From positions 248,001 to 312,000 of the forward strand of contig NZ_JABSNU010000006.1 in NCBI RefSeq assembly GCF_013266735.1: a DNA stretch of 64,000 nucleotides, written 5' to 3'. Under the pieces are notes generated by a model. It was not told the origin of the DNA. It did no database searches and saw only the letters and a program-made list of their open reading frames with translations. Shown piece by piece: positions 1 through 64,000 of the stretch (the first letter of the stretch is position 1; every line of letters starts with the position of its first letter). Origin of the DNA: Pedobacter foliorum. Lineage in GTDB: Bacteria > Bacteroidota > Bacteroidia > Sphingobacteriales > Sphingobacteriaceae. Made by a program: the position numbers and the translations under genes.

Positions 1-912
1 ATCTATTGCTTCAGAATAGGCCAGGTTATAACCATTAAACAAATCCTTAATGTACAACAGTTTCTCATTAAGAGTTATTCCCTTTTTAAGATCCGTTATT
101 GCAGGCTTACTACTTTCTAAATTCAGGTTAAGAGAGTTATTATTACTCTTCCCTGCCAGAATATCGTTTATGGTTGGCTTAAGATTGCCTACAAGCTCTT
201 GTTGTGTAGGCTCCGGCGTACTTTCAACTACAACAATCTTAACAGGCTCAGGGGCTTTAAAAAGCGTAGGCTGCGGAACAGGTATCGGAGCAGGTTCTGG
301 AGCTTTTACTTCTTCCTGAATCTGAACTATAGGTTCTTGCTTATAAACAACTGGCTCAGGGATCGGTTGAGGTTCAGGTGTAGCTTGAGGAACATAAACA
401 GGTTCAACTATTGGTTCTGGAGTTACTTGTGGTACAACTTGCTGCTCAGAAGCCTCAATCTGAGCTTTACGCTCCATTAATCTTTGTTTTTCGGCAATAA
501 TGCGCTCTTCTTCTGCACTTAATGGTCTGTCAAAAATACTATCAACAGATTTTTCCTCAAAATCAAACTTATCACTTGATGAGGTATCATTCAAAATAAA
601 TTCAAAAGACGGCCTGTTATACTCAACTTCTTCTACTTCTTCCTCAACAACTACAACATTTTGCGCAACCACAGGTTCAGCAATTTCTGTAACTGTTTCT
701 AAAGTATGTTCAGGTAATTCCTTTACAGGTTTACTGTTATTTAGTTTTCTTACAATTTGAACATGATCCGACAAGAAATTGGCATTCGCCAGAAACAACT
801 CCAGCTCTAATTCATTAAGTTGTTCAGGATTTTGGGCTAAAAACTCGTACTGATCTTGAAGTTCGTTTAGTATTTGTCCGATTTTTTTGAAAATATCACC
901 TTGGTTCATCAT
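1..912 (-). CDS. Unknown Pro/Glu-rich protein, C-terminus cut by window edge
   Basis: The reading frame is open from an ATG at 912 (a Met-Met start, MMNQGDIFKKIG) through 304 codons to the first base, so the C-terminus lies outside the window. Residues 1-50 look helical. The middle, about residues 80-230, is low-complexity and rich in Pro, Glu, Val and Gln (many PEP and PQ repeats), suggesting a disordered linker. The last visible part becomes ordered again (KKGITLNEKLLYIKDLFNGY), like the start of a small folded domain. No signal peptide or membrane segment is seen. It is divergent from tdk, with about 100 bases between the two starts. I do not recognise the family and assign no function. 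Confidence 0.75.
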   Translation of the reverse strand, partial: MMNQGDIFKKIGQILNELQDQYEFLAQNPEQLNELELELFLANANFLSDHVQIVRKLNNSKPVKELPEHTLETVTEIAEPVVAQNVVVVEEEVEEVEYNRPSFEFILNDTSSSDKFDFEEKSVDSIFDRPLSAEEERIIAEKQRLMERKAQIEASEQQVVPQVTPEPIVEPVYVPQATPEPQPIPEPVVYKQEPIVQIQEEVKAPEPAPIPVPQPTLFKAPEPVKIVVVESTPEPTQQELVGNLKPTINDILAGKSNNNSLNLNLESSKPAITDLKKGITLNEKLLYIKDLFNGYNLAYSEAID

Positions 913-1010
913 AGTTTAATAACGGAAGAATTGACTTTTTATGTTGGTAACTTGCCATTCAAAAGTACTACAAAATTTCGATATTAGCAGGCTATAAGTA
1001 CTACAATACA

Positions 1011-1601
1011 ATGTTATTCAGCGAACAAAATTACAGAAGAGGAGAGTTTTGCGGTAGCATAGAGGTAATTTGCGGCTCTATGTTTTCGGGTAAAACGGAA
1101 GAATTATTAAGGAGATTAAGAAGAGCTCAAATTGCTAAGCTGAATGTAGAAATTTTTAAACCTAAAACAGATACCAGATATGATGAAAATGCAGTGGTAT
1201 CTCATGATTTAAATTCAATTCAATCAACGCCTGTCGAAACTTCATCAGCAATTTTACTTTTAGATGCAAACACTCAGGTAGTTGGTATTGACGAAGCTCA
1301 GTTTTTTGATGAAGACCTTCCTGAAGTTTGCAACAAACTTGCTCAAAAAGGAATCAGAGTTATTGTAGCCGGTTTGGATATGGACTTTCAAGGCAAACCT
1401 TTCGGGCCTATCCCTGCTTTGATGGCCATTGCCGAATTGGTAACTAAAGTAAATGCAGTTTGTGTACGGTGCGGTAGTCCGGCGATGTATTCTTTCCGTA
1501 CGGTTGCCAGCGAATCAAAAATATTACTGGGTGAAAAGGATAGTTATGAACCCCGTTGCAGGCGCTGTTATCACCTAGCCGACAATGTGAGCTTAAATTA
1601 A
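1011..1601 (+). CDS. tdk: Thymidine kinase
   Basis: Phosphorylates thymidine to dTMP with ATP (pyrimidine salvage), in the cytoplasm. The 196-residue length is normal for the type II (TK1-like) family. The P-loop GSMFSGKT is at residues 22-29. The Walker B/catalytic segment DEAQFF is at 94-99, with Glu95 the likely base. Four cysteines (C151, C154, C183, C186) form the usual structural zinc site, and the lasso segment around Tyr179 contacts the base. The ATG at 1011 gives the expected N-terminus. It stands alone, divergent from the unknown protein at 1-912 and convergent with a tiny ORF at 1624-1743. Confidence 0.96.
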
Positions 1602-1623
1602 AACTGGCAGAGTAAAGCCAAAG

Positions 1624-1743
1624 CTAGGCTAAGGGGCAATTTTTACATCGCTTCCCTCTAAGATATTTCTCACAGCAGTCTTTTTTCTTTTTATCTTTTT
1701 TATCCTGCTTAGATTTTTTTTTGTCTTTGTTTTTCTTTGACAT
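1624..1743 (-). CDS. Tiny Lys-rich protein with a C-terminal Cys cluster (39 aa)
   Basis: An ATG at 1743 opens a 39-codon frame ending TAG at 1624. The first 21 residues are almost entirely Lys with a few Asp, Ser, Asn and Gln. The tail is DCCEKYLRGKRCKNCPLA, with four cysteines in a CC-x8-C-x2-C pattern, as in a small metal-binding knuckle. The ordered tail after a basic arm argues for a real peptide rather than chance A/T-rich sequence. I believe similar short Lys-rich, Cys-ending ORFs occur in other Bacteroidota, but this is from memory. It lies just downstream of the ferritin gene on the same strand, past a hairpin. Function unknown; nucleic-acid or metal binding is only a guess. Confidence 0.5.
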   Translation of the reverse strand: MSKKNKDKKKSKQDKKDKKKKDCCEKYLRGKRCKNCPLA

Positions 1744-1762
1744 GGCCTATATATCTATTAAC

Positions 1763-1803
1763 AAAAAAAGGTACATACTGTTTTACCAGTATGTACCTTT
1801 ATT
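1763..1803. terminator. Bidirectional hairpin terminator
   Basis: A perfect 11-bp inverted repeat, GGTACATACTG (1770-1780) and CAGTATGTACC (1787-1797), has a 6-base loop, with A's on the left and T's on the right. It can terminate in either direction. It follows the ferritin gene on the minus strand and separates it from the tiny ORF at 1624-1743. Confidence 0.75.
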
Positions 1804-1830
1804 ATACCAGGGTAAACTGGCTAAATTAGA

Positions 1831-2361
1831 TTAAGCCTCTCCTTCGTATTTGATCTGACCAACGTGTTTGTCAATCTGCCATCTTCCAGTTCCCTCTTCG
1901 CCGATTACATCAAACAATTCAACCGCGCGACGAGCTTTATATTCTTCTTCTCTTTGCTCTCTAAAGAACCAGTTTAAGAACTCAAGAGTTACATAATCCT
2001 GTTCTTTGTGACAACGAGCTGCTATACTTTTAATAGACTGAGTTACATTAATTTCCTGATCCAAAGCTTCTTCAAAAACCTCACGGAAAGAATTATATTC
2101 AATTTTGATATTTGTGACATCAGGAGAAATTGCTGTTCCACCCATATCCAAAACATATTTATAGAATTTAAGCTGATGCATTCTTTCTTCTTCTGCTTGC
2201 TTGAAAAAATAATCTGCAGAAAAATCATATCCATTGCGACTACACCACGAGGCCATCGAAAGATAAATAGCTGATGAGTGGGCTTCTTTTTTAATTTGCT
2301 GGTTTATAAGTGTCTCTACATCTGATGAGAGTAAGCACTTTGCGCGAATGATATCTTTCAT
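1831..2361 (-). CDS. ftnA: Bacterial non-heme ferritin
   Basis: Oxidises Fe(II) and stores iron as a mineral in a 24-subunit cytoplasmic shell. The 176 residues form a four-helix ferritin fold. By comparison with E. coli FtnA, the ferroxidase ligands are recognisable: Glu26 in KKEAHSS, the ExxH pair Glu59/His62 in EEERMHQ, Glu103, and Gln136/Glu139 in FREQREEE. The N-terminus is about nine residues longer than in E. coli FtnA. It is transcribed alone: a TAATTTTG -7 box lies upstream at 2393-2400 and a strong hairpin follows the gene. Confidence 0.93.
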   Translation of the reverse strand: MKDIIRAKCLLSSDVETLINQQIKKEAHSSAIYLSMASWCSRNGYDFSADYFFKQAEEERMHQLKFYKYVLDMGGTAISPDVTNIKIEYNSFREVFEEALDQEINVTQSIKSIAARCHKEQDYVTLEFLNWFFREQREEEYKARRAVELFDVIGEEGTGRWQIDKHVGQIKYEGEA

Positions 2362-2392
2362 AATTACTATCGTTTAATTGATATTGTAACAT

Positions 2393-2400
2393 CAAAATTA
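2393..2400 (-). promoter_or_regulatory. -7 box upstream of ferritin
   Basis: Read on the minus strand this is TAATTTTG, a full match to the Bacteroidota TAnnTTTG consensus, about 32 bases upstream of the ferritin ATG. No TTG is seen at the ideal -33 distance. Confidence 0.45.
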
Positions 2401-2462
2401 ATGCAATAAATTAAGAAAAGATAATATTAGAGTAATATGGAAAGATTCTAATTCTAAGTTAA

Positions 2463-2828
2463 TCAGGCAACTATACGATGCAAACGATCAAATATGATGT
2501 GGTTAAGCTCTAACATTACGAACGTACCTTGCAGAAGCTCTTTTAATGCAATAATCTCTAAAATGGAAAGTACATAGCAATGATCACATGCACAGATAAA
2601 AATGATTTCAAGATCAGGAGCTTTAGTACTATTTAAAAGCAAGTCTTCTATATCGATGTTATAAACTGCTTTCTTAAGTTTAAGTAGGTTGCGGTAATCA
2701 AAACGGGCAAGTTTACCGGCAAAATCTATATACCAGCAATTCTCACTGTCTGATTGATAAATGGCACCATTCTTAGTATTAAATACTTCTGTAAAATTTA
2801 TTGAAGGTAGTACAATTAAATCCTGCAT
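2463..2828 (-). CDS. Unknown cytoplasmic protein (121 aa)
   Basis: I choose the ATG at 2828 (MQDLIVLPSINFTEVF); a GTG two codons upstream is the alternative. The protein has no signal peptide or membrane helix. It holds a short aromatic segment (ENCWYIDFAGKLARFDY) and a Cys pair in FICACDHCYV around residue 75, followed by a hydrophobic helix. I do not recognise the family. It lies between the ferritin gene and the fucosidases on the same strand. A terminator upstream separates it from the fucosidases. Confidence 0.6.
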   Translation of the reverse strand: MQDLIVLPSINFTEVFNTKNGAIYQSDSENCWYIDFAGKLARFDYRNLLKLKKAVYNIDIEDLLLNSTKAPDLEIIFICACDHCYVLSILEIIALKELLQGTFVMLELNHIIFDRLHRIVA

Positions 2829-2903
2829 GTTCACATTAAACTCTTGATATTACAAAGGTTGCTATTATTTAGAATTAATCCAAATCGTTTAGCGATTTAT
2901 TTC

Positions 2904-2942
2904 AAAAAAAGGAGATAACTGTAAAAAGTCACCTCCTTTTTC
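2904..2942 (-). terminator. Terminator after the GH29 gene
   Basis: A 13-bp stem (2907-2919 with 2928-2940) with two G-T pairs is followed, on the minus strand, by a T-run. It lies 24 bases past the GH29 stop codon, so it ends the fucosidase transcript. Confidence 0.7.
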
Positions 2943-2965
2943 AATCAGATTGAGAGCAAATTAGT

Positions 2966-4345
2966 TTATTCTAAAATCAATTCAATAACCGGAACTGCAA
3001 CATTTGGCTTTTGAACCGGAAGGTTTAAGATCACATCTCCTTCATTAGTGGTTTCTGTAGTATGGCTACCAGCTTGCGTTGGTGAGTAGAACTTTACCTC
3101 AGAACCATCATTTAGTAACTGAGCGTACTTGAACTTACCTTTATAACCCTCAAGGTGCAGCGATTTAAATGGCCATTGCATCAGGTGTATATATAATCTT
3201 TTGCGTTCAGGATTATAAGTAAGGAAACAATTTTGAGGAATTTTAAATGAATCCGGAGCTTGGGTACATCCATATATCGAGCGACTATGTTGTTTCATCC
3301 ACTCTCCTATCCCTTCCAATCTTTCATTCGCTCTTTCATCAAATTCACCTCTTGCAGTAGGCCCAACGTTTAGCAATAGGTTACCTCCTTTACTAACGGT
3401 TTCAATAAGCATCGCAATTAACTGCGGAACGCTTTTCCATGAGTTCTCATCCCTGTTGTAGCCCCACGACCCTGAAAATGTCTGACAGGTTTCCCATGGC
3501 ACTTTTTCTCCATTTACCTTTATCCATTCACGCGGCATAAACTGCTCAGGTGTTTTAATGTCCCATCCCCAGTCAGTATTATCTAAATCCAAACGGTCGT
3601 TTACAATAATGTTTGGCTGAAGTTTGCGTACAAGTTTCAATAGGTTTTCAGAATCCCATTCTGCATGACCTTTACCCGGATAAGAAAAGTCAGCAAACAA
3701 AACGTCTATCTGACCATACTGAGTAAGTAACTCAGTTAGCTGATTTTTCATAAAAGCCTGATACTTTTTCATATCTCTGCCTTTATTTGCTGCATCGCGC
3801 TCAGCCTGTCCTGTTGGCGTTGGCGGATGAGTAGCATCAAACTCAAAATCAGGATGATGCCAATCTATCAAAGAATAATAGAAACCAACTTTTATACCTT
3901 CTGCTCTAAAGGCTTCAACCATTGGTTTAATCAGATCTTTCCCTATTGGCGTGTTTGTGGCTTTGTAATCAGAATATTTCGTATCCCAAAGGCTAAACCC
4001 TTCATGGTGTTTTGTAGTAATTACAAAATATTTCATCCCTGCTTTTTTAGCCATTGCTGCCCATTGCTTAGGATTATAAAGATCTGGTTCAAAAATGTTA
4101 AAGTACTTCTGATACTCTTCATCAGAAATCTTTTCATACAGCTTTACCCATTCGTGGCGTGCAGGTACAGAATAAAGTCCCCAGTGAATAAACATCCCAA
4201 ATCGGGCATCTGTCCACCACTTCATTCGTTTAACTTTTTGTTCTTTGGTTTCTGTTGCCCAGGCAGGGCGAGTTTGTGCGCTAGCGAGTTTTGACTGAGA
4301 AATCATCAAAATCATTAGGACTAGGGCAATTCTTAAGGTTTTCAT
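2966..4345 (-). CDS. Secreted alpha-L-fucosidase, glycoside hydrolase family 29
   Basis: Removes terminal alpha-L-fucose from glycans by a retaining mechanism. The ATG at 4345 starts a clear signal peptide (MKTLRIALVLMILMIS, ending LASAQ); a TTG nine codons upstream is rejected. The GH29 barrel is recognisable from RFGMFIHWGLYSVPA, the substrate-pocket segment HHEGFSLWDTKYSDY, and VLFADFSY, whose Asp219 (mature-start numbering from this ATG) is the likely nucleophile. GNLLLNVGPTARG is typical of the family's end of the barrel. A short beta domain follows. At 459 residues it is of usual length. It lies 172 bases downstream of the GH95 gene on the same strand and is probably co-transcribed with it. 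Periplasmic or surface location is inferred. Confidence 0.93.
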   Translation of the reverse strand: MKTLRIALVLMILMISQSKLASAQTRPAWATETKEQKVKRMKWWTDARFGMFIHWGLYSVPARHEWVKLYEKISDEEYQKYFNIFEPDLYNPKQWAAMAKKAGMKYFVITTKHHEGFSLWDTKYSDYKATNTPIGKDLIKPMVEAFRAEGIKVGFYYSLIDWHHPDFEFDATHPPTPTGQAERDAANKGRDMKKYQAFMKNQLTELLTQYGQIDVLFADFSYPGKGHAEWDSENLLKLVRKLQPNIIVNDRLDLDNTDWGWDIKTPEQFMPREWIKVNGEKVPWETCQTFSGSWGYNRDENSWKSVPQLIAMLIETVSKGGNLLLNVGPTARGEFDERANERLEGIGEWMKQHSRSIYGCTQAPDSFKIPQNCFLTYNPERKRLYIHLMQWPFKSLHLEGYKGKFKYAQLLNDGSEVKFYSPTQAGSHTTETTNEGDVILNLPVQKPNVAVPVIELILE

Positions 4346-4517
4346 TAATGTGCTTGGTTTTTTAAAGATCAAAAATCATCATAAGCAGCTCTTTAAAAGC
4401 TTCACTCATGATGATTTCGCGGTTAGGTTTTATTTGTGTCTCGGTTAACTCAAAGAAAGGATGATTTACCTATAAAAAACTTTACACAATTGCCTAAATA
4501 TTAAGCGATTTTGACAT

Positions 4518-6854
4518 TTATAGTTTAGCAGCCATTACCTCATTTATCTTTCCATTTACTTTAACTTTTACCTTTTTTGGACTGCTCGACTTAATGCGAT
4601 AGTTGGTAATCTTACCATCTTTCCAGTCCATATCCACAGTAAAATTCCCTCTTGCTCTTAAACCTTTAACTGATCCGTAATCCTTCCACGCATCAGGCAC
4701 GGCCGGCAAAAGATCAATAAATCCGTCATGACTTTGTATTAGCATCTCTGCAATTCCGGCAGTTGCACCAAAGTTTCCATCAATTTGAAATGGAGGCCCA
4801 GCAGAAAGCATATTAGGATATACACCGCCACCAGCACCGTAATTGATGTCAGTCCTCAGTGTAGGCTTTAAAATCTCCTTAAATAGCTTAAAAGCACGAT
4901 TTCCGTCATGTAATCTTGCCCAGAACAATAATTTATAAGCAATAGTCCAGCTAGGCCCATCATCACCCCTTACTTCAAGCGTTTTTTTAGCAGCCTCAGC
5001 AAGGCCTGGTGTTGAAAGCGGTGTAATTAAAGATGCTGGATATAAACCGTACAAATGTGAGATGTGACGGTGTTGTAAGTCTGTTTCTTTATAGTCCTCT
5101 ATCCACTCCTGAATCCTTCCGTCTTTACTGACTACTCCTGCCGGAGGTACTGACTTCAGTTTCTCTTGCAGCTCATTTCTCAATTCCGCATCTACATTTA
5201 AAAGCTTAGAGGCAGTAATCACATTGGTAAACAATTCCCGAACAATCTGATTGTCGATAGTTGGCCCCATAGATATGCTCGCTGTTTTACCATTTGGGAG
5301 ATAAAAAGTATTTTCTGGTGATACTGAAGGAGAGGTAACCAACCATCCTGTTTTAGGATCTTTTATCAATACACTTTTATAGAATTTTGCAGATCCTTTT
5401 AAAACAGGATAAATACTTTTCAAATAATTAACATCCTGACTAAAAGCATAATGATCCCACAGATTATTACACAACCAGCCCGAGCCTGCATTAGTTGCTC
5501 CCCACGAAGCACTTTCTCCTGGCTCTGTAAAGCCCCAAACATTTGTAATCACATGTGCAATCCAACCTTCAGCATTATAATACGCTTTTGCTGTTTTTTC
5601 TCCTGGTTTTACCAGACTCTTAACAAGTTCCGCAAGCGGCAAATTCAACTCAGAAAGATTAGACACCTCAACAGGCCAGTGGTTCATTTGAACATTCACA
5701 TCTAGATGATAATCACCATTCCATGGTGTATTAATTTGGTTTGCCCATAATCCCTGAAGGTTTGGCGGAAGCAACCCTACTCTAGTGCTACTGATACTTA
5801 AATACCTTCCAAATTGAAAAAATAGCGCTGGCAAAGATTTATCGTCAGCAAAGTTCTTGTAAAAAAGATCTAATCTTTTATTGGTTGGAAGTTTTGCAGA
5901 TTGTCCCTCTCCTAAATCAATGCTGACCCTCTTAAACAGTTTAGTATAGTTTGCAATGTGCTTGCTTTTTTGAAGTTCATAAGGAGTTTTTAAAGCAGTA
6001 GACAACAGTTGCTTTGTTTTTTCTTTAAATGGAAATCCTTTAAAATCTGTTGCAGCCGAAACATAAATTATTAGTTCGGTAGCATTTTTTACAACCAGAG
6101 CATTGTTATCCGCAGTAACTTTTCCTCCTTTTAGCTTTGTGTTAACCCTTGCCTGATATTGCATTCCTTTTCCGTCGGTTCCATTATCCAACTGTCCATA
6201 CATTTGCAATTCAGTTCCTTCAGTTTTTACCGTAGATTTTTCTGGTCTGCTTATAGATATCCTGCAATTTAATTGCCCCGGTTTATCTGCTGTTATCCTA
6301 ATCACATCAACATCACCTCCAAAACTTGTAAAATACTCTCTCTTATAATTTACCCCGTTTACTTTAAAGCTGCAGTTAGCAATGGCTTTATCCAAAGATA
6401 ATTCTCTATGATATGCCTCAGCAACTACTTCATCAGGCTTTAAACTTCCATAAGTAAAATCAATTTCTAAATCTCCTAACACCTGGTATTTACCCCATTG
6501 AGCACCCCCAGAACCAGGTCCTTTACAAACAAAATCCTTATTTACAAGATCCTGGGCTTCATCATTTTTCCCTTGAAGTATCAGCTCTCTAATTTTTGGC
6601 AAGCTTTTATATGCTTCGTAATTATTGGCATCCTGAGGTCCGCCCGACCAAAGTGTAATGTCATTTAATACAATTTTCTCTTTGGATACTCCACCATCAG
6701 GCGTCATACCTAACCTTCCATTACCAAGAGGCAGGGTCTCTTCCCACATTTTGGCAGGTTTATCGTACCATAATTTTGATGCTTTTTGCTGGGCACGGAT
6801 ATTTAAAGTGGCTAAAGCCAACAAAAAAAGTGATAATAATAGTTTTCTAGTCAT
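4518..6854 (-). CDS. Secreted alpha-L-fucosidase-type enzyme, glycoside hydrolase family 95
   Basis: GH95 enzymes are inverting and mostly cut alpha-1,2-fucosyl linkages; some members act on alpha-L-galactosides. The 778 residues begin with a signal peptide ending NIRAQ. The N-terminal beta domain starts LWYDKPAKMWEETLPLGNGR. The catalytic (alpha/alpha)6 barrel carries SPSVSPENTFY, with the Glu expected as general acid. It also carries DVNVQMNHWPVE, the water-binding Asn region, and FQIDGNFGATAG with the conserved Asp. In the Asn region, a position usually given as Asn appears to be Asp here. The stop at 4518 is followed by the GH29 gene. The AraC regulator at 7246 is divergent and is the likely controller. 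Confidence 0.92.
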   Translation of the reverse strand: MTRKLLLSLFLLALATLNIRAQQKASKLWYDKPAKMWEETLPLGNGRLGMTPDGGVSKEKIVLNDITLWSGGPQDANNYEAYKSLPKIRELILQGKNDEAQDLVNKDFVCKGPGSGGAQWGKYQVLGDLEIDFTYGSLKPDEVVAEAYHRELSLDKAIANCSFKVNGVNYKREYFTSFGGDVDVIRITADKPGQLNCRISISRPEKSTVKTEGTELQMYGQLDNGTDGKGMQYQARVNTKLKGGKVTADNNALVVKNATELIIYVSAATDFKGFPFKEKTKQLLSTALKTPYELQKSKHIANYTKLFKRVSIDLGEGQSAKLPTNKRLDLFYKNFADDKSLPALFFQFGRYLSISSTRVGLLPPNLQGLWANQINTPWNGDYHLDVNVQMNHWPVEVSNLSELNLPLAELVKSLVKPGEKTAKAYYNAEGWIAHVITNVWGFTEPGESASWGATNAGSGWLCNNLWDHYAFSQDVNYLKSIYPVLKGSAKFYKSVLIKDPKTGWLVTSPSVSPENTFYLPNGKTASISMGPTIDNQIVRELFTNVITASKLLNVDAELRNELQEKLKSVPPAGVVSKDGRIQEWIEDYKETDLQHRHISHLYGLYPASLITPLSTPGLAEAAKKTLEVRGDDGPSWTIAYKLLFWARLHDGNRAFKLFKEILKPTLRTDINYGAGGGVYPNMLSAGPPFQIDGNFGATAGIAEMLIQSHDGFIDLLPAVPDAWKDYGSVKGLRARGNFTVDMDWKDGKITNYRIKSSSPKKVKVKVNGKINEVMAAKL

Positions 6855-7245
6855 TTGTGTGGTTATACTTGGTTATCATTTAATTCCTAAATTATGGAGG
6901 AAGCATCCTTAATTAATCGAATTATCTCTCATCAGGCTACTAAATGTGAAGGTAAAAATACCTTACGTTGATTTCTTTTAAAATGCACAAACTTTAAAAA
7001 AGGATGGATTAAACTATCTCACCATCCTTTAAAAAAACTTACACTGCAAACAAAAATAGAACCTATTCATAGCTAAAAAAATAGTGTAAACATTCATCAG
7101 CATGAATTATACACTTACCAACAACACCTTTATCCACAACAAAAGCAATGACTAACATATATTTACAAAATAAGAATGTTCAATTCAATCAAACAACAAA
7201 ACTCTACTAAACAGAATAATTCTTATACTTGTTTTACACAAGCGT
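6855..7245. promoter_or_regulatory. Divergent control region between GH95 and araC-type regulator
   Basis: These 391 bases hold no convincing gene. They must contain the promoters of the fucosidase operon (leftward) and of the AraC gene (rightward). Next to the AraC start lies TATACTTG, a weak -7 box, overlapping a small palindrome CTTGT-tttac-ACAAG at 7228-7242 that could be an operator. A terminator-like hairpin at 6993-7030 reads leftward toward the fucosidases. Confidence 0.5.
6993..7030 (-). terminator. Terminator-like hairpin in the fucosidase leader region
   Basis: On the minus strand, AAAGGATGG (7030-7022) pairs with CCATCCTTT (7007-6999) and T's follow. That is a textbook intrinsic terminator shape, yet no gene ends here. 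It sits about 140 bases upstream of the GH95 start, so it could end a short leader RNA or act as an attenuator. Confidence 0.5.
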
Positions 7246-8148
7246 ATGAACGAGAAAAAAATACAGGATGGATTTGAAGGTGAGAAATACATCTGCATCC
7301 CAGAATCTGCATGGAAAAGTACCATCAAGGGAAACCCTGTAATGAACCAATTATATGTTACCTATATTGGGTATTTCCCCAAAGCCGCCTACCATTACAG
7401 AGAGCGGATGGATGGTTGTAGCGACAATATTCTAATCTATTGCACCAGAGGAAAGGGGTGGTTTGTAATAAACAACAAACGCCTAGAAGTTGGTCCAAAC
7501 GAGTATATCATCATACCTGCCACAAAAGCACCCATGAGTTACGGAGCAGACATAAATGATCCCTGGACAATACATTGGGTACATTTTAGCGGAAAAGATA
7601 TCGATTCTTTCAATAAAGGCTTTAACATTAATCTCTATGATGGCGCACAACAGATTTTACTAAATGAAAAAGGTATTCAAATTTGGGAATCGATGTATCA
7701 GAATTTAGAACTCGGCTACAGTAAGGAAAATTTAACTAATACAAATCTGTGTTTGTATCATCTGCTGGCAACTTTTCTTTATCCCGACAAACATAGCAAC
7801 ATTAAGGTTCAGGACGAAAAGAACATGATAAAGGAAACTGTAGCCTATATGAAAAACAGTTTAAGTGAAAAATTAACGGTCGAGGATTTTGCCAGTAAAA
7901 GCGGATTATCTACTTCACATTTTTCCAAAATGTTTAAAAAGTCGACAGGGATGTCTCCAATGGACTATTTAATTCACTTAAAACTGCAGCGAGCTTGTGT
8001 GCAACTCTACAATTCAGAAACCAAAGTAAAGGACATCGCTATTATGCTTGGATATGATGATCCTTTTCACTTTTCGAGGTTATTCAAAAAAAATATGCGC
8101 ATCTCTCCAAATCAATACCGCGCTAACAGAAGGAAAAAGCTTGGATAA
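7246..8148 (+). CDS. AraC-family transcriptional regulator
   Basis: A 300-residue one-component regulator. Residues about 30-160 form an AraC-type cupin sugar-binding domain (NILIYCTRGKGWFVIN, then EYIIIPATKAPMSYG). Residues about 195-295 hold the paired helix-turn-helix domain (DFASKSGLSTSHFSKMFKKS, then DIAIMLGYDDPFHFSRLFKK). No membrane segment is present, so it acts in the cytoplasm. It is divergent from the GH95/GH29 fucosidases, and by the usual rule for such pairs it probably senses fucose or a fucoside and activates them. The ligand is inferred from context only. The ATG at 7246 lies 14 bases after a weak -7 box. Confidence 0.9.
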   Translation: MNEKKIQDGFEGEKYICIPESAWKSTIKGNPVMNQLYVTYIGYFPKAAYHYRERMDGCSDNILIYCTRGKGWFVINNKRLEVGPNEYIIIPATKAPMSYGADINDPWTIHWVHFSGKDIDSFNKGFNINLYDGAQQILLNEKGIQIWESMYQNLELGYSKENLTNTNLCLYHLLATFLYPDKHSNIKVQDEKNMIKETVAYMKNSLSEKLTVEDFASKSGLSTSHFSKMFKKSTGMSPMDYLIHLKLQRACVQLYNSETKVKDIAIMLGYDDPFHFSRLFKKNMRISPNQYRANRRKKLG

Positions 8149-8357
8149 CGAGCAATTTTTGAAGTGAAGCAAAGAAATTTCAAAAAAAATTAAAATAGTT
8201 TAGGTGGCCCTTTTCGTGATTTTACGAAAGCACAAAATTTATATAAAAATTAAACTCGCAGATAATCAGCGACTAATGCACCAAATTCAAACTATTTTAA
8301 AAAAAGATTTTGTGATCCAAAAAAAGACACTACATTTGCAATCCCAAAGGGGAAGTA

Positions 8358-8430
8358 GGTACGGTAGCTCAGTCGGTAGAGCAATGGACTGAAAATCCAT
8401 GTGTCGCCGGTTCGATCCCGGCCCATACCA
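8358..8430 (+). tRNA. tRNA-Phe (GAA anticodon)
   Basis: 73 bases fold as a full cloverleaf. The acceptor stem pairs GGTACGG with CCATACC with one C-A mismatch. The D arm is GCTC/GAGC, the anticodon stem ATGGA/TCCAT with loop CTGAAAA, and the T arm GCCGG/CCGGC with loop TTCGATC. The anticodon GAA reads Phe codons. The discriminator is A, and the 3' CCA end is not encoded. Confidence 0.96.
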
Positions 8431-8434
8431 CTTA

Positions 8435-8462
8435 AAAAGCTTCAGAGAAATCTGGAGCTTTT
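8435..8462 (+). terminator. Terminator after tRNA-Phe
   Basis: AAAAGCTTCAG pairs with CTGGAGCTTTT (11 bp, one G-T pair) around a 6-base loop, directly after the tRNA, ending in T's. Confidence 0.75.
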
Positions 8463-8505
8463 CTGTTTTAAAGCGGTTTTTGAAGTGTTTAAAAACTCTT
8501 TTGGA

Positions 8506-10161
8506 TCAATTTACAATCAGTTCAACTTTATAAAGCAGTCGTTTATCATACCCCAAACACTTTACTAAATACTTACCTCTCCCAATTTTAATTGGAAATG
8601 TATTTTTCTTAGTAGGAATTACTTTTACAAAAATGGGCGTTACGGTAGAATCAATTACATAATTTGCATGGTTATAAATCGAAAACGCTGCTACACTGTC
8701 TTTTTTAGACGATAAATCCGGAATATCAATTTTAATCCCTTTAACCTCTCCAGTTGCAGGAAAACCTATTGGTTTGTTTTGCATATTTATGTTATTCCAG
8801 ATTACCAGATCAGTTCCAGTCTTTAAATCTTCACCTGAATAAAGGAAAACATCTTCCATATTATTTGTCTCCAAACTCTTACATGAGCTTGTCATCAATG
8901 TAGTCTGATCAATTGTAAGAGGGTCTATTCCGGTCATCTCCTTAAAAAAAGCTGCCATTTTTTTTGGCGTTGAGTTTTCTTGAATATGGGCATACCCTGC
9001 CAGCACAACAACCCTGGAATCTTTATTTAATTTAAGCGACTGATCTACAATATTCTGAACCTGTCCCTCTTCTCGGTCGTCTGAATCGGTATCATACCCA
9101 ATAATTTTAAATCCAATCGCCCTAGCTTTACAGACCAGGTTTGAGAACACAGGGTCCCGGATATAAATTCCATCATTAAAACTAACGAACCCATTCTTCA
9201 TTACTGTTGAGGTATCACCAAGGCCTTCGAGTGCCAAATAAGTAAAACCCTGTTTATAAAGCCTATCCAAAAGCTCACCAAGAAAATAAGCATGCTGAGG
9301 CACGTGATGAGCGGTATTAAACATCACCACTTGCTTGTTAACTGTTTGACTAAGTATTCTTGCTGCTGCAGGTGCCAAATCCTTAGCATCTAGATTTTCC
9401 TTTTTAATACCCATAAAAGCCTCTGATGCTTTATTTGCAAGATCAAGATCACCACAAAACGAATAGTAAGTTGCTAAGGCCTGATCTGTGAAATTGCTCA
9501 CGCCATAATTACCTCGCCTTTCAATCAACTTAAAAGGCGTCAAATAGCCATGGTCACTAAACAATTCCTCCGCATCCTCAAAAACATTTAATACAGACAA
9601 CATGCTTTGCCCCTCTTTTATTCGTTTGGCACTATACAACATGATCGTATTGAATTCCTCTACCCTGCCTGTGGCCTTCTCGGATGGCAGATAATAAATT
9701 ATTGATAAAAATCTGTTCTGATCTATGCGGATTAACCCTTCATAAGCATCCCGATTTTTATATTGTATTGTTTTAACCAGAAAAAAGGTCTGACCTTCTT
9801 TAGCATTTTTGTAATCAGAGAGCTGCATGGCACTCGAATTTCGAACTAAACCTATAACACTACAAGTAGCATTATCTTTTCCCTTAAAAGAAAACAAAAG
9901 AGCATCTGATTTATTAATATGAAATTTCTTAAGAACTTCTTTATCCAAATGATGCAGATTAGTAAGTGAAGTTCCAATTCCTGAATTTGCTGTATCTAAT
10001 GGCATATTGCCGTAAAGTACTGCTCCGACCTTTAAGCTGTCATTAAAGTAATAGGTCATAAAATTACTTTCAACCCTCCCGCCTTTACTAAAAGTATAAG
10101 AGCGACATCCATACTGAACAAAAATGATGACCATTAGAAAAACACTGGATAGTTTACACAT
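8506..10161 (-). CDS. Secreted protein with an EreA/ChaN-like domain
   Basis: A 551-residue protein starting with a hydrophobic export signal; the Cys in QYGCRSYTF may be a lipoprotein site, although the lipobox is weak. The N-terminal half is not recognised. Around residues 275-430 the pattern resembles the EreA/ChaN fold: VVMFNTAHHVPQHAYFLGEL with paired His, LALEGL, GFKIIGYDTDSDDRE and VVVLAGYAHI. In that superfamily, His and Glu at these places bind metal or haem, or perform hydrolysis. The C-terminal 100 residues look like a beta domain. It stands alone, convergent with tRNA-Phe. I cannot say whether it is an esterase, a haem-binding protein or something else. Confidence 0.55.
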   Translation of the reverse strand: MCKLSSVFLMVIIFVQYGCRSYTFSKGGRVESNFMTYYFNDSLKVGAVLYGNMPLDTANSGIGTSLTNLHHLDKEVLKKFHINKSDALLFSFKGKDNATCSVIGLVRNSSAMQLSDYKNAKEGQTFFLVKTIQYKNRDAYEGLIRIDQNRFLSIIYYLPSEKATGRVEEFNTIMLYSAKRIKEGQSMLSVLNVFEDAEELFSDHGYLTPFKLIERRGNYGVSNFTDQALATYYSFCGDLDLANKASEAFMGIKKENLDAKDLAPAAARILSQTVNKQVVMFNTAHHVPQHAYFLGELLDRLYKQGFTYLALEGLGDTSTVMKNGFVSFNDGIYIRDPVFSNLVCKARAIGFKIIGYDTDSDDREEGQVQNIVDQSLKLNKDSRVVVLAGYAHIQENSTPKKMAAFFKEMTGIDPLTIDQTTLMTSSCKSLETNNMEDVFLYSGEDLKTGTDLVIWNNINMQNKPIGFPATGEVKGIKIDIPDLSSKKDSVAAFSIYNHANYVIDSTVTPIFVKVIPTKKNTFPIKIGRGKYLVKCLGYDKRLLYKVELIVN

Positions 10162-10374
10162 AAGTCATGTTAATTTAGAGTGATCCCTTTTGCTGTTCAT
10201 TCCACACGCTTTTGCTCGGCTCCCTATTATTCGTTTAACACCAGCCACTTAAAAGTACCTGATTTATAGGCGTTTTCCAAAATTATCTTACGCTGTTCAC
10301 AACTTGGCGCACTAAAAAATAATTTTTCAACGAAATCGAGAAAAGAATTACCTTTCTAACACTAAATAAAACAG

Positions 10375-11535
10375 TTATTCTTCAAAAAGCTCCTTTAATT
10401 TAATTTCGAGTTCTGCACCTCTCAAATTACTTGCTACTACCTTTCCTTTATCGTCAACCAAGTAATTGGAAGGAATTGCTTTGATATTCAATTTTTCGGA
10501 AATCGTTTTTTTCGGATCTTTTAGGTTTACAAACTTTTGCATTTTATCCATATCAACTACAGCCCGCCACAATTTGTCGTTAGCCTCCTTATCTATTGAA
10601 ATAGTAATTATTTTAAACCCTAAGACACTATATTTATCAAAAGCCTGTCTCAAATTAGGCGTTTCTTCCCTACATGGCACACACCATGTAGCCCAAAAAT
10701 CTATCAAAGTGTATTTCCCGAAAACATTGGTACTTTTAATTAGCTCATCGTTAACATTGCTCAAGGAAAAATCATACATCGTGTCATTTTTGCTAAGCTT
10801 AGGAGCTGTAGGATAAATGGTCTTAGTCACTTTTTCCATTTCAGCGATTGATTTATTTATCTGCTTACCTCCACCTGAATTTCTTAGTTTTTCTGAAAAC
10901 ATATTAAAGTATTCTCTTAACTCCCCTGGAGAATACCCTCCTATTAAAGAGGAAAGCCTAAAATGACTAAGTGCTACCACAGAACTCGTATTCTTTAAAA
11001 CGGATGCCAAATTAGCGCTATCTGCTATTTTCATATAACGCAGTCTAACAATTTTCTTATCCAGTTTTTTCAATTCTTCTCCAATATCTGTCTTATCGAT
11101 AACCCCCTGAATGCTATCAGCCTTTTTGTTGTAAAAATCACCTTGCGCTATAAAGGTATTTTCAAATTCATTTAGAGGCCCTCCAGACACTGAGTATTTT
11201 AAACTCCCTGAATTAAACACTACTTCCACATTTGGTTCAAAATAAATGACACGAGATAGGCTAATATCTGCACCTGTAACTGTATCGGCGTTGGCACAAT
11301 AAACGTAACATAAAGGCCAATGACCTATAGAATCCGTTTCTCTATAGATTCCTGAAAAGCTAAATTCCTGATTTTTTATTGGCACTTTACCCAACAATTT
11401 CATTTGGCGATCAAAAAACAAGGCATTCTTAACAGCGTACTTGCCTACAACTTTACCTTTAATTGTATAGGCCTGGTCTTGAGAAATGGCATTTGATGCT
11501 ATAATTAGCAAGATGAATAAATAAAAATATCTCAT
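10375..11535 (-). CDS. Secreted TlpA/ResA-like thioredoxin-fold protein
   Basis: A 386-residue exported protein. A signal peptide (ending SNAISQ) is followed by an N-terminal beta domain resembling DUF4369 (YTIKGKVVGKYAVKNALFFD) to about residue 120, then a helical segment. The C-terminal thioredoxin domain starts near residue 250. The redox motif WCVPC lies in LIDFWATWCVPCREETPNL, and AIPSNYLVDDKGKVV supplies the conserved cis-proline. Members keep or break disulfides in periplasmic or outer-membrane proteins. It is preceded and followed by gaps of about 200 bases and appears monocistronic. The particular client is unknown. Confidence 0.88.
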   Translation of the reverse strand: MRYFYLFILLIIASNAISQDQAYTIKGKVVGKYAVKNALFFDRQMKLLGKVPIKNQEFSFSGIYRETDSIGHWPLCYVYCANADTVTGADISLSRVIYFEPNVEVVFNSGSLKYSVSGGPLNEFENTFIAQGDFYNKKADSIQGVIDKTDIGEELKKLDKKIVRLRYMKIADSANLASVLKNTSSVVALSHFRLSSLIGGYSPGELREYFNMFSEKLRNSGGGKQINKSIAEMEKVTKTIYPTAPKLSKNDTMYDFSLSNVNDELIKSTNVFGKYTLIDFWATWCVPCREETPNLRQAFDKYSVLGFKIITISIDKEANDKLWRAVVDMDKMQKFVNLKDPKKTISEKLNIKAIPSNYLVDDKGKVVASNLRGAELEIKLKELFEE

Positions 11536-11715
11536 AATTGTTTACCCCCAATAAAATTCCGTGAATGATCTTTTTTAAAGAACTAAAAGCTTAGTACTAA
11601 CTTAAAACTATTTATTTAGTTTTCAAAACAATCCCAAAACTTTCTGTTCCGAACCAGAAAATTCTATTTTTTACAAAAATTAACACTTCAATTTTTGTGA
11701 ATTGCAGTAAATCTC

Positions 11716-11723
11716 TAGTTTTG
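11716..11723 (+). promoter_or_regulatory. -7 box five bases upstream of the ATG
   Basis: TAGTTTTG fully matches TAnnTTTG and ends only five bases before the ATG at 11729. Transcription would start at or next to the start codon, so the mRNA should have almost no leader. Confidence 0.55.
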
Positions 11724-11728
11724 TATCT

Positions 11729-11974
11729 ATGAACGCGTATAAAAAAGAATGGATCGATTTGCTTTTGAGACAAAACTATCCAGGTTGGCTAATTGCCGAC
11801 GATCGGAATCACATTTTTATAAATATTCCTGAAGATCAGGATTTAGAAGTTGTAATGGTCGATTTCAAGAAAAAAGTTCGTTCATTATCCCTAAAAATCA
11901 AAGCGAAACCCGATAAATTGGGCTTCTTTATTGGAAACAGTAAAGACAGTAGGTTTTATGAGTTAAACGCTTAA
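11729..11974 (+). CDS. Unknown small protein (81 aa)
   Basis: An 81-residue soluble protein beginning MNAYKKEWIDLLLRQNYPGW. It mixes charged and hydrophobic stretches (VVMVDFKKKVRSLSLKIKAK) and has no signal peptide, membrane helix or known motif that I can see. A good -7 box immediately upstream supports its being a real, leaderless gene. It stands between the TlpA-like gene (divergent) and a repeat-bearing spacer. Function unknown. Confidence 0.6.
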   Translation: MNAYKKEWIDLLLRQNYPGWLIADDRNHIFINIPEDQDLEVVMVDFKKKVRSLSLKIKAKPDKLGFFIGNSKDSRFYELNA

Positions 11975-12350
11975 CATATCGCATTTTTCTCTGCTTATTA
12001 AAGGACTTTTATCTCTATTTTACTGGATGCTTATTCATATTCGCCCTTAAATCGCCTTTCATTTGAATATCATTCGTCTCTGGCCGAACGAAGGGCGAAC
12101 GAGAGTCCTAAACAAGTCCTAAAAGACGCGACTAAATTATAGAGTTAACCCGAAACCCCATTAGGGTTCTATTGAAGTCTAAAGATTAGGGAAAATTGAT
12201 TTTATAAGCCTCCATTTCGGCGCACAAATTTTTCGCAGCTGGCCAGCTTTTGATATCCTGAAAATCTGATATGATTTCAGAATAATAGTCAATATACAGA
12301 TTTAAAATTAAAAAACACAAAACACTCAATCCCTCCCTATATTTACAGGC
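11975..12350. repeat. Spacer with inverted and direct repeats and possible gene debris
   Basis: This stretch of 376 bases has no intact gene. It holds an inverted repeat TTCGCCCTT (12040-12048) and AAGGGCGAA (12091-12099), a local repeat of CGAACGA around 12085-12102, and a direct repeat AGTCCTAAA (12104-12112, 12115-12123). The composition around 12080-12105 is more GC-rich than its surroundings. On the minus strand, 12186-12350 reads as an open frame with protein-like composition ending SWPAAKNLCAEMEAYKINFP, but it runs into the next gene's start without a credible initiator. It may be an old repeat element or remnant. Confidence 0.4.
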
Positions 12351-13043
12351 ATGACAACTTTTGCCGACAGGATTATCGAATTTAATAAGCAATTGGATTT
12401 TAGTGGTTCCCTTCCAAACAACATCAGGATAATGAATCCTTACAAGGAAAATCCACTAGCTCTGGCCTGTTCATCTACCTTTTACAAGAAATATTATAAC
12501 GATAACGAACCAAGACACCTTATCTTAGGTATCAATCCTGGCCGTTTTGGCTCAGCCATGACAGGTGTTTCTTTTACCGATCCGAAAAGAATGGTTGGCA
12601 AATGCGACATTTCATTTTCGGGACAGATGACACATGAACCTTCATCAGAATACATCTATGAAATGATTGCCGCTTACGGGGGGATTAAAGAATTTTACAG
12701 CAAATTCTACATCCACTCTGTGTGCCCACTGGGATTCACTATTAAAAGCGCAAAAAGCAAAGAAGTTAATTACAATTATTATGATAATGCTGAACTTTTA
12801 AAAGCAGCTTACCCATTTATAATTGAAAATCTGGAGAAGCAAATCGCAATTGGCTTCGAAACTGACATTTGTTTTTGTTTTGGAACAGGAAAAAATGAAA
12901 CATTTTTAAGAAAACTCAACAACGAAAAACAATACTTTAAAGAGATCATTGCATTGGAACACCCCAGATACATAATGCAATACAAATCAAAAAACAAATC
13001 TGACTACATCAAAAAGTACCTTAATGCATTCGAAAAATTCTAA
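12351..13043 (+). CDS. SMUG2-type uracil-DNA glycosylase superfamily protein
   Basis: Excises damaged bases (uracil, and for characterised SMUG2 also xanthine) from DNA in base-excision repair. The 230 residues carry motif 1, GINPGRFG, at residues 60-67, where Asn62 is the expected catalytic or water-positioning residue. TGVSFTDPKRM follows, resembling the SMUG TGVPFG element. Motif 2 is reduced to EHPR at 203-206, where SMUG1 has HPSPRNP. SMUG2 was described from Pedobacter heparinus, which agrees with the taxonomic picture. The ATG at 12351 follows a TATATTTA -7-like box by a few bases. It has no operon partner. Confidence 0.85.
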   Translation: MTTFADRIIEFNKQLDFSGSLPNNIRIMNPYKENPLALACSSTFYKKYYNDNEPRHLILGINPGRFGSAMTGVSFTDPKRMVGKCDISFSGQMTHEPSSEYIYEMIAAYGGIKEFYSKFYIHSVCPLGFTIKSAKSKEVNYNYYDNAELLKAAYPFIIENLEKQIAIGFETDICFCFGTGKNETFLRKLNNEKQYFKEIIALEHPRYIMQYKSKNKSDYIKKYLNAFEKF

Positions 13044-13112
13044 TTTTATGCATGCATAGCAATTTGTTTTGGCAGATTTATTTTTAACTTAGCAACACTA
13101 ATAGAAAATCAA

Positions 13113-14408
13113 ATGATAGCACAAATCATATTTATAGCAATTACACTGGCCGCAATAGCCCTGTTTAGCTATAATATCAAAAAAGTTATCCGAAATATAC
13201 AACTAGGTAAGTCGGCCGACAGATCTGATCAGCCTCAAAAAAGGTTGATGACGATGCTCAAAGTAGCATTTGGTCAAACAAAGATGTTTTTCAGACCAAT
13301 ACCTGCTTTTCTCCATCTAATAGTTTACGCTGGCTTTGTTATCATCAATATCGAAGTTTTAGAGATTTTGATAGATGGAATATTCGGATCGCACAGAATA
13401 TTTTCCGGTCTGGGTTTTATTTATGATTTTCTAATTGGCTCATTTGAAATATTAGCCTTTGGTGTTTGGCTTGGTTGTGCAATCTTCTTAATCAGAAGAA
13501 ACGTGATTAAACTTAAGCGCTTCAGTGGGGTGGAAATGACCAAATGGCCAAGATCTGATGCCAATTACATCCTAATTTCTGAGATTTTGTTAATGACTGC
13601 TTTCTTACTGATGAACGCAGCAGATGCAAAACTTCAGGCTCTTGGAGCACATCACTATACCAACGCAGGAGCTTTTCCGATAAGTCAATATTTACAAAAT
13701 CTTTTACCAAATTCTGAGGGAGCTCTTGTTGCCATAGAAAGAGGTTGCTGGTGGTTCCACATCATTGGAATACTTGCATTTTTAAATTATCTGCCTTATT
13801 CTAAGCACTTCCACATCCTGTTTGCATTCCCTAACACTTACTTCTCCAATTTGGAGCCTAAGGGCGAGTTTACAAACATGAAAAGTGTTACTAATGAGGT
13901 AAAAGCGATGCTTGATCCTTCATTTACACCAGAAGAGGCTGAACCAGGACGATTTGGCGCCAAAGACGTAAACGACCTTACCTGGGTAAACCTGATGAAC
14001 GCTTACACTTGCACAGAATGTGGAAGGTGTACTTCCGTTTGTCCGGCAAATATTACGGGCAAATTGCTTTCACCTCGCAAAATAATGATGGACACAAGAG
14101 ATCGAATGGAAGAGGTTGGAAAGAACATCGACAAAACGGGAAACGGTTTTGATGATGGCAAATCTCTTATCGATAGCTACATCAGCAGAGAAGAAATATG
14201 GGCCTGCACCAGCTGTAATGCATGTACCGAGGCTTGTCCTATCAACATAGATCCTCTTGCAATTATTACCGAACTTAGAAGATATGCGGTAATGGAAGAG
14301 TCTCAATCGCCGGCCAGCATCAATACAATGCTTGGCAATATTGAAAACAATGGTGCCCCGTGGAAATATTCTCCGGCCGACAGGTTTAACTGGGCAAAAG
14401 AAAGTTAA
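13113..14408 (+). CDS. Membrane Fe-S oxidoreductase subunit (HdrE/DsrM-like plus two 4Fe-4S)
   Basis: 431 residues. The N-terminal half has about five membrane helices with His residues (AFLHLIVYAGF, WWFHIIGILAFLNYL) suited to haem b or quinone contact, resembling the DsrM/NarI type. The C-terminal part, facing the cytoplasm, has two classical 4Fe-4S motifs: CTECGRCTSVCP and CTSCNACTEACP. Together with the CCG-domain protein encoded 30 bases downstream it should form a membrane-bound complex passing electrons between a soluble donor and the quinone pool, as in Hdr-like oxidoreductases. The electron donor (ETF, lactate or other) cannot be read from this window. Confidence 0.85.
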   Translation: MIAQIIFIAITLAAIALFSYNIKKVIRNIQLGKSADRSDQPQKRLMTMLKVAFGQTKMFFRPIPAFLHLIVYAGFVIINIEVLEILIDGIFGSHRIFSGLGFIYDFLIGSFEILAFGVWLGCAIFLIRRNVIKLKRFSGVEMTKWPRSDANYILISEILLMTAFLLMNAADAKLQALGAHHYTNAGAFPISQYLQNLLPNSEGALVAIERGCWWFHIIGILAFLNYLPYSKHFHILFAFPNTYFSNLEPKGEFTNMKSVTNEVKAMLDPSFTPEEAEPGRFGAKDVNDLTWVNLMNAYTCTECGRCTSVCPANITGKLLSPRKIMMDTRDRMEEVGKNIDKTGNGFDDGKSLIDSYISREEIWACTSCNACTEACPINIDPLAIITELRRYAVMEESQSPASINTMLGNIENNGAPWKYSPADRFNWAKES

Positions 14409-14438
14409 CTAAAATATTAAATCTATTATAGCTTAAAG

Positions 14439-15239
14439 ATGAGCGAGCAACTAAATTTTGAAGTGCCTACAATGGCAGAATTGATAGCTAAAGGCGAAGA
14501 GTCCGAAATATTATTCTGGGTAGGTTGCGCAGGCAGTTATGACGAAAGAGCACAAAAAACCACTCGCGACATCTGCAAGATTCTACATCATGTGGGCATA
14601 AAGTACGCTGTTTTAGGTACGGAAGAAAGCTGCACAGGCGATCCTGCAAAACGCGCAGGAAATGAGTTCCTGTTTCAAATGCAGGCTATGACCAACATTG
14701 AAGTTCTAAATGCTTACAACATAAAGAAAATAGTTACCGGCTGTCCGCATTGCTTTAATACTATTAAAAACGAGTACCCTGGTTTAGGCGGAAGCTACGA
14801 AGTAATCCACCATACCCAGTTAATCCAACAATTAATTGACGAGGGTAAGCTAAAAGCAGAGGGCGGAGAGAGTTTTAAGGGCAAAAAGATAACTTACCAT
14901 GACCCATGTTATTTAGGTCGCGGAAACGGCGTTTATGAAGCTCCTCGTAAAGCGCTAGAAGTTCTGGATGCACAGCTTGTTGAAATGAAACGCTGCAAAT
15001 CTAACGGCTTATGTTGCGGTGCAGGTGGTGCACAAATGTTTAAAGAACCTGAAAAAGGGATTAAAGACATTAACATTGAACGCATTGAAGAGGCTCTTGA
15101 AACTCAACCAAACATTATAGCTGCAGGTTGTCCATTTTGCATGACAATGATAAGTGATGGTGTGAAACTAAAAGATCAGGACCAAAATGTACAGGTTTTA
15201 GATATTGCTGAAATTACAGTCCGCGCAAATGGCTTGTAA
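14439..15239 (+). CDS. CCG-domain (HdrB/LutA-like) Fe-S protein
   Basis: 266 residues with two copies of the cysteine-rich CCG (DUF224) domain. The first has GCAGSYDERAQK, EESCTGD and TGCPHCFNTIKNEYP. The second has HDPCYLGRGNGVYEAPR, GLCCGAGGAQMF and AAGCPFCMTM. In HdrB-type proteins these cysteines hold a non-cubane 4Fe-4S cluster at the catalytic site. No signal peptide or membrane helix is present, so it docks on the cytoplasmic side of the partner encoded upstream. It overlaps the next gene by 11 bases, so three genes form one operon. Confidence 0.87.
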   Translation: MSEQLNFEVPTMAELIAKGEESEILFWVGCAGSYDERAQKTTRDICKILHHVGIKYAVLGTEESCTGDPAKRAGNEFLFQMQAMTNIEVLNAYNIKKIVTGCPHCFNTIKNEYPGLGGSYEVIHHTQLIQQLIDEGKLKAEGGESFKGKKITYHDPCYLGRGNGVYEAPRKALEVLDAQLVEMKRCKSNGLCCGAGGAQMFKEPEKGIKDINIERIEEALETQPNIIAAGCPFCMTMISDGVKLKDQDQNVQVLDIAEITVRANGL

Positions 15240-16029
15240 CAAGCTATATATTGCCTCTTTAAATTCTGGTAGCAATGGAAATTGCTACTATGTTGGAAAC
15301 GAAGAGGAAGCAATTCTTGTTGATACCGGTATCTCATGCAGGGAAACTGAAAAGCGAATGTTGCGCTTGGGTTTATCGATGAGTAATGTTAAGGCAATTT
15401 TCATTTCTCATGAACATACAGATCATGTTCGTGGGCTCTCTACCCTATCGGCCAAATACAATCTGCCTGTTTACATTACACAAGGCACTTTAAATGGCTG
15501 CAGGTTCAATGTCCGCGAGGATTTGATAAGACCATTGTCTAGCACTCAAACTATATCTGTTGGCGCCCTTGAAGTAACCAGTTTTCTTAAAATACATGAT
15601 GCTTCGGAACCACATAGCTTTTTGGTTTCGCATGGAAGTACCAAAGTTGGGGTGTTTACAGATATAGGCGCAGCCTGCGATCAGCTTATTTTTCATTTTA
15701 AACAATGTCATGCGGCATTTCTTGAAACAAACTATGATGATGAGCTTTTAAGCAAAAGTGCTTATCCATATTTCTTAAAACAACGCATTAGCGGTGGTAA
15801 AGGTCACTTATCGAACAAGCAGGCTTTGGATATTTTTGTAAACCATAGGCCGTCACATATGACCCACCTGTTGCTCTCACACTTATCAAAAGACAACAAC
15901 AATCCGGATTTAGTGCATACCTTATTTAGTGAGCATGCCGGTGAGGTTGAGATTGTTGTAGCCTCAAGATTTGTAGAAACTGAGGTGTATACTATTTTCG
16001 AGCAAGTAAGCGAGCATTCATCTTTTTAA
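15229..16029 (+). CDS. Metallo-beta-lactamase fold hydrolase, YycJ/WalJ-like
   Basis: 266 residues from the ATG at 15229, which overlaps the end of the preceding Fe-S gene by 11 bases; an upstream TTG is rejected because it would deepen the overlap. The N-terminus IASLNSGSNGNCYYVG and the metal motif HEHTDHVRG (around residue 63) are typical of the YycJ group, thought to be two-metal exonucleases or phosphodiesterases. FTDIGAAC and LETNYDDELL supply later metal ligands. It is cytoplasmic. The shared operon with the Fe-S complex may be only positional. Its 3' end overlaps the convergent gene at 15992 by 38 bases. Confidence 0.88.
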   Translation: MACNKLYIASLNSGSNGNCYYVGNEEEAILVDTGISCRETEKRMLRLGLSMSNVKAIFISHEHTDHVRGLSTLSAKYNLPVYITQGTLNGCRFNVREDLIRPLSSTQTISVGALEVTSFLKIHDASEPHSFLVSHGSTKVGVFTDIGAACDQLIFHFKQCHAAFLETNYDDELLSKSAYPYFLKQRISGGKGHLSNKQALDIFVNHRPSHMTHLLLSHLSKDNNNPDLVHTLFSEHAGEVEIVVASRFVETEVYTIFEQVSEHSSF

Positions 16030-16474
16030 TAGCCTCAGTTAACTCTGTAAGGTCGTTGGCCTCTATATTTTTTACAGGAATAGACATGTAATCGGCCATA
16101 CTATCTACGTCCTCCTCACTCCTATCGCTATAGGTTTGCACTATTACATCATCGCCTTTGGTGTATAAAAACAATGCTCCGGTTGTGTCTGTTTTCTGAT
16201 AGTCCAGATCTCTGAATTTTATCAAATTGAAGGAGAAATATTCAATTTTACCGCTCTTAAAAAATCGCTTGTATCTGCAAAAACCACTGTTAGTAACATT
16301 GAGTTCATAATGCTTTATTTGTGAAATTTCAGGTTCCTCGTTATAGTGATTTACAAGCAGTTGTTGAATATAAGTTATCTGTTCATCAAGCAGTTTAATA
16401 TTGGAGAATGCCATAAAAATGCTGCACATTGTCAGTGTGATGCATATTTTCAAGTTTAATGTAAACTTTTTCAT
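15992..16474 (-). CDS. Unknown exported protein (160 aa)
   Basis: A 160-residue protein with an N-terminal hydrophobic segment (LKICITLTMCSIFMAF) that could be a signal peptide or anchor. The rest is soluble and mixed alpha/beta, with one Cys in SGFCRYKRFFKSGKIEYFSF and an acidic stretch (SDRSEEDVDSMADYM). I do not recognise the family. Its C-terminal 12 codons lie within the end of the convergent YycJ-like gene, an unusually long tail-to-tail overlap. Its start lies 51 bases from the divergent gene at 16526. Confidence 0.6.
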   Translation of the reverse strand: MKKFTLNLKICITLTMCSIFMAFSNIKLLDEQITYIQQLLVNHYNEEPEISQIKHYELNVTNSGFCRYKRFFKSGKIEYFSFNLIKFRDLDYQKTDTTGALFLYTKGDDVIVQTYSDRSEEDVDSMADYMSIPVKNIEANDLTELTEAIKKMNARLLARK

Positions 16475-16513
16475 GGCGATAAGTATTTAGCATCTTCAAT
16501 TTAAATATTTTTG

Positions 16514-16521
16514 TATTTTTG
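16514..16521 (+). promoter_or_regulatory. -7 box four bases upstream of the ATG
   Basis: TATTTTTG fully matches TAnnTTTG and ends four bases before the ATG at 16526, again implying a leaderless transcript. Confidence 0.5.
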
Positions 16522-16525
16522 ACCT

Positions 16526-17005
16526 ATGAGTTTTTCTCCACAATCGAAAGTTTGGATATACCAAAGTAACCGCGCATTCACGAATGACGAGGGACAGGCG
16601 ATACAGCAAAGGTTAAATGAATTTACTGTACAATGGAAAGCGCATGGCCACCAGCTAAATGCGAAGGCTGAAATACTTTACGATTTCTTCATTGTATTTT
16701 TTGTAGATGAAGCTTCAGCAGGTGTGACCGGCTGTTCCATTGACTCATCTGTAAGAATTATCAAAGAAATTGAACAACAATATAACGTTGATCTATTCGA
16801 TAGGTTTAACATGGCTTACAAGTTAAACGACAAAGTTATTGTAACCAATAAAGAAGATTTTGAAACCCTGGTAAATATTAAAGCAATTGGGCCACAAACT
16901 ATTGTGTTTAACAACCTTGTACAAAATTTACAGGAATTTGAAACCAAATGGCAAATACCATTTGAACAAAGCTGGCACAGTAAAGTGTTTGCACATTTAC
17001 TGTAA
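16526..17005 (+). CDS. Conserved protein of unknown function, often labelled 'ABC transporter ATPase'
   Basis: 159 residues, soluble, with no signal peptide. Relatives in Bacteroidota are commonly called ABC transporter ATPase, but this sequence has no Walker A, signature or Walker B motif, so the label is not supported. The most family-like segment is AEILYDFFIVFFVDEASAGVTGCSIDSSVRIIKEIE, split here by naming only its key residues: Phe-rich strand, Asp-Glu, then Gly-Cys-Ser-Ile-Asp-Ser-Ser. A Cys between two Ser in a loop after a strand could be catalytic, but this is a guess. It is convergent with the cyanophycinase gene, 17 bases apart. Confidence 0.7.
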   Translation: MSFSPQSKVWIYQSNRAFTNDEGQAIQQRLNEFTVQWKAHGHQLNAKAEILYDFFIVFFVDEASAGVTGCSIDSSVRIIKEIEQQYNVDLFDRFNMAYKLNDKVIVTNKEDFETLVNIKAIGPQTIVFNNLVQNLQEFETKWQIPFEQSWHSKVFAHLL

Positions 17006-17022
17006 CCAGCATTCAATATCAA

Positions 17023-17895
17023 TTATTTAACGTAAAACACATCTCCTTCTGTAAACATATTAAAACGGAGGCTCTCCATTTTTATGTGTCCGGTTTTTGT
17101 GTTTTTTAAGTTTTTAGGATCAGCTATCCTTAATACCTGACTTTCGCCGGCAACTTCAATCTTTTTTCCTTTTACAATTATTGCCGTTCCTTCGTCGATA
17201 CCTACACAGTCAAAAGTTGGATGCGCCGCCAAAGCAGAGATCAATCTGTTATATCTGCTTCTTCTAACAAAATGCTGATCAATGATAACCGAAGTAAGAA
17301 GACCCAAACCTTGCTCAAATTCGATATTCTTATCAAGCAGTTTATTAAAGGTTGCACTATAAGCTGTATCGCCAACCAATTGATTACCGGTAATCATGTA
17401 TTTACTCATTACCGCTGCCCCGGCACTTGTTCCTGCCACTGTTGCGCCATTGGTATAAGCATCATGAATAGCTTTATAGATAGGGGTATTTAATACAACC
17501 TTCATAAAACGGCTTTGATCGCCACCAGTAATAAAAATCAGTTTTGCGTTCGACAAAGAATCAAGCCATTGCTTGTTATTCGCAGTCTTAGCAGTAAAAT
17601 TAAGGTATCCGATACTATTTGCTGCCTGAGCGGATAGTTCGCCTTTAATGGCTTCAAAAGAGCCCTCTGGATCACCGCTAGACATCGGCAGAACAACCAT
17701 ATAATCTTTAGCCGTCATATTTGCTGTTTTAATCAGCTTTTGCACCAATTCAGTAGAACGTGAGCCACCACCAATTATAAACAAACTTCCTTTTGGCAAG
17801 GCTTTTTGCTGTGCTACTGAAGCACATGAAATCAACATCAGTGCAAAAACAAGAACCTGCTTTTGCACTGTTTTATACAATATATTCAAGATCAT
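17023..17895 (-). CDS. cphB: Secreted cyanophycinase (peptidase S51)
   Basis: Cyanophycinases cut cyanophycin, poly-Asp with Arg on every side chain, to beta-Asp-Arg dipeptides. The 290 residues begin with a hydrophobic signal segment (VLVFALMLISCASVAQ), so the enzyme acts outside the cytoplasm. The S51 nucleophile elbow is GTSAGA with Ser158. GGDQSRF gives Gln127. The cyanophycinase-type pocket signature is DQHFVRRSRYNRL (206-218), with His208 and several Arg, and GIDEGTA follows. The DQHFxxRxRxxRL signature separates it from the PepE branch of S51. Its ATG shares one base with the stop of the isoaspartyl peptidase (TAATG), so the two are translationally coupled. Confidence 0.85.
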   Translation of the reverse strand: MILNILYKTVQKQVLVFALMLISCASVAQQKALPKGSLFIIGGGSRSTELVQKLIKTANMTAKDYMVVLPMSSGDPEGSFEAIKGELSAQAANSIGYLNFTAKTANNKQWLDSLSNAKLIFITGGDQSRFMKVVLNTPIYKAIHDAYTNGATVAGTSAGAAVMSKYMITGNQLVGDTAYSATFNKLLDKNIEFEQGLGLLTSVIIDQHFVRRSRYNRLISALAAHPTFDCVGIDEGTAIIVKGKKIEVAGESQVLRIADPKNLKNTKTGHIKMESLRFNMFTEGDVFYVK

Positions 17896-18920
17896 TATTT
17901 ATAAATCAATATTTCTATTTTACCATCTTCGGTTACTGTACCCCTATACATTCCTTCTGTATTAAAAGGCATTGCCACGTTTCCGTTCTTATCAAGTGCT
18001 ATTAATCCGCCGTCTCCACCAAGTTTTTCCATTTTATCAAGTGCCTTTTTTGACGCATCAGCTACAGGAAGATTTTTATATTCCATCATTGCAGAAACAT
18101 CATAAGCCACAACACTTCTGATGTAAAACTCACCCCAGCCTGTGCAAGAGATACCTGCAGTTAAATTATTAGCATAGGTACCTGCACCTATAATTGGCGA
18201 ATCACCTACTCTTCCATACCTCTTGTTTGTCATGCCTCCTGTTGAAGTTCCCGCAGCGAGGTTACCCATTTTATCAAGTGCCACAGCACCAACGGTACCG
18301 AACTTATAATCTCTATTAATGGTTCCTAGCTTCATGGATTTTTTATTGCCATGATCTAGTACGGTTTTTATTGAATCTTCTTTTATAGCTTGCTGAAGCC
18401 CATCCCAACGCTCTTTAGTATAGAAGTATTTAGGATCCACAATCTCTACCCCAACCTGCTTTGCAAATTGTTCGGCTCCCCTGCTTACCATCATTACATG
18501 TTCAGATTTTTCCATTACTGCCCTGGCAGCAGTAATTGGATTACGGATTATGGTTACTCCGGCTACAGCTCCTGCTTTTAACGTTTTACCATCCATAATA
18601 GCAGCATCCATTTCGTTTTTACCATCGTGAGTAAAAACAGCTCCCTTTCCAGCGTTGAACAATGGCGAATCTTCAAGCACATGTATCGCAGCCTCAACAG
18701 CATCTAAGCTTGTTTTTCCAGATTTTATGGCATCATAACCTTGCTGTAAAGCTTTGGTTAATGCAGCCGTATATGCTGCCTCTTTTTCAGGAGTCATGTT
18801 TTTCTTTAAAATTGTTCCGGCACCGCCATGTACAACAAGTACATATTTTTTTTGTGCCTGTAAGTTTAAAGATGCGAGCAGCATTAAAATAGAAAAACAA
18901 TATTTAAGCTTAAGATTCAT
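17895..18920 (-). CDS. iaaA: Secreted isoaspartyl peptidase / type 2 asparaginase (Ntn hydrolase)
   Basis: Hydrolyses beta-aspartyl (isoaspartyl) peptide bonds, so it would split beta-Asp-Arg into aspartate and arginine. It has 341 residues: a signal peptide (CFSILMLLASLNLQAQ), then the Ntn fold starting VLVVHGGAGT. Self-cleavage is expected before Thr209 in KFGTVGAVA, which becomes the catalytic N-terminal Thr. GTSTGGMTNKRYGRVGDSPI provides the second Thr and the Arg/Asp substrate site. The length and motifs are complete. It follows susD by 11 bases and overlaps cyanophycinase at TAATG. Alternative role: general repair or uptake of isoaspartyl dipeptides. Confidence 0.88.
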   Translation of the reverse strand: MNLKLKYCFSILMLLASLNLQAQKKYVLVVHGGAGTILKKNMTPEKEAAYTAALTKALQQGYDAIKSGKTSLDAVEAAIHVLEDSPLFNAGKGAVFTHDGKNEMDAAIMDGKTLKAGAVAGVTIIRNPITAARAVMEKSEHVMMVSRGAEQFAKQVGVEIVDPKYFYTKERWDGLQQAIKEDSIKTVLDHGNKKSMKLGTINRDYKFGTVGAVALDKMGNLAAGTSTGGMTNKRYGRVGDSPIIGAGTYANNLTAGISCTGWGEFYIRSVVAYDVSAMMEYKNLPVADASKKALDKMEKLGGDGGLIALDKNGNVAMPFNTEGMYRGTVTEDGKIEILIYK

Positions 18921-18931
18921 GGGTGTTGAGT

Positions 18932-20335
18932 TTAGTATAATGGGTTTTGTTTAACGTTAGAGTTGGCTTTAATTTCGGCATTAGGAATAGGATAAGCATA
19001 TTCCTTATTTGTTGAGGACAAGTTTGTAGCTCCTAAAGCATTAATTGCATCTGCCGGTTCACGAGTAATTGGCAAGTTGTTTCTTCTAAGATCAAAAAAT
19101 CTGTGGCCTTCAAAAGCAAGCTCTTTGTATCTTTCTAAAACAACTGCCGTTAATAAAGCCTGTTTATCTGCAAACGCAGCATCATTATAACCATCAATCC
19201 TTGCTTTCCTAAGTTCATTTAAATCTTGTGCTGCTAGAGAAAGATTGCTCTTCTCAGCATAAGCTTCTGCTCTTATCAGATACATCTCTCCGGTCCTATA
19301 AAGCTTTACATCTGTAAGATTTGGTAAACCCGAACTTCCTGCAAGATATTTGTTTACGCTGTATTTAGACTTACCGGCACCACGTGTGTCATCAAATTTT
19401 ATGTACGCCGAATATCTAACGTCATTTGCTTTATCAAAAGTGTTTATCAACTCAAATGCAGGTGCATATACAACGATGTTTTTGATATCATAGTAGAAAT
19501 CACCCAAACGACTATCGCCTGTTACTCTTTTGAGTTTCCAAATTACCTCGTCGTCGGTTCCATCTTTCCAGATATCTGCAAAGTCATCAATACTTGCTAA
19601 AGGCGCGGCATTGATTGCTTCTGTACTATACTTAAGGGCATCATCCCAATTTTTTTCGTACAATGCAACTCTGGCTTGTATTGCAGAAACCGCATTAAGT
19701 GTGATTCTTGTGTTGTCATCAAAATCTGATGGTATTAAACCTTTTGCGGCTAAAAGATCAGCTTTAATTTTACTTATTGTTTCTGCAAAAGTTAGTCGGC
19801 TAGGATTAGAAACTTTAGATTCTTCCATATACGGAACACCCATTGCAGAAGCTTCATATTTAGATGCGAAGTTTCTAAGTAACTCAAAATGGCAATATGC
19901 CCTTAATGCCAATAGTTCTCCCTTATATTGATTTTTAACTTCCCCTTCTGATGGTTTCGTTTTTACCTTATCCACATAAGCAAGCACTCTATTTACCCTG
20001 TCGATAGAGATATAATTGCTTTCCCAGCCTGCTGTAATTGTACCACTGCTGCCATCGTACTGCCAGCGATAAGTAGCCACGCCACGACCGGTACTATTTT
20101 CACTTGGCAAAGTGCACTCATCAGAGGTAAGAGATACATTGGTTATTGTAGTAGCATCTAGAGAAGCATAAGCTCCAATTAAACCGCCATTAAGATCCGG
20201 TACCGTCTGAAAAGCCTTTGAATCATCAATTGTATCAGATGGTTTCAAATCCAGTTCTTTGGTACAGGAAGCTGCCAAAAAGGCCACCAGAAAAATGGCA
20301 CAAAGAGAAAGTTTATTGCTATAATATTTTAACAT
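18932..20335 (-). CDS. SusD/RagB-family outer-membrane lipoprotein
   Basis: The surface substrate-binding partner of a SusC channel. I start at the ATG at 20335, 10 bases after the susC stop; another ATG at 20359 would overlap susC. The lipoprotein signal ends VAFLAASC, followed by TKELDLKPSDTIDDSKAF, a typical SusD beginning. The fold's tetratricopeptide helices and C-terminal SusD domain (DLNELRKARIDGYND, ERYKELAFEGHRFFDLRRN) are present, and the last residues NPLY are typical too. It is 467 residues from this start. Its genetic neighbours are two peptidases rather than glycosidases, so the bound ligand is probably a peptide-like polymer. Confidence 0.93.
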   Translation of the reverse strand: MLKYYSNKLSLCAIFLVAFLAASCTKELDLKPSDTIDDSKAFQTVPDLNGGLIGAYASLDATTITNVSLTSDECTLPSENSTGRGVATYRWQYDGSSGTITAGWESNYISIDRVNRVLAYVDKVKTKPSEGEVKNQYKGELLALRAYCHFELLRNFASKYEASAMGVPYMEESKVSNPSRLTFAETISKIKADLLAAKGLIPSDFDDNTRITLNAVSAIQARVALYEKNWDDALKYSTEAINAAPLASIDDFADIWKDGTDDEVIWKLKRVTGDSRLGDFYYDIKNIVVYAPAFELINTFDKANDVRYSAYIKFDDTRGAGKSKYSVNKYLAGSSGLPNLTDVKLYRTGEMYLIRAEAYAEKSNLSLAAQDLNELRKARIDGYNDAAFADKQALLTAVVLERYKELAFEGHRFFDLRRNNLPITREPADAINALGATNLSSTNKEYAYPIPNAEIKANSNVKQNPLY

Positions 20336-20345
20336 GATTGTACGA

Positions 20346-23300
20346 TTAGAAGTTAACATTTAAACCAAAAGTGTATGTTCTTGAATTTGGATAGTCGAAC
20401 ATAGCTTCTCCATTGTTGTCCTCCGGATCAAAGCCTTTCCACTTAGTCCAGGTAACAAGGTTACTTGCCTGAGCAAATACGGTTACACCACTAATAAATT
20501 TAGTACCTGCCAACAATGATTTTGGTAATGAATAATTTAAGTTCACATTTCTAAGTCTGATGTAAGAAGCATCCTGAATGTCTTTTGATGAATAGCTTCT
20601 TTTGGCATCATACTTTGGTAAAAGAGCATTATCACCTTCTTTCTTCCACCTGTTATAAAGCATTCTTACCGATTGTCCGCTGGTTCCAAAACTTGGATTT
20701 TCATTATAATAATCTTCGTTATTATACCTATACACATGATTTGCAAAGCTGAACAGCGCAGTTAAATTAATTCCTTTATAGGTTAAAGAAGTATTAAACC
20801 CTCCTGTAAACGGTGGATAAAGACTGCCAAATTCGGCAACACTCATTGTTGTAGCATTATAATCTGATGTTTTAGTTCCATCAGGATTATAATACAATGG
20901 ATCACCTGTTTTCGGATCTACTCCTGCCCATTTAGGTGCATAGTGTGATCCATAAGGCAATCCTTCTCTTACAATTTCGGTTGTATTTTTCTCAAAACCC
21001 TCAGATCCCGCCAATGAAATAATCTTATTCTTGTTATAAGCAAAATTAAGCCCTACATTCCATTTGAATGATTCATTCCTAATCACATCTACTCTTAATT
21101 CAGTTTCGATACCTCTGTTGCGCATAGAGCCTGCATTTAACGGCAGTGCTCCAACTCCTGAAGTAAGCGAAACCGGAAGATCTAAAAATAGATTTGCAGT
21201 TTCTTTGTTATAAATATCAGTTACCAAATGGATGCGGTTATTCCAAACATCAAGGTCAAAACCGATGTTTAAATCTTTTGCATATTCCCAATCATAGTTT
21301 GAACTACCGTAAGCAAAAGGATAAATACCGCTGTTGCCACCATAAGAAGTGGTTGCAAATGTTGGCAGGTAGGTGAAGTTACCCGGAAATGGACTCGCAG
21401 TAGTTCCATAACTTGCGCGGAACCTTAAATCGTTGATAAACTCGCTGTTGGCAAGGAAATTTTCTTTCTTAACATTCCATGCGAAACCTACTGAGTAAAA
21501 GCCATGCCATCTGTTTTTCTTAGGCAATGTTGAAGATCCATCGTACCTGTAACTGGCATTAACAGTATAACGATCATCAAAAGTATAACGTCCAAGAGCT
21601 ATGTATGAGATCAGTGCGTTTCTTGTTCTTCCTCCGTTAAATTCAGGGATAAAAGAGTTTTCGTCAGAACCTGGAGTTGCCCCTGCCGGAGTTTCAGGCA
21701 ATCTTGGATCTATACCATAAGCAGTATAGCCAAAGCTTCTGAAGTGTTGCTTAGTGATCTCATAAAGTCCACTTATTTCGAAATTGTGCTTATCAATAAC
21801 CTTAGCATATGTTAATCCTGAGGTAGAGATCATAGAGAAATTACGTCTTAAGTTTTCACCAAAACTTCCTTTTTCTCCGTTTTCGTTCGATCCGGAGTAG
21901 GAATCAGGTCTAATAAAACGTTCGTCAGCTGATTCTCTAAAATCTATGCCTAGTCTGGTTTTAACAGTCAGATCGTCGGTTATTTTATAATTTAATGCAC
22001 CACTTAATATTGTTTTGTATTGATTGGTTTTATTAGTTGTATTTAACAACCTTTCTAAAGCATTACTACCCTCACGTTGGTCATAGATTTCATAGTCATC
22101 AGAATTACCATAATGTACTAATGTTCCATCAGACGCATACGGATACTCATATGGGAGCGCATAATACACTGCTGCCAATGGATTAGCTCCTCTACTTGAT
22201 CCTTCACGCTCAATAAAACTGGATTCTGAATACCCAAGACTTGTGTTAATGGATGCAGAGAACCTACCTGCATTAAAATCTACATTGTTTCTTAAGGAAT
22301 AACGTTCCAGACCAGACCTAACTGCAATACCATCTTGCTTATAGTAATTTAAAGAGCTGTAAAAACGCACATTTTCGTTGCCTCCGCTTGCATCAACCTG
22401 TTGTTCTGTAAACTTGCCTGTTCTAAAGAAAATATCTTTCCAATCGGTGTTTATCTTTCCAATACTATCCAAAATAAAGTCTGCTCTACTTTTTTCTGCA
22501 GAACTCATATCAGCATACTCAGGGTTCTTTTTAGAGAATGTCCAACCAGGTCCAATTTCTGATCCTGTTTCAAGTCCTATCTCTTCTTCAAACTGCAATC
22601 TCTGTGCAGTGTTCATCATATTAAACTTTGGCGAGGTTAACTTAGAAATACCGTATTGAGATTTATAGTTAAACTGAACTTTTCCTGATTTGCCTTTTTT
22701 TGTGGTGATCACAATCACACCATTGGCACCCTTTGAACCATATTGTGCTTTCGAAGTCGCATCTTTTAAAACTGTTACACTTTCAAAATCTGATGGATTC
22801 AGCGTTTGAAAATAAGCATCTTCAACTGGTATTCCATCTAGAACATACAGCGGCGAGGTGTTGCCATTGATTGTTCCTATCCCTCTTAAAATTACCTGAG
22901 CACTGGTACCAGGCTGTCCGGAACCCGAGGACACCTGTAAACCGGCTACTCTACCTTGTAGGATCTGATCAAAAGTTGAAAGGGGAACCTGACTCATGTC
23001 CTTACCTGACACTACAGATGAAGCACTTGCAGATTGCTGTTTGGTGTAACTTGTATAGCCTGTTACTGTTATTTCTTCCAAATTCTGGCTATCAGTTTTC
23101 AGCGTTACATTGATTACTTTTCTGTTGCCAACACTAACAAGTTGCTTTGCATAACCTACAAATGAAAACTCCAGACTGGACGAGTTATCTGGCACACGTA
23201 TGCTGTAATCCCCATTGATATCTGTTACCGATGCAATTGCCAAGCCAACCACTTTAACTGAAACTCCCGGAATTGGAAACCCTGTATCGTCGACAACCTT

Positions 23301-23699
23301 TCCACTTACAGCAATGTCTTTTTTATTGGCTAACGCCGTTGGATAAATTACAACGAGATTGCTCTCTTTTAATGCATAGGTAAGCTTAGTATCTTTTAAG
23401 ATCTGGCTCATTGCCTCATCTAGTGATACATCCTGAACATTAAGGGAGTTCTTATTATTACCGGAAATTGTATTGCTACTATATACAAAACGGTATTCTG
23501 TTTGCTTTTCAACTGCTTTTAGTAATTCTTTAATGCTGAGCTGACTGGCATTAATGGTAATTTTCTGCTGCGCAAACCCTGCGGCAGAAACCTGCATACA
23601 TAAAACAAGCAAGATAAATCCTGTAATTTTCATACTCAATAATATCCGGTCGGTTAAAGAATACTTACTACAATGTTCTAAAAGTACATATTTTCTCAT
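20346..23699 (-). CDS. SusC/RagA-type TonB-dependent transporter with STN signalling domain
   Basis: A 1117-residue outer-membrane importer. After the signal peptide (ending AAGFAQQ) there is an STN domain at about 45-100 (ITINASQLSIKELLKAVEK), the part that talks to FecR. A carboxypeptidase-regulatory-like beta domain follows at about 130-210 (VSGKVVDDTGFPIPGVSV). The TonB plug starts near 220 with the SusC landmark LYVLDGIPVEDAYF and VLKDATSKAQYGSKGANG. The 22-strand barrel ends SRTYTFGLNVNF with the terminal Phe. It sits 46 bases after the fecR stop and just before susD. Together they should form the SusCD pedal-bin complex of this locus. Confidence 0.95.
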   Translation of the reverse strand: MRKYVLLEHCSKYSLTDRILLSMKITGFILLVLCMQVSAAGFAQQKITINASQLSIKELLKAVEKQTEYRFVYSSNTISGNNKNSLNVQDVSLDEAMSQILKDTKLTYALKESNLVVIYPTALANKKDIAVSGKVVDDTGFPIPGVSVKVVGLAIASVTDINGDYSIRVPDNSSSLEFSFVGYAKQLVSVGNRKVINVTLKTDSQNLEEITVTGYTSYTKQQSASASSVVSGKDMSQVPLSTFDQILQGRVAGLQVSSGSGQPGTSAQVILRGIGTINGNTSPLYVLDGIPVEDAYFQTLNPSDFESVTVLKDATSKAQYGSKGANGVIVITTKKGKSGKVQFNYKSQYGISKLTSPKFNMMNTAQRLQFEEEIGLETGSEIGPGWTFSKKNPEYADMSSAEKSRADFILDSIGKINTDWKDIFFRTGKFTEQQVDASGGNENVRFYSSLNYYKQDGIAVRSGLERYSLRNNVDFNAGRFSASINTSLGYSESSFIEREGSSRGANPLAAVYYALPYEYPYASDGTLVHYGNSDDYEIYDQREGSNALERLLNTTNKTNQYKTILSGALNYKITDDLTVKTRLGIDFRESADERFIRPDSYSGSNENGEKGSFGENLRRNFSMISTSGLTYAKVIDKHNFEISGLYEITKQHFRSFGYTAYGIDPRLPETPAGATPGSDENSFIPEFNGGRTRNALISYIALGRYTFDDRYTVNASYRYDGSSTLPKKNRWHGFYSVGFAWNVKKENFLANSEFINDLRFRASYGTTASPFPGNFTYLPTFATTSYGGNSGIYPFAYGSSNYDWEYAKDLNIGFDLDVWNNRIHLVTDIYNKETANLFLDLPVSLTSGVGALPLNAGSMRNRGIETELRVDVIRNESFKWNVGLNFAYNKNKIISLAGSEGFEKNTTEIVREGLPYGSHYAPKWAGVDPKTGDPLYYNPDGTKTSDYNATTMSVAEFGSLYPPFTGGFNTSLTYKGINLTALFSFANHVYRYNNEDYYNENPSFGTSGQSVRMLYNRWKKEGDNALLPKYDAKRSYSSKDIQDASYIRLRNVNLNYSLPKSLLAGTKFISGVTVFAQASNLVTWTKWKGFDPEDNNGEAMFDYPNSRTYTFGLNVNF

Positions 23700-23745
23700 A
23701 TTTGTTGGTTTAGGTTATTTTCTGTGTTGGATAGCCCGGTTACAG

Positions 23746-24828
23746 CTATTTTTTTATTGTGATTTTATTGTTTTTAATCTCAAACTTAAAGGGATAGGAT
23801 AATTGCAAAGCTTCGAGAGTTTTAACAATAGTCTCATTTTCAAATGTTCCTGAATATCTGTAATCCTTTACTTCGTCATCTTCTATTTTAACTTCTATAC
23901 CATACCAGTTTTGCAATTTCTGGGCAATAACTGATAAGGGCAGGTCATCAATATCAAGCCTGCTTCTGATCCATTTAGTTTCTACAGGTTGCTTCGTAAG
24001 CGTATCATTTTGCAACGAAGAAACCTGATATTCTTTATTAGCAGACACATCAACACGCTCAGGCTGATTGCTACTTATCACCTTTTGGTTAGGCTTTAGA
24101 ACCACAAAATGACCCGGGTTGGTTTTAGAATCTACACGAACACTTCCATGTATTAATGAGGTTTCGGTGATTTTTGAATTAGGATAAGCTTTTACATTGA
24201 AAGTGGTTCCTAAAACGCTGACGTCATTAAAAGAGGTATGTACAATAAATGGGTGGGTAGCGTCATGTTTTACATCAAAAAATGCCTCACCAGTAAGCCA
24301 TAGTTCCCTTTTCCCAGTATCAAATGATTTATCTAATTTAATTGTACTTTCCTTAGCCAGAGTAATAACTGTTCCATCACTTAGAACTATCGTTTTACGA
24401 ACGGACTTTCCGGATGAGAAAATTTCAGAAATATCGTTATCAGCCTTATCTTTTGAATAGGGGTTTAGATAGAAGTATAAAAATAAAACTGCTAAAACAG
24501 CGGCTGCAACACCTATTGTATATTTTAGATATGATGGCTTAGGGTTAAGCTTAACCTCTTTATTAAGTTCAATTTTCTCAGCAAAGGCGTTTCGATTTTT
24601 TATTCCTTCCTTTAACTCCTTTATTTGAATTAAACGGCTTCCTTGTTTAACGTTTAATATATTGACTATTTTTTTTGCTTCTTCAAAATCAGCTTTTCTA
24701 TGTGGAATCGTTTCTATCCATTCACTCCATAAAATCTGATCTTCAAGGCTAATACCCAGACAATACTGTTGAAAAGATTCGTTACAAATCAATTCTTCAA
24801 TGTAAAAATCATCTTTAAGCCCAATCAT
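23746..24828 (-). CDS. FecR-family anti-sigma factor
   Basis: 360 residues. A cytoplasmic N-terminal region (about 1-95) holds the sigma factor. A single membrane helix follows at about 101-122 (IGVAAAVLAVLFLYFY), then a periplasmic FecR domain (VLSDGTVITLAKESTIKLD, ELWLTGEAFFDVKHDATHPF). The C-terminal DUF4974 domain (RLDIDDLPLSVIAQKLQNWY, DYRYSGTF) is the expected contact for the STN domain of SusC. It lies between the sigma gene (75 bases upstream) and susC, the standard order for sigma-FecR-SusCD cell-surface signalling. The signal would be substrate bound by this SusC. Confidence 0.94.
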   Translation of the reverse strand: MIGLKDDFYIEELICNESFQQYCLGISLEDQILWSEWIETIPHRKADFEEAKKIVNILNVKQGSRLIQIKELKEGIKNRNAFAEKIELNKEVKLNPKPSYLKYTIGVAAAVLAVLFLYFYLNPYSKDKADNDISEIFSSGKSVRKTIVLSDGTVITLAKESTIKLDKSFDTGKRELWLTGEAFFDVKHDATHPFIVHTSFNDVSVLGTTFNVKAYPNSKITETSLIHGSVRVDSKTNPGHFVVLKPNQKVISSNQPERVDVSANKEYQVSSLQNDTLTKQPVETKWIRSRLDIDDLPLSVIAQKLQNWYGIEVKIEDDEVKDYRYSGTFENETIVKTLEALQLSYPFKFEIKNNKITIKK

Positions 24829-24903
24829 AGTAATTACTTTTACTATACAGACGGAAGAATTGACCGCTTTTCCTAAGGAAATCTTTATTATTTTCTAAAA
24901 CAA

Positions 24904-25455
24904 CTACTTTAAGAGTTTTTTCAACATCTTAATCGCATCGTAAATAGTATTATAGGCTGTTTTTACCGTTTGTGAATTGCGTTCGGCTATCTGTTCGTAG
25001 GTTAAACCTTCAAAAAATTTTAACTGTATCAACTCCATTTGCCGTGGGGTTAATTGTTTAATTGCTAGTTGCAGCTTATGTTTTAGCTCGTCATCTTGCT
25101 GAACTGCGATCATTATTTCCTCATATGAGAGCTCGGCACTTTCTTCCTCAGCCCCCATTCTGCTAACGGCCATATTCATTTTATCCGTATATGCCAATTG
25201 ATCGAGCATACACCTTCTTAAAGAAGTCATGAGGTATGATTTTACGTTATCTACAGCATTCAACCGAGATCTTTTATCCCACAAATTCAGAAACACCTGA
25301 TTAACGCAATCCTTCACCAATTCATCGTCAGCATTAATTTTTAATCCAAAACGAATTAAGTGAAAGTACATGTTATTGTACAATTCAAAGAGCGCTTGTT
25401 TATCACCAAGGCGCATTTTTTCCCAATAACTTCTAACATCTTCCTCGAACAGCAT
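24904..25455 (-). CDS. ECF sigma-70 factor
   Basis: 183 residues from the ATG at 25455; a TTG two codons earlier is less likely. Region 2 (about 20-90) includes CVNQVFLNLWDKRSRLNAVD and SYLMTSLRRCMLDQL, for -10 recognition. Region 4 (about 125-180) includes LTPRQMELIQLKFFEGLTYE and a helix-turn-helix (EQIAERNSQTVKTAYNTIYDA). It is the Bacteroidetes FecI-like group found beside FecR and SusC. It probably turns on the susC-susD-peptidase genes when substrate is present. The mtgA stop lies 40 bases upstream on the same strand, so read-through from mtgA could provide basal expression. Confidence 0.94.
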   Translation of the reverse strand: MLFEEDVRSYWEKMRLGDKQALFELYNNMYFHLIRFGLKINADDELVKDCVNQVFLNLWDKRSRLNAVDNVKSYLMTSLRRCMLDQLAYTDKMNMAVSRMGAEEESAELSYEEIMIAVQQDDELKHKLQLAIKQLTPRQMELIQLKFFEGLTYEQIAERNSQTVKTAYNTIYDAIKMLKKLLK

Positions 25456-25495
25456 AGTCAAGGCTTAATATAGGGATTTTATAAGCTTTAGGAAA

Positions 25496-26224
25496 TTAAA
25501 AATCTAAAGGACCTAATCTTCTCATATTTTTCATAATAAGAAATTGCCTATGTCTTATATACTGAGTAGCTTTTTTAGGTGTCCACCTTCTCGGATTAGG
25601 GAAACAGGCTGCAATTAAAGCTGCCTGGGACTTAGTTAGCTTACTACAGGATTTACCAAAATATGATTGAGCTGCTGCTTCGGCTCCATAAATGCCATCT
25701 CCCATTTCAATTACATTTAAGTATACTTCCAGTATTCTTTCTTTGCTCCAAAGCATTTCAATTAATAAAGTAAAATAAGCTTCAAACCCTTTACGTACCC
25801 AGGAGCGACCCGGCCACAGGAATACATTTTTGGCAGTTTGCTGCGAAATTGTACTTCCACCCTTTATCTTTTTACCTTTCTGGTTGGTAGCAAAAGCTTT
25901 CTCTATTGCTTTTAAATCGAATCCAATATGTTTGAGGAATAGTTGATCTTCAGCAGATACGGCTGCGCGTTTCATATTATCCGAAATATCTTCGAAATCG
26001 ACCCATTTTTTCTCCATTTTAAATGGCTTATCATCAGAGCTACGCTCTATATTTCTTTGGATCATGAGCAGCGTAATTGGAGGATTAACAAATCTGTAAA
26101 TCAACACCCAAAGTACTGTGACCATTAAAAACCAAAGAAACACTTTAGTAACAATATTTGTGATTTTTTTAAGAAGGGGAGATTTTGAGTTTGTTTTACC
26201 GGTTGCCGGTTTGCGCTTTGCCAT
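25496..26224 (-). CDS. mtgA: Monofunctional peptidoglycan glycosyltransferase
   Basis: Polymerises lipid II into glycan strands at the inner membrane. 242 residues: a basic start, one membrane helix (about 27-45), then a GT51 domain. The catalytic Glu92 is in SAEDQLFLKHIGFD, and KGGSTISQQTAKNVFLWPGR is the second conserved motif. ERILEVYLNVIEMGDGIYGA and AALIAACFPNPRRW complete the family signature. There is no transpeptidase domain, as expected for MtgA. It is preceded by a strong terminator and followed by the sigma factor gene on the same strand. Confidence 0.95.
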   Translation of the reverse strand: MAKRKPATGKTNSKSPLLKKITNIVTKVFLWFLMVTVLWVLIYRFVNPPITLLMIQRNIERSSDDKPFKMEKKWVDFEDISDNMKRAAVSAEDQLFLKHIGFDLKAIEKAFATNQKGKKIKGGSTISQQTAKNVFLWPGRSWVRKGFEAYFTLLIEMLWSKERILEVYLNVIEMGDGIYGAEAAAQSYFGKSCSKLTKSQAALIAACFPNPRRWTPKKATQYIRHRQFLIMKNMRRLGPLDF

Positions 26225-26281
26225 CAGTCAAAGGTAAGGCAAAGGCCGATAATTTTAAAACCTGCTTACAAGATTATATGC

Positions 26282-26315
26282 AAAAAAAAAGCGTCCCGAA
26301 ATGGGGACGCTTTTT
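26282..26315. terminator. Terminator of the rpsF-rpsR-rplI operon
   Basis: AAAAGCGTCCC and GGGGACGCTTTT form a 7-bp GC-rich core extended by A-T pairs, with T-runs in both directions. On the minus strand it lies 21 bases past the rplI stop. Confidence 0.85.
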
Positions 26316-26335
26316 AATATCCAGAAGATAGATGA

Positions 26336-26779
26336 TTACTCAGCTACAACCGCGAAAGGAACTTTAACTTTCACTTCTTTGTGTAAGTTTAAGTTGGCAA
26401 CATATTCACCAACAAATTTAGGCTCAGTTTCGAAAGTGATACGGCGACGGTCAACATCAAAACCTTGTTGTTTTAATGCATCAGCAATCATAATGGTATT
26501 TACTGCACCAAAAATCTTACCTGTTTCACCAGCTTTAGCACCGATAGATAACTTAACGTCAGTTAAACGTTGAGCAATACCTTCAGCATCTTTCTTAATT
26601 TTATCTTGTTTAAAAGCAGCTTGCTTTAAGTTTTCTGCTAATACTTTTTTAGCTGAAGGAGTAGCTAACTGTCCAAATCCTTGAGGGATTAGGTAGTTAC
26701 GGCCATATCCTGGCTTTACAGAAACGATATCATCTTTTTCCCCTAGGGATTTGATATCTTGTTTTAAAATAATTTCCAT
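26336..26779 (-). CDS. rplI: Ribosomal protein bL9
   Basis: 147-residue large-subunit protein binding 23S rRNA near the L1 stalk. The N-terminal domain MEIILKQDIKSLGEKDDIVSVKPGYGRNYLIPQG carries the family's signature (G-Y-x-R-N-[YF]-L-[IV]-P-x-G). A long helix links it to the C-terminal domain (KIFGAVNTIMIADALKQQGF). Length is normal. It is last in an operon with rpsR (10 bases upstream) and rpsF. Confidence 0.98.
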   Translation of the reverse strand: MEIILKQDIKSLGEKDDIVSVKPGYGRNYLIPQGFGQLATPSAKKVLAENLKQAAFKQDKIKKDAEGIAQRLTDVKLSIGAKAGETGKIFGAVNTIMIADALKQQGFDVDRRRITFETEPKFVGEYVANLNLHKEVKVKVPFAVVAE

Positions 26780-26789
26780 CTCTCAGCTC

Positions 26790-27053
26790 CTATTTTAATT
26801 GGTCAGCAACGAAAGGCAACAAACCGATATGGCGAGCACGTTTTACCGCTTGAGCCACTTTACGTTGAAACTTCAATGAAGTACCGGTTAAACGGCGAGG
26901 TAAAAGTTTACCTTGATCATTGATGAATTTCAATAAAAAGTTTGCGTCTTTATAATCAATATATTTAATCCCGTTTTTTCTGAAACGGCAATATTTTTTT
27001 CTGTTATCGTCCACTTTTGGAGCGGTAACATATTGTATTTGATCTTTAGCCAT
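26790..27053 (-). CDS. rpsR: Ribosomal protein bS18
   Basis: 87-residue small-subunit protein that pairs with bS6 on the platform of the 30S subunit. The bS18 motif is visible as [20 protein letters not shown], followed by [10 protein letters not shown]-like residues ([20 protein letters not shown]) and ARHIGLLPF at the end. A single Cys remains, so there is no zinc site. Its ATG directly abuts or overlaps the rpsF stop at 27053, consistent with tight coupling of partner proteins. Confidence 0.98.
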
Positions 27054-27412
27054 TATCCTGCAACCTCCTGTTTAGGTTTTTTGTTAAAAGCACCACTGCG
27101 TTTCTTTTCGTTATAAGCAACCGCGTGACGGTCTAATCTTATAGTTAAGAAACGTAGAACACGCTCATCGCGCTTAAGCTCTAACTCCAACTTGTTAATT
27201 AATTCACCTGAAGATTTGTACTCTGTAAGGTGGAAAAATCCGCTTGCTTTTTTTTCAATCGGATACGCTAATTTTCTCAAACCCCAATTGTCCTCTTGAA
27301 CAATTTCGGCACCGCTGTCAGCAATGATTTTGCTAAATTTGGCAATAGCCTCTTTTGCAACTTCTTCTGACAACAACGGGGTTAGAACGATAACAGTTTC
27401 GTACTGATTCAT
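27053..27412 (-). CDS. rpsF: Ribosomal protein bS6
   Basis: 119-residue 30S subunit protein, partner of bS18. The start [17 protein letters not shown] and the central [20 protein letters not shown] match bS6. The family landmark near the end is [21 protein letters not shown] basic C-terminal tail follows. It is first in the rpsF-rpsR-rplI operon and has a very good promoter 49-78 bases upstream. Many bacteria autoregulate this operon through an S6:S18-binding leader, but the leader here is only about 40 bases. Confidence 0.98.
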
Positions 27413-27460
27413 TGTTATTATTTGTTTTTAATTTAATCCACGTCTTTTAATACGGGGTTG

Positions 27461-27490
27461 CAAATCTAGGAATAAAATTCTATAAATCAA
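27461..27490 (-). promoter_or_regulatory. Promoter of rpsF operon (TTG-N19-TAGATTTG)
   Basis: On the minus strand TTG (27490-27488), 19 bases, then TAGATTTG (27468-27461), a perfect match to the Bacteroidota -33/-7 promoter with ideal spacing. It fits tightly between the stop of the preceding gene and rpsF; transcription should start near 27455. Confidence 0.8.
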
Positions 27491-27495
27491 AACCC

Positions 27496-28725
27496 TTAAT
27501 GCTTACCGAACAAGTAATTAACACCAACCTTGTACCTTTGCATAGTAACACTGTAAAAAGTATAATTAGTTATTGCCGCTGAACCAATATAACCTAGCGA
27601 AATTTCGATCTTTTTATTTAAGACAACACCTGCCGTTCCCTGATAGGAAAAATTAAAGTTCTGCATGTCTACAAAATCCTTTGTTACGTCCATACGCATT
27701 TTAAAAGGATTGTATACAGCGGTCTCATTATTGCTATAACTCGAAAGATTTAAAGAAAAACCGATTCCACCGAAAACTTTAATACGATTAGAATTATAGA
27801 AATTATAAATCACTTGTGGTGTTGCTGCAACTGATAATTGGTCAAAAGAATGTCGTTGTACCGAGCTGCTTATTTCATTCTTGCTCATCAATAACGAAAG
27901 TTCAACTCTATAGATCAATTTGCCTATTGAAGGATTTGAAAAAAAATCAATTCCTGTAGTGATTAATGGCATGTAGGAGGTTTTACTTTTTGCATCAGAT
28001 CCTGCAAGTAAATGACCACCATTATAGCGCGCTTGACTAATATTTAAACCAGTACCTGCAAAAAACCTGGAAGCAGGAAATTTTGACTTAACGGGCTGCT
28101 CGTCATTTATCTTATAAATAACCTTTAAGAGATCTTTATCTCCATAATTAACCCTTAAGAGAATTCTTTCGTCTAAAAGATCAGGAACAATAAATAATCT
28201 CATTTTTGACCTTAATTGTCGAACATAAACATTCTCTGTAAGCATCCTACCCGGCTGATCTGGCTTGAAATAAAAATTACGAACAAGCTCAACAGGCTTA
28301 ACTTCATTCTTATCCATAATATAATACCTCTTCTTTATATCATCCTTGTAGGAAAACAAGGTAACGTTTTTACCACGATTCAACACTTTAAGCAATACAG
28401 TATCAATCCTAAAAGATGAGTCTCGGCCAACTAAAATATTAGACAACTCTTCGCGACTAGTACTAACTGAAACAATGTATCTTTCATACTTTTCTAGACT
28501 ATCAATTGAGTAGGCTGTGCATTCATCAATAGTAAGAGTTCGTGGCTTACTTTCAGGATTGTCTTTAAATTTAATTGAGCTTGGATTCAAGGCAGACTCC
28601 TTATAGTCTATATATCCTCTTAAAGTATCTTTTGAATTAGTAACCACATATCCTTTTTGAAAATTTGATTGAGCAACCGACAAAAAAGGAAGTACCCAAA
28701 AAAGGGCTAACAGTGAGCGTTTCAT
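27496..28725 (-). CDS. Exported protein with C-terminal outer-membrane barrel-like region, tandem paralogue A
   Basis: 409 residues from the ATG at 28725, which opens a clean signal peptide (MKRSLLALFWVLPFLSVAQ); a longer start is rejected by comparison with the neighbour. It begins SNFQKGYVVTNSKDTLRGYI, an N-terminal domain that recurs in the paralogue encoded just upstream. The C-terminal 180 residues alternate polar and hydrophobic residues in short strands (KIEISLGYIGSAAITNYTFY) and end in KVGVNYLFGKH, as in a small outer-membrane barrel. Function is not known. It is 75 bases downstream of its paralogue and may be co-transcribed. Confidence 0.75.
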   Translation of the reverse strand: MKRSLLALFWVLPFLSVAQSNFQKGYVVTNSKDTLRGYIDYKESALNPSSIKFKDNPESKPRTLTIDECTAYSIDSLEKYERYIVSVSTSREELSNILVGRDSSFRIDTVLLKVLNRGKNVTLFSYKDDIKKRYYIMDKNEVKPVELVRNFYFKPDQPGRMLTENVYVRQLRSKMRLFIVPDLLDERILLRVNYGDKDLLKVIYKINDEQPVKSKFPASRFFAGTGLNISQARYNGGHLLAGSDAKSKTSYMPLITTGIDFFSNPSIGKLIYRVELSLLMSKNEISSSVQRHSFDQLSVAATPQVIYNFYNSNRIKVFGGIGFSLNLSSYSNNETAVYNPFKMRMDVTKDFVDMQNFNFSYQGTAGVVLNKKIEISLGYIGSAAITNYTFYSVTMQRYKVGVNYLFGKH

Positions 28726-28800
28726 ATAACTATTTTGATTTTTGCACAAAACTAAAAATAAATTCAATTATAAATATCTTATCGATAAATCAGCTTGTCT

Positions 28801-30015
28801 TTACTTAAACAAATAATGAACTCCGAATGTAAAACGGCTAACCGAAACCCTAAATGTCTGATAATCTGTAGTTGTTGAATTTACATAATAACCAGCTGAA
28901 AGTTCTACCTTCTTATTCACAACAAAACCAGCAGTAATTTTTGGCAAGAAACTAATCACATTAAAATCTACCTCGCTCTTTTTTGGGACAGCACCATGAT
29001 CCAGAGTAGACATTACATTGTTGCTATAACTTGATACATTAGCTGATATCCCTGCTCCTGCATAAAACTTAATCATTTGGCTGTTGTAAATATTGTATAT
29101 GATCTGAGGAGATAATCCAAAAGTAAGCTCATCAAAAGAATGCTTTAAATTACTGCTCTTCTTATAGATCTCATTTTTGCTCATAAATAAAGTTGCATTA
29201 ACTCTATACACCATTTTACCAATCAGTGGCTTTGGAATATAATCTACCCCAACTATTACTATCGGGTTATTTGATTTTTTAGCCACAGCCGTGGCGTTTG
29301 CCAACGGGTGGCTCCCTTTATATACAAAAGAGGTTAAACTCAGTCCTGCGCCTATAAAAAATCTGGTATCTTTCACCGTAAATTCTCTAGCTGACTGATT
29401 ATTTATTTTAGACACAACCTTAATTAAGTCGTTTGCATTATACTTTGCCCATTCTAATTTTACATCCTTAAGTGTCAGATTCTTCTGATACTTCTGCATC
29501 AACTGGTATAATTGAACTTGAAATTTATTCTCGGTCTTGGCCAACCCCGGGGCCGTATAAAAAATGTTTCTAATTAGTTCCAATGGAACAGGATCTTCTT
29601 TCGATTGAATGTAAAACCTAGTCTTAACATCATCTCTGTACATAAACAAGGTCGCATTTTCTCCTGATTGCAATATTCTTAGAAATACTATATCATTTTT
29701 TGCTGAAGTATCCCTTCCGGTTGATATTCTATTTAGATCATCTTTACTCATGCTTATATTGACAGTTTCCCGCCGATATGAATAAAAATTCTCGACAACA
29801 TAGGCCTTGCAATCCTTTAAAGGAAATACTTGGGTTTTATCATCTAAGGATGACCTGAAATATACCGCAATTGGATTTTCAGATTCTTCCTTAAAACTAA
29901 TGAAGCCCCGAAGGGTATCTTGTGCGTTGGTTATCAAATAGCCGCTACGGTAACTGGTTTGGGCAATAGACAGGAATGGAATAACCCAAAAGAGGATTAA
30001 AAGAGAGCGTTTCAT
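28801..30015 (-). CDS. Exported protein with C-terminal outer-membrane barrel-like region, tandem paralogue B
   Basis: 404 residues with a signal peptide (MKRSLLILFWVIPFLSIAQ) nearly identical to that of the gene at 27496-28725. The mature start TSYRSGYLITNAQDTLRGFI also matches. The two share the same plan throughout: the N-terminal domain, FLRILQSGENATLFMYRDDVK, then strands such as KVELSAGYYVNSTTTDYQTF and a barrel-like end RFTFGVHYLFK. Overall they look clearly homologous but diverged, so the duplication is not recent. Its start is divergent from dnaX. Role unknown; a surface or envelope adhesin or sensor is possible but unproven. Confidence 0.75.
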   Translation of the reverse strand: MKRSLLILFWVIPFLSIAQTSYRSGYLITNAQDTLRGFISFKEESENPIAVYFRSSLDDKTQVFPLKDCKAYVVENFYSYRRETVNISMSKDDLNRISTGRDTSAKNDIVFLRILQSGENATLFMYRDDVKTRFYIQSKEDPVPLELIRNIFYTAPGLAKTENKFQVQLYQLMQKYQKNLTLKDVKLEWAKYNANDLIKVVSKINNQSAREFTVKDTRFFIGAGLSLTSFVYKGSHPLANATAVAKKSNNPIVIVGVDYIPKPLIGKMVYRVNATLFMSKNEIYKKSSNLKHSFDELTFGLSPQIIYNIYNSQMIKFYAGAGISANVSSYSNNVMSTLDHGAVPKKSEVDFNVISFLPKITAGFVVNKKVELSAGYYVNSTTTDYQTFRVSVSRFTFGVHYLFK

Positions 30016-30118
30016 ACGTTTATATTTTTGTTAGCCGTAAACATAAATATAAATTCAGACATTTTATTTTCCCACATTCCTATACAGCTCCGTAAAAAAT
30101 TTCTAATTTCGTTGGCGA

Positions 30119-31936
30119 ATGGAAAATTTTATAGTATCAGCCCGTAAGTACCGTCCGGCAACGTTTGAAACCGTTGTTGGCCAGCACCATATTACAGGTA
30201 CGCTAAAAAATGCCATTAAAAACAATCAACTGGCTCAAGCATTTTTATTTTGTGGGCCAAGGGGTGTAGGTAAAACTACCTGTGCACGTATCCTGGCTAA
30301 AACTATTAACTGTACTAATTTAACTGAAGATCAGGAAGCTTGCGGAACATGTGATTCATGTGTTTCATTTCAAACCGGTCACTCTTTTAATTTTCATGAA
30401 CTTGATGCTGCCTCAAACAACTCAGTTGATGATATCCGCAGTTTAATTGAACAGGTTCGTATCCCGCCACAGGCAGGAAAATATAAAATCTACATTATAG
30501 ATGAGGTGCACATGCTTTCTGCTAATGCATTTAATGCGTTTCTAAAAACGCTTGAAGAACCACCATCTTATGCTATTTTTATATTAGCTACTACAGAAAA
30601 GCATAAAATACTACCTACTATTCTATCAAGATGTCAGATTTTTGATTTCAACAGAATACAGGTCGACGATATCTCTGGCCATCTGAATAAGATTGCACAG
30701 CGTGAAAACATTTCAGTAGAAGCTGATGGATTACACATTATAGCTCAAAAGGCTGATGGTGGTTTAAGGGACGCACTTTCAATGTTCGATCAGATTGTAA
30801 GTTATACCAATAAGAACTTAACCTACAAATCGGTAATCGACAACCTGAATATTCTTGATTACGATTATTATTTTAAGCTTACTCAAAATCTGACAAGTGG
30901 AGATGTGAGTAATGCACTAATCTTATTTGACGAGATTTTAAATAATGGTTTTGATGGCAACAATTTCATCAATGGCTTAGCAGGTCACCTTCGTAACCTA
31001 TTGGTAGCCAAAGATCCGCAAACTACAAAACTATTAGAGGTAAGTGAGAACATTAAACAGAAATACATTACGCAAAGTCAACAAACACCTGTTTCTTTTA
31101 TACTTACAGCGTTAAATCTTGCCAATCAGTGCGATCTTAATTATAAGAACAGCAAAAACCAACGATTGCAGGTAGAACTGGCTCTAATAAAAATGTGCCA
31201 CATACCTTCGGTACTTCAACTAGCCCAGCTGCCTAACAATTCCGCCACTGACATAGATCAGATTAAAAAAAAAACTAATGTAAGTTCTGTTGTTCCTGCA
31301 AATACACCACCAGCAGAAGTACAAAATAAGGCACCAGAGACTACTCCAATACCTGAAGTAACGAAGCAACTACAACAGGATTCAACACCTTTACCTTCAA
31401 TTCCGGTAGCAAAAACGACTAGTCCTCCACCATCTACCAAGATCGCACTAAAGCCTCTTGCCGACAGTAAAAAAATTGCAACATTAATTCCGTCGTTAAA
31501 TGATATTGGACGTACAGAAGAAAGCGAAGAAGGTGATGAGCCAAAGTACATTAGCGGAGATGCAAGAGAAGCTTTTACATACGAGCAGCTGTTTACACTC
31601 TGGACTCAATATGCGAACAAAGCAAAAGATGATGGCAAGATCAATATATACACCTTGCTTAGTAGCTCAGATCCAATACTAGACTCTCCGGAGGAAATTA
31701 CGGTACATGTAGAGCACAAGCTACAGGAAGCTTTATTGCAAGAAGAAATGATAGATTTTCTAAATTTCTTAAGACCAAACTTGAGAAACTTTAATCTTTC
31801 AATTAAGGCCAAACAAGTGGAAAGGACAGTGGTTAACAGACTCTATACCAATAAAGAAAAGTACGAGTATCTGATTGAGAAAAACCCTAAGCTAGAAGAA
31901 ATGCGTAAACGTTTCAACCTAGACGTTAATTCCTAG
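30119..31936 (+). CDS. dnaX: DNA polymerase III subunit gamma/tau
   Basis: The clamp-loader ATPase that opens the sliding clamp and joins replisome parts. 605 residues: AAA+ domain I with Walker A GPRGVGKTT (about 48-56), the zinc module C-x-C pattern (EACGTCDSC), Walker B IDEVHMLS, and sensor 1 LATTEKHKILPTILSRCQ. Domains II-III continue to about residue 370, followed by a Pro/Thr-rich linker (about 387-460) and a C-terminal tau region. At codons 383-386 lies a run of ten A's; slippage by one base in either direction gives an immediate stop, predicting a gamma form of 386-387 residues. It is convergent with the acidic protein gene, overlapping by 11 bases. Confidence 0.97.
   Translation: MENFIVSARKYRPATFETVVGQHHITGTLKNAIKNNQLAQAFLFCGPRGVGKTTCARILAKTINCTNLTEDQEACGTCDSCVSFQTGHSFNFHELDAASNNSVDDIRSLIEQVRIPPQAGKYKIYIIDEVHMLSANAFNAFLKTLEEPPSYAIFILATTEKHKILPTILSRCQIFDFNRIQVDDISGHLNKIAQRENISVEADGLHIIAQKADGGLRDALSMFDQIVSYTNKNLTYKSVIDNLNILDYDYYFKLTQNLTSGDVSNALILFDEILNNGFDGNNFINGLAGHLRNLLVAKDPQTTKLLEVSENIKQKYITQSQQTPVSFILTALNLANQCDLNYKNSKNQRLQVELALIKMCHIPSVLQLAQLPNNSATDIDQIKKKTNVSSVVPANTPPAEVQNKAPETTPIPEVTKQLQQDSTPLPSIPVAKTTSPPPSTKIALKPLADSKKIATLIPSLNDIGRTEESEEGDEPKYISGDAREAFTYEQLFTLWTQYANKAKDDGKINIYTLLSSSDPILDSPEEITVHVEHKLQEALLQEEMIDFLNFLRPNLRNFNLSIKAKQVERTVVNRLYTNKEKYEYLIEKNPKLEEMRKRFNLDVNS
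31265..31274 (+). promoter_or_regulatory. A10 slippery run in dnaX, predicted gamma/tau switch
   Basis: Ten A's follow ATT (Ile382). In frame they read Lys-Lys-Lys-Thr and continue to tau. One extra A gives Lys-Lys-Lys-Asn-stop; one A fewer gives Lys-Lys-Lys-Leu-Met-stop. The site lies at the border between the clamp-loader core and the linker, just where gamma forms end in other bacteria. Thermus uses transcriptional slippage on A9 in dnaX, and E. coli uses ribosomal -1 frameshifting. Confidence 0.7.
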
Positions 31937-32363
31937 AAGGTTTCCCTGGCGGCGGTGTATCATTAACAGGGTATCCCTCTTCATCCAAATCATCACGATC
32001 ATCTTCAGGAGTACGTGCCAACAACTGATCTTCCGGTTCTAGTTCAAGACTCTCTAAAGTATCAATATGCATAGCTGCACTTTCAAGATTTTCTCCTATT
32101 TGTTTATCTTCATCATAAGCAGATCCATTATATGGATTTGCCTCATCGTATGTCGAAATACTATCCTCACCATTTGGAGCAGAAGTATCATAAGGAAGTG
32201 GATGATCATACTCACTATCCTCACCTCTTACATCAAATTCAAAACTATTTCGGTTCTTATCGTATGACAAATTATCAAAATCTTTAGTTTCTCCTAACTC
32301 AGTAGGATGAAGTTTGTCGAGTGCTTTTCTATCTCCTGGAACATTGTTTTGGTCTGCGCTCAT
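31926..32363 (-). CDS. Unknown acidic, probably disordered protein (145 aa)
   Basis: 145 residues, strongly rich in Asp, Glu, Asn, Pro and Tyr, with no hydrophobic core, signal peptide or membrane helix. Segments such as ELEPEDQLLARTPEDDRDDL and EEGYPVNDTPPPGKPSRN look disordered. The open frame over its whole length and a good ATG at 32363 support a real gene. Its last codons overlap the end of dnaX on the other strand. Function unknown; I see no motif to rest a guess on. Confidence 0.6.
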   Translation of the reverse strand: MSADQNNVPGDRKALDKLHPTELGETKDFDNLSYDKNRNSFEFDVRGEDSEYDHPLPYDTSAPNGEDSISTYDEANPYNGSAYDEDKQIGENLESAAMHIDTLESLELEPEDQLLARTPEDDRDDLDEEGYPVNDTPPPGKPSRN

Positions 32364-32480
32364 AATGGTAATTTTTAAATAAACTTAGATAAAATTGTTT
32401 TTATATACAATAAGGCTTTCATAGACATGATGTGTAATTACAACCTCAAAAAACATAGAATTGTTTTCGGTTTTTAAATG

Positions 32481-32523
32481 AAAAAAAGAGGCCTGCTTGC
32501 AGATGCAAACAGACCTCTTTTTT
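32481..32523 (-). terminator. Terminator after icd
   Basis: AAAGAGGCCTG and CAGACCTCTTT form an 11-bp stem (one G-T pair) around a 14-base loop, flanked by an A-run and a T-run. On the minus strand it lies 14 bases after the icd stop. It may work both ways. Confidence 0.75.
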
Positions 32524-32536
32524 AACCTTTTCTATC

Positions 32537-34821
<2,285 letters not shown>

Positions 34822-34952
34822 TCTATTAAAATCGCCTAAAGATATAATAAACAGATGAATTTCATGGTGTTTATTTTGTCACATCGACCTTACTTATTGA
34901 CTAAACATTGTGCTAAAACTAATGATGTCCTATTATTTTTGCCATTAAATTT

Positions 34953-34960
34953 TAGCTTTG
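34953..34960 (+). promoter_or_regulatory. -7 box of the TonB receptor gene
   Basis: TAGCTTTG, a full match to TAnnTTTG, ends seven bases before the ATG at 34968, so the transcript has little or no leader. Confidence 0.55.
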
Positions 34961-34967
34961 TTAAAGA

Positions 34968-37040
34968 ATGAAAATATTTTTAACAGGCCTGATAGTACTT
35001 GCAGGAATTACAGCTTCAGCCCAGACACAACAAGATTCAACCAGAAGGTTAAACGAGGTTACTATAAGACCTTATTTTTCTAATCAATCTTTAATCAGAT
35101 CCACTGGATCAATTGGCCTTATCGACAGTACAATACTTGATAGGCAATTGGGCAATTCTTTTGTATCAGCGCTAAATACTGTTGCCGGAGTTAGAATGGA
35201 AGAACGTTCTCCTGGAAGTTACCGATTATCTATAAGGGGCAGCTTATTAAGATCTCCCTTTGGAATAAGAAATATAAAAATATATCTGGACGATTTCCCT
35301 TTAACTGATGCAGGAGGAAATAGTTACCTAAATGCTTTAGATGTTGCCAGCGCAAGCCAGATACAGATTTTAAAGGGGCCTCAGAGTAGCATTTATGGCG
35401 CTAACTCGGGAGGTGTTGTTTTAATACAACCACAGGGCTCCAATGCTATAACAAATAATAACTCGATAGCACTAAAGCTTGAGGGAGGATCTTTTGGTTC
35501 TTTTCATCAAAATGCTGTATTACAACATCAAGCTGAAAAATATAGCTTAAACATCACTCAAGCTTATCAGCGAAGTGATGGCTATCGTGATCACAGTGGC
35601 ATGGAACGTAAATATTTCCAAGCTCTTCAAAAATGGGACTATACTAAAACTGCCAGTTTAAAAGCCCTGCTATTTTATTCTGATTTACATTACAATACCC
35701 CAGGCGGACTAACGGCAGAACAGTATTTACAGAACCCATCATCATCTCGCCCTGCGGCAGGACAAACCAAAAGCGCTATAGATCAAAATGCCGGCATTTA
35801 CAGTAAAACCATATATGGTGGGATTTCGAATAACTGGATCATCAACAGTCATTTTAAACACGTAATTTCCGTATTTTCTTCTTACACGGATTTTAAAAAC
35901 CCATTTATTACTAATTATGAAAAGCGCAAAGAATTTACGCTAGGCCTACGCTCTTATTTGGAATATGCCAGAAGTTCATCTGATGTAGACTGGAAATTTA
36001 ATATCGGACTAGAAAGCATGAAAACAGGTACTGATTTTGACAATTATGATAATAACTTTGGTCAACCAGGTGCAGTTCAAGCTTCGGATAAACTAAATGC
36101 CAATTCAAATTTTGCGTTTGCCCATCTTGGCATCGATATATCTCAAAAGCTATTAATTGAGTTATCAGCAAGCGCAAACTTATATGGCTACAATTACCGA
36201 AGCATTGCTCCGATCGCTATCCCTAAAAAAACAAATAAATTTGACGTACAATTCATGCCAAGGATTGCTTTATCTTATTTATTAGACGATCAATTTTCTC
36301 TAAGATCATCCGTAAGTAAAGGCTACTCTCCACCAAGTCTTTCAGAAGTACGAGCTTCAAATAATGTAATTAATATTGACCTCCAACCTGAATATGGCTG
36401 GAATTATGAAACCGGGGTAAGATATGAAGGTTTAAATAAGAGGCTTTTTGTAGATGTTACCGGATTTTATTACAACCTTAAAAATGCGATTGTAAGGCGA
36501 ACAGTTTTAATAAATGAAAAAGAGGCCGATTATTTTATAAATGCAGGAGGCACAAAGCAATGGGGCCTGGAAAGCTCATTGGCATTTTGGATTATCCGTA
36601 CCAATGGAAATAATTTTATAAGAGGATTACAATTAAGAAATTCATATACCCTAAGTCATTTTAAATTTGACAAGTATATAGATAAGACAAAAGATTTCTC
36701 TGGCAATAACCTTACAGGGGTACCCAAAGTAACAGTTATTAACAGTACAGATGTTCGGTTACCAAAGGGATTCTATTTGTTTTTACAGCACAATTACACC
36801 TCAAGCATCCCATTAAATGACGCTAATACTGTATATGCTAAAAAATACCATTTAGTCCAGGCAAAAGTTGGCAAAAAGAACCTCCGTATAGGTAAAACCC
36901 TCTTCGAAGTTTATGCAGGAGCAGACAATTTGTTAAATGAAAAATACAGTTTGGGCAACGATTTAAATGCTCTGGGCGGCAGGTATTTTAATGCTGCAGC
37001 AACTCGTAACTTTTACGGAGGCTTAACAATATGTTTATAA
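34968..37040 (+). CDS. TonB-dependent outer-membrane receptor
   Basis: 690 residues: a signal peptide (LTGLIVLAGITASAQ), a TonB plug at about 40-155 (LNEVTIRP, then NTVAGVRMEERSPGSYRLSI, and QILKGPQSSIYGANSGGVVL), then a 22-strand barrel. The SusC extra domains (STN, regulatory-like) and a SusD partner are absent, so it is the siderophore/metal/vitamin type. Its barrel has YSPPSLSEVRASN and ends ATRNFYGGLTICL; the last residue is not the usual Phe, though the FYGGLTI strand is. The cargo is unknown: no cobalamin riboswitch is seen upstream. It may share a transcript with the small membrane protein gene downstream. Confidence 0.92.
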   Translation: MKIFLTGLIVLAGITASAQTQQDSTRRLNEVTIRPYFSNQSLIRSTGSIGLIDSTILDRQLGNSFVSALNTVAGVRMEERSPGSYRLSIRGSLLRSPFGIRNIKIYLDDFPLTDAGGNSYLNALDVASASQIQILKGPQSSIYGANSGGVVLIQPQGSNAITNNNSIALKLEGGSFGSFHQNAVLQHQAEKYSLNITQAYQRSDGYRDHSGMERKYFQALQKWDYTKTASLKALLFYSDLHYNTPGGLTAEQYLQNPSSSRPAAGQTKSAIDQNAGIYSKTIYGGISNNWIINSHFKHVISVFSSYTDFKNPFITNYEKRKEFTLGLRSYLEYARSSSDVDWKFNIGLESMKTGTDFDNYDNNFGQPGAVQASDKLNANSNFAFAHLGIDISQKLLIELSASANLYGYNYRSIAPIAIPKKTNKFDVQFMPRIALSYLLDDQFSLRSSVSKGYSPPSLSEVRASNNVINIDLQPEYGWNYETGVRYEGLNKRLFVDVTGFYYNLKNAIVRRTVLINEKEADYFINAGGTKQWGLESSLAFWIIRTNGNNFIRGLQLRNSYTLSHFKFDKYIDKTKDFSGNNLTGVPKVTVINSTDVRLPKGFYLFLQHNYTSSIPLNDANTVYAKKYHLVQAKVGKKNLRIGKTLFEVYAGADNLLNEKYSLGNDLNALGGRYFNAAATRNFYGGLTICL

Positions 37041-37117
37041 CTAGTTAATAACTATTCTTATATCACCTTTTATTTTAAATCAATTGTTCGTAATTTTCTG
37101 TTAGACAATACGAAACA

Positions 37118-37645
37118 ATGAATTCTAGCAACGAAACCTTATTTTCAGAAAAGCAGCGCTTTGGTCAAAAATGGATTTGGGCAATTCTAATTGGAGCCAA
37201 TTTAATATTTTTCTACGGTGTGTTTTATCAGGTCTTTGAAAGAAAATCTTTTGATGATAACTCCATGAGCAATATGCAATTGATAACGGCTTCAGTACTT
37301 ATGTTTTTATTTACACTTGCATTTTTAGTACTGAAACTCGAGACCTACATTAAAAAAGATGGGATCTATGTACGTTTCTTCCCATTCCATTTAACAGTTA
37401 GAAAGTATTCGTGGGACAATATTCAAAGATTTTCTGTTAGGCAGTATGATCCTATTTCGGAATATGGAGGCTGGGGTTTTAGATTTGGATTCTTAAAAAA
37501 AGGGATGGCCTTTAATGTTTCGGGAAATAAAGGAATACAACTTGTTTTAAAGAATGGATCAAGATTGTTAATAGGCACTAATAAACCAGAAGAAGCTTCA
37601 GAAACACTTCAAAAGCTAAAGCTTGGATCTAATGTCAATTATTAA
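37118..37645 (+). CDS. Small membrane protein of unknown function
   Basis: 175 residues with two membrane helices (about 20-40, WIWAILIGANLIFFYGVFY, and about 55-75, LITASVLMFLFTLAFLV) followed by a 100-residue soluble beta-rich domain. The domain pattern (DGIYVRFFPFHLTVRKYSWD, GFRFGFLKKGMAFNV, LVLKNGSRLLIGTNKPEEA) is like bacterial PH-type (DUF) domains that sit behind paired membrane helices. I do not know a function. It lies 77 bases after the TonB receptor gene and is convergent with the HPP gene (4 bases apart). Confidence 0.7.
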   Translation: MNSSNETLFSEKQRFGQKWIWAILIGANLIFFYGVFYQVFERKSFDDNSMSNMQLITASVLMFLFTLAFLVLKLETYIKKDGIYVRFFPFHLTVRKYSWDNIQRFSVRQYDPISEYGGWGFRFGFLKKGMAFNVSGNKGIQLVLKNGSRLLIGTNKPEEASETLQKLKLGSNVNY

Positions 37646-37649
37646 GGCC

Positions 37650-38210
37650 TTACTTTTTGAATATAGGTTTTGTTGGATACCTCCTGTGTCTTAAATTATT
37701 GAACACTAAAGCTACCAGAAACAAAATCATTATCCCTGACAACACCGGAGAGAGCACATACATATAACCTAACGCTTTTATCTTTTCACCTCCGATTACG
37801 GCTATCAGTGCAGTAGCTCCACCAGGAGGGTGTAATGTCTTGGTAATTTGCATCGCTACTATTGAGATTGAAACCGCTAAAGCACAGGCTAACCAGACTT
37901 CGCCAGGAAAAAATTTGGCAACTGTCACTCCAATTATTGCCGAAATCAAATGGCCTCCTATCAGGTTTCTTGGCTGTGCCAAAGGACTATTGATGATCCC
38001 ATAAATAAGTACCGAAGAAGCACCAAAAGAACCTATCAGGTACAAATTATCATTAGCCACCAGGTATTTACTATTTAATAATCCAATTAAACCTATACCA
38101 ACAAATGATCCAATAAAAGTAAGGATATGCTCCTTAGCATCAATTAAAGTTTCACGATACAGTACATACCTCGCCCTACGATAGTGCTTCCTAATTCTCT
38201 TTCTCGGCAT
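37650..38210 (-). CDS. HPP-family integral membrane protein
   Basis: 186 residues with about four membrane helices (for example ILTFIGSFVGIGLIGLL and LIGSFGASSVLIYGII). The family name motif is present as LHPPGGATALIAVIG around residue 127. HPP proteins in cyanobacteria and plants have been linked to nitrite transport across membranes, but in Bacteroidota the role is not settled. The basic N-terminus (MPRKRIRKHYRRARY) should face the cytoplasm. It has no operon partner. Confidence 0.88.
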   Translation of the reverse strand: MPRKRIRKHYRRARYVLYRETLIDAKEHILTFIGSFVGIGLIGLLNSKYLVANDNLYLIGSFGASSVLIYGIINSPLAQPRNLIGGHLISAIIGVTVAKFFPGEVWLACALAVSISIVAMQITKTLHPPGGATALIAVIGGEKIKALGYMYVLSPVLSGIMILFLVALVFNNLRHRRYPTKPIFKK

Positions 38211-38342
38211 TGCTCTTTAAAATATGGCGCAAAAGTAAGGTTATATCTAGCTAATTACTAGTAATCATCTTAATATCACCACTTTTTACAAACCACTAAC
38301 TAAAAGTCGAACTCATATTTCACTAATCGATTTAGCTTCTAA

Positions 38343-38993
38343 TTAGTAGCCGGCTGTAAAGCGTTGCTGAGGATGTTTAGAGCTTTCAACCTCATCAACA
38401 ATAACCACAGCCAAATCCTGTACTGACAAGGTGCTCCTTCCCTCTTCACCAAATACAGGGCTATTTGCTCCTAATCGAAACTTTCCTGTGCGACCTGTAG
38501 TAATTCCAGGGTGCATCTCAATAGCCGGGCTAAAGAAACTCCATTGCAAATCTTTTTCTTGTTTCAGCGTATTTAAATAATCTCTGGCTGCAGTAGCACC
38601 TGCTTTATACGCCGCGGGAAAATCTGGTCCGTCAACTAATTGTTTTCCGTCAATTTCCAAACTACCTGCACCTCCAACAACAATTAAACGACTTACTGCT
38701 GCGGTTTTAACTGCTTTCTGTATAGCTTCAGAACCTTCAATAAAATCATTGTACAAATTGGGATTAGTCCACCCGCCATTATAGGCGCTGATTACTACCT
38801 CAGTTCCTTTTAATGTTTCTGTCAATAATGAAGTATCATTAACATCAATCCCTTTAACAGTCAACTTATCGTTTTCAATTTTGATTTTTTCAGGACTACG
38901 TACAATAGCCGTAACCTCATGTCCACGATTAAGTAATTCATTTAAAATTGCAGTTCCAACAAAACCACTTGCGCCAATCAGTGCTGTTCTCAT
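38343..38993 (-). CDS. NAD(P)-binding atypical SDR oxidoreductase (YwnB-like)
   Basis: 216 residues with a Rossmann fold. The N-terminus MRTALIGASGFVGTAILNEL carries GASGFVG, the glycine-rich nucleotide loop. RGHEVTAIVRSPEKI gives the Arg that favours NADP. VVISAYNGGWTNP and RLIVVGGAGSLEIDGKQLVD match NmrA-like/YwnB proteins, which often act as quinone or flavin-type reductases or as redox sensors. The catalytic YxxxK triad is not evident. It is cytoplasmic, monocistronic and divergent from the repair gene at 39165. Substrate unknown. Confidence 0.85.
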   Translation of the reverse strand: MRTALIGASGFVGTAILNELLNRGHEVTAIVRSPEKIKIENDKLTVKGIDVNDTSLLTETLKGTEVVISAYNGGWTNPNLYNDFIEGSEAIQKAVKTAAVSRLIVVGGAGSLEIDGKQLVDGPDFPAAYKAGATAARDYLNTLKQEKDLQWSFFSPAIEMHPGITTGRTGKFRLGANSPVFGEEGRSTLSVQDLAVVIVDEVESSKHPQQRFTAGY

Positions 38994-39164
38994 AACCTTA
39001 TTATTTTTTTAAATATTAATCTACGTTTTCGCATTGTAAACCTCTATTAGGTCCTATTTGTTTCATGATTACATAAACTTTTATTAACTAGCTTTTATTA
39101 TTAGCAAGTATCGGGTTTCGAACCAGTGTACATAGGTGTAATTTTGACTAATAAACAAAAGATC

Positions 39165-40016
39165 ATGGAAACATATAGTCAGATTGATTACAATAGAATT
39201 GCACAAGCAATAGCGTATTTAAAAGTAAATTTTAAGCAACAGCCTTCACTTGATGATGTTGCCGAACATGTTAATCTTAGTCCTTTTCATTTTCAACGCA
39301 TGTTTAAAGAATGGGCCGGAGTTACACCAAAAAAATTCCTCCAGTATCTTTCAATTGAATACGCTAAAAGCATCCTTAAAGATAAACAAGCTACCTTGTT
39401 CGATGCGGCTTACGAGACAGGTCTATCGGGCACCAGTCGCCTCCACGACCTTTTTATAAACATAGAAGGAATGACTCCTGGCGAATTTAAAAATGGAGGT
39501 GAACAGCTCACTATAAATTATAGCTATGCTGAAAGTCCTTTCGGATCTCTGATTGTCGCATCTACAGGAAAAGGCATTTGCTATATGGCATTTGCAGATG
39601 ATCAAAATGAAGCATTGGAAGCTTTAAAAAACAATTTCCCCAATGCCCAATATCATCAGCTATTGGATATGATACAGCAGAATGCACTTTACATATTTAC
39701 TCAGGATTGGAGCAGAATAAATGAAATAAAACTTCATTTAAAAGGAACCGCTTTTCAGTTAAAGGTATGGGAAACCTTACTAAAAGTGCCAATTGGAGGT
39801 TTATCCACTTATGCTACTATTGCTGCATCTATTAATAACCCAAAGGCAAGCAGGGCTGTAGGATCTGCAGTCGGAGATAATCCGGTTGCATTTTTAATTC
39901 CATGCCACAGAGTTATCAAATCTACTGGGGAATTTGGTCAGTATCATTGGGGTAGTTCACGTAAAACGGCAATTATAGGTTGGGAAGCTGCAAAAACAAC
40001 ATTGGGTAAAGTTTAG
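39165..40016 (+). CDS. AraC-type HTH fused to O6-alkylguanine-DNA methyltransferase (Ada-like, no zinc domain)
   Basis: 283 residues from the ATG at 39165 (METYSQIDYNRIAQAI); a GTG 13 codons upstream is rejected. Residues about 10-100 form an AraC-type helix-turn-helix (DVAEHVNLSPFHFQRMFKEW). The C-terminal half is a methyltransferase with the alkyl-acceptor Cys in PCHRVIKSTGEFGQYHWG and FQLKVWETLLKVPIGGLSTY. It transfers methyl from O6-methylguanine to itself. E. coli Ada also has an N-terminal zinc domain that senses methylphosphotriesters, which is missing here, so any induction must use another signal. Its stop shares bases with the alkA stop on the other strand. Confidence 0.92.
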   Translation: METYSQIDYNRIAQAIAYLKVNFKQQPSLDDVAEHVNLSPFHFQRMFKEWAGVTPKKFLQYLSIEYAKSILKDKQATLFDAAYETGLSGTSRLHDLFINIEGMTPGEFKNGGEQLTINYSYAESPFGSLIVASTGKGICYMAFADDQNEALEALKNNFPNAQYHQLLDMIQQNALYIFTQDWSRINEIKLHLKGTAFQLKVWETLLKVPIGGLSTYATIAASINNPKASRAVGSAVGDNPVAFLIPCHRVIKSTGEFGQYHWGSSRKTAIIGWEAAKTTLGKV

Positions 40017-40915
40017 CACTTCGTTGAAAGACTTCGCCAAAGATAAAATACCAAATAGCTCTCCCACCCTGGATAATTACTAAAAAACAGCTCAATTTCC
40101 TTGTGCTGTTTTTTATCTGCAATAATTTTATGATTTAACAATGAATTCAGAAGTCCCGCATCCCCATAAGGAACACATGAATGTTCTTTTAAAGATTTCA
40201 TAAGTGCATAGTTAGCGGTCCAAACACCTATGCCCTTAATGTTATTCAAAGCTTTTTGTCTTGCAATAAGATCCGGCAAGGCAAGTAATTTATCTTTACT
40301 AATTTCTCCGGAAGCGAATGCTTTTGCAATATTAATCAGATACTCTGCCTTGCTTTTAGAAAACTGCATTTCCTTCAGATCATCAGGATAAAGTTCAGCT
40401 AGTACCTCGCAATTTGGAAACACATGATAATTGAACCCATTATAAGACATATAGGCTCCATACTTTTCAACCAGTCGTCTCTTTAATTTATATGCGAAAG
40501 TAAGGTTAATCTGCTGACCTATTATTGCCCAACAAATGGCTTCAAATAAATTAGGTATGCCAATTAAACGGAGCCCATTATAAGCCGTTGCCATATAAGC
40601 TAACCTTTCATCATTTTTTATTAACAGATAAAAGGACTCCATATCTTTCTCAAGATCAAACCAATCAGATACAAATTTCTTAAGCTTATTTAAATCAGGC
40701 TGCTTAAGATTGCCATCAAGTAGCTCAATCTGCAATTTATGCTCATAAAAAGCGACACTAACCAATAATTGCTGACCTTCAATTTCAACAACTTTTATAA
40801 CCTGATCTGTATCTACCTTATGCATACAGTCGTCAAAATTCCTATCCAGAAACCATAAACATTCTTGAAAATCAAAATTCAAAGGGGCATCGATTGATAT
40901 GATCTGCTTACTCAT
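40013..40915 (-). CDS. alkA: DNA-3-methyladenine glycosylase II (AlkA-like)
   Basis: Removes 3-methyladenine and related alkylated bases. 300 residues: an AlkA N-terminal beta domain, then the HhH-GPD fold. The hairpin-helix-hairpin is in LNNIKGIGVWTANYALMKSL. The catalytic Asp follows in CVPYGDAGLLNSLL. LVFYLWRSL near the C-terminus is also usual for the family. It is convergent with the Ada-like gene, the two stops overlapping within the four bases TTAG at 40013-40016, so the two alkylation-repair genes are joined tail to tail. Confidence 0.92.
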   Translation of the reverse strand: MSKQIISIDAPLNFDFQECLWFLDRNFDDCMHKVDTDQVIKVVEIEGQQLLVSVAFYEHKLQIELLDGNLKQPDLNKLKKFVSDWFDLEKDMESFYLLIKNDERLAYMATAYNGLRLIGIPNLFEAICWAIIGQQINLTFAYKLKRRLVEKYGAYMSYNGFNYHVFPNCEVLAELYPDDLKEMQFSKSKAEYLINIAKAFASGEISKDKLLALPDLIARQKALNNIKGIGVWTANYALMKSLKEHSCVPYGDAGLLNSLLNHKIIADKKQHKEIELFFSNYPGWESYLVFYLWRSLSTKC

Positions 40916-41034
40916 ATCTCAAAAGTATTCATTTGTTTGAACAATAAAATCTGTTTCTTGCTCAATATAAAATTCAGGTAACCATAAAAATGGCAGGGCT
41001 ATTGCAGGAAGAAAGAAGAACAATTAATGTCAAT

Positions 41035-41526
41035 ATGAAAAAATCACTCATCCTATTAACCGGCATCGCCTTGCTAGCATCTGCATGCAATAGCAGTAAT
41101 ACCGACAGCAAAAGTGTCGATAGTACTTCAATAACATCGGTTGATACTACGCTTACACCAGCAGTACCAGCTCAAGTAAAAATCACAGATTGTTACATTT
41201 ATACCAAGAACAGAGACACCATAAAACTCAAGTTGAATACTGAAAACGAAGAATTAACTGGAGATTTAAGTTATAATCTGTTTGAGAAAGACAGTAACAA
41301 AGGCACTATTGCTGGAGAAATTAAAGGAGATACTATCCTAGCAGAATATACTTTTGATTCAGAAGGAATGCGATCAACAAGAGAGGTTGTATTTTTAAAA
41401 AGGGATGGAAAATTATATGAAGGTTTTGGTGATGTAGAAGAGAAAAGTGGCAAAACTGTATTTAAAAATAGAGCGAAGTTAAAATTTGAAGACGCAGTAG
41501 TACTTTCTTTAACAGAATGTAAATAA
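41035..41526 (+). CDS. Small lipoprotein of unknown function
   Basis: 163 residues from the ATG at 41035, which gives a lipoprotein signal (MKKSLILLTGIALLASACNS); an ATG 15 codons upstream would spoil it. After a Ser/Thr-rich linker (DSKSVDSTSITSVDTTLTP) comes a beta domain: QVKITDCYIYTKNRDTIKLK and GDTILAEYTFDSEGMRSTRE. The repeated pattern of short strands suggests a small barrel, and similar proteins are frequent in Sphingobacteriaceae. Location: probably outer membrane, periplasmic face. It stands alone and ends one base before the convergent rluA gene. Confidence 0.75.
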   Translation: MKKSLILLTGIALLASACNSSNTDSKSVDSTSITSVDTTLTPAVPAQVKITDCYIYTKNRDTIKLKLNTENEELTGDLSYNLFEKDSNKGTIAGEIKGDTILAEYTFDSEGMRSTREVVFLKRDGKLYEGFGDVEEKSGKTVFKNRAKLKFEDAVVLSLTECK

Positions 41527-41527
41527 T

Positions 41528-42214
41528 CTAAAAATTCTCAAAACGCTCCCAAAAACCATCAACAGGTAGCTTTGCAAAAATATTCACAGGTTCTTTCTTT
41601 ACCGGATGGATAAACTGTAACCTGCGAGCATGCAAGCAAATACTTCCTTTACGGCTACCTCTAGGATAGCCATATTTATTATCACCTACAATTGGGCATC
41701 CTAATGTAGACAACTGCACTCTGATTTGATGTGATCGTCCGGTAAGTGGATCAACCTCTATTAGATAATAACCTCCCAGTTCCCCTAGCAACCTGTAACT
41801 TAATTCTGAACGCTGGCTCCCTGGCACTTCTATATTATGTGGAGTAACCACATTCTTTTGAGGATTTTTAACCAGCCAATGCACTAATGTTCCAGAAGGT
41901 TTAGCTGGTTTATTTCTAACTATAGCCCAATAAGTCTTTTTTACTTCGCGATTTTTGAATACTGCATTCATCCGCTCAAGCGCCTTACTTGTTTTAGCAA
42001 AAAGGATTACACCACTAACCGGCCTATCTAGGCGATGTACAACGCCCAGAAAGGCACTATTAGGTTTGTTATATTTTTTAGCTAGATACTTTTTTACTTG
42101 CTCGTCAAGAGGCTCATCACCTGTCTCGTCAATCTGCACAATATCACCTGCACGTTTTAATACTGCTATCAGGTGATTGTCTTCGTAAAGTATATCTTTA
42201 TCGGTTACCGGCAT
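41528..42214 (-). CDS. RluA-family pseudouridine synthase
   Basis: Converts uridine to pseudouridine in rRNA or tRNA. 228 residues: the catalytic Asp is in VVHRLDRPVSGVILFAKTSK, the RluA family motif. DPLTGRSHQIRVQLSTLGCPIVGDNKYG is the second landmark (key residues GRxHQIRxQ and GDxxYG). There is no S4 domain, so it resembles the short RluA/C/D-type enzymes of Bacteroidota. Target uridine is unknown. Its ATG directly follows the panB stop codon with no gap, so the two are one transcript. Confidence 0.93.
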   Translation of the reverse strand: MPVTDKDILYEDNHLIAVLKRAGDIVQIDETGDEPLDEQVKKYLAKKYNKPNSAFLGVVHRLDRPVSGVILFAKTSKALERMNAVFKNREVKKTYWAIVRNKPAKPSGTLVHWLVKNPQKNVVTPHNIEVPGSQRSELSYRLLGELGGYYLIEVDPLTGRSHQIRVQLSTLGCPIVGDNKYGYPRGSRKGSICLHARRLQFIHPVKKEPVNIFAKLPVDGFWERFENF

Positions 42215-43030
42215 TTAATACTGCTCCTTTTCGTTCGGGAAATCTTTTGCTTTAACATCTTTAATATATGATTGTGCTGCGTCTAATATGCCATCATACA
42301 AATTTATATATTGACGTAAAAAACGAGGCTTAAATCCTTTTGTTAAACCAATCATATCATTAACGACCAATACTTGTCCATCACAATCCGGACCAGCACC
42401 AATACCTATAGTCGGTATTTGTAAACTTTCCGAAACTATTTTAGCGAGTTTAGCGGGTATTTTCTCAAGTACAATAGCAAAACATCCTGCTTCTTGCAAT
42501 GCAAGTGCATCAGTTTTTAATTTTTCTGCTTCATCTTCATCTTTCGCTCTAACAGTATAAGTACCGAACTTATAAATAGACTGTGGAGTTAATCCAAGAT
42601 GTCCCATAACAGGAATTCCTGCCGTAATGATACGTGATATTGATTCAGCAACTTCAGTTCCCCCCTCAAGCTTTACACCGTGCGCACCAGATTCTTTCAT
42701 GATTCTGATTGCCGAATTTAATGCTTCCTTAGAGTTACCCTGGTAGCTGCCAAAAGGCAAATCGACAACTACAAATGCACGTTTTGCACCTCTAACTACA
42801 CCTTGAGCATGATAAATCATCTGATCAAGAGTTATTGGCAGAGTAGTTTCATGTCCGGCCATTACATTAGAAGCTGAATCACCAACTAATAGTACGTCCA
42901 AACCTGCATCATCAAGAATGGTCGCCATCGAATAATCGTAAGCGGTTAACATGGCTATTTTTTCTCCACTAGCCTTCATTTCCTGAAGTATATGTGTGGT
43001 TATGCGTTTAACCTCTTTGTTTACTGACAT
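42215..43030 (-). CDS. panB: 3-methyl-2-oxobutanoate hydroxymethyltransferase
   Basis: First committed step of pantothenate synthesis: transfers a hydroxymethyl group from methylene-THF to 2-oxoisovalerate. 271 residues from the ATG at 43030. A longer frame exists from a TTG at 43054, but a TAATTTTG -7 box covers that codon, so the ATG is right. Motifs: [40 protein letters not shown] (metal-binding Asp/Glu), [16 protein letters not shown] and [10 protein letters not shown]. It is followed with zero spacing by a pseudouridine synthase gene. panC is not in this window. Confidence 0.96.
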
Positions 43031-43051
43031 AGTTCTATCGTTTTGTAGCGA

Positions 43052-43059
43052 CAAAATTA
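43052..43059 (-). promoter_or_regulatory. -7 box of panB
   Basis: On the minus strand TAATTTTG, a full match. It lies 21 bases upstream of the ATG at 43030 and overlaps the alternative TTG, which settles the start. Confidence 0.55.
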
Positions 43060-43198
43060 GTTTTTACATTCGAAATAAACACAGTTTTATCGTTTTTGTG
43101 ACATTTAGTTCATGCCTTGTTCGTTTCCGTTATACTATATATAACATGAAGTATCCGTTAACTAACAGAAGTTCCTTAAAACATTCTTAAAAAAACTC

Positions 43199-43228
43199 TT
43201 GATTTAAATCATCAAAAACGTATCTTTG
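43199..43228 (+). promoter_or_regulatory. Promoter of carA (TTG-N19-TATCTTTG)
   Basis: TTG at 43199-43201, 19 bases, then TATCTTTG at 43221-43228, the ideal Bacteroidota -33/-7 pattern. Transcription from near 43234 leaves a leader of about 115 bases before carA, including a small hairpin ACGGC-atcaaa-GCCGT around 43280-43296. Confidence 0.8.
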
Positions 43229-43349
43229 TATCCCGAAATGAGGGGGTCACTTAACAGCACATATGTTAATTACAATAACGGCATCAAAGCCGTACTAGAA
43301 CCATCATTTTCTCCTTTTTTAATCCCAATAATTTCTCTTAATAATTACC

Positions 43350-44462
43350 ATGACTAATTACACCAAGTTACCTGCAATCTTGTTACTGGCTGACGGCACA
43401 GTTTACCACGGTAAAGCCGCTGGAAAAATAGGCACAACAACAGGCGAAATCTGTTTTAATACAGGTATGACAGGATATCAGGAAATTTTCACTGATCCCT
43501 CTTATTTCGCTCAGATTATGGTAACCACCAATGCACATATTGGAAATTATGGTATCCACAAAGATGAAACTGAATCGGAAAACATAAAAATCGCTGGTTT
43601 AGTTTGCAAAAATTACAATATCGGTTTTAGCCGTAAAGAAGCTTCTGAATCTATACAGGATTATTTTCAGAATGAAAACATCGTAGGTATTTCTGACATC
43701 GATACGCGTGCTTTGGTTCGTCACATCAGAAATAAAGGAGCAATGAATGCAATCATCTCTTCAGAAATCACTGACCTTGATGAATTAAAAAGCAAATTAG
43801 CTGAAGTACCTTCAATGGATGGTTTAGAATTATCTTCTAAAGTTTCCACAAAAACTCCCTACTTCTATGGTTCTCCGGAGGCTACTTACAAAATAGCAGC
43901 TTTAGATTTAGGAATTAAAAAGAATATACTACGTAACTTCGACGCAAGAGATATTTACGTTCAGGTTTTCCCTGCCAAAACCACTTTTGAGGAAATGGAT
44001 AAATGGGGTGCTGACGGTTATTTCATCTCTAATGGCCCTGGTGATCCATCAGCAATGCCTTATGCGATCGAAACCGTAACTAAAATATTAGCAGCCGACA
44101 AACCTCTTTTCGGAATTTGCTTAGGCCATCAATTGCTTGCAGAAGCAAATGGCATAGGCACAATGAAAATGTTTAACGGTCACAGAGGTTTAAATCACCC
44201 GGTTAAAAACATCATTAAAAATCACTGCGAAGTAACATCACAGAACCATGGTTTTGGTGTAATCCCTGAAGATGTTAGAAAATCTGACAAAGTAGAGATC
44301 ACTCACATCAATTTAAATGATCAATCTATTGAAGGTATCCGCGTGAAAGGCAAAAAAGCATTCTCAGTACAGTATCACCCTGAGTCTTCTCCAGGCCCAC
44401 ATGATTCACGTTACCTTTTTGACGATTTCATAGATATGATCAAAGGCGAATTAGCCTGGTAA
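43350..44462 (+). CDS. carA: Carbamoyl-phosphate synthase small (glutaminase) subunit
   Basis: Frees ammonia from glutamine and channels it to CarB for carbamoyl phosphate, feeding arginine and pyrimidine synthesis. 370 residues: an N-terminal CarA domain (LLLADGTVYHGKAAG, FNTGMTGYQEIFTDPSY), then a class I glutamine amidotransferase domain from about residue 185. The nucleophile Cys is in PLFGICLGHQLLA, with the catalytic His/Glu in VQYHPESSPGPHDS. Length normal. carB is not next to it: the neighbour is an ABC transporter, behind a long hairpin. It has an excellent promoter and a 115-base leader. Confidence 0.97.
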   Translation: MTNYTKLPAILLLADGTVYHGKAAGKIGTTTGEICFNTGMTGYQEIFTDPSYFAQIMVTTNAHIGNYGIHKDETESENIKIAGLVCKNYNIGFSRKEASESIQDYFQNENIVGISDIDTRALVRHIRNKGAMNAIISSEITDLDELKSKLAEVPSMDGLELSSKVSTKTPYFYGSPEATYKIAALDLGIKKNILRNFDARDIYVQVFPAKTTFEEMDKWGADGYFISNGPGDPSAMPYAIETVTKILAADKPLFGICLGHQLLAEANGIGTMKMFNGHRGLNHPVKNIIKNHCEVTSQNHGFGVIPEDVRKSDKVEITHINLNDQSIEGIRVKGKKAFSVQYHPESSPGPHDSRYLFDDFIDMIKGELAW

Positions 44463-44500
44463 TATTTACCGGTTCAAAACTATCATTTTACCGACATTTT

Positions 44501-44544
44501 AGAAGGTTTAGCAGAATAGCGTTTTCTATTCCTCTAAACCTTCT
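44501..44544 (+). terminator. Long hairpin between carA and an ABC transporter
   Basis: AGAAGGTTTAG (44501-44511) pairs with CTAAACCTTCT (44534-44544), and inside it GAATAG pairs with CTATTC, giving a 17-bp interrupted stem. No T-run follows, so it may be a terminator, an RNA-stabilising end or a processing site. A -7-like TACATTTA begins right after it at 44545, four bases before the ABC gene's ATG. Confidence 0.55.
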
Positions 44545-44556
44545 TACATTTATAAC

Positions 44557-45327
44557 ATGGATAAAACGAATGCCATTATCAGTGTAAAAGAACTGGTAAA
44601 AAAGTATGACGATTTCACTGCTGTGCAAGGTATCAGCTTTGAAGTTTATGAGAATGAGATATTTGGCCTTCTGGGGCCTAACGGTGCAGGAAAAACAACT
44701 ACACTTGAAATTATCGAAACGCTTCGCGAAAAGACTTCAGGCGAAATCATAGTTGATGGTTACTCTGTTGACAAAGATGCAAGTAAAATCAAAAGGATTA
44801 TTGGAGTACAATTACAGGCCGCTGGCTACTACCCTAACCTCAATCTGATTGAGTTAATGGAGCTGTTCGCAGGACTTTATGGCGTAGACATAAAACCTAT
44901 GGAGATGCTTGAAAAGGTAAATCTTCAGGATAAAGCAAAAGCTAAGTACAAAGCCCTGTCTGGTGGTCAGAAGCAACGTTTCTCTATTGCCACTACACTT
45001 ATCAACTCTCCTAAAATCATTTTCCTTGATGAGCCTACTACAGGATTGGATCCTCAGGCACGTCGTAATTTATGGGATTTAATTATCGATATCAGAAATA
45101 ATGGCACAACTGTAGTGATCACAACCCACTATATGGATGAGGCAGAACAACTTTGTGATCGTGTTGCTTTTGTTGAACGTGGTGAAATCATTGCATTAGA
45201 TACACCAGACAACTTGATAGACAACCTTATAAATAGTGGTTTTGAACGCCAAAAAGAAGTTAAAAAAGCTAACCTGGAAGATGTTTTCATTAACCTGACA
45301 GGGAAAGAATGGCGTGAGGATAATTAA
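44557..45327 (+). CDS. ABC transporter ATP-binding protein
   Basis: 256 residues with all ATPase motifs: Walker A GPNGAGKTT (about 45-53), signature LSGGQKQRF (about 138), Walker B IIFLDEPTTGLD, and the switch His in VVITTHYMDEAEQLCDRVAF. EIFGLLGPNGAGKTTTLEII is typical of ABC-2 type exporters (drug, Nod or antibiotic type). The short C-terminal part KANLEDVFINLTGKEWRED is also usual for that group. It pairs with the permease encoded 8 bases downstream. Substrate unknown. Confidence 0.95.
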   Translation: MDKTNAIISVKELVKKYDDFTAVQGISFEVYENEIFGLLGPNGAGKTTTLEIIETLREKTSGEIIVDGYSVDKDASKIKRIIGVQLQAAGYYPNLNLIELMELFAGLYGVDIKPMEMLEKVNLQDKAKAKYKALSGGQKQRFSIATTLINSPKIIFLDEPTTGLDPQARRNLWDLIIDIRNNGTTVVITTHYMDEAEQLCDRVAFVERGEIIALDTPDNLIDNLINSGFERQKEVKKANLEDVFINLTGKEWREDN

Positions 45328-45335
45328 CAAAGAAC

Positions 45336-46427
45336 ATGAGCAAACCTTATAATAATACCAAAGCTACGTTGGCCCTTGCAAAAGCAAGTTTTCGTTCCAT
45401 TATGCGTAGCCCTTCGGCAGTTGTTTTTACACTTGCCTTCCCTTTAATCTTCATTCTTGTTTTTGGCTTTTTAGGAGGTGGTGGTGTAAAGGTTGATTTG
45501 GCTATTGCGCCAGGTTCTGACCTTCAAAACCCGATTATTAATGCAATTGAGCAAATCAATGTCATACATATCGTTAAAGACAAAGATGCTGATGAAATAA
45601 AGGCGGAACTTGAAAAGGGGCACATAGCTGCTGTAATCAACGTTAAAAAAAATACTTCCGGTACGCCAGCCTATCTTGCCAACGTTCAATATACCTCAGC
45701 GTCTATTGATAAAGGGAGCATCCTTAAGTCTGTACTGGCCAACCTAATGTATACTTTAAATTCAAAAGACATTAAACCTACCGTAGCTCAGTTAAACGAA
45801 AGCACTGTTCAAGGTAGAATTTACCGTACCATAGACTTCATTTTACCGGGACAGCTGGGTTTCTCTTTATTAAGCACAGGAGTATTTGGAACAGCATTTG
45901 TATTTTTTAGTTTAAGACAAACCCTGGTTATCAAACGCTTCTTTGCTACCCCTGTAAGCAGAGCGAGTATTGTTTTTGGCGAAGGCATTGCAAGAATAGG
46001 TTTTGCACTTTGTGGAGCCGTATTTATTATTCTTATTGGGCATTTCTTTTTCCATTTCACCTTAATACATGGCGTGATCACGGTACTAAATATGCTTTTA
46101 CTTGCCATCATTGGGCTTGTAGTATTTATGGGCTTTGGCTTTATCGTATCCGGAATAGCAAAAAGTGAAAGTACTATCCCTCCTATTTCAAATATCATTA
46201 CGTTACCCCAGTTCTTATTATCGGGCACGTTTTTTTCTATCGATGCATTTCCGTCATGGCTTCAACCAATAAGTCGTGCATTGCCCTTAACATACCTTAA
46301 CGATGCCATGAGAAAGGTAGCTTTTGAAGGTGCTGGCTTATGGGATGTGAAACATCAAATCCTGATTATGGCTATCTGGGGAATCGGAGTCTATATCGTT
46401 GCTGTTAAGGTATTTAAGTGGGAGTAA
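45336..46427 (+). CDS. ABC-2 type transporter permease
   Basis: 363 residues. One membrane helix near the N-terminus (SAVVFTLAFPLIFILVFGFL), a large extracytoplasmic loop (about 50-165), then five helices from about residue 170 (LGFSLLSTGVFGTAFVFF, FALCGAVFIILIGHFFF, LLLAIIGLVVFMGFGFIV and others). The ABC-2 permease motif is seen in ITLPQFLLSGTFFSIDAFPS. Together with the ATPase it should form a homodimeric exporter of the YhfA/DrrB type. Cargo unknown; there is no adaptor or outer-membrane gene nearby. Confidence 0.93.
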   Translation: MSKPYNNTKATLALAKASFRSIMRSPSAVVFTLAFPLIFILVFGFLGGGGVKVDLAIAPGSDLQNPIINAIEQINVIHIVKDKDADEIKAELEKGHIAAVINVKKNTSGTPAYLANVQYTSASIDKGSILKSVLANLMYTLNSKDIKPTVAQLNESTVQGRIYRTIDFILPGQLGFSLLSTGVFGTAFVFFSLRQTLVIKRFFATPVSRASIVFGEGIARIGFALCGAVFIILIGHFFFHFTLIHGVITVLNMLLLAIIGLVVFMGFGFIVSGIAKSESTIPPISNIITLPQFLLSGTFFSIDAFPSWLQPISRALPLTYLNDAMRKVAFEGAGLWDVKHQILIMAIWGIGVYIVAVKVFKWE

Positions 46428-46462
46428 ACTACTAATACCTCTGCTTTTTTTCTAGGAAAAAT

Positions 46463-46505
46463 GAATATTTGTTTTTAAATTTCATAATAAAAAAAACAAA
46501 TATTC
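46463..46505. repeat. Perfect 14-bp inverted repeat upstream of aqpZ
   Basis: GAATATTTGTTTTT (46463-46476) and AAAAACAAATATTC (46492-46505) are perfect complements with a 15-base spacer. It lies between the ABC permease stop (46427) and aqpZ (46574). It lacks a T-run on the + strand, so an operator or mRNA hairpin is as likely as a terminator. Confidence 0.55.
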
Positions 46506-46573
46506 TACCATTAATTTAACAACCGGGTAGTGATAAAAAATCAATGTCGCTGCCTAAACTAAATTAAACTCCT

Positions 46574-47266
46574 ATGAAAAAACTAGCAGCAGAATTTATC
46601 GGTACATTTTGGCTTGTTCTAGGCGGCTGCGGCAGCGCGGTTTTAGCCTGTAATTATCCAAGTGCAGGCATTGGCTTTGCCGGTGTAGCACTCGCCTTCG
46701 GACTAACAGTAGTGACTATTGCTTATGCTCTCGGCCACATATCCGGAGCCCACCTAAACCCCGCAGTTTCAATCGGCCTTTGGGTTGGTGGACGCTTTGA
46801 CGGAAAAGATCTTATCCCATATATTATTTCACAAGTATTAGGAGGCATCGTAGCCGCTGGAGTACTTTACATCATCGCTACCGGAAATGGAAATCCTATT
46901 GGAGGCTTTGCCGCAAATGGATACGGAGACCTCTCTCCGGGAAAATACAACATGACTGCAGCGCTGGTTACAGAAATAGTAATGACCTTCATTTTTTTAA
47001 TCATAATATTAGGTGCAACTGATGAAAGGGCTCCAAAGGGATTTGCAGGTTTGGCAATTGGTCTTGGATTAACACTAATTCACCTAATTAGTATCCCTGT
47101 AACGAATACTTCAGTTAATCCGGCAAGAAGTACCAGTCAGGCCATTTTTGTTGGCGGTGAAGCTTTGAGTCAACTTTGGTTATTTTGGGTTGCACCCATT
47201 GTTGGTGCCATTTTAGCCGGAATTGTATACAAAGCTGTTTTTGCTGCGAAGTCAGAAAGTGCATAA
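46574..47266 (+). CDS. aqpZ: Aquaporin Z
   Basis: Water channel of the inner membrane. 230 residues, six membrane helices and two half-helix loops each with [14 protein letters not shown] near residue 62 and [13 protein letters not shown] near 185. The Arg after the second NPA, with the Phe, His and Thr/Cys expected at the selectivity filter, indicates a strict water channel rather than a glycerol facilitator. The start [20 protein letters not shown] is the classic AqpZ opening. It has its own terminator downstream and an inverted repeat upstream. Confidence 0.95.
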
Positions 47267-47323
47267 ACTTAACTAACTACAAAACAACTCGATAACAACA
47301 AAACCATTAAATAATCAATATTC

Positions 47324-47357
47324 AAAAAGTCGTAATTAAATTAATTACGACTTTTTT
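47324..47357 (+). terminator. Terminator after aqpZ
   Basis: AAAAAGTCGTAATT (47324-47337) pairs with AATTACGACTTTTT (47343-47356), 14 bp, with a 5-base loop and T-run. Confidence 0.8.
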
Positions 47358-47428
47358 GCGTTTAATTTTTAACTTTGGATATCGCCTTAGTAATTGTAAC
47401 TTTTACACTAAGGGTTATTTACAAATAA

Positions 47429-48736
<1,308 letters not shown>

Positions 48737-48781
48737 GAAATACTTATCCTAAGTTTACGATAGGATAAATACGCTAATAAC

Positions 48782-48817
48782 AAAAATCCCCGATGCCTAA
48801 AAGCTTCGGGGATTTTT
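48782..48817 (+). terminator. Terminator after eno
   Basis: AAAAATCCCCGA pairs with TCGGGGATTTTT (12 bp) around a 12-base loop. It may also serve the convergent nucleoside hydrolase gene. Confidence 0.85.
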
Positions 48818-48824
48818 GTACTGA

Positions 48825-49823
48825 TCAATTTCCAGGCTCATACAGCATTAAGTCTTCTATTATAGTTGAAATCTTTTCGTACGGATATTTATGTGTAAGA
48901 AAATAATGTCCGGCATTAACATCTGCATCCCATAAATTAGATCCATCTTTATTTACTATAAATTTACCAGGGCCATTAACATAAAAATATTTTTCAGGCT
49001 TTCTGATTGCGCATAAAACTGCTGTTTGATCCCATGAGGGTCTATTAGCCGGCTTATTTTTGTCATAAGTAGCCAGATTATACTGATAAGCCCATGCAGC
49101 AGGGTTTTTACTAATATTTCTCTTTGCCAATTTGCTACCGGTATGTATTTTATCTCCTATTTCAAAGCCGCTCAATAATAATGGTTTCGGCCATCTACTA
49201 AAAGCTTCATAAGCTGCTTCCTTATGCTCATTTACATTAAATTCTACCCCATTTGGTATCATTCCCGCCATTGCAACCCAATTTTTCACTTTCTTTTTTA
49301 CAAGATCCATTCCCGAAAGACTGGAAAATTGATCCGGCTTAGAGTTAAGCAAGTCCATGATATTTGATAAGAAACCAACGGTCACTATGGTTACGCTATT
49401 ATCATCCTGCTTTGCCAATACTTTCCTATAAACTTCCAAAGCGCTAGGATAATTAGCAATCTGTTTATTTTTAAGGAAGTGTGTAACCAATGAATCGTTC
49501 CAATTGTTGGGAGATATAAAACCTGGGGCCTTTACGGAAGCAATACCTATAGGAATATTAGGTTTCCTAAAATATTGGTTAAAAACCTCAATAGTAGGAG
49601 CAACAGAAGGATGGCTATCAGATGAGACTGTTGCTAGAATTTCGCATTCACCTTTAGCAGCTAATGCATGCAAAACAGTTATTGCACCTACATCATCAAA
49701 ATCCGGCCCCATATCAGTATCGAAAATAACTTTGACTCTCTTATCTGGTTTCCCATGTTTAACAGACCAGCCAGACGATGTAAGAACAATTAGTATCAAT
49801 AATGAGTAAAAAATAGTTTTCAT
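48825..49823 (-). CDS. Secreted nucleoside hydrolase (IunH superfamily)
   Basis: 332 residues. A signal peptide (MKTIFYSLLILIVLTSSG) makes it periplasmic or extracellular. The calcium and ribose site is KVIFDTDMGPDFDDVGAI: compared with the usual DTDxGxDDxxA it carries two extra residues between the Gly and the Asp pair, as in a divergent branch of the superfamily. VTIVTVGFLSNIMDLLNSKP and NGVEFNVNEHKEAAYEAFS are typical of the rest of the fold. Members split the N-glycosidic bond of nucleosides. Substrate choice is unknown. Confidence 0.88.
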   Translation of the reverse strand: MKTIFYSLLILIVLTSSGWSVKHGKPDKRVKVIFDTDMGPDFDDVGAITVLHALAAKGECEILATVSSDSHPSVAPTIEVFNQYFRKPNIPIGIASVKAPGFISPNNWNDSLVTHFLKNKQIANYPSALEVYRKVLAKQDDNSVTIVTVGFLSNIMDLLNSKPDQFSSLSGMDLVKKKVKNWVAMAGMIPNGVEFNVNEHKEAAYEAFSRWPKPLLLSGFEIGDKIHTGSKLAKRNISKNPAAWAYQYNLATYDKNKPANRPSWDQTAVLCAIRKPEKYFYVNGPGKFIVNKDGSNLWDADVNAGHYFLTHKYPYEKISTIIEDLMLYEPGN

Positions 49824-50011
49824 TTGTTTGCGTTTAATTTAGGGCGACGTTTTATCGTTTCTTTACAAGCTATATACAATATCTGATCTTTACACTAATT
49901 AACTCTTATTGAAACATATAATTTACTTTCATTTAGATCTAATATGTTGATAAGTGGAGAATACTCATTTGATTAAAAGCCAAAGCTTTTAAATCTTCGT
50001 GTCTTATTTTA

Positions 50012-50019
50012 TATCTTTG
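50012..50019 (+). promoter_or_regulatory. -7 box five bases upstream of the ATG
   Basis: TATCTTTG fully matches TAnnTTTG and ends five bases before the ATG at 50025; the mRNA would be leaderless. Confidence 0.55.
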
Positions 50020-50024
50020 TCAAT

Positions 50025-50324
50025 ATGAATCGCCTGCTAGAACTTTTACGCAACAAATACTTCCTTAGTGTAATGGCATTCGTGGTATGGATGTTATTTT
50101 TCGATAAGAATGATGTAGTAGCTCAATACGAATACAGATCACAGGTAAATAAACTTCAGGAAGAAAAGGATTTCTATGTAAAAGAAATTGCCAAAGTTAA
50201 AAAAGACCTTAACGAGCTAAATACCGACCTAAATACTGCAGAAAAATTTGCCAGAGAAAAGTACTTCATGAAAAAAGACAATGAAGATGTTTTTGTCATT
50301 ATCCAGGAAGCTCCTAAAAATTAA
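50025..50324 (+). CDS. Septum formation initiator family protein (FtsB/DivIC-like)
   Basis: 99 residues: a short cytoplasmic start, one membrane helix (about 12-27, YFLSVMAFVVWMLFF), then a coiled coil (about 35-75, VNKLQEEKDFYVKEIAKVKK). A small C-terminal segment, EKFAREKYFMKKDNEDVFVI, follows with the conserved REKY. FtsB/DivIC links FtsL and FtsQ in the divisome. The plan and length fit well. Its stop TAA is interleaved with the stop of the convergent TRIC channel gene (TTAA at 50321-50324). Confidence 0.9.
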   Translation: MNRLLELLRNKYFLSVMAFVVWMLFFDKNDVVAQYEYRSQVNKLQEEKDFYVKEIAKVKKDLNELNTDLNTAEKFAREKYFMKKDNEDVFVIIQEAPKN

Positions 50325-50932
50325 TAGCCAAACCTAGGTAACGTCAGCTTATACCTTACTACTACTATTCTTAAGGTAAAAATAAATGCAATCACCGCAA
50401 CCTTTGCCAGATCTTCTTTTAAATTAAAATACAGAAGAGTGAAGTACAATGTACCCCCCATAATACAGGCAGTAGCATAAATTTCTTTTCTGAATATTAT
50501 CGGAATAGTATTCAATAGTGTATCCCTTATAATACCACCAAAACATCCTGTAATGGTTCCAAGTGCAATGCAAATACCCGGGCTCAATCCGAAAACTATG
50601 CCTTTCTGAATACCTAGCATAGTAAACAAGCCAAGACCTAAAGAGTCAAACAGGAAAAGAGTCACTTTAAATTTCTTAATGTGAGTTTTAAAAAAGATGG
50701 TAGCAATTGAGGTAAGTAAAATCAGCAAGCAGTAGTTTACATCCCTCATCCATGCAACAGGTGTATCGCCTAGTAAAAGGTCACGAACAGTACCTCCACC
50801 AATTGAAGTTACAAAAGCGATAATGAGTACCCCAAAAGGATCTAATCTTCTCTGCATGGCCGCAAAAGAGCCAGATATCGCAAAAGAAATGGTTCCCAGG
50901 ATCTCAATGGCATCCATAGTGTTTATTTGCAT
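50321..50932 (-). CDS. TRIC/YicG-family cation channel
   Basis: 203 residues, seven membrane helices, built as two repeats. Each has the Gly-rich, Arg-Asp motif of the UPF0126/TRIC family: SIGGGTVRDLLLGDTPVAWM and CFGGIIRDTLLNTIPIIFRK. Bacterial TRIC channels are trimeric K+-permeable channels of the inner membrane; glycine transport has also been suggested for the related YicG. The start MQINTMDAIEILGTISFAI could also be five codons later. It is downstream of the VWA protein gene by 10 bases. Confidence 0.9.
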   Translation of the reverse strand: MQINTMDAIEILGTISFAISGSFAAMQRRLDPFGVLIIAFVTSIGGGTVRDLLLGDTPVAWMRDVNYCLLILLTSIATIFFKTHIKKFKVTLFLFDSLGLGLFTMLGIQKGIVFGLSPGICIALGTITGCFGGIIRDTLLNTIPIIFRKEIYATACIMGGTLYFTLLYFNLKEDLAKVAVIAFIFTLRIVVVRYKLTLPRFGY

Positions 50933-50942
50933 ACTTCAGGAC

Positions 50943-53027
50943 TTAAATTTCTCCGTTTCTTTTTCTTAAAAACCATTCAAGAGTAAGCAATGTAACTATC
51001 AGTGCAAACACCCATTTAAAGTTAATCAATTCCTCATATTTACGATCCTCATAACTCAAAGTCTTTATCTGGTCATTAGTACTTATGTCATTTAAAATAT
51101 GAGATAAATTCTGTGGCATATACATTTTACCGCCCGTTTGAACCGACATAGTATTTAGCAACTGGTGATTAGCAATGGTTTGCTGATATTCTGCAACTAG
51201 TGCATTTACATAAAAAAGTCCTTGCGCAGTATGCTTTTTATTCCCTAAGGTGGTGGTTGCAGTATAAGTATAATTTCCGGCAGGCAACATTCCTGCATCA
51301 AGCTGATAAGCAGTCTCAGTTCTCGAAAACAAGAAATTATACGCTTTTCCTTCTTCATTTTTGATCTGAATACTTACATCAGGTGTATTTACCGAAACGT
51401 AGCTATCATTATAAAGAACCGCATTGATCAACACATTTTCATTTTCATCAAATGTGTTTTTGGCAGTATAAACTTTAAATTTACGTTTGTCGTCCTTTAC
51501 AGCAAGGTATTGAACTGCGTTTGATATCAAAGTATTAAAAACATCTGTCTTTTGCTCGTTCTGGGCTTCTGCCAACTTCCAACGCCATATCCCCTCACCT
51601 ATCAAATACCCTGTCTTCTTGCCATCAGCATTCATAAAAAACAACTGTGGAGATTCAGTCTTGATCTTACCTATTCGCTGTTTTAAAGCTACCTGCGCTG
51701 TACCATTTATTTTTATTTCACCAAATGGCGCTTGGAGAGGATCAAATCCCTCCATCTGCTTATCTAATGATGCATTCATTTCGAATGTAGTAAATCCAGT
51801 ATTTACAACCCCAAAAGCTTCCTGTATGGTATTATTACTCCCATTAAAGTTAACCGTATTCTGCATCTTATTAAAAGCATACAAATTACTTTGAGCACCT
51901 AAAATGTACCACAATGGCACATTACTCTGTTGAAGTTTATTAATAAAAACTCCTCCATCATTTTGAAGAGCAGGCAACTGATACAAGATAATTAAGCTAT
52001 AATCATTAGGATTAATTGCATTTAAGTCATCACCCAAGGCAACCTTTAGATCGTAATGCTTATTTAAGGTAATCGCCTGTTTTAATGCTGCAATATCAGG
52101 ATGCGGGGCAGCTGAGGCGAGTAATATCTTTTGCTTTGCATCAATTACTTCTATAAAAATGTTTTGAGCATTATTACGCTCTGATATTTCATCTTTTAGT
52201 GGATTTAACTGAATAGTATATTTTTGAAGACCAAGCTTAGTAGCTTTTAGCTTAATTGTTATGTTCTTTACAAAAGGGTTCGAATTAATCTGAAGCTCTT
52301 CATCGTAAATCTTTTTGCCACCTTCAGTAACTGAAATTCTGGATTGTTCCCCTTTACTTTCAAAAGCTTGCACCTGAACCTCTAGTGTAAATTCATTATC
52401 AAGATAAACCAAACTATTGTGGTTTACATTGGCAATCACTAAGTCCTTCTTTGGAATTGTATCTCCCAGTGCAATGGTATAAACCGGAGCTTTCAACTTG
52501 TTTAAATCATAAAGCGGGCTGCCACCACGATTAAAAATACCATCTGTAGCTAAAATAACTGAGCCAACATTACGGTTCAGCAATTCATCATTTAATTGAC
52601 TAATGAATTTTGAAGCGTTACTTAACTGGCCTTTATTTTTAAAGTCGTACCCTGATTTAATGCTATCACTAAAATTGTAAATCTTAACTTCATATTTTTC
52701 CAACAACTTATCCGCCAAATCCTGCATCTCCTTTTCATATTGTTGTTTATTGAACCCTTTAGGTTCAATCGCTCCAACAGACAAAGAATTGTCTTGCCCA
52801 ATAATAATTACCGGTTTTTCGAGATCATACGAGATACTCCTTACCAACGGAAAGAACAACAGTGAGGCTATTATGGTTACTACAATAGTGCGTATTGCAA
52901 ATAGTCCATACCGTAGCCTTTTATCTAAGTGCTCCGTTTTACGGTACAATAACCAGGCAAAAAGAGCCCCTGCAAGCAAGCACCCCAGTAAAGCCAATAA
53001 AGTGTATAAGCTAAAAGAATCGTTCAT
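50943..53027 (-). CDS. Membrane-anchored VWA-like domain protein
   Basis: 694 residues. Two membrane helices at the N-terminus (LYTLLALLGCLLAGALFAWLL and IRTIVVTIIASLLFFPLV), then a periplasmic von Willebrand A-like domain (about 70-200): VIIIGQDNSLSVGAIEP gives a D-x-S-x-S metal site (DNSLS) and SVILATDGIFNRGGSPLYD a later metal Asp. Several beta-sandwich and nucleotide-fold-like parts follow. A final membrane helix near the C-terminus (FKWVFALIVTLLTLEWFL) anchors it again. The arrangement resembles large BatA-like or glutamine-amidotransferase-like envelope proteins of Bacteroidota. Function unknown. It is 10 bases upstream of the TRIC gene. Confidence 0.8.
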   Translation of the reverse strand: MNDSFSLYTLLALLGCLLAGALFAWLLYRKTEHLDKRLRYGLFAIRTIVVTIIASLLFFPLVRSISYDLEKPVIIIGQDNSLSVGAIEPKGFNKQQYEKEMQDLADKLLEKYEVKIYNFSDSIKSGYDFKNKGQLSNASKFISQLNDELLNRNVGSVILATDGIFNRGGSPLYDLNKLKAPVYTIALGDTIPKKDLVIANVNHNSLVYLDNEFTLEVQVQAFESKGEQSRISVTEGGKKIYDEELQINSNPFVKNITIKLKATKLGLQKYTIQLNPLKDEISERNNAQNIFIEVIDAKQKILLASAAPHPDIAALKQAITLNKHYDLKVALGDDLNAINPNDYSLIILYQLPALQNDGGVFINKLQQSNVPLWYILGAQSNLYAFNKMQNTVNFNGSNNTIQEAFGVVNTGFTTFEMNASLDKQMEGFDPLQAPFGEIKINGTAQVALKQRIGKIKTESPQLFFMNADGKKTGYLIGEGIWRWKLAEAQNEQKTDVFNTLISNAVQYLAVKDDKRKFKVYTAKNTFDENENVLINAVLYNDSYVSVNTPDVSIQIKNEEGKAYNFLFSRTETAYQLDAGMLPAGNYTYTATTTLGNKKHTAQGLFYVNALVAEYQQTIANHQLLNTMSVQTGGKMYMPQNLSHILNDISTNDQIKTLSYEDRKYEELINFKWVFALIVTLLTLEWFLRKRNGEI

Positions 53028-53077
53028 ACGTGTTTGGGTAAAGATGCTAAATTTTAAAATGCGCGCACAATTTTATA

Positions 53078-53085
53078 TAAGTTTG
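53078..53085 (+). promoter_or_regulatory. -7 box upstream of the L,D-transpeptidase gene
   Basis: TAAGTTTG fully matches the -7 consensus and lies 16 bases before the ATG at 53102, so transcription should begin after any more distant start codon. This supports the short N-terminus of the protein. Confidence 0.5.
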
Positions 53086-53101
53086 TTTATAGTAAAACAT
53101 T

Positions 53102-53800
53102 ATGTCAATTCCTACACTTGCCCAATCTAGCTTTAAAACGCAGCAATTAACATTTGAACGTGTTAGAGAGGCTTATGATGTAAAGTGGGAAAACTTGCAA
53201 AAAGAACTCGCTAAGGAGCAGATAACAGGGAAATTCATTTTGTATATAGCTGCTTACAAAGCAGAGAGGAGATTAGAAATTTGGTTAAAGCAAAGTACTC
53301 AAAAGCAATACAAACTGTTTAAAGTATATCCATTTTGTACATTATCAGGAGTATTGGGACCTAAATTAAAGGAGGGAGATTTACAAACTCCGGAGGGATT
53401 TTATCACATTGCAGCATTTAATCCTAAAAGCAATTTCCACTTATCTTTAGGAATAAATTATCCCAACAGTGTTGACCTGTTGAGGAGTGCAAATGAAAAG
53501 CCCGGCAACCACATTTACATTCATGGCAATTGTGTAACAGTGGGCTGCATTCCATTAACAGATGAAAAAATAAAAGAGGTTTACATATTAGCAGTGGAGG
53601 CAAGAAACTCAGGGCAAAATGAGATTCCTGTTCATATTTTCCCATTCAAAATCACAGATGCCAATCTAAATAAACATCTCTCAGCGTTCCCTCAGTATAA
53701 GGCTTTCTGGACAAACCTTCAACAAGGATATGCTTATTTTAAAAAGTACAGACAAGTACCTGATGTAACAGAGCTTATGAACACATATCAATTTAAATAA
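53102..53800 (+). CDS. L,D-transpeptidase (YkuD) family protein with shortened signal peptide
   Basis: 232 residues. The YkuD catalytic motif is complete: HGNCVTVGC (His141 to Cys149), in NHIYIHGNCVTVGCIPLTDE. These enzymes make 3-3 crosslinks or attach proteins to peptidoglycan, so they act in the periplasm. The N-terminus is odd: MSIPTLAQSSFKTQQ looks like only the last part of a signal peptide (PTLAQ is a good cleavage site), yet stop codons TAG TAA stand in frame 6-11 bases before the ATG. Either the export signal is damaged or the protein is exported in an atypical way. Confidence 0.85.
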   Translation: MSIPTLAQSSFKTQQLTFERVREAYDVKWENLQKELAKEQITGKFILYIAAYKAERRLEIWLKQSTQKQYKLFKVYPFCTLSGVLGPKLKEGDLQTPEGFYHIAAFNPKSNFHLSLGINYPNSVDLLRSANEKPGNHIYIHGNCVTVGCIPLTDEKIKEVYILAVEARNSGQNEIPVHIFPFKITDANLNKHLSAFPQYKAFWTNLQQGYAYFKKYRQVPDVTELMNTYQFK

Positions 53801-53831
53801 AAAAAGGTATCAGAAAATCCTGATACCCTTT
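53800..53831. terminator. Terminator after fabG (and after the convergent gene)
   Basis: GGTATCAG (53806-53813) pairs with CTGATACC (53820-53827) over a 6-base loop. A's on the left give a T-run for minus-strand transcription, 20 bases past the fabG stop. Confidence 0.75.
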
Positions 53832-53850
53832 ACAAATATTTATAGTTAGC

Positions 53851-54594
53851 TTACAACATTCCGCCGCAAACAGACAACACTTGTCCGGTTACGTAAGCAC
53901 TCATATCAGATGCAAGGAATACACATGCATTTGCTACATCATCAGTCTCGCCTGCTCTTTTCAAAGGAATACCATCTTCCCAACCTTGTACTACTTTAGG
54001 GTCTAATACATCTGTCATTTCAGTACGGATAAATCCTGGAGCAATAACATTGGTACGGATATTACGTGATCCTAACTCTTTAGCCAATGACTTAGAGAAG
54101 CCAATGATACCTGCTTTAGATGCAGCATAGTTAGCCTGACCCGCATTTCCTTGAACACCTACTACTGAACTCATATTAATGATAGATCCTTTACGTGCTT
54201 TCATCATCACTTTAGATGCAGCTTTAGACACGTTAAATACAGACTTAAGGTTAACATTAATTACCTCATCCCAGTTCTCCTCGCTCATGCGCATCAATAA
54301 ACCGTCTTTAGTGATACCAGCATTGTTTACTACGATATCTAATGCACCGAAGTCAGCAACAATATCACTAATCAATTTCTCTGCTTCATCAAATTTAGAA
54401 GCATCAGAACGATATCCTTTAACCTTAGTACCAAAACTTTGCAATTCTTGCTCTAAAGCCTCTCCCTTTTCTACTGATGATAAATAAGTAAAAGCTACAT
54501 TAGCACCATGCTCTGCAAACTTTTCCGCTATTTTGCGGCCAATTCCTTTGGATGCACCCGTAACAAGTGCTGTTTTTCCTTCTAATAACTTCAT
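53851..54594 (-). CDS. fabG: 3-oxoacyl-[ACP] reductase
   Basis: Reduces beta-ketoacyl-ACP in fatty acid elongation with NADPH. 247 residues from the ATG at 54594 (MKLLEGKTALVTGASKGIGR); an ATG nine codons upstream is less likely. The short-chain dehydrogenase motifs are complete: TGASKGIG (cofactor loop), NNAGITKDGLLMRM, the catalytic Ser in INMSSVVG and YAASK with Tyr/Lys. The C-terminus SDMSAYVTGQVLSVCGGML is FabG-like. It lies 53 bases after aguA on the same strand. Its neighbours do not belong to fatty-acid synthesis. Confidence 0.94.
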   Translation of the reverse strand: MKLLEGKTALVTGASKGIGRKIAEKFAEHGANVAFTYLSSVEKGEALEQELQSFGTKVKGYRSDASKFDEAEKLISDIVADFGALDIVVNNAGITKDGLLMRMSEENWDEVINVNLKSVFNVSKAASKVMMKARKGSIINMSSVVGVQGNAGQANYAASKAGIIGFSKSLAKELGSRNIRTNVIAPGFIRTEMTDVLDPKVVQGWEDGIPLKRAGETDDVANACVFLASDMSAYVTGQVLSVCGGML

Positions 54595-54647
54595 CTGTAT
54601 TTCTTGTTTGGTTATATTCAATTAATTTATGTCGATTATAAAAGCGA

Positions 54648-55712
54648 TTAAATAGATGGTTCCTGCTGACTAAGGCAATGGAAACTACCCAATCCCCAAA
54701 TAATATCTGTAGAATCTATTCCTACAACTTCTCTATCAGGGAAAACACCTCTTATGATCTCCAACGCTTTCTCATCATTTACATCTCTAAAAGTTGGTAC
54801 AATTACCGCAGCATTTGCAATGTAAAAATTAGCGTATGAAGCTGGTAGTCTTGTGTCTTCGTGGATCACTGGAGAAGGCATTGGCAATTTCACGATATTT
54901 AAAGGTTTCCCGCTTAATAATCGCATGGCCTTTAGCGCTTCTAAATTCTCTTGTAACAGCAGATAATTTTCATCCAGAGGATTACTCTCCACAACTGTTA
55001 AAACGGTATCCTCGTTAACGAAACGAGTAATGTCGTCGATATGACCATCGGTATCATCACCAACTATCCCGTCACCTAACCACAATACTTGATCTGCACC
55101 ATAAAATTCTTTTAGGTATTGCTCAATCTGTTCCTTATTTAAATGAGGATTTCTGTTCTCATTTAATAAGCATGCTGTAGTTGTAAGGATTGTGCCTGCA
55201 CCATTAAACTCAACAGATCCACCCTCCATCACAATATCAGGATGGTAAACAGGTAAGTTAAAATGCTCAGCTATTTTGGTTGGAATTACATCATCAAGAT
55301 CATAAGGAGGATATTTATCTCCCCATGCATTATATCCCCAGTCTACTATGGCTCTTTTTCCCGTTTCCTTGTTTAACAAAAAAGCAGGGCCATGATCTCG
55401 GCACCAGGCATCATTACTTGGATTAAAATAAAACTCTATCTGACTTAAATCAGCACCAACCTTTTCCAATTCAGAAATAGCAAAAGCCTTAGTTTCTTCA
55501 TCGTTAATGTTAATTCTAACCTTTTCACCGGTTGCTACAATTTTAATAAACTGGCAATACGGTTCAAATATAGTTTCTAGTTTTCCTGGCCATGAAGCCT
55601 CTTTATGCGGCCAGCTTAACCAGGTTGCGTCATGTTTTACCCATTCGGCAGGAAAAGCGTATCCAGTCTTTTTAGGACTATTATTAAATATTACTTCGTT
55701 AAATGATGACAT
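54648..55712 (-). CDS. aguA: Agmatine deiminase
   Basis: Converts agmatine to N-carbamoylputrescine and ammonia (polyamine synthesis from arginine). 354 residues of the pentein/guanidino-modifying fold. The nucleophile is Cys346 in GLGSFHCLSQQEP. The pocket residues are seen in WLSWPHKEASWPG, NDAWCRDHGPAFLL, MEGGSVEFNGAGT and GDDTDGHIDDITRF (catalytic His/Asp). The next gene, aguB, lies 9 bases upstream on the same strand, so transcription runs aguB-aguA. Arginine decarboxylase (speA) is not in the window. Confidence 0.95.
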   Translation of the reverse strand: MSSFNEVIFNNSPKKTGYAFPAEWVKHDATWLSWPHKEASWPGKLETIFEPYCQFIKIVATGEKVRININDEETKAFAISELEKVGADLSQIEFYFNPSNDAWCRDHGPAFLLNKETGKRAIVDWGYNAWGDKYPPYDLDDVIPTKIAEHFNLPVYHPDIVMEGGSVEFNGAGTILTTTACLLNENRNPHLNKEQIEQYLKEFYGADQVLWLGDGIVGDDTDGHIDDITRFVNEDTVLTVVESNPLDENYLLLQENLEALKAMRLLSGKPLNIVKLPMPSPVIHEDTRLPASYANFYIANAAVIVPTFRDVNDEKALEIIRGVFPDREVVGIDSTDIIWGLGSFHCLSQQEPSI

Positions 55713-55721
55713 TTCTAAATC

Positions 55722-56597
55722 TTAATCTTCGTCAATAAATCTTTTAGTGATCGGCTGATAAGAGTCTATTCTACGATCTCTTAAGAAAGGCCAATGTTTA
55801 CGGAAGAAATCAGACTCAGATAAATCTAATTCTACTACTTTAGTTTCTTCATTTTCATGTGAACCCAAATAAAGCAATCTGCCCTGAGCATTTGTTGCGA
55901 AACTTCCACCCCAGAATTTCATAGCTCCATTTTGTTCAAGTCCAACACGGTTTACACTCACTACAGGCACTCCATTAGCAATAGCGTGAGAACGCTGAAT
56001 GGTCTGCCATGCATTATACTGATCTTTATTTGTTTCTTCATCCTGATCTGTAGCCCAACCTATAGCAGTTGGATAAAACATAATCTCAGCACCCATCAAA
56101 GCTGTAATACGTGATGCTTCAGGGTACCACTGATCCCAGCAGATCAATATGCCGATTTTGGCAAATTTTGTCTGAAAAACCTTATAACCTAAATCACCCG
56201 GAGTGAAGTAAAACTTCTCATAAAAAGCAGGATCATCAGGAATGTGCATTTTACGATACTTGCCAAGATAAGTTCCATCAGCATCTAAAACAGCTGTTGT
56301 ATTGTGATACAAGCCTGCTGTACGCTTTTCGAATAAAGAAGCAATAATTACCACGCCCAACTCTTTAGCGATAACTTGTAAAGCATCTGTGGAAGGACCG
56401 GGAATAGCCTCAGCCAAATTGAAGTTGTCATAATCTTCAACATCACAAAAGTATAGGGAAGTAAAAAGCTCTTGCAAACACACAATTTGTGCACCTTTTG
56501 CTGCTGCTTCCCTGATTTTTAAAATTGCTTTATCTAAATTTTCTTGCTTATTATTGGTACAGCTCATCTGCACCAACCCAACTTGTACTTTTGCCAT
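55722..56597 (-). CDS. aguB: N-carbamoylputrescine amidohydrolase
   Basis: Hydrolyses N-carbamoylputrescine to putrescine, CO2 and ammonia, the step after agmatine deiminase. 291 residues of the nitrilase superfamily with the Glu-Lys-Cys triad: Glu43 in CLQELF, Lys116 in GKYRKMHIPDDP and Cys153 in ILICWDQWYPEASR. The Trp-Asp-Gln-Trp after the Cys is characteristic of the AguB group. It is first of a two-gene operon with aguA, 9 bases apart. Confidence 0.95.
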   Translation of the reverse strand: MAKVQVGLVQMSCTNNKQENLDKAILKIREAAAKGAQIVCLQELFTSLYFCDVEDYDNFNLAEAIPGPSTDALQVIAKELGVVIIASLFEKRTAGLYHNTTAVLDADGTYLGKYRKMHIPDDPAFYEKFYFTPGDLGYKVFQTKFAKIGILICWDQWYPEASRITALMGAEIMFYPTAIGWATDQDEETNKDQYNAWQTIQRSHAIANGVPVVSVNRVGLEQNGAMKFWGGSFATNAQGRLLYLGSHENEETKVVELDLSESDFFRKHWPFLRDRRIDSYQPITKRFIDED

Positions 56598-56645
56598 TCT
56601 TTGTTAACAAATAATTTGACGCAAAGTTAGCCAAAAAAATAGATT

Positions 56646-56849
56646 TTATGAAGCCATGGCGTCTCTGTACTCTTGCTGAAGTTCAAATAAGCATTTAGCA
56701 CACAAACACCCATCATGCAGTTCACTAATGTACTGCATCTCATTTAAATCAAGCTGTACAACACTGCACTGGCATTTAGTGTATGAGTTAGCCTTACACT
56801 CTATTGGTGTTCCACAACGCTCGCAGGGTATGATTTCGTGTTTAGCCAT
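56646..56849 (-). CDS. Cysteine-rich CWC-type small protein
   Basis: 67 residues with seven cysteines. The pattern is CERCGTPIECKANSYTKCQC, then DGCLCAKCLFELQ. It matches the Cys-rich CWC family, small putative zinc-binding proteins of unknown role. No signal peptide, so cytoplasmic. It lies 48 bases from the aguB start on the same strand and could be co-transcribed. Whether it has a partner is unknown. Confidence 0.75.
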   Translation of the reverse strand: MAKHEIIPCERCGTPIECKANSYTKCQCSVVQLDLNEMQYISELHDGCLCAKCLFELQQEYRDAMAS

Positions 56850-56938
56850 TAGCTACAAAGATACAAGATCAGAAACTAATGATAGTTAATCCCTCCTTAA
56901 AAATGACAAAGCCCTTATATCAATGTATTATACTCTGA

Positions 56939-58228
56939 CTAAGGCATTTTTACAGCATATAAATAACCATCTGCGCTACCAAAATAGATTATGCCATTAG
57001 CAATGATTGGCGATGATACAATAGACCCAAGTTTATAAAATTTATCCATTACTTCGATTCCTGTTTGAGAAAGTGCAGGATTACTTTTTCCTGCTGAATG
57101 AACAAAGTCAAGCTTACCCTCTCTATCCAAAACTTCTTCTTTATATTTCAGTCTCGATGTCGTTTCAAATTCACCCTCAATTTTTCCATGCTCAGCATTA
57201 ACGGAATAGATTTTCCCACTAAAATCTCCAAAATAGATATTGTTACCGTTTACCAAAGGTGATGAAAAATTGTATCCTGAAGTTTTAATACTATATTTTT
57301 CCTTTCCGGTTAAGATGTTTAATGCGATGAATAAATAGGAATCTGAAGTAGTTAGATAAACTGTTTCATTTTTAACCGCTGCTGAAGCAACTATCCACGA
57401 GCCTTTTCCATCATACTTCCAATTTAATTCACCTGTTTCAGCATCTAAACAATAAAAGAAACCATCGCGTGAACCAACAAATAGCTTACCACCATAAACA
57501 ACAGCCGAAGCCTGTATACCTTCCATTAGGTGAACTTTATCATCTTCCCCCGTCTTGTACTTCCATACTAACTTACCTGTCTTTTGGTCTAGGGCATAGA
57601 TATATGTGTCCCAACTTCCAATATATAATTTACCATTATTTAGAACCGGAGACGCTCTAATAATCCCATTGGTTTTAAATTTCCATATCAATTCACCATC
57701 CGCTGCATTCAATGCATATATGTAACCATCACTACTGCCAAAATAAACAATAGGAACTTTACTTTTCATGTCTACTACCGGCGAAGACCTAATAAGGTCA
57801 TACTGATCTTCCATATACAAATCTGAGGGCTGCATGCCCCATAGGCCCCTTGCTCCCATCCTTTTCTCTCCGTTTGTTGCAAACTTCCATTTTATCTTTC
57901 CATTGTTTACATCAAGCGCATACAAATGCCCATCAAAGCTTCCTACATAGACTGTATTTTTAAATACTACTGGAGATGAGTTAACTGAGCCATCAGTTTT
58001 ATATGCCCATGCTTTCCTTCCGGTTTTAATATTAACAGCATAAATAACAGAATCATTACCACCTATAAACACCTTGTTACTGGAAACAGTTGGAGAAGAG
58101 AAAAACTTACCGTTACTTTTAAACTTCCACTTAAGCACGCCAATTTTTGGCTGAGCAGGATTTTGAGCATAAGCGCTAATCTGACTAAAGGAAATGCAAA
58201 AGAAAACTATTGAGAAAAGAGCCTTCAT
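56939..58228 (-). CDS. Exported PQQ-like beta-propeller protein
   Basis: 429 residues. A signal peptide (FSIVFFCISFSQISAYAQ) is followed by about seven to eight propeller repeats of the PQQ type, each with a pattern like VYVGSFDGHLYALDVNNGKI-KW. The tryptophan-docking residues are regular (LKWKFKSNG, KWKFATNG, IWKFKTNG, VWKYKTG, NWKYDG). There is no lipobox, which differs from BamB, and no catalytic domain. A scaffold or ligand-binding role in the periplasm is likely, but what it binds is unknown. It begins downstream of the nrdA terminator. Confidence 0.88.
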   Translation of the reverse strand: MKALFSIVFFCISFSQISAYAQNPAQPKIGVLKWKFKSNGKFFSSPTVSSNKVFIGGNDSVIYAVNIKTGRKAWAYKTDGSVNSSPVVFKNTVYVGSFDGHLYALDVNNGKIKWKFATNGEKRMGARGLWGMQPSDLYMEDQYDLIRSSPVVDMKSKVPIVYFGSSDGYIYALNAADGELIWKFKTNGIIRASPVLNNGKLYIGSWDTYIYALDQKTGKLVWKYKTGEDDKVHLMEGIQASAVVYGGKLFVGSRDGFFYCLDAETGELNWKYDGKGSWIVASAAVKNETVYLTTSDSYLFIALNILTGKEKYSIKTSGYNFSSPLVNGNNIYFGDFSGKIYSVNAEHGKIEGEFETTSRLKYKEEVLDREGKLDFVHSAGKSNPALSQTGIEVMDKFYKLGSIVSSPIIANGIIYFGSADGYLYAVKMP

Positions 58229-58263
58229 TATATTTTAAGTTAATCTTAAATTTATAAAATTAA

Positions 58264-58300
58264 ACACAAAAAAAGGAGTAAGAAAAATCTTACTCCTTAA
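58264..58300 (-). terminator. Terminator of nrdB-nrdA
   Basis: AAGGAGTAAGA (58273-58283) pairs with TCTTACTCCTT (58288-58298), 11 bp with a 4-base loop. On the minus strand a T-run follows; it lies 45 bases past the nrdA stop. Confidence 0.8.
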
Positions 58301-58344
58301 ATATATTTAACCTGTTATTTTAAGATCAGATAAAAGGCAATTGA

Positions 58345-60723
58345 TTAACCTGAACAGCTAATGCAACCTTCTTCCATTGAGCAAACCGGGCCTTCAACAA
58401 TTTCTTCAGCACTTTGTTCAATATGCTCAGGAATTACCGGCTCCATGTTTTTACCTGCCTGATTCTCTACTGTGAATTTAACAGCCTGAGAAGCAGCTTG
58501 AGTACGCAGATAATACATACCAGTTTTTAATCCTTTTTTCCAAGCATAGAAATGCATTGAAGTTAATTTAGAAGTGTTTGGAGCATTAATGAACAAGTTT
58601 AGAGATTGAGACTGACAGATGTAAGCACCTCTATCGGCAGCCATATCAATAATACTACGCATTTTAATTTCCCAAACGGTTTTGTATAATTCTTTGATAT
58701 AATCAGGAATCTCAGCAATATCCTGAACAGAGCCATTCGCTAAAATAATTCTGTCTTTCATTGCCGGTGTCCACAAACCTAAGGCAACAAGATCTTTCAA
58801 CAAGTGTTTATTTACTACCACAAACTCACCGCTTAACACCCTTCTGGTGTAGATATTAGAAGTATATGGTTCGAAACATTCGTTGTTACCCAAAATCTGT
58901 GAAGTAGAAGCCGTAGGCATTGGAGCAACAAGTAATGAATTGTAAACACCATCTTTAACTACTTTTTCACGTAAAGTTTCCCAATCCCATCTGCCGCTAT
59001 CTGGTTTCACATTCCAAAGATCGAACTGGAATTTACCTTCTGATAAAGGAGAACCTTTAAAGGTTTGGTAAGGACCATTTTTAACCGCAAGGTCATGAGA
59101 AGCAGTCATTGCAGCAAAGTAAATTGTTTCAAAGATTTCTTTGTTCAATTCACGTGCACCTTCACTTTCGAAAGGTAAACGCATTAAAATAAATGCATCA
59201 GCTAAACCTTGTACACCTAAACCAATTGGTCGGTGGCGCATATTAGAGTTTTTAGCTTCTTCTACAGGATAATAGTTATAATCGATGATTTTATTCAGGT
59301 TTAAAGTAGCCTGATAAGTAACATCATATAATTTTTGGTGATCAAATTCACCGTTGATTACATATCTAGGTAAAGCTAAAGATGCAAGGTTACAAACTGC
59401 AACTTCATCTTTAGAAGTATATTCAATAATCTCTGTACAAAGGTTAGAGCTTTTGATGGTACCCAAGTTTTGTTGATTAGATTTGCTATTTGCAGCATCT
59501 TTATACAACAAGTAAGGAGTTCCGGTTTCAATTTGCGAATCAAGGATGGCAAACCACAATTCCTGAGCTTTGATGGTTTTACGTGCTCTTCCTTCTTTTT
59601 CGTAACGCTCATATAAAGCATCAAATTCTGCTCCAAAGCAATCAGCTAAACCTGGTGCTTCATGCGGACAGAATAAGCTCCAGTCGCCGTTTTCTTCTAC
59701 ACGTCTCATAAACAAATCGCAAACCCAAAGGGCATAGAATAAATCACGTGCACGTAATTCTTCTTTTCCATGGTTTTTACGCAAGTCTAAGAAACTGAAT
59801 ACATCAGCATGCCAAGGCTCTAAATAAATTGCAAAGGCACCTTTACGTTTACCTCCACCTTGATCTACGTAACGAGCGGTATCATTAAATACCTTTAGCA
59901 TTGGTACAATACCATTACTTGTTCCGTTAGTACCACCAATGTAAGAACCTGTAGCGCGAATGTTATGGATACTTAAACCAATACCACCTGCACTTTGAGA
60001 GATTTTGGCAGTTTGTTTTAATGTATCGTAAATACCTTCAATGCTATCATCCTGCATGGTTAACAAGAAACATGACGACATTTGAGGTTTAGGAGTAGCG
60101 GCATTAAATAACGTAGGTGTAGCATGTGTAAACCAACGCTCACTCATCAAGTTATAAGTCGCGATTGCGCTTTCGATATCTCCTTTATGAATACCAACAG
60201 ACACACGCATAAATAAATGCTGAGGACGCTCAACAATTTGTCCGTCAACTTTTAATAAATAAGATTTCTCAAGAGTTTTGAAACCGAAATAATCAAACCC
60301 AAAATCTCTATCGTATATAATTGTGCTGTCAAGTGTGTCAGCATTTTCTTTTATTACTTCCCAAACATCATCAGCTATAAGAGAGGCGGATTTACCTGTT
60401 TTAGAATCAATATAATTATACAGCATCTCCATAGTTTTGGAGAAAGATTTAGTTGTATTCTTATGAAGGTTAGATACTGCAATACGTGAAGCAAGTAAAG
60501 CGTAATCTGGGTGTTTGGTAGTTAAAGAGGCTGCGGTTTCAGCTGCAAGGTTATCCAATTCAGAAGTTGTAACCCCATCATATAAACCTTCAATCACCTT
60601 CTTGGCTACATCTATCGGATCTACAAGTTCAGCATTAAAACCATAGCATAACTTTTCAATACGGGCAGTTATTTTGTCAAACCTTACCGCTTCTTTGCGG
60701 CCATCTCTTTTTATTACAAACAT
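58345..60723 (-). CDS. nrdA: Ribonucleoside-diphosphate reductase large subunit (class Ia)
   Basis: Reduces ribonucleotides to deoxyribonucleotides, using a radical from NrdB. 792 residues from the ATG at 60723 ([18 protein letters not shown]), the length of eukaryotic R1. The N-terminal ATP-cone, [20 protein letters not shown], means dATP feedback inhibition is probably kept. The 10-stranded barrel holds [30 protein letters not shown] (radical Cys and Glu) and [20 protein letters not shown]. The last residues [10 protein letters not shown] hold the redox-shuttling Cys pair. It lies 106 bases downstream of nrdB. The sequence is closer to eukaryotic than to E. coli NrdA. Confidence 0.97.
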
Positions 60724-60829
60724 ATTTTTCAGGTATTTATGGTGCATATTGAGCTTGTGATGAGCAAACCCAGCATAGGCACCTAATTAATTATTTATTT
60801 ATATTCCTTATCGCCTAACCCGATAAGTA

Positions 60830-61804
60830 TTAAAAATCATCATCTAAAGAGAAAGCCGCAGCTTTATCTTCGGTAGAGGTTAATACACCACTTTTTTGAT
60901 AATCACCAACTCTTTTTTCAAAGAAGTTCGTTTTACCTTGTAATGATATCATCTCCATAAAATCAAATGGATTGGTTGCATTATAGATCTTAGTATAACC
61001 AAGCTCCTGTACCCATCTGTCGGCAACAAACTCAATATATTGCGACATTAATTTTGCATTCATTCCAATCAGTGCCACTGGAAGGGCATCTGTAATAAAT
61101 TCTTTTTCTATTTCCACAGCATCTTTAATGATACCATGAACTTGCTCTTCAGTAAGCCTGTTTTTAAGCATGCTGTACAATAAGCAAGCAAACTCGCAAT
61201 GTGATCCTTCATCTCTTGAGATCAATTCATTACTGAAAGTTAAGCCCGGCATTAAACCGCGTTTTTTTAACCAGAATATAGAGCAGAAACTTCCGCTAAA
61301 GAAGATACCTTCAACAGCTGCAAAAGCTACCAAGCGCTCAGCAAAGTTACCACCTTCAATCCAACGTAGTGCCCACTCCGCTTTTTTCTTAACACAAGGA
61401 ACAGTGTCTATTGCGTGGAACAATCTATCCTTTTCATCAGGATCTTTAATATAAGTATCAATTAGCAATGCGTAAGTTTCAGAGTGGATGTTCTCCATCA
61501 TGATCTGGAAACCATAGAAGCAACGTGCTTCAGGTAACTGAACCTCACTCATAAAATTCACTGCCAGGTTTTCATTTACAATACCATCACTTGCAGAGAA
61601 GAAGGCCAGGATATGAGAAATAAAATGTCTTTCGCCATCATTTAGGTTATCCCAATGCTTCTGATCGTCTGAAAGGTCAATTTCTTCTGCAGTCCAAAAA
61701 CTAGCCTCACTCTTTTTGTACATTTCCCAAATTGCCGGATATTTAATCGGTAAAAGAACAAAACGATCTTTGTTTTCTTTTAATAATATTTCTTCTTCTT
61801 GCAT
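60830..61804 (-). CDS. nrdB: Ribonucleoside-diphosphate reductase small subunit (class Ia)
   Basis: Houses the di-iron centre and tyrosyl radical of class I RNR. 324 residues from the ATG at 61804. The ligands are seen as Asp73 in SASDGIV, Glu104 and His107, with the radical Tyr111, in [21 protein letters not shown] just before is a eukaryotic R2 hallmark. A second Glu/His set lies in [10 protein letters not shown] and [12 protein letters not shown]. The C-terminal FSLDDDF is the short acidic/aromatic tail that docks on NrdA. It is first in the nrdB-nrdA operon, behind a long leader. Confidence 0.97.
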
Positions 61805-62187
61805 AAGCCTTTGTTTAACGTAGTGAATGATTTGAACAATAAAAACCTCTTTAATAAACACTAACAGTCGGCGAAACCATACTTAATTTAAAGATTTTAA
61901 AAGCCTTGAAACTCTCGGACAACCTTAACCAACTAAATATTAAACCTTTAACTGAAAACCTAAGTGTGATTTATTAAAGAATTTTACTTAAACAAATATA
62001 AAGTATGAGGTCTTTTTAATAGAACAAAGTTGTTAACACGTTGTTAGATATCGTCGTTTAAAAGATCAGAATTCCGTCATAATCAACCAGTAAAAAAGCT
62101 AATTATTTCTTTTTTAGGGGGTAGTAAAAACTTTTGAATGTTAATAATTTAAAAAAAGCTGACTTTATACCCCCTAAAGTTTAAAAG
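61805..62187 (-). promoter_or_regulatory. nrdBA upstream region: -7 box, palindrome and long leader
   Basis: 383 bases without a gene. Read on the minus strand, TATATTTG at 62000-61993 is a full -7 box; transcription from near 61988 would give nrdB a leader of roughly 185 bases. Just upstream, TAACACGTTGTTA (62034-62046) is a near-palindrome with arms TAACA/TGTTA and a nearby direct repeat of GTTGTTA. It sits where a repressor or activator for RNR could bind. It does not look like the canonical NrdR box. Confidence 0.5.
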
Positions 62188-62622
62188 TTACTCGGTTTCT
62201 GGCAGATAGCTAATTTCAAGTTTAGCAACCCCTTTTCCATAAAACCCAAGCTCTTTTGCTGCAGCTGCAGAGAGATCTATTTTAAATTTTCTAGAGTGCG
62301 GACCTCTGTCATTTATTTCCACATCTACAGATTTTCCATTTACTGGATTGGTAACCGTTACGATTGTTCCGAATGGTAAGGACATATGGGCCGCAGTCAT
62401 TTTTTTACCCCGATATCTTACACCGCTTGTAGTCCTTCGTCCTTCAAACTTCTTTGCGTAATATGTTCCGTAAACGGTTTTAGAGATTAATTTAGAAGAT
62501 AGATTGGATGACGATTCTGCTATTGTTTCGGGAGCAGAATCTGATGTTGCTCCGTCAGTAATTCTTTGAGAAAAACCCAAGGAAGAAATTAGCATACCGC
62601 ATAACAATAAACAATACTTCAT
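62188..62622 (-). CDS. rlpA: RlpA-family septal/lytic transglycosylase-like protein
   Basis: 144 residues from the ATG at 62622, which opens a signal peptide (MKYCLLLCGMLISSLGFSQ); an ATG ten codons upstream would mask it. The double-psi beta-barrel domain covers most of the rest: YGTYYAKKFEGRRTTSGVRY, MSLPFGTIVTVTNPVNGKSV and VEINDRGPHSRKFKIDLSAA with the catalytic-type Asp. There is no SPOR domain, so it is not recruited to denuded septal glycan by that route. RlpA proteins cut glycan lacking stem peptides. It is the first gene upstream of nrdB on the same strand. Confidence 0.88.
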   Translation of the reverse strand: MKYCLLLCGMLISSLGFSQRITDGATSDSAPETIAESSSNLSSKLISKTVYGTYYAKKFEGRRTTSGVRYRGKKMTAAHMSLPFGTIVTVTNPVNGKSVDVEINDRGPHSRKFKIDLSAAAAKELGFYGKGVAKLEISYLPETE

Positions 62623-62678
62623 ATTTACTATAGTTGGTGAACGTGCAAACATAAGTAAACTAATTACTTATAAACAAG

Positions 62679-62708
62679 TAATGCCCGACAAGTTATCATC
62701 GGGCATTA
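62679..62708. terminator. Hairpin between msrB and rlpA
   Basis: TAATGCCCGA (62679-62688) pairs with TCGGGCATTA (62699-62708), 10 bp. It lies 24 bases past the msrB stop. No strong T-run follows, so it may be a weak terminator. Confidence 0.5.
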
Positions 62709-62731
62709 TACTTATGTCATTCCAAAAGATT

Positions 62732-63211
62732 TTATTTCTTATCGGGCACAAAACTCATAGAAATTGAGTTCACACAGTTACGAGTATTTTTAGATGTGAA
62801 GCCTTCGCCCAAAAACACATGACCTAAATGTGCTTTACAATTTGCGCATACAATTTCGGTACGTTGCCCATCTGCATCAGGAATTCTTAGCACCGCTCCT
62901 TTAATTTCGTCATCAAAGCTTGGCCATCCGCAATGCGATTCAAACTTCGACTCTGAGCGGTATAAAGGTGCATTACATCGTTTGCAGATATAGGTTCCTT
63001 TTTCCTTGTTATTCAACAACGCTCCAGTTCCAGGATATTCAGTACCCTTGCGTACAATCACATCCTCTTCCTCTTTAGTTAGTTTATTCCACTCCATATT
63101 GTTGGTTGTTTTTTTTACTTCTTCTTTTTTGGGCTTTTGAGCGCAGGCTACAAAACTAGTTATCACTAACAAGCCGGCCAGCATAAATGTTTTATTGATT
63201 AAAGCTTTCAT
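62732..63211 (-). CDS. msrB: Peptide-methionine (R)-S-oxide reductase, exported
   Basis: Repairs the R form of methionine sulfoxide in proteins. About 159 residues from the ATG at 63211 ([20 protein letters not shown]), followed by VACAQKPKK, a probable lipoprotein or signal-peptidase site, so this one acts outside the cytoplasm. Further ATGs at 63217 and 63223 are possible. The MsrB domain holds the zinc pairs CKRC and CANC, the [11 protein letters not shown] pocket, and the catalytic Cys in [13 protein letters not shown]. It is monocistronic. Confidence 0.95.
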
Positions 63212-63291
63212 TTGCATTATCATTATTTAATACAAGATACGGACTAAAGTTTCCTCCGGTTTCATAATAGAAGTAATAATAATGTCAGTTC

Positions 63292-63331
63292 TAAAAAAAA
63301 AGCTCCGATGAATGAAATCACCAGAGCCTTT
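63292..63331 (-). terminator. Terminator after sucD
   Basis: On the minus strand AAAGGCTCTG (63331-63322) pairs with CGGAGCTTTT (63307-63298), with two G-T pairs and a T-run after it. It lies 22 bases past the sucD stop. Confidence 0.7.
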
Positions 63332-63353
63332 GCATTATACAAGAAGATCTTTA

Positions 63354-64000
63354 TTATTTCTTTAACAAGGCAGCCATAGCTTCGCCAATTTCAGCAGGAC
63401 TAGCTACAACATGAATACCGCATTCTGCCATGATTTTCATCTTAGCTGCAGCAGTATCGTCAGCACCGCCAACAATAGCACCAGCATGCCCCATTCTACG
63501 TCCAGCAGGAGCAGTTTGACCAGCGATGAAACCTACAACTGGTTTTGTGCCATTTTCTTTAATCCAACGAGCAGCTTCAGCTTCCATACCACCACCAATT
63601 TCACCAATCATGATGATACCTTCAGTTTCCGGATCGTTCATCAACAATTCAACTGCTTCTTTGGTAGTAGTACCAATGATTGGATCACCACCGATACCGA
63701 TTGCAGTAGTAATACCTAAACCTGCTTTTACTACCTGATCAACAGCTTCGTAAGTTAAAGTACCTGATTTAGAAACTACGCCAACAGTACCTTTTTTGAA
63801 GATGAAACCTGGCATGATACCAATTTTAGCTTCATCAGCAGTGATAACACCTGGACAGTTAGGACCGATTAAACGGCAATCTCTGTCAGAAATATATTCT
63901 TTAACCTGAATCATATCCTTAGTAGGGATACCCTCAGTAATACAAACAATAACTTTAATACCTGCTTCCGCAGCTTCCATGATAGCATCTGCAGCAAATG
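63354..64000 (-). CDS. sucD: Succinate-CoA ligase alpha subunit, N-terminus cut by window edge
   Basis: Couples succinyl-CoA hydrolysis to ATP or GTP formation in the TCA cycle, with SucB/SucC as partner. About 215 C-terminal codons are visible; the frame continues past the edge ([16 protein letters not shown]). The visible part includes [24 protein letters not shown] and [12 protein letters not shown]. The phospho-His is in [12 protein letters not shown]. The C-terminus [10 protein letters not shown] is intact. The missing start should hold the CoA-binding Rossmann part. Confidence 0.96.

Follow-up and report, generated by a model that had tools for sequence, protein, structure and literature searches.

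In the dnaX gene of Pedobacter foliorum, a run of ten A's placed right behind the clamp-loader core almost certainly acts as a site of programmed slippage of some kind, through which a single gene would provide both the full-length tau protein and a short gamma. The slipping machine is probably, in the main, RNA polymerase, acting much as in Thermus and helped by a hairpin in the RNA exit channel. The window analyzed here is a 64,000-nt stretch of one contig of this genome, and what we observed in it and in related genomes comprises the run, the stops in both shifted frames, their conservation, a hairpin signal in relatives, and an intact tau tail in those genes that need a shift to make tau. 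We propose that an all-rA:dT hybrid of 9–10 bp would realign while RNA polymerase transcribes the A10, and that a nascent RNA hairpin folding at the RNA exit, directly 5' of the run, would favor the realignment. The outcome would be a mixture of mRNAs, those with 7, 10, or 13 A's encoding tau (604–606 aa) and those with other run lengths leading to an immediate stop and so to gamma (385–388 aa), which would retain the ATPase core without the linker and C-terminal domain. The choice of polymerase over ribosome, the effect ascribed to the hairpin, and the ratio of the products are predictions made from sequence. Whether a separate gamma exists beyond a few model bacteria, and by which route it arises, has long been debated.

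The dnaX of the window scored 891 bits against the NCBIfam gamma/tau equivalog (cut-off 685) and 441 bits against dnaX_nterm (cut-off 250; match ending at residue 360), and a profile search of the whole genome found it to be the single place above the dnaX_nterm cut-off. Among the best 80 of 592 hits, the closest named relative was that of P. panaciterrae (L031; 93%). The Pfam domain III match extends to residue 366, and an AlphaFold model is folded to approximately residue 373, has pLDDT values below 50 at residues 374–474, and regains confident helices and strands past this low-confidence linker in a second folded part (~485–600). These limits place the run barely within the linker, in line with its earlier placement at the border of core and linker. 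The best structure matches of the model's core were E. coli clamp-loader chains. Core and tau-specific C-terminus share one template frame, the Thermus-type arrangement, and judging from the model a predicted product ending at 386–388 aa would be a clean clamp-loader core. Features are listed in Table 1.

Table 1. Positions of dnaX features within the window, with the basis of each assignment or the predicted folding energy.
Feature	Position	Strand	Basis or remark
dnaX, full-length tau, 605 aa	30119..31936	+	ORF; NCBIfam gamma/tau equivalog and dnaX_nterm
Clamp-loader core (AAA+, lid, domain III), common to tau and gamma	30119..31216	+	Pfam; model
Hairpin 5' arm CTGA	31248..31251	+	−2.4 kcal/mol, weak in the window
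Hairpin 3' arm TCAG, 3 nt before the run	31258..31261	+	
A10 slippage run, codons 383–386	31265..31274	+	Exact letters; conserved in genus
TAA ending gamma (386 aa) if one A is added	31276..31278	+	
Possible downstream stem-loop, would fit ribosomal shifting	31279..31323	+	−10.8 kcal/mol
TAA ending gamma (387 aa) if one A is lost	31281..31283	+	
Tau C-terminal domain, missing from gamma (~residues 485–600)	31571..31918	+	AlphaFold model

A sequence-only reading had described ten consecutive A's at codons 383–386 of a 605-aa dnaX, and the letters agree exactly: the run is preceded by T, followed by C, and begins on a codon boundary (AAA AAA AAA ACT). Its shifted readings were likewise correct, one A more giving AAC TAA and one A fewer CTA ATG TAA. 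In silico, runs of 8, 9, 10, 11, 12, and 13 A's predict products of 385, 387, 605, 386, 388, and 606 aa, respectively. Equally close stops in both other frames were found at just 11 of the 554 other codon boundaries of the gene, a figure that bears on the earlier claim that the pair is unlikely by chance. The 6.08-Mb genome has 14 occurrences of A10 or T10, and the coding cases besides dnaX are three near ORF 5' ends and two deep in ORFs (359 and at least 425 aa). Of the latter two, both named by eye, one is a glycosyltransferase-like ORF on contig 38 (L303, 467–1543; A10 at codon 178 of 359) and the other a flavin amine oxidase- or mutase-like ORF on contig 33 (L302, 3–1277; A10 at codon 89 of at least 425).

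Within the genus we sampled 145 genomes including the window's own, 141 of which had a dnaX reaching the site (G090, G091, G097, and G133 were without a usable gene). A short or interrupted run in close relatives had been named beforehand as refuting the switch; it was looked for, and 137 of the 141 genes proved to have A10 in the identical phase, from which we infer that the run is under selection. The four deviants (A11 in L209, A9 in L216 and L217, and A10 in another phase in L212) could be homopolymer errors of the assemblies. The template of L209 (genome G105), whose core is 99% identical to that of the window, encodes gamma directly, which represents either a role reversal or an assembly error. 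Counted from the start of the run, the frame with one A more meets a stop after 4 codons in 113 of the 141 genes and after 5–11 in another 27, and only L212 has it open; removal of one A leads to a stop after 4–7 codons in all 141. The post-run sequences that hold these stops vary within the genus (e.g., CTAATGTAA, CTAATGTCGTAG, CTTTAGTTAA), and such differing solutions are expected if the stops, not the residues, are under selection. Retention of stops in both shifted frames while the intervening codons vary supports the selection for a short gamma that had been suggested.

Relatives outside the genus comprised 80 named loci (the best 80 of 592 hits) and 75 loci from a phylum search, namely 62 of the window's class, out of 70 class genomes, and 13 others from the higher-ranked of 223 genomes outside the class. 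A run of at least nine A's no more than 150 nt from the end of the core was present in 266 genes (141/141 in the genus, 64/80 named, and 61/75 phylum loci) and absent from 30. In the 266-gene set, as in the 338-gene set described below, one genome or more is represented in duplicate (L032 and L141 being such a pair). In the phylum set, the run was found in 58 of the 62 loci of the window's class and in 3 of the 13 from elsewhere in the phylum. Run lengths at the site were bimodal in 167 Bacteroidota genes: six or fewer in 45, 7–8 in 4, 9 in 19, 10 in 88, and 11–13 in 11, with at least nine in 118 (the 118 genes with a run are non-redundant, and the 49 without were not made so). Elsewhere in the same genes, A runs of 6, 7, 8, 9, and 10 numbered 246, 85, 22, 3, and 1, with four of at least nine in total. 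A threshold of nine or more A's fits the 9–10-bp RNA–DNA hybrid (PMC5009743).

Long A runs might also be a by-product of chance or of coding, in this case of an AT-rich gene whose linker is rich in lysine, and in the genus genes 74% of lysines are indeed encoded by AAA. However, the codon phase of the run differs between lineages (0, 1, and 2 all occur), which shows that the string of A's is conserved rather than the lysines, and the run persists in GC-rich genes (seven genes above 55% GC, with 29 AAA vs. 65 AAG in their cores). The paired stops, the invariant synonymous ACT and CAG codons described below, and the whole groups whose dnaX needs a shift also speak against such an origin, to which we assign next to no probability. 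The codon, stop, run-length, and phase/GC tests led us to reject both the chance and the lysine-coding readings.

The switch is not indispensable, since many Bacteroidales are without the run (19 of the 20 loci L342–L361, obtained with L101 as query, have fewer than nine A's). In two uncultured Bacteroidales whose dnaX has no A-run, an in-frame TAG sits at the core/linker boundary (L073, 2788–2790; L101, 3599–3601), inside a stretch of ~35 nt that is nearly identical in both (CCMTAGATTGCWAGGTCGCCKCAGGCGGRGCACGG) and contains a CGCC..GGCG hairpin; the frame continues past the TAG to the tau C-terminus. In these two loci, and only these, gamma could be made by termination and tau by readthrough. 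Further dnaX genes with an in-frame TAG were sought in 295 genomes of one order, and none was among the matches listed.

A ribosome rather than the polymerase might slip at the run, as in E. coli dnaX. By programmed −1 frameshifting on a faithful mRNA, it would slip on A AAA AAA, read AAC TAA, and release gamma. We consider this unlikely, though several observations agree with it. The slippery A AAA AAA lies inside the A10, which offers a slippery heptamer whatever its phase, and AAC TAA places the −1-frame stop just behind, which is the E. coli-type arrangement. Both other frames are closed by a stop no more than 12 nt behind the run in 36 of the 37 genus representatives and no more than 18 nt behind it in 82 of the 102 others, and the 102 non-genus genes differ from same-gene controls at KS 6e-39 in the inserted-base frame and 3e-15 in the other. 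The tightest stop is in the inserted-base frame, which is also that of a −1 ribosomal slip (median distance 2 nt vs. 13 nt in 78 non-genus in-frame genes). (The A10 of L311 was counted as A9 in the flank-folding, codon, and stop-distance analyses.) Selection of stops in both frames nevertheless favors the polymerase, because polymerase slippage enters both and a −1 ribosomal slip only one. In addition, a run of seven would suffice for a ribosomal slip, yet runs of 7–8 are nearly absent.

Downstream structure kept the ribosomal alternative alive. The possible stem-loop behind the window's run was matched by 3 of 200 shuffles and lies at percentile 0.02 in its own gene; it is present in the sister L209, and L002, L003, L004, and L031 fold otherwise. 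Enrichment of downstream structure was mild among 84 genus genes (12 within the best 5%, with a median percentile of 0.39 and KS 2.5e-4), but over 116 genes it was not significant (10 within the best 5%, with a median percentile of 0.42 and KS 0.055), which argues against ribosomal shifting. The same is true of upstream stimulators: the 24 nt preceding the window's run hold no Shine-Dalgarno (SD)-like motif, and Bacteroidia ribosomes fail to recognize Shine-Dalgarno sequences (PMC9976891). SD-like 4-mers do precede the run in 20 of 118 relatives, compared to 8.5 expected, a slight enrichment that counts against the polymerase reading.

Upstream of the run, the window's hairpin is weak (p 0.095; 16 of 200 shuffles were as good, and 8 of 200 with the run included), and its pairing CTGA..TCAG, ending 3 nt upstream of the run, is present in 139 of 141 genus genes (L007 and L123 each lose one pair). 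No covariation was demonstrable in this hairpin across the 141 genes, in which the stem hardly varies. The codon test covered the 132 of 141 genes with A10 in phase (the remaining nine were left out for a different run, a frame break, or a missing 5' part) and found 336 conserved degenerate codon columns, seven of them with one codon in at least 98% of genes. Six of the seven are at the slippage site: ACT (−6), CAG (−2), three AAA, and ACT (+3). The AAA and first-A columns are conserved through the choice of genes with A10 in phase; ACT (−6) and CAG (−2) are not, and these are the codons that carry the paired bases CTGA..TCAG. Thr ACT (−6) and Gln CAG (−2) were each found in 132 of 132 genes, though CAA makes up 47% of Gln codons there.

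Individual representatives rarely stood out at the upstream hairpin, a p of 0.05 being reached by just 6 of 37 from the genus and 31 of 103 others, and 6 of 140 folded to nothing. Judged from predicted folds, an RNA hairpin does adjoin the 5' side of the run in many relatives as a group. Folding of 30-nt windows in 6-nt steps from −150 to +180 in the 140 representatives gave a single peak at the 5' edge of the run, with a mean energy of −5.25 kcal/mol for the window ending at the run vs. −2.28 to −3.72 kcal/mol at other offsets; with 24-nt windows and 1-nt steps, the lowest mean was at 0 and the lowest median at −1. Of the 123 hairpins of −2 kcal/mol or lower, 99 end 0–3 nt before the run, and the upstream fold was in the best 5% of its own gene's windows in 32 of 118 stricter representatives (5.9 expected). 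In 54 distinct rows with a Flavobacteriaceae-type 8-bp stem, 78.7% of cells were paired, more than in any of 1000 shuffles (maximum 77.5%), and 15 cells had double changes (shuffle mean 6.4, maximum 13), a covariation that weighs less than independent evidence as the rows are related. In a mixed Flavobacteriaceae codon test, no single codon made up 90% of any conserved column; frequencies were 0.65, 0.61, and 0.80 for the stem codons GCC, TCT, and ATC, respectively, vs. a median of 0.51 elsewhere.

A hairpin conserved on this side counts against the ribosomal alternative, since −1 shifting by 70S ribosomes at A6G is attenuated when a hairpin lies upstream (PMC6321510). Polymerase and ribosome might also both contribute, in shares that depend on lineage, and the upstream hairpin signal together with downstream structure in some genus members would suit such a mixture, which on the available sequences seems very improbable.

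Some relatives need the shift for tau rather than for gamma. Among 338 genes with an intact core, tau lies in the template frame in 254, 47 need +1 nt, 3 need −1, 30 lack a run, and 4 lack a long frame, and the tau C-terminal match is kept in 49 of the 50 shift-needing genes (the exception is L285). The earlier expectation of slippage in either direction thus holds among these relatives, albeit very unequally. The prevailing +1 nt need (47 vs. 3) fits either machine, being also the result of a −1 ribosomal shift, and to that extent these 47 of 50 genes agree with the ribosomal alternative. Whole groups are of the +1 type: open frames are 362–378 aa long in 17/17 genomes of genus g8 (all 12 fetched are +1), 375–423 aa in 7/7 of family f8 (all 7 fetched), and 362–374 aa in 6/6 of f3 (all 3 fetched). 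These cases are too many for assembly errors, so in the g8, f8, and f3 groups the shift must make tau. The dnaX of L262 and L373 (family f4) needs one base fewer, or two more, for tau, unlike the common +1 type. Parsimony on a FastTree tree of 151 representatives gave 28 changes between in-frame and two-ORF states, a count without shuffled control and inflated by single-genome cases.

The Bacteroidota dnaX site might be described as a two-part cassette, an exit-channel hairpin followed by A9–A11, in which the hairpin would set the gamma:tau ratio and lineages would repeatedly swap roles; we regard the case for and against this generalization as evenly balanced. Repeated swaps between "tau direct" and "gamma direct" would follow because the cassette would yield both products in either template frame, and where slippage efficiency is near half, a single-base change can swap the roles (PMC5009743). 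Such a cassette has the layout of an intrinsic terminator, with A's in place of the U tract. When placed in E. coli, the Thermus run slips in both directions, with insertions prevailing; the same study counts against our proposal in that insertion slippage by E. coli polymerase was weak and biased to T runs (PMC6260861).

If slippage by RNA polymerase is correct, many Bacteroidota make gamma and tau through polymerase stutter, and the role reversals are natural experiments. A dnaX that looks frameshifted in these bacteria would then probably be intact, and assemblies should be left without any "correction" of its A-run length. Three findings go beyond the sequence-only reading, namely the hairpin 5' of the run, the reversal of roles, and the spread outside the genus.

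Hallmarks of the Thermus type are mRNAs with extra or missing A's and tau and gamma at about 1:1; on the making of both proteins, the tau tail retained by 49 of 50 shift-needing relatives bears indirectly. Transcriptional slippage as a kind of mechanism is already known, as is A10 in two-ORF dnaX: the GeneTack study of 2013 described 17 dnaX genes split into two ORFs, of which nine have A10, and put forward transcriptional slippage as the mechanism (PMC3711429). In those genes tau needs the shift, and the window is the reverse, with tau in frame; a term search of the main text of that paper found no mention of a 5' hairpin at these sites. In the open literature, which leaves most subscription papers outside, we found no prior account of in-frame A10 across Bacteroidota, the nine-A threshold, the paired stops, or the abutting hairpin.

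The parallel to Thermus had been pointed out earlier. The Thermus thermophilus dnaX slips transcriptionally at A9 with stops in both frames (PMC5009743), and the window has the same gene, a run of at least nine A's past the core, a template frame that encodes tau, and nearby stops in both others (PMC5009743; PMC1088944). The two differ in that the Thermus run is A9 and lies seven-eighths through the coding sequence (PMC1088944), vs. A10 right after the core, at codon 383 of 605, in the window. In the window and its relatives a predicted hairpin also abuts the run on its 5' side, and slippage in the window is predicted from sequence. E. coli dnaX yields the same two products, with its shift about two-thirds through the gene (PMC5009743), at a heptamer of the A6G type with an upstream SD-like and a downstream hairpin stimulator (PMC3711429); the window, in contrast, has A10, no SD-like motif, and its conserved hairpin upstream. 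An RNA stem-loop 5'-adjacent to a slippery run also enables transcriptional slippage in a Roseiflexus IS, although there the motif is U5C5, the outcome a one-base deletion, and the gene a transposase (PMC5009743).
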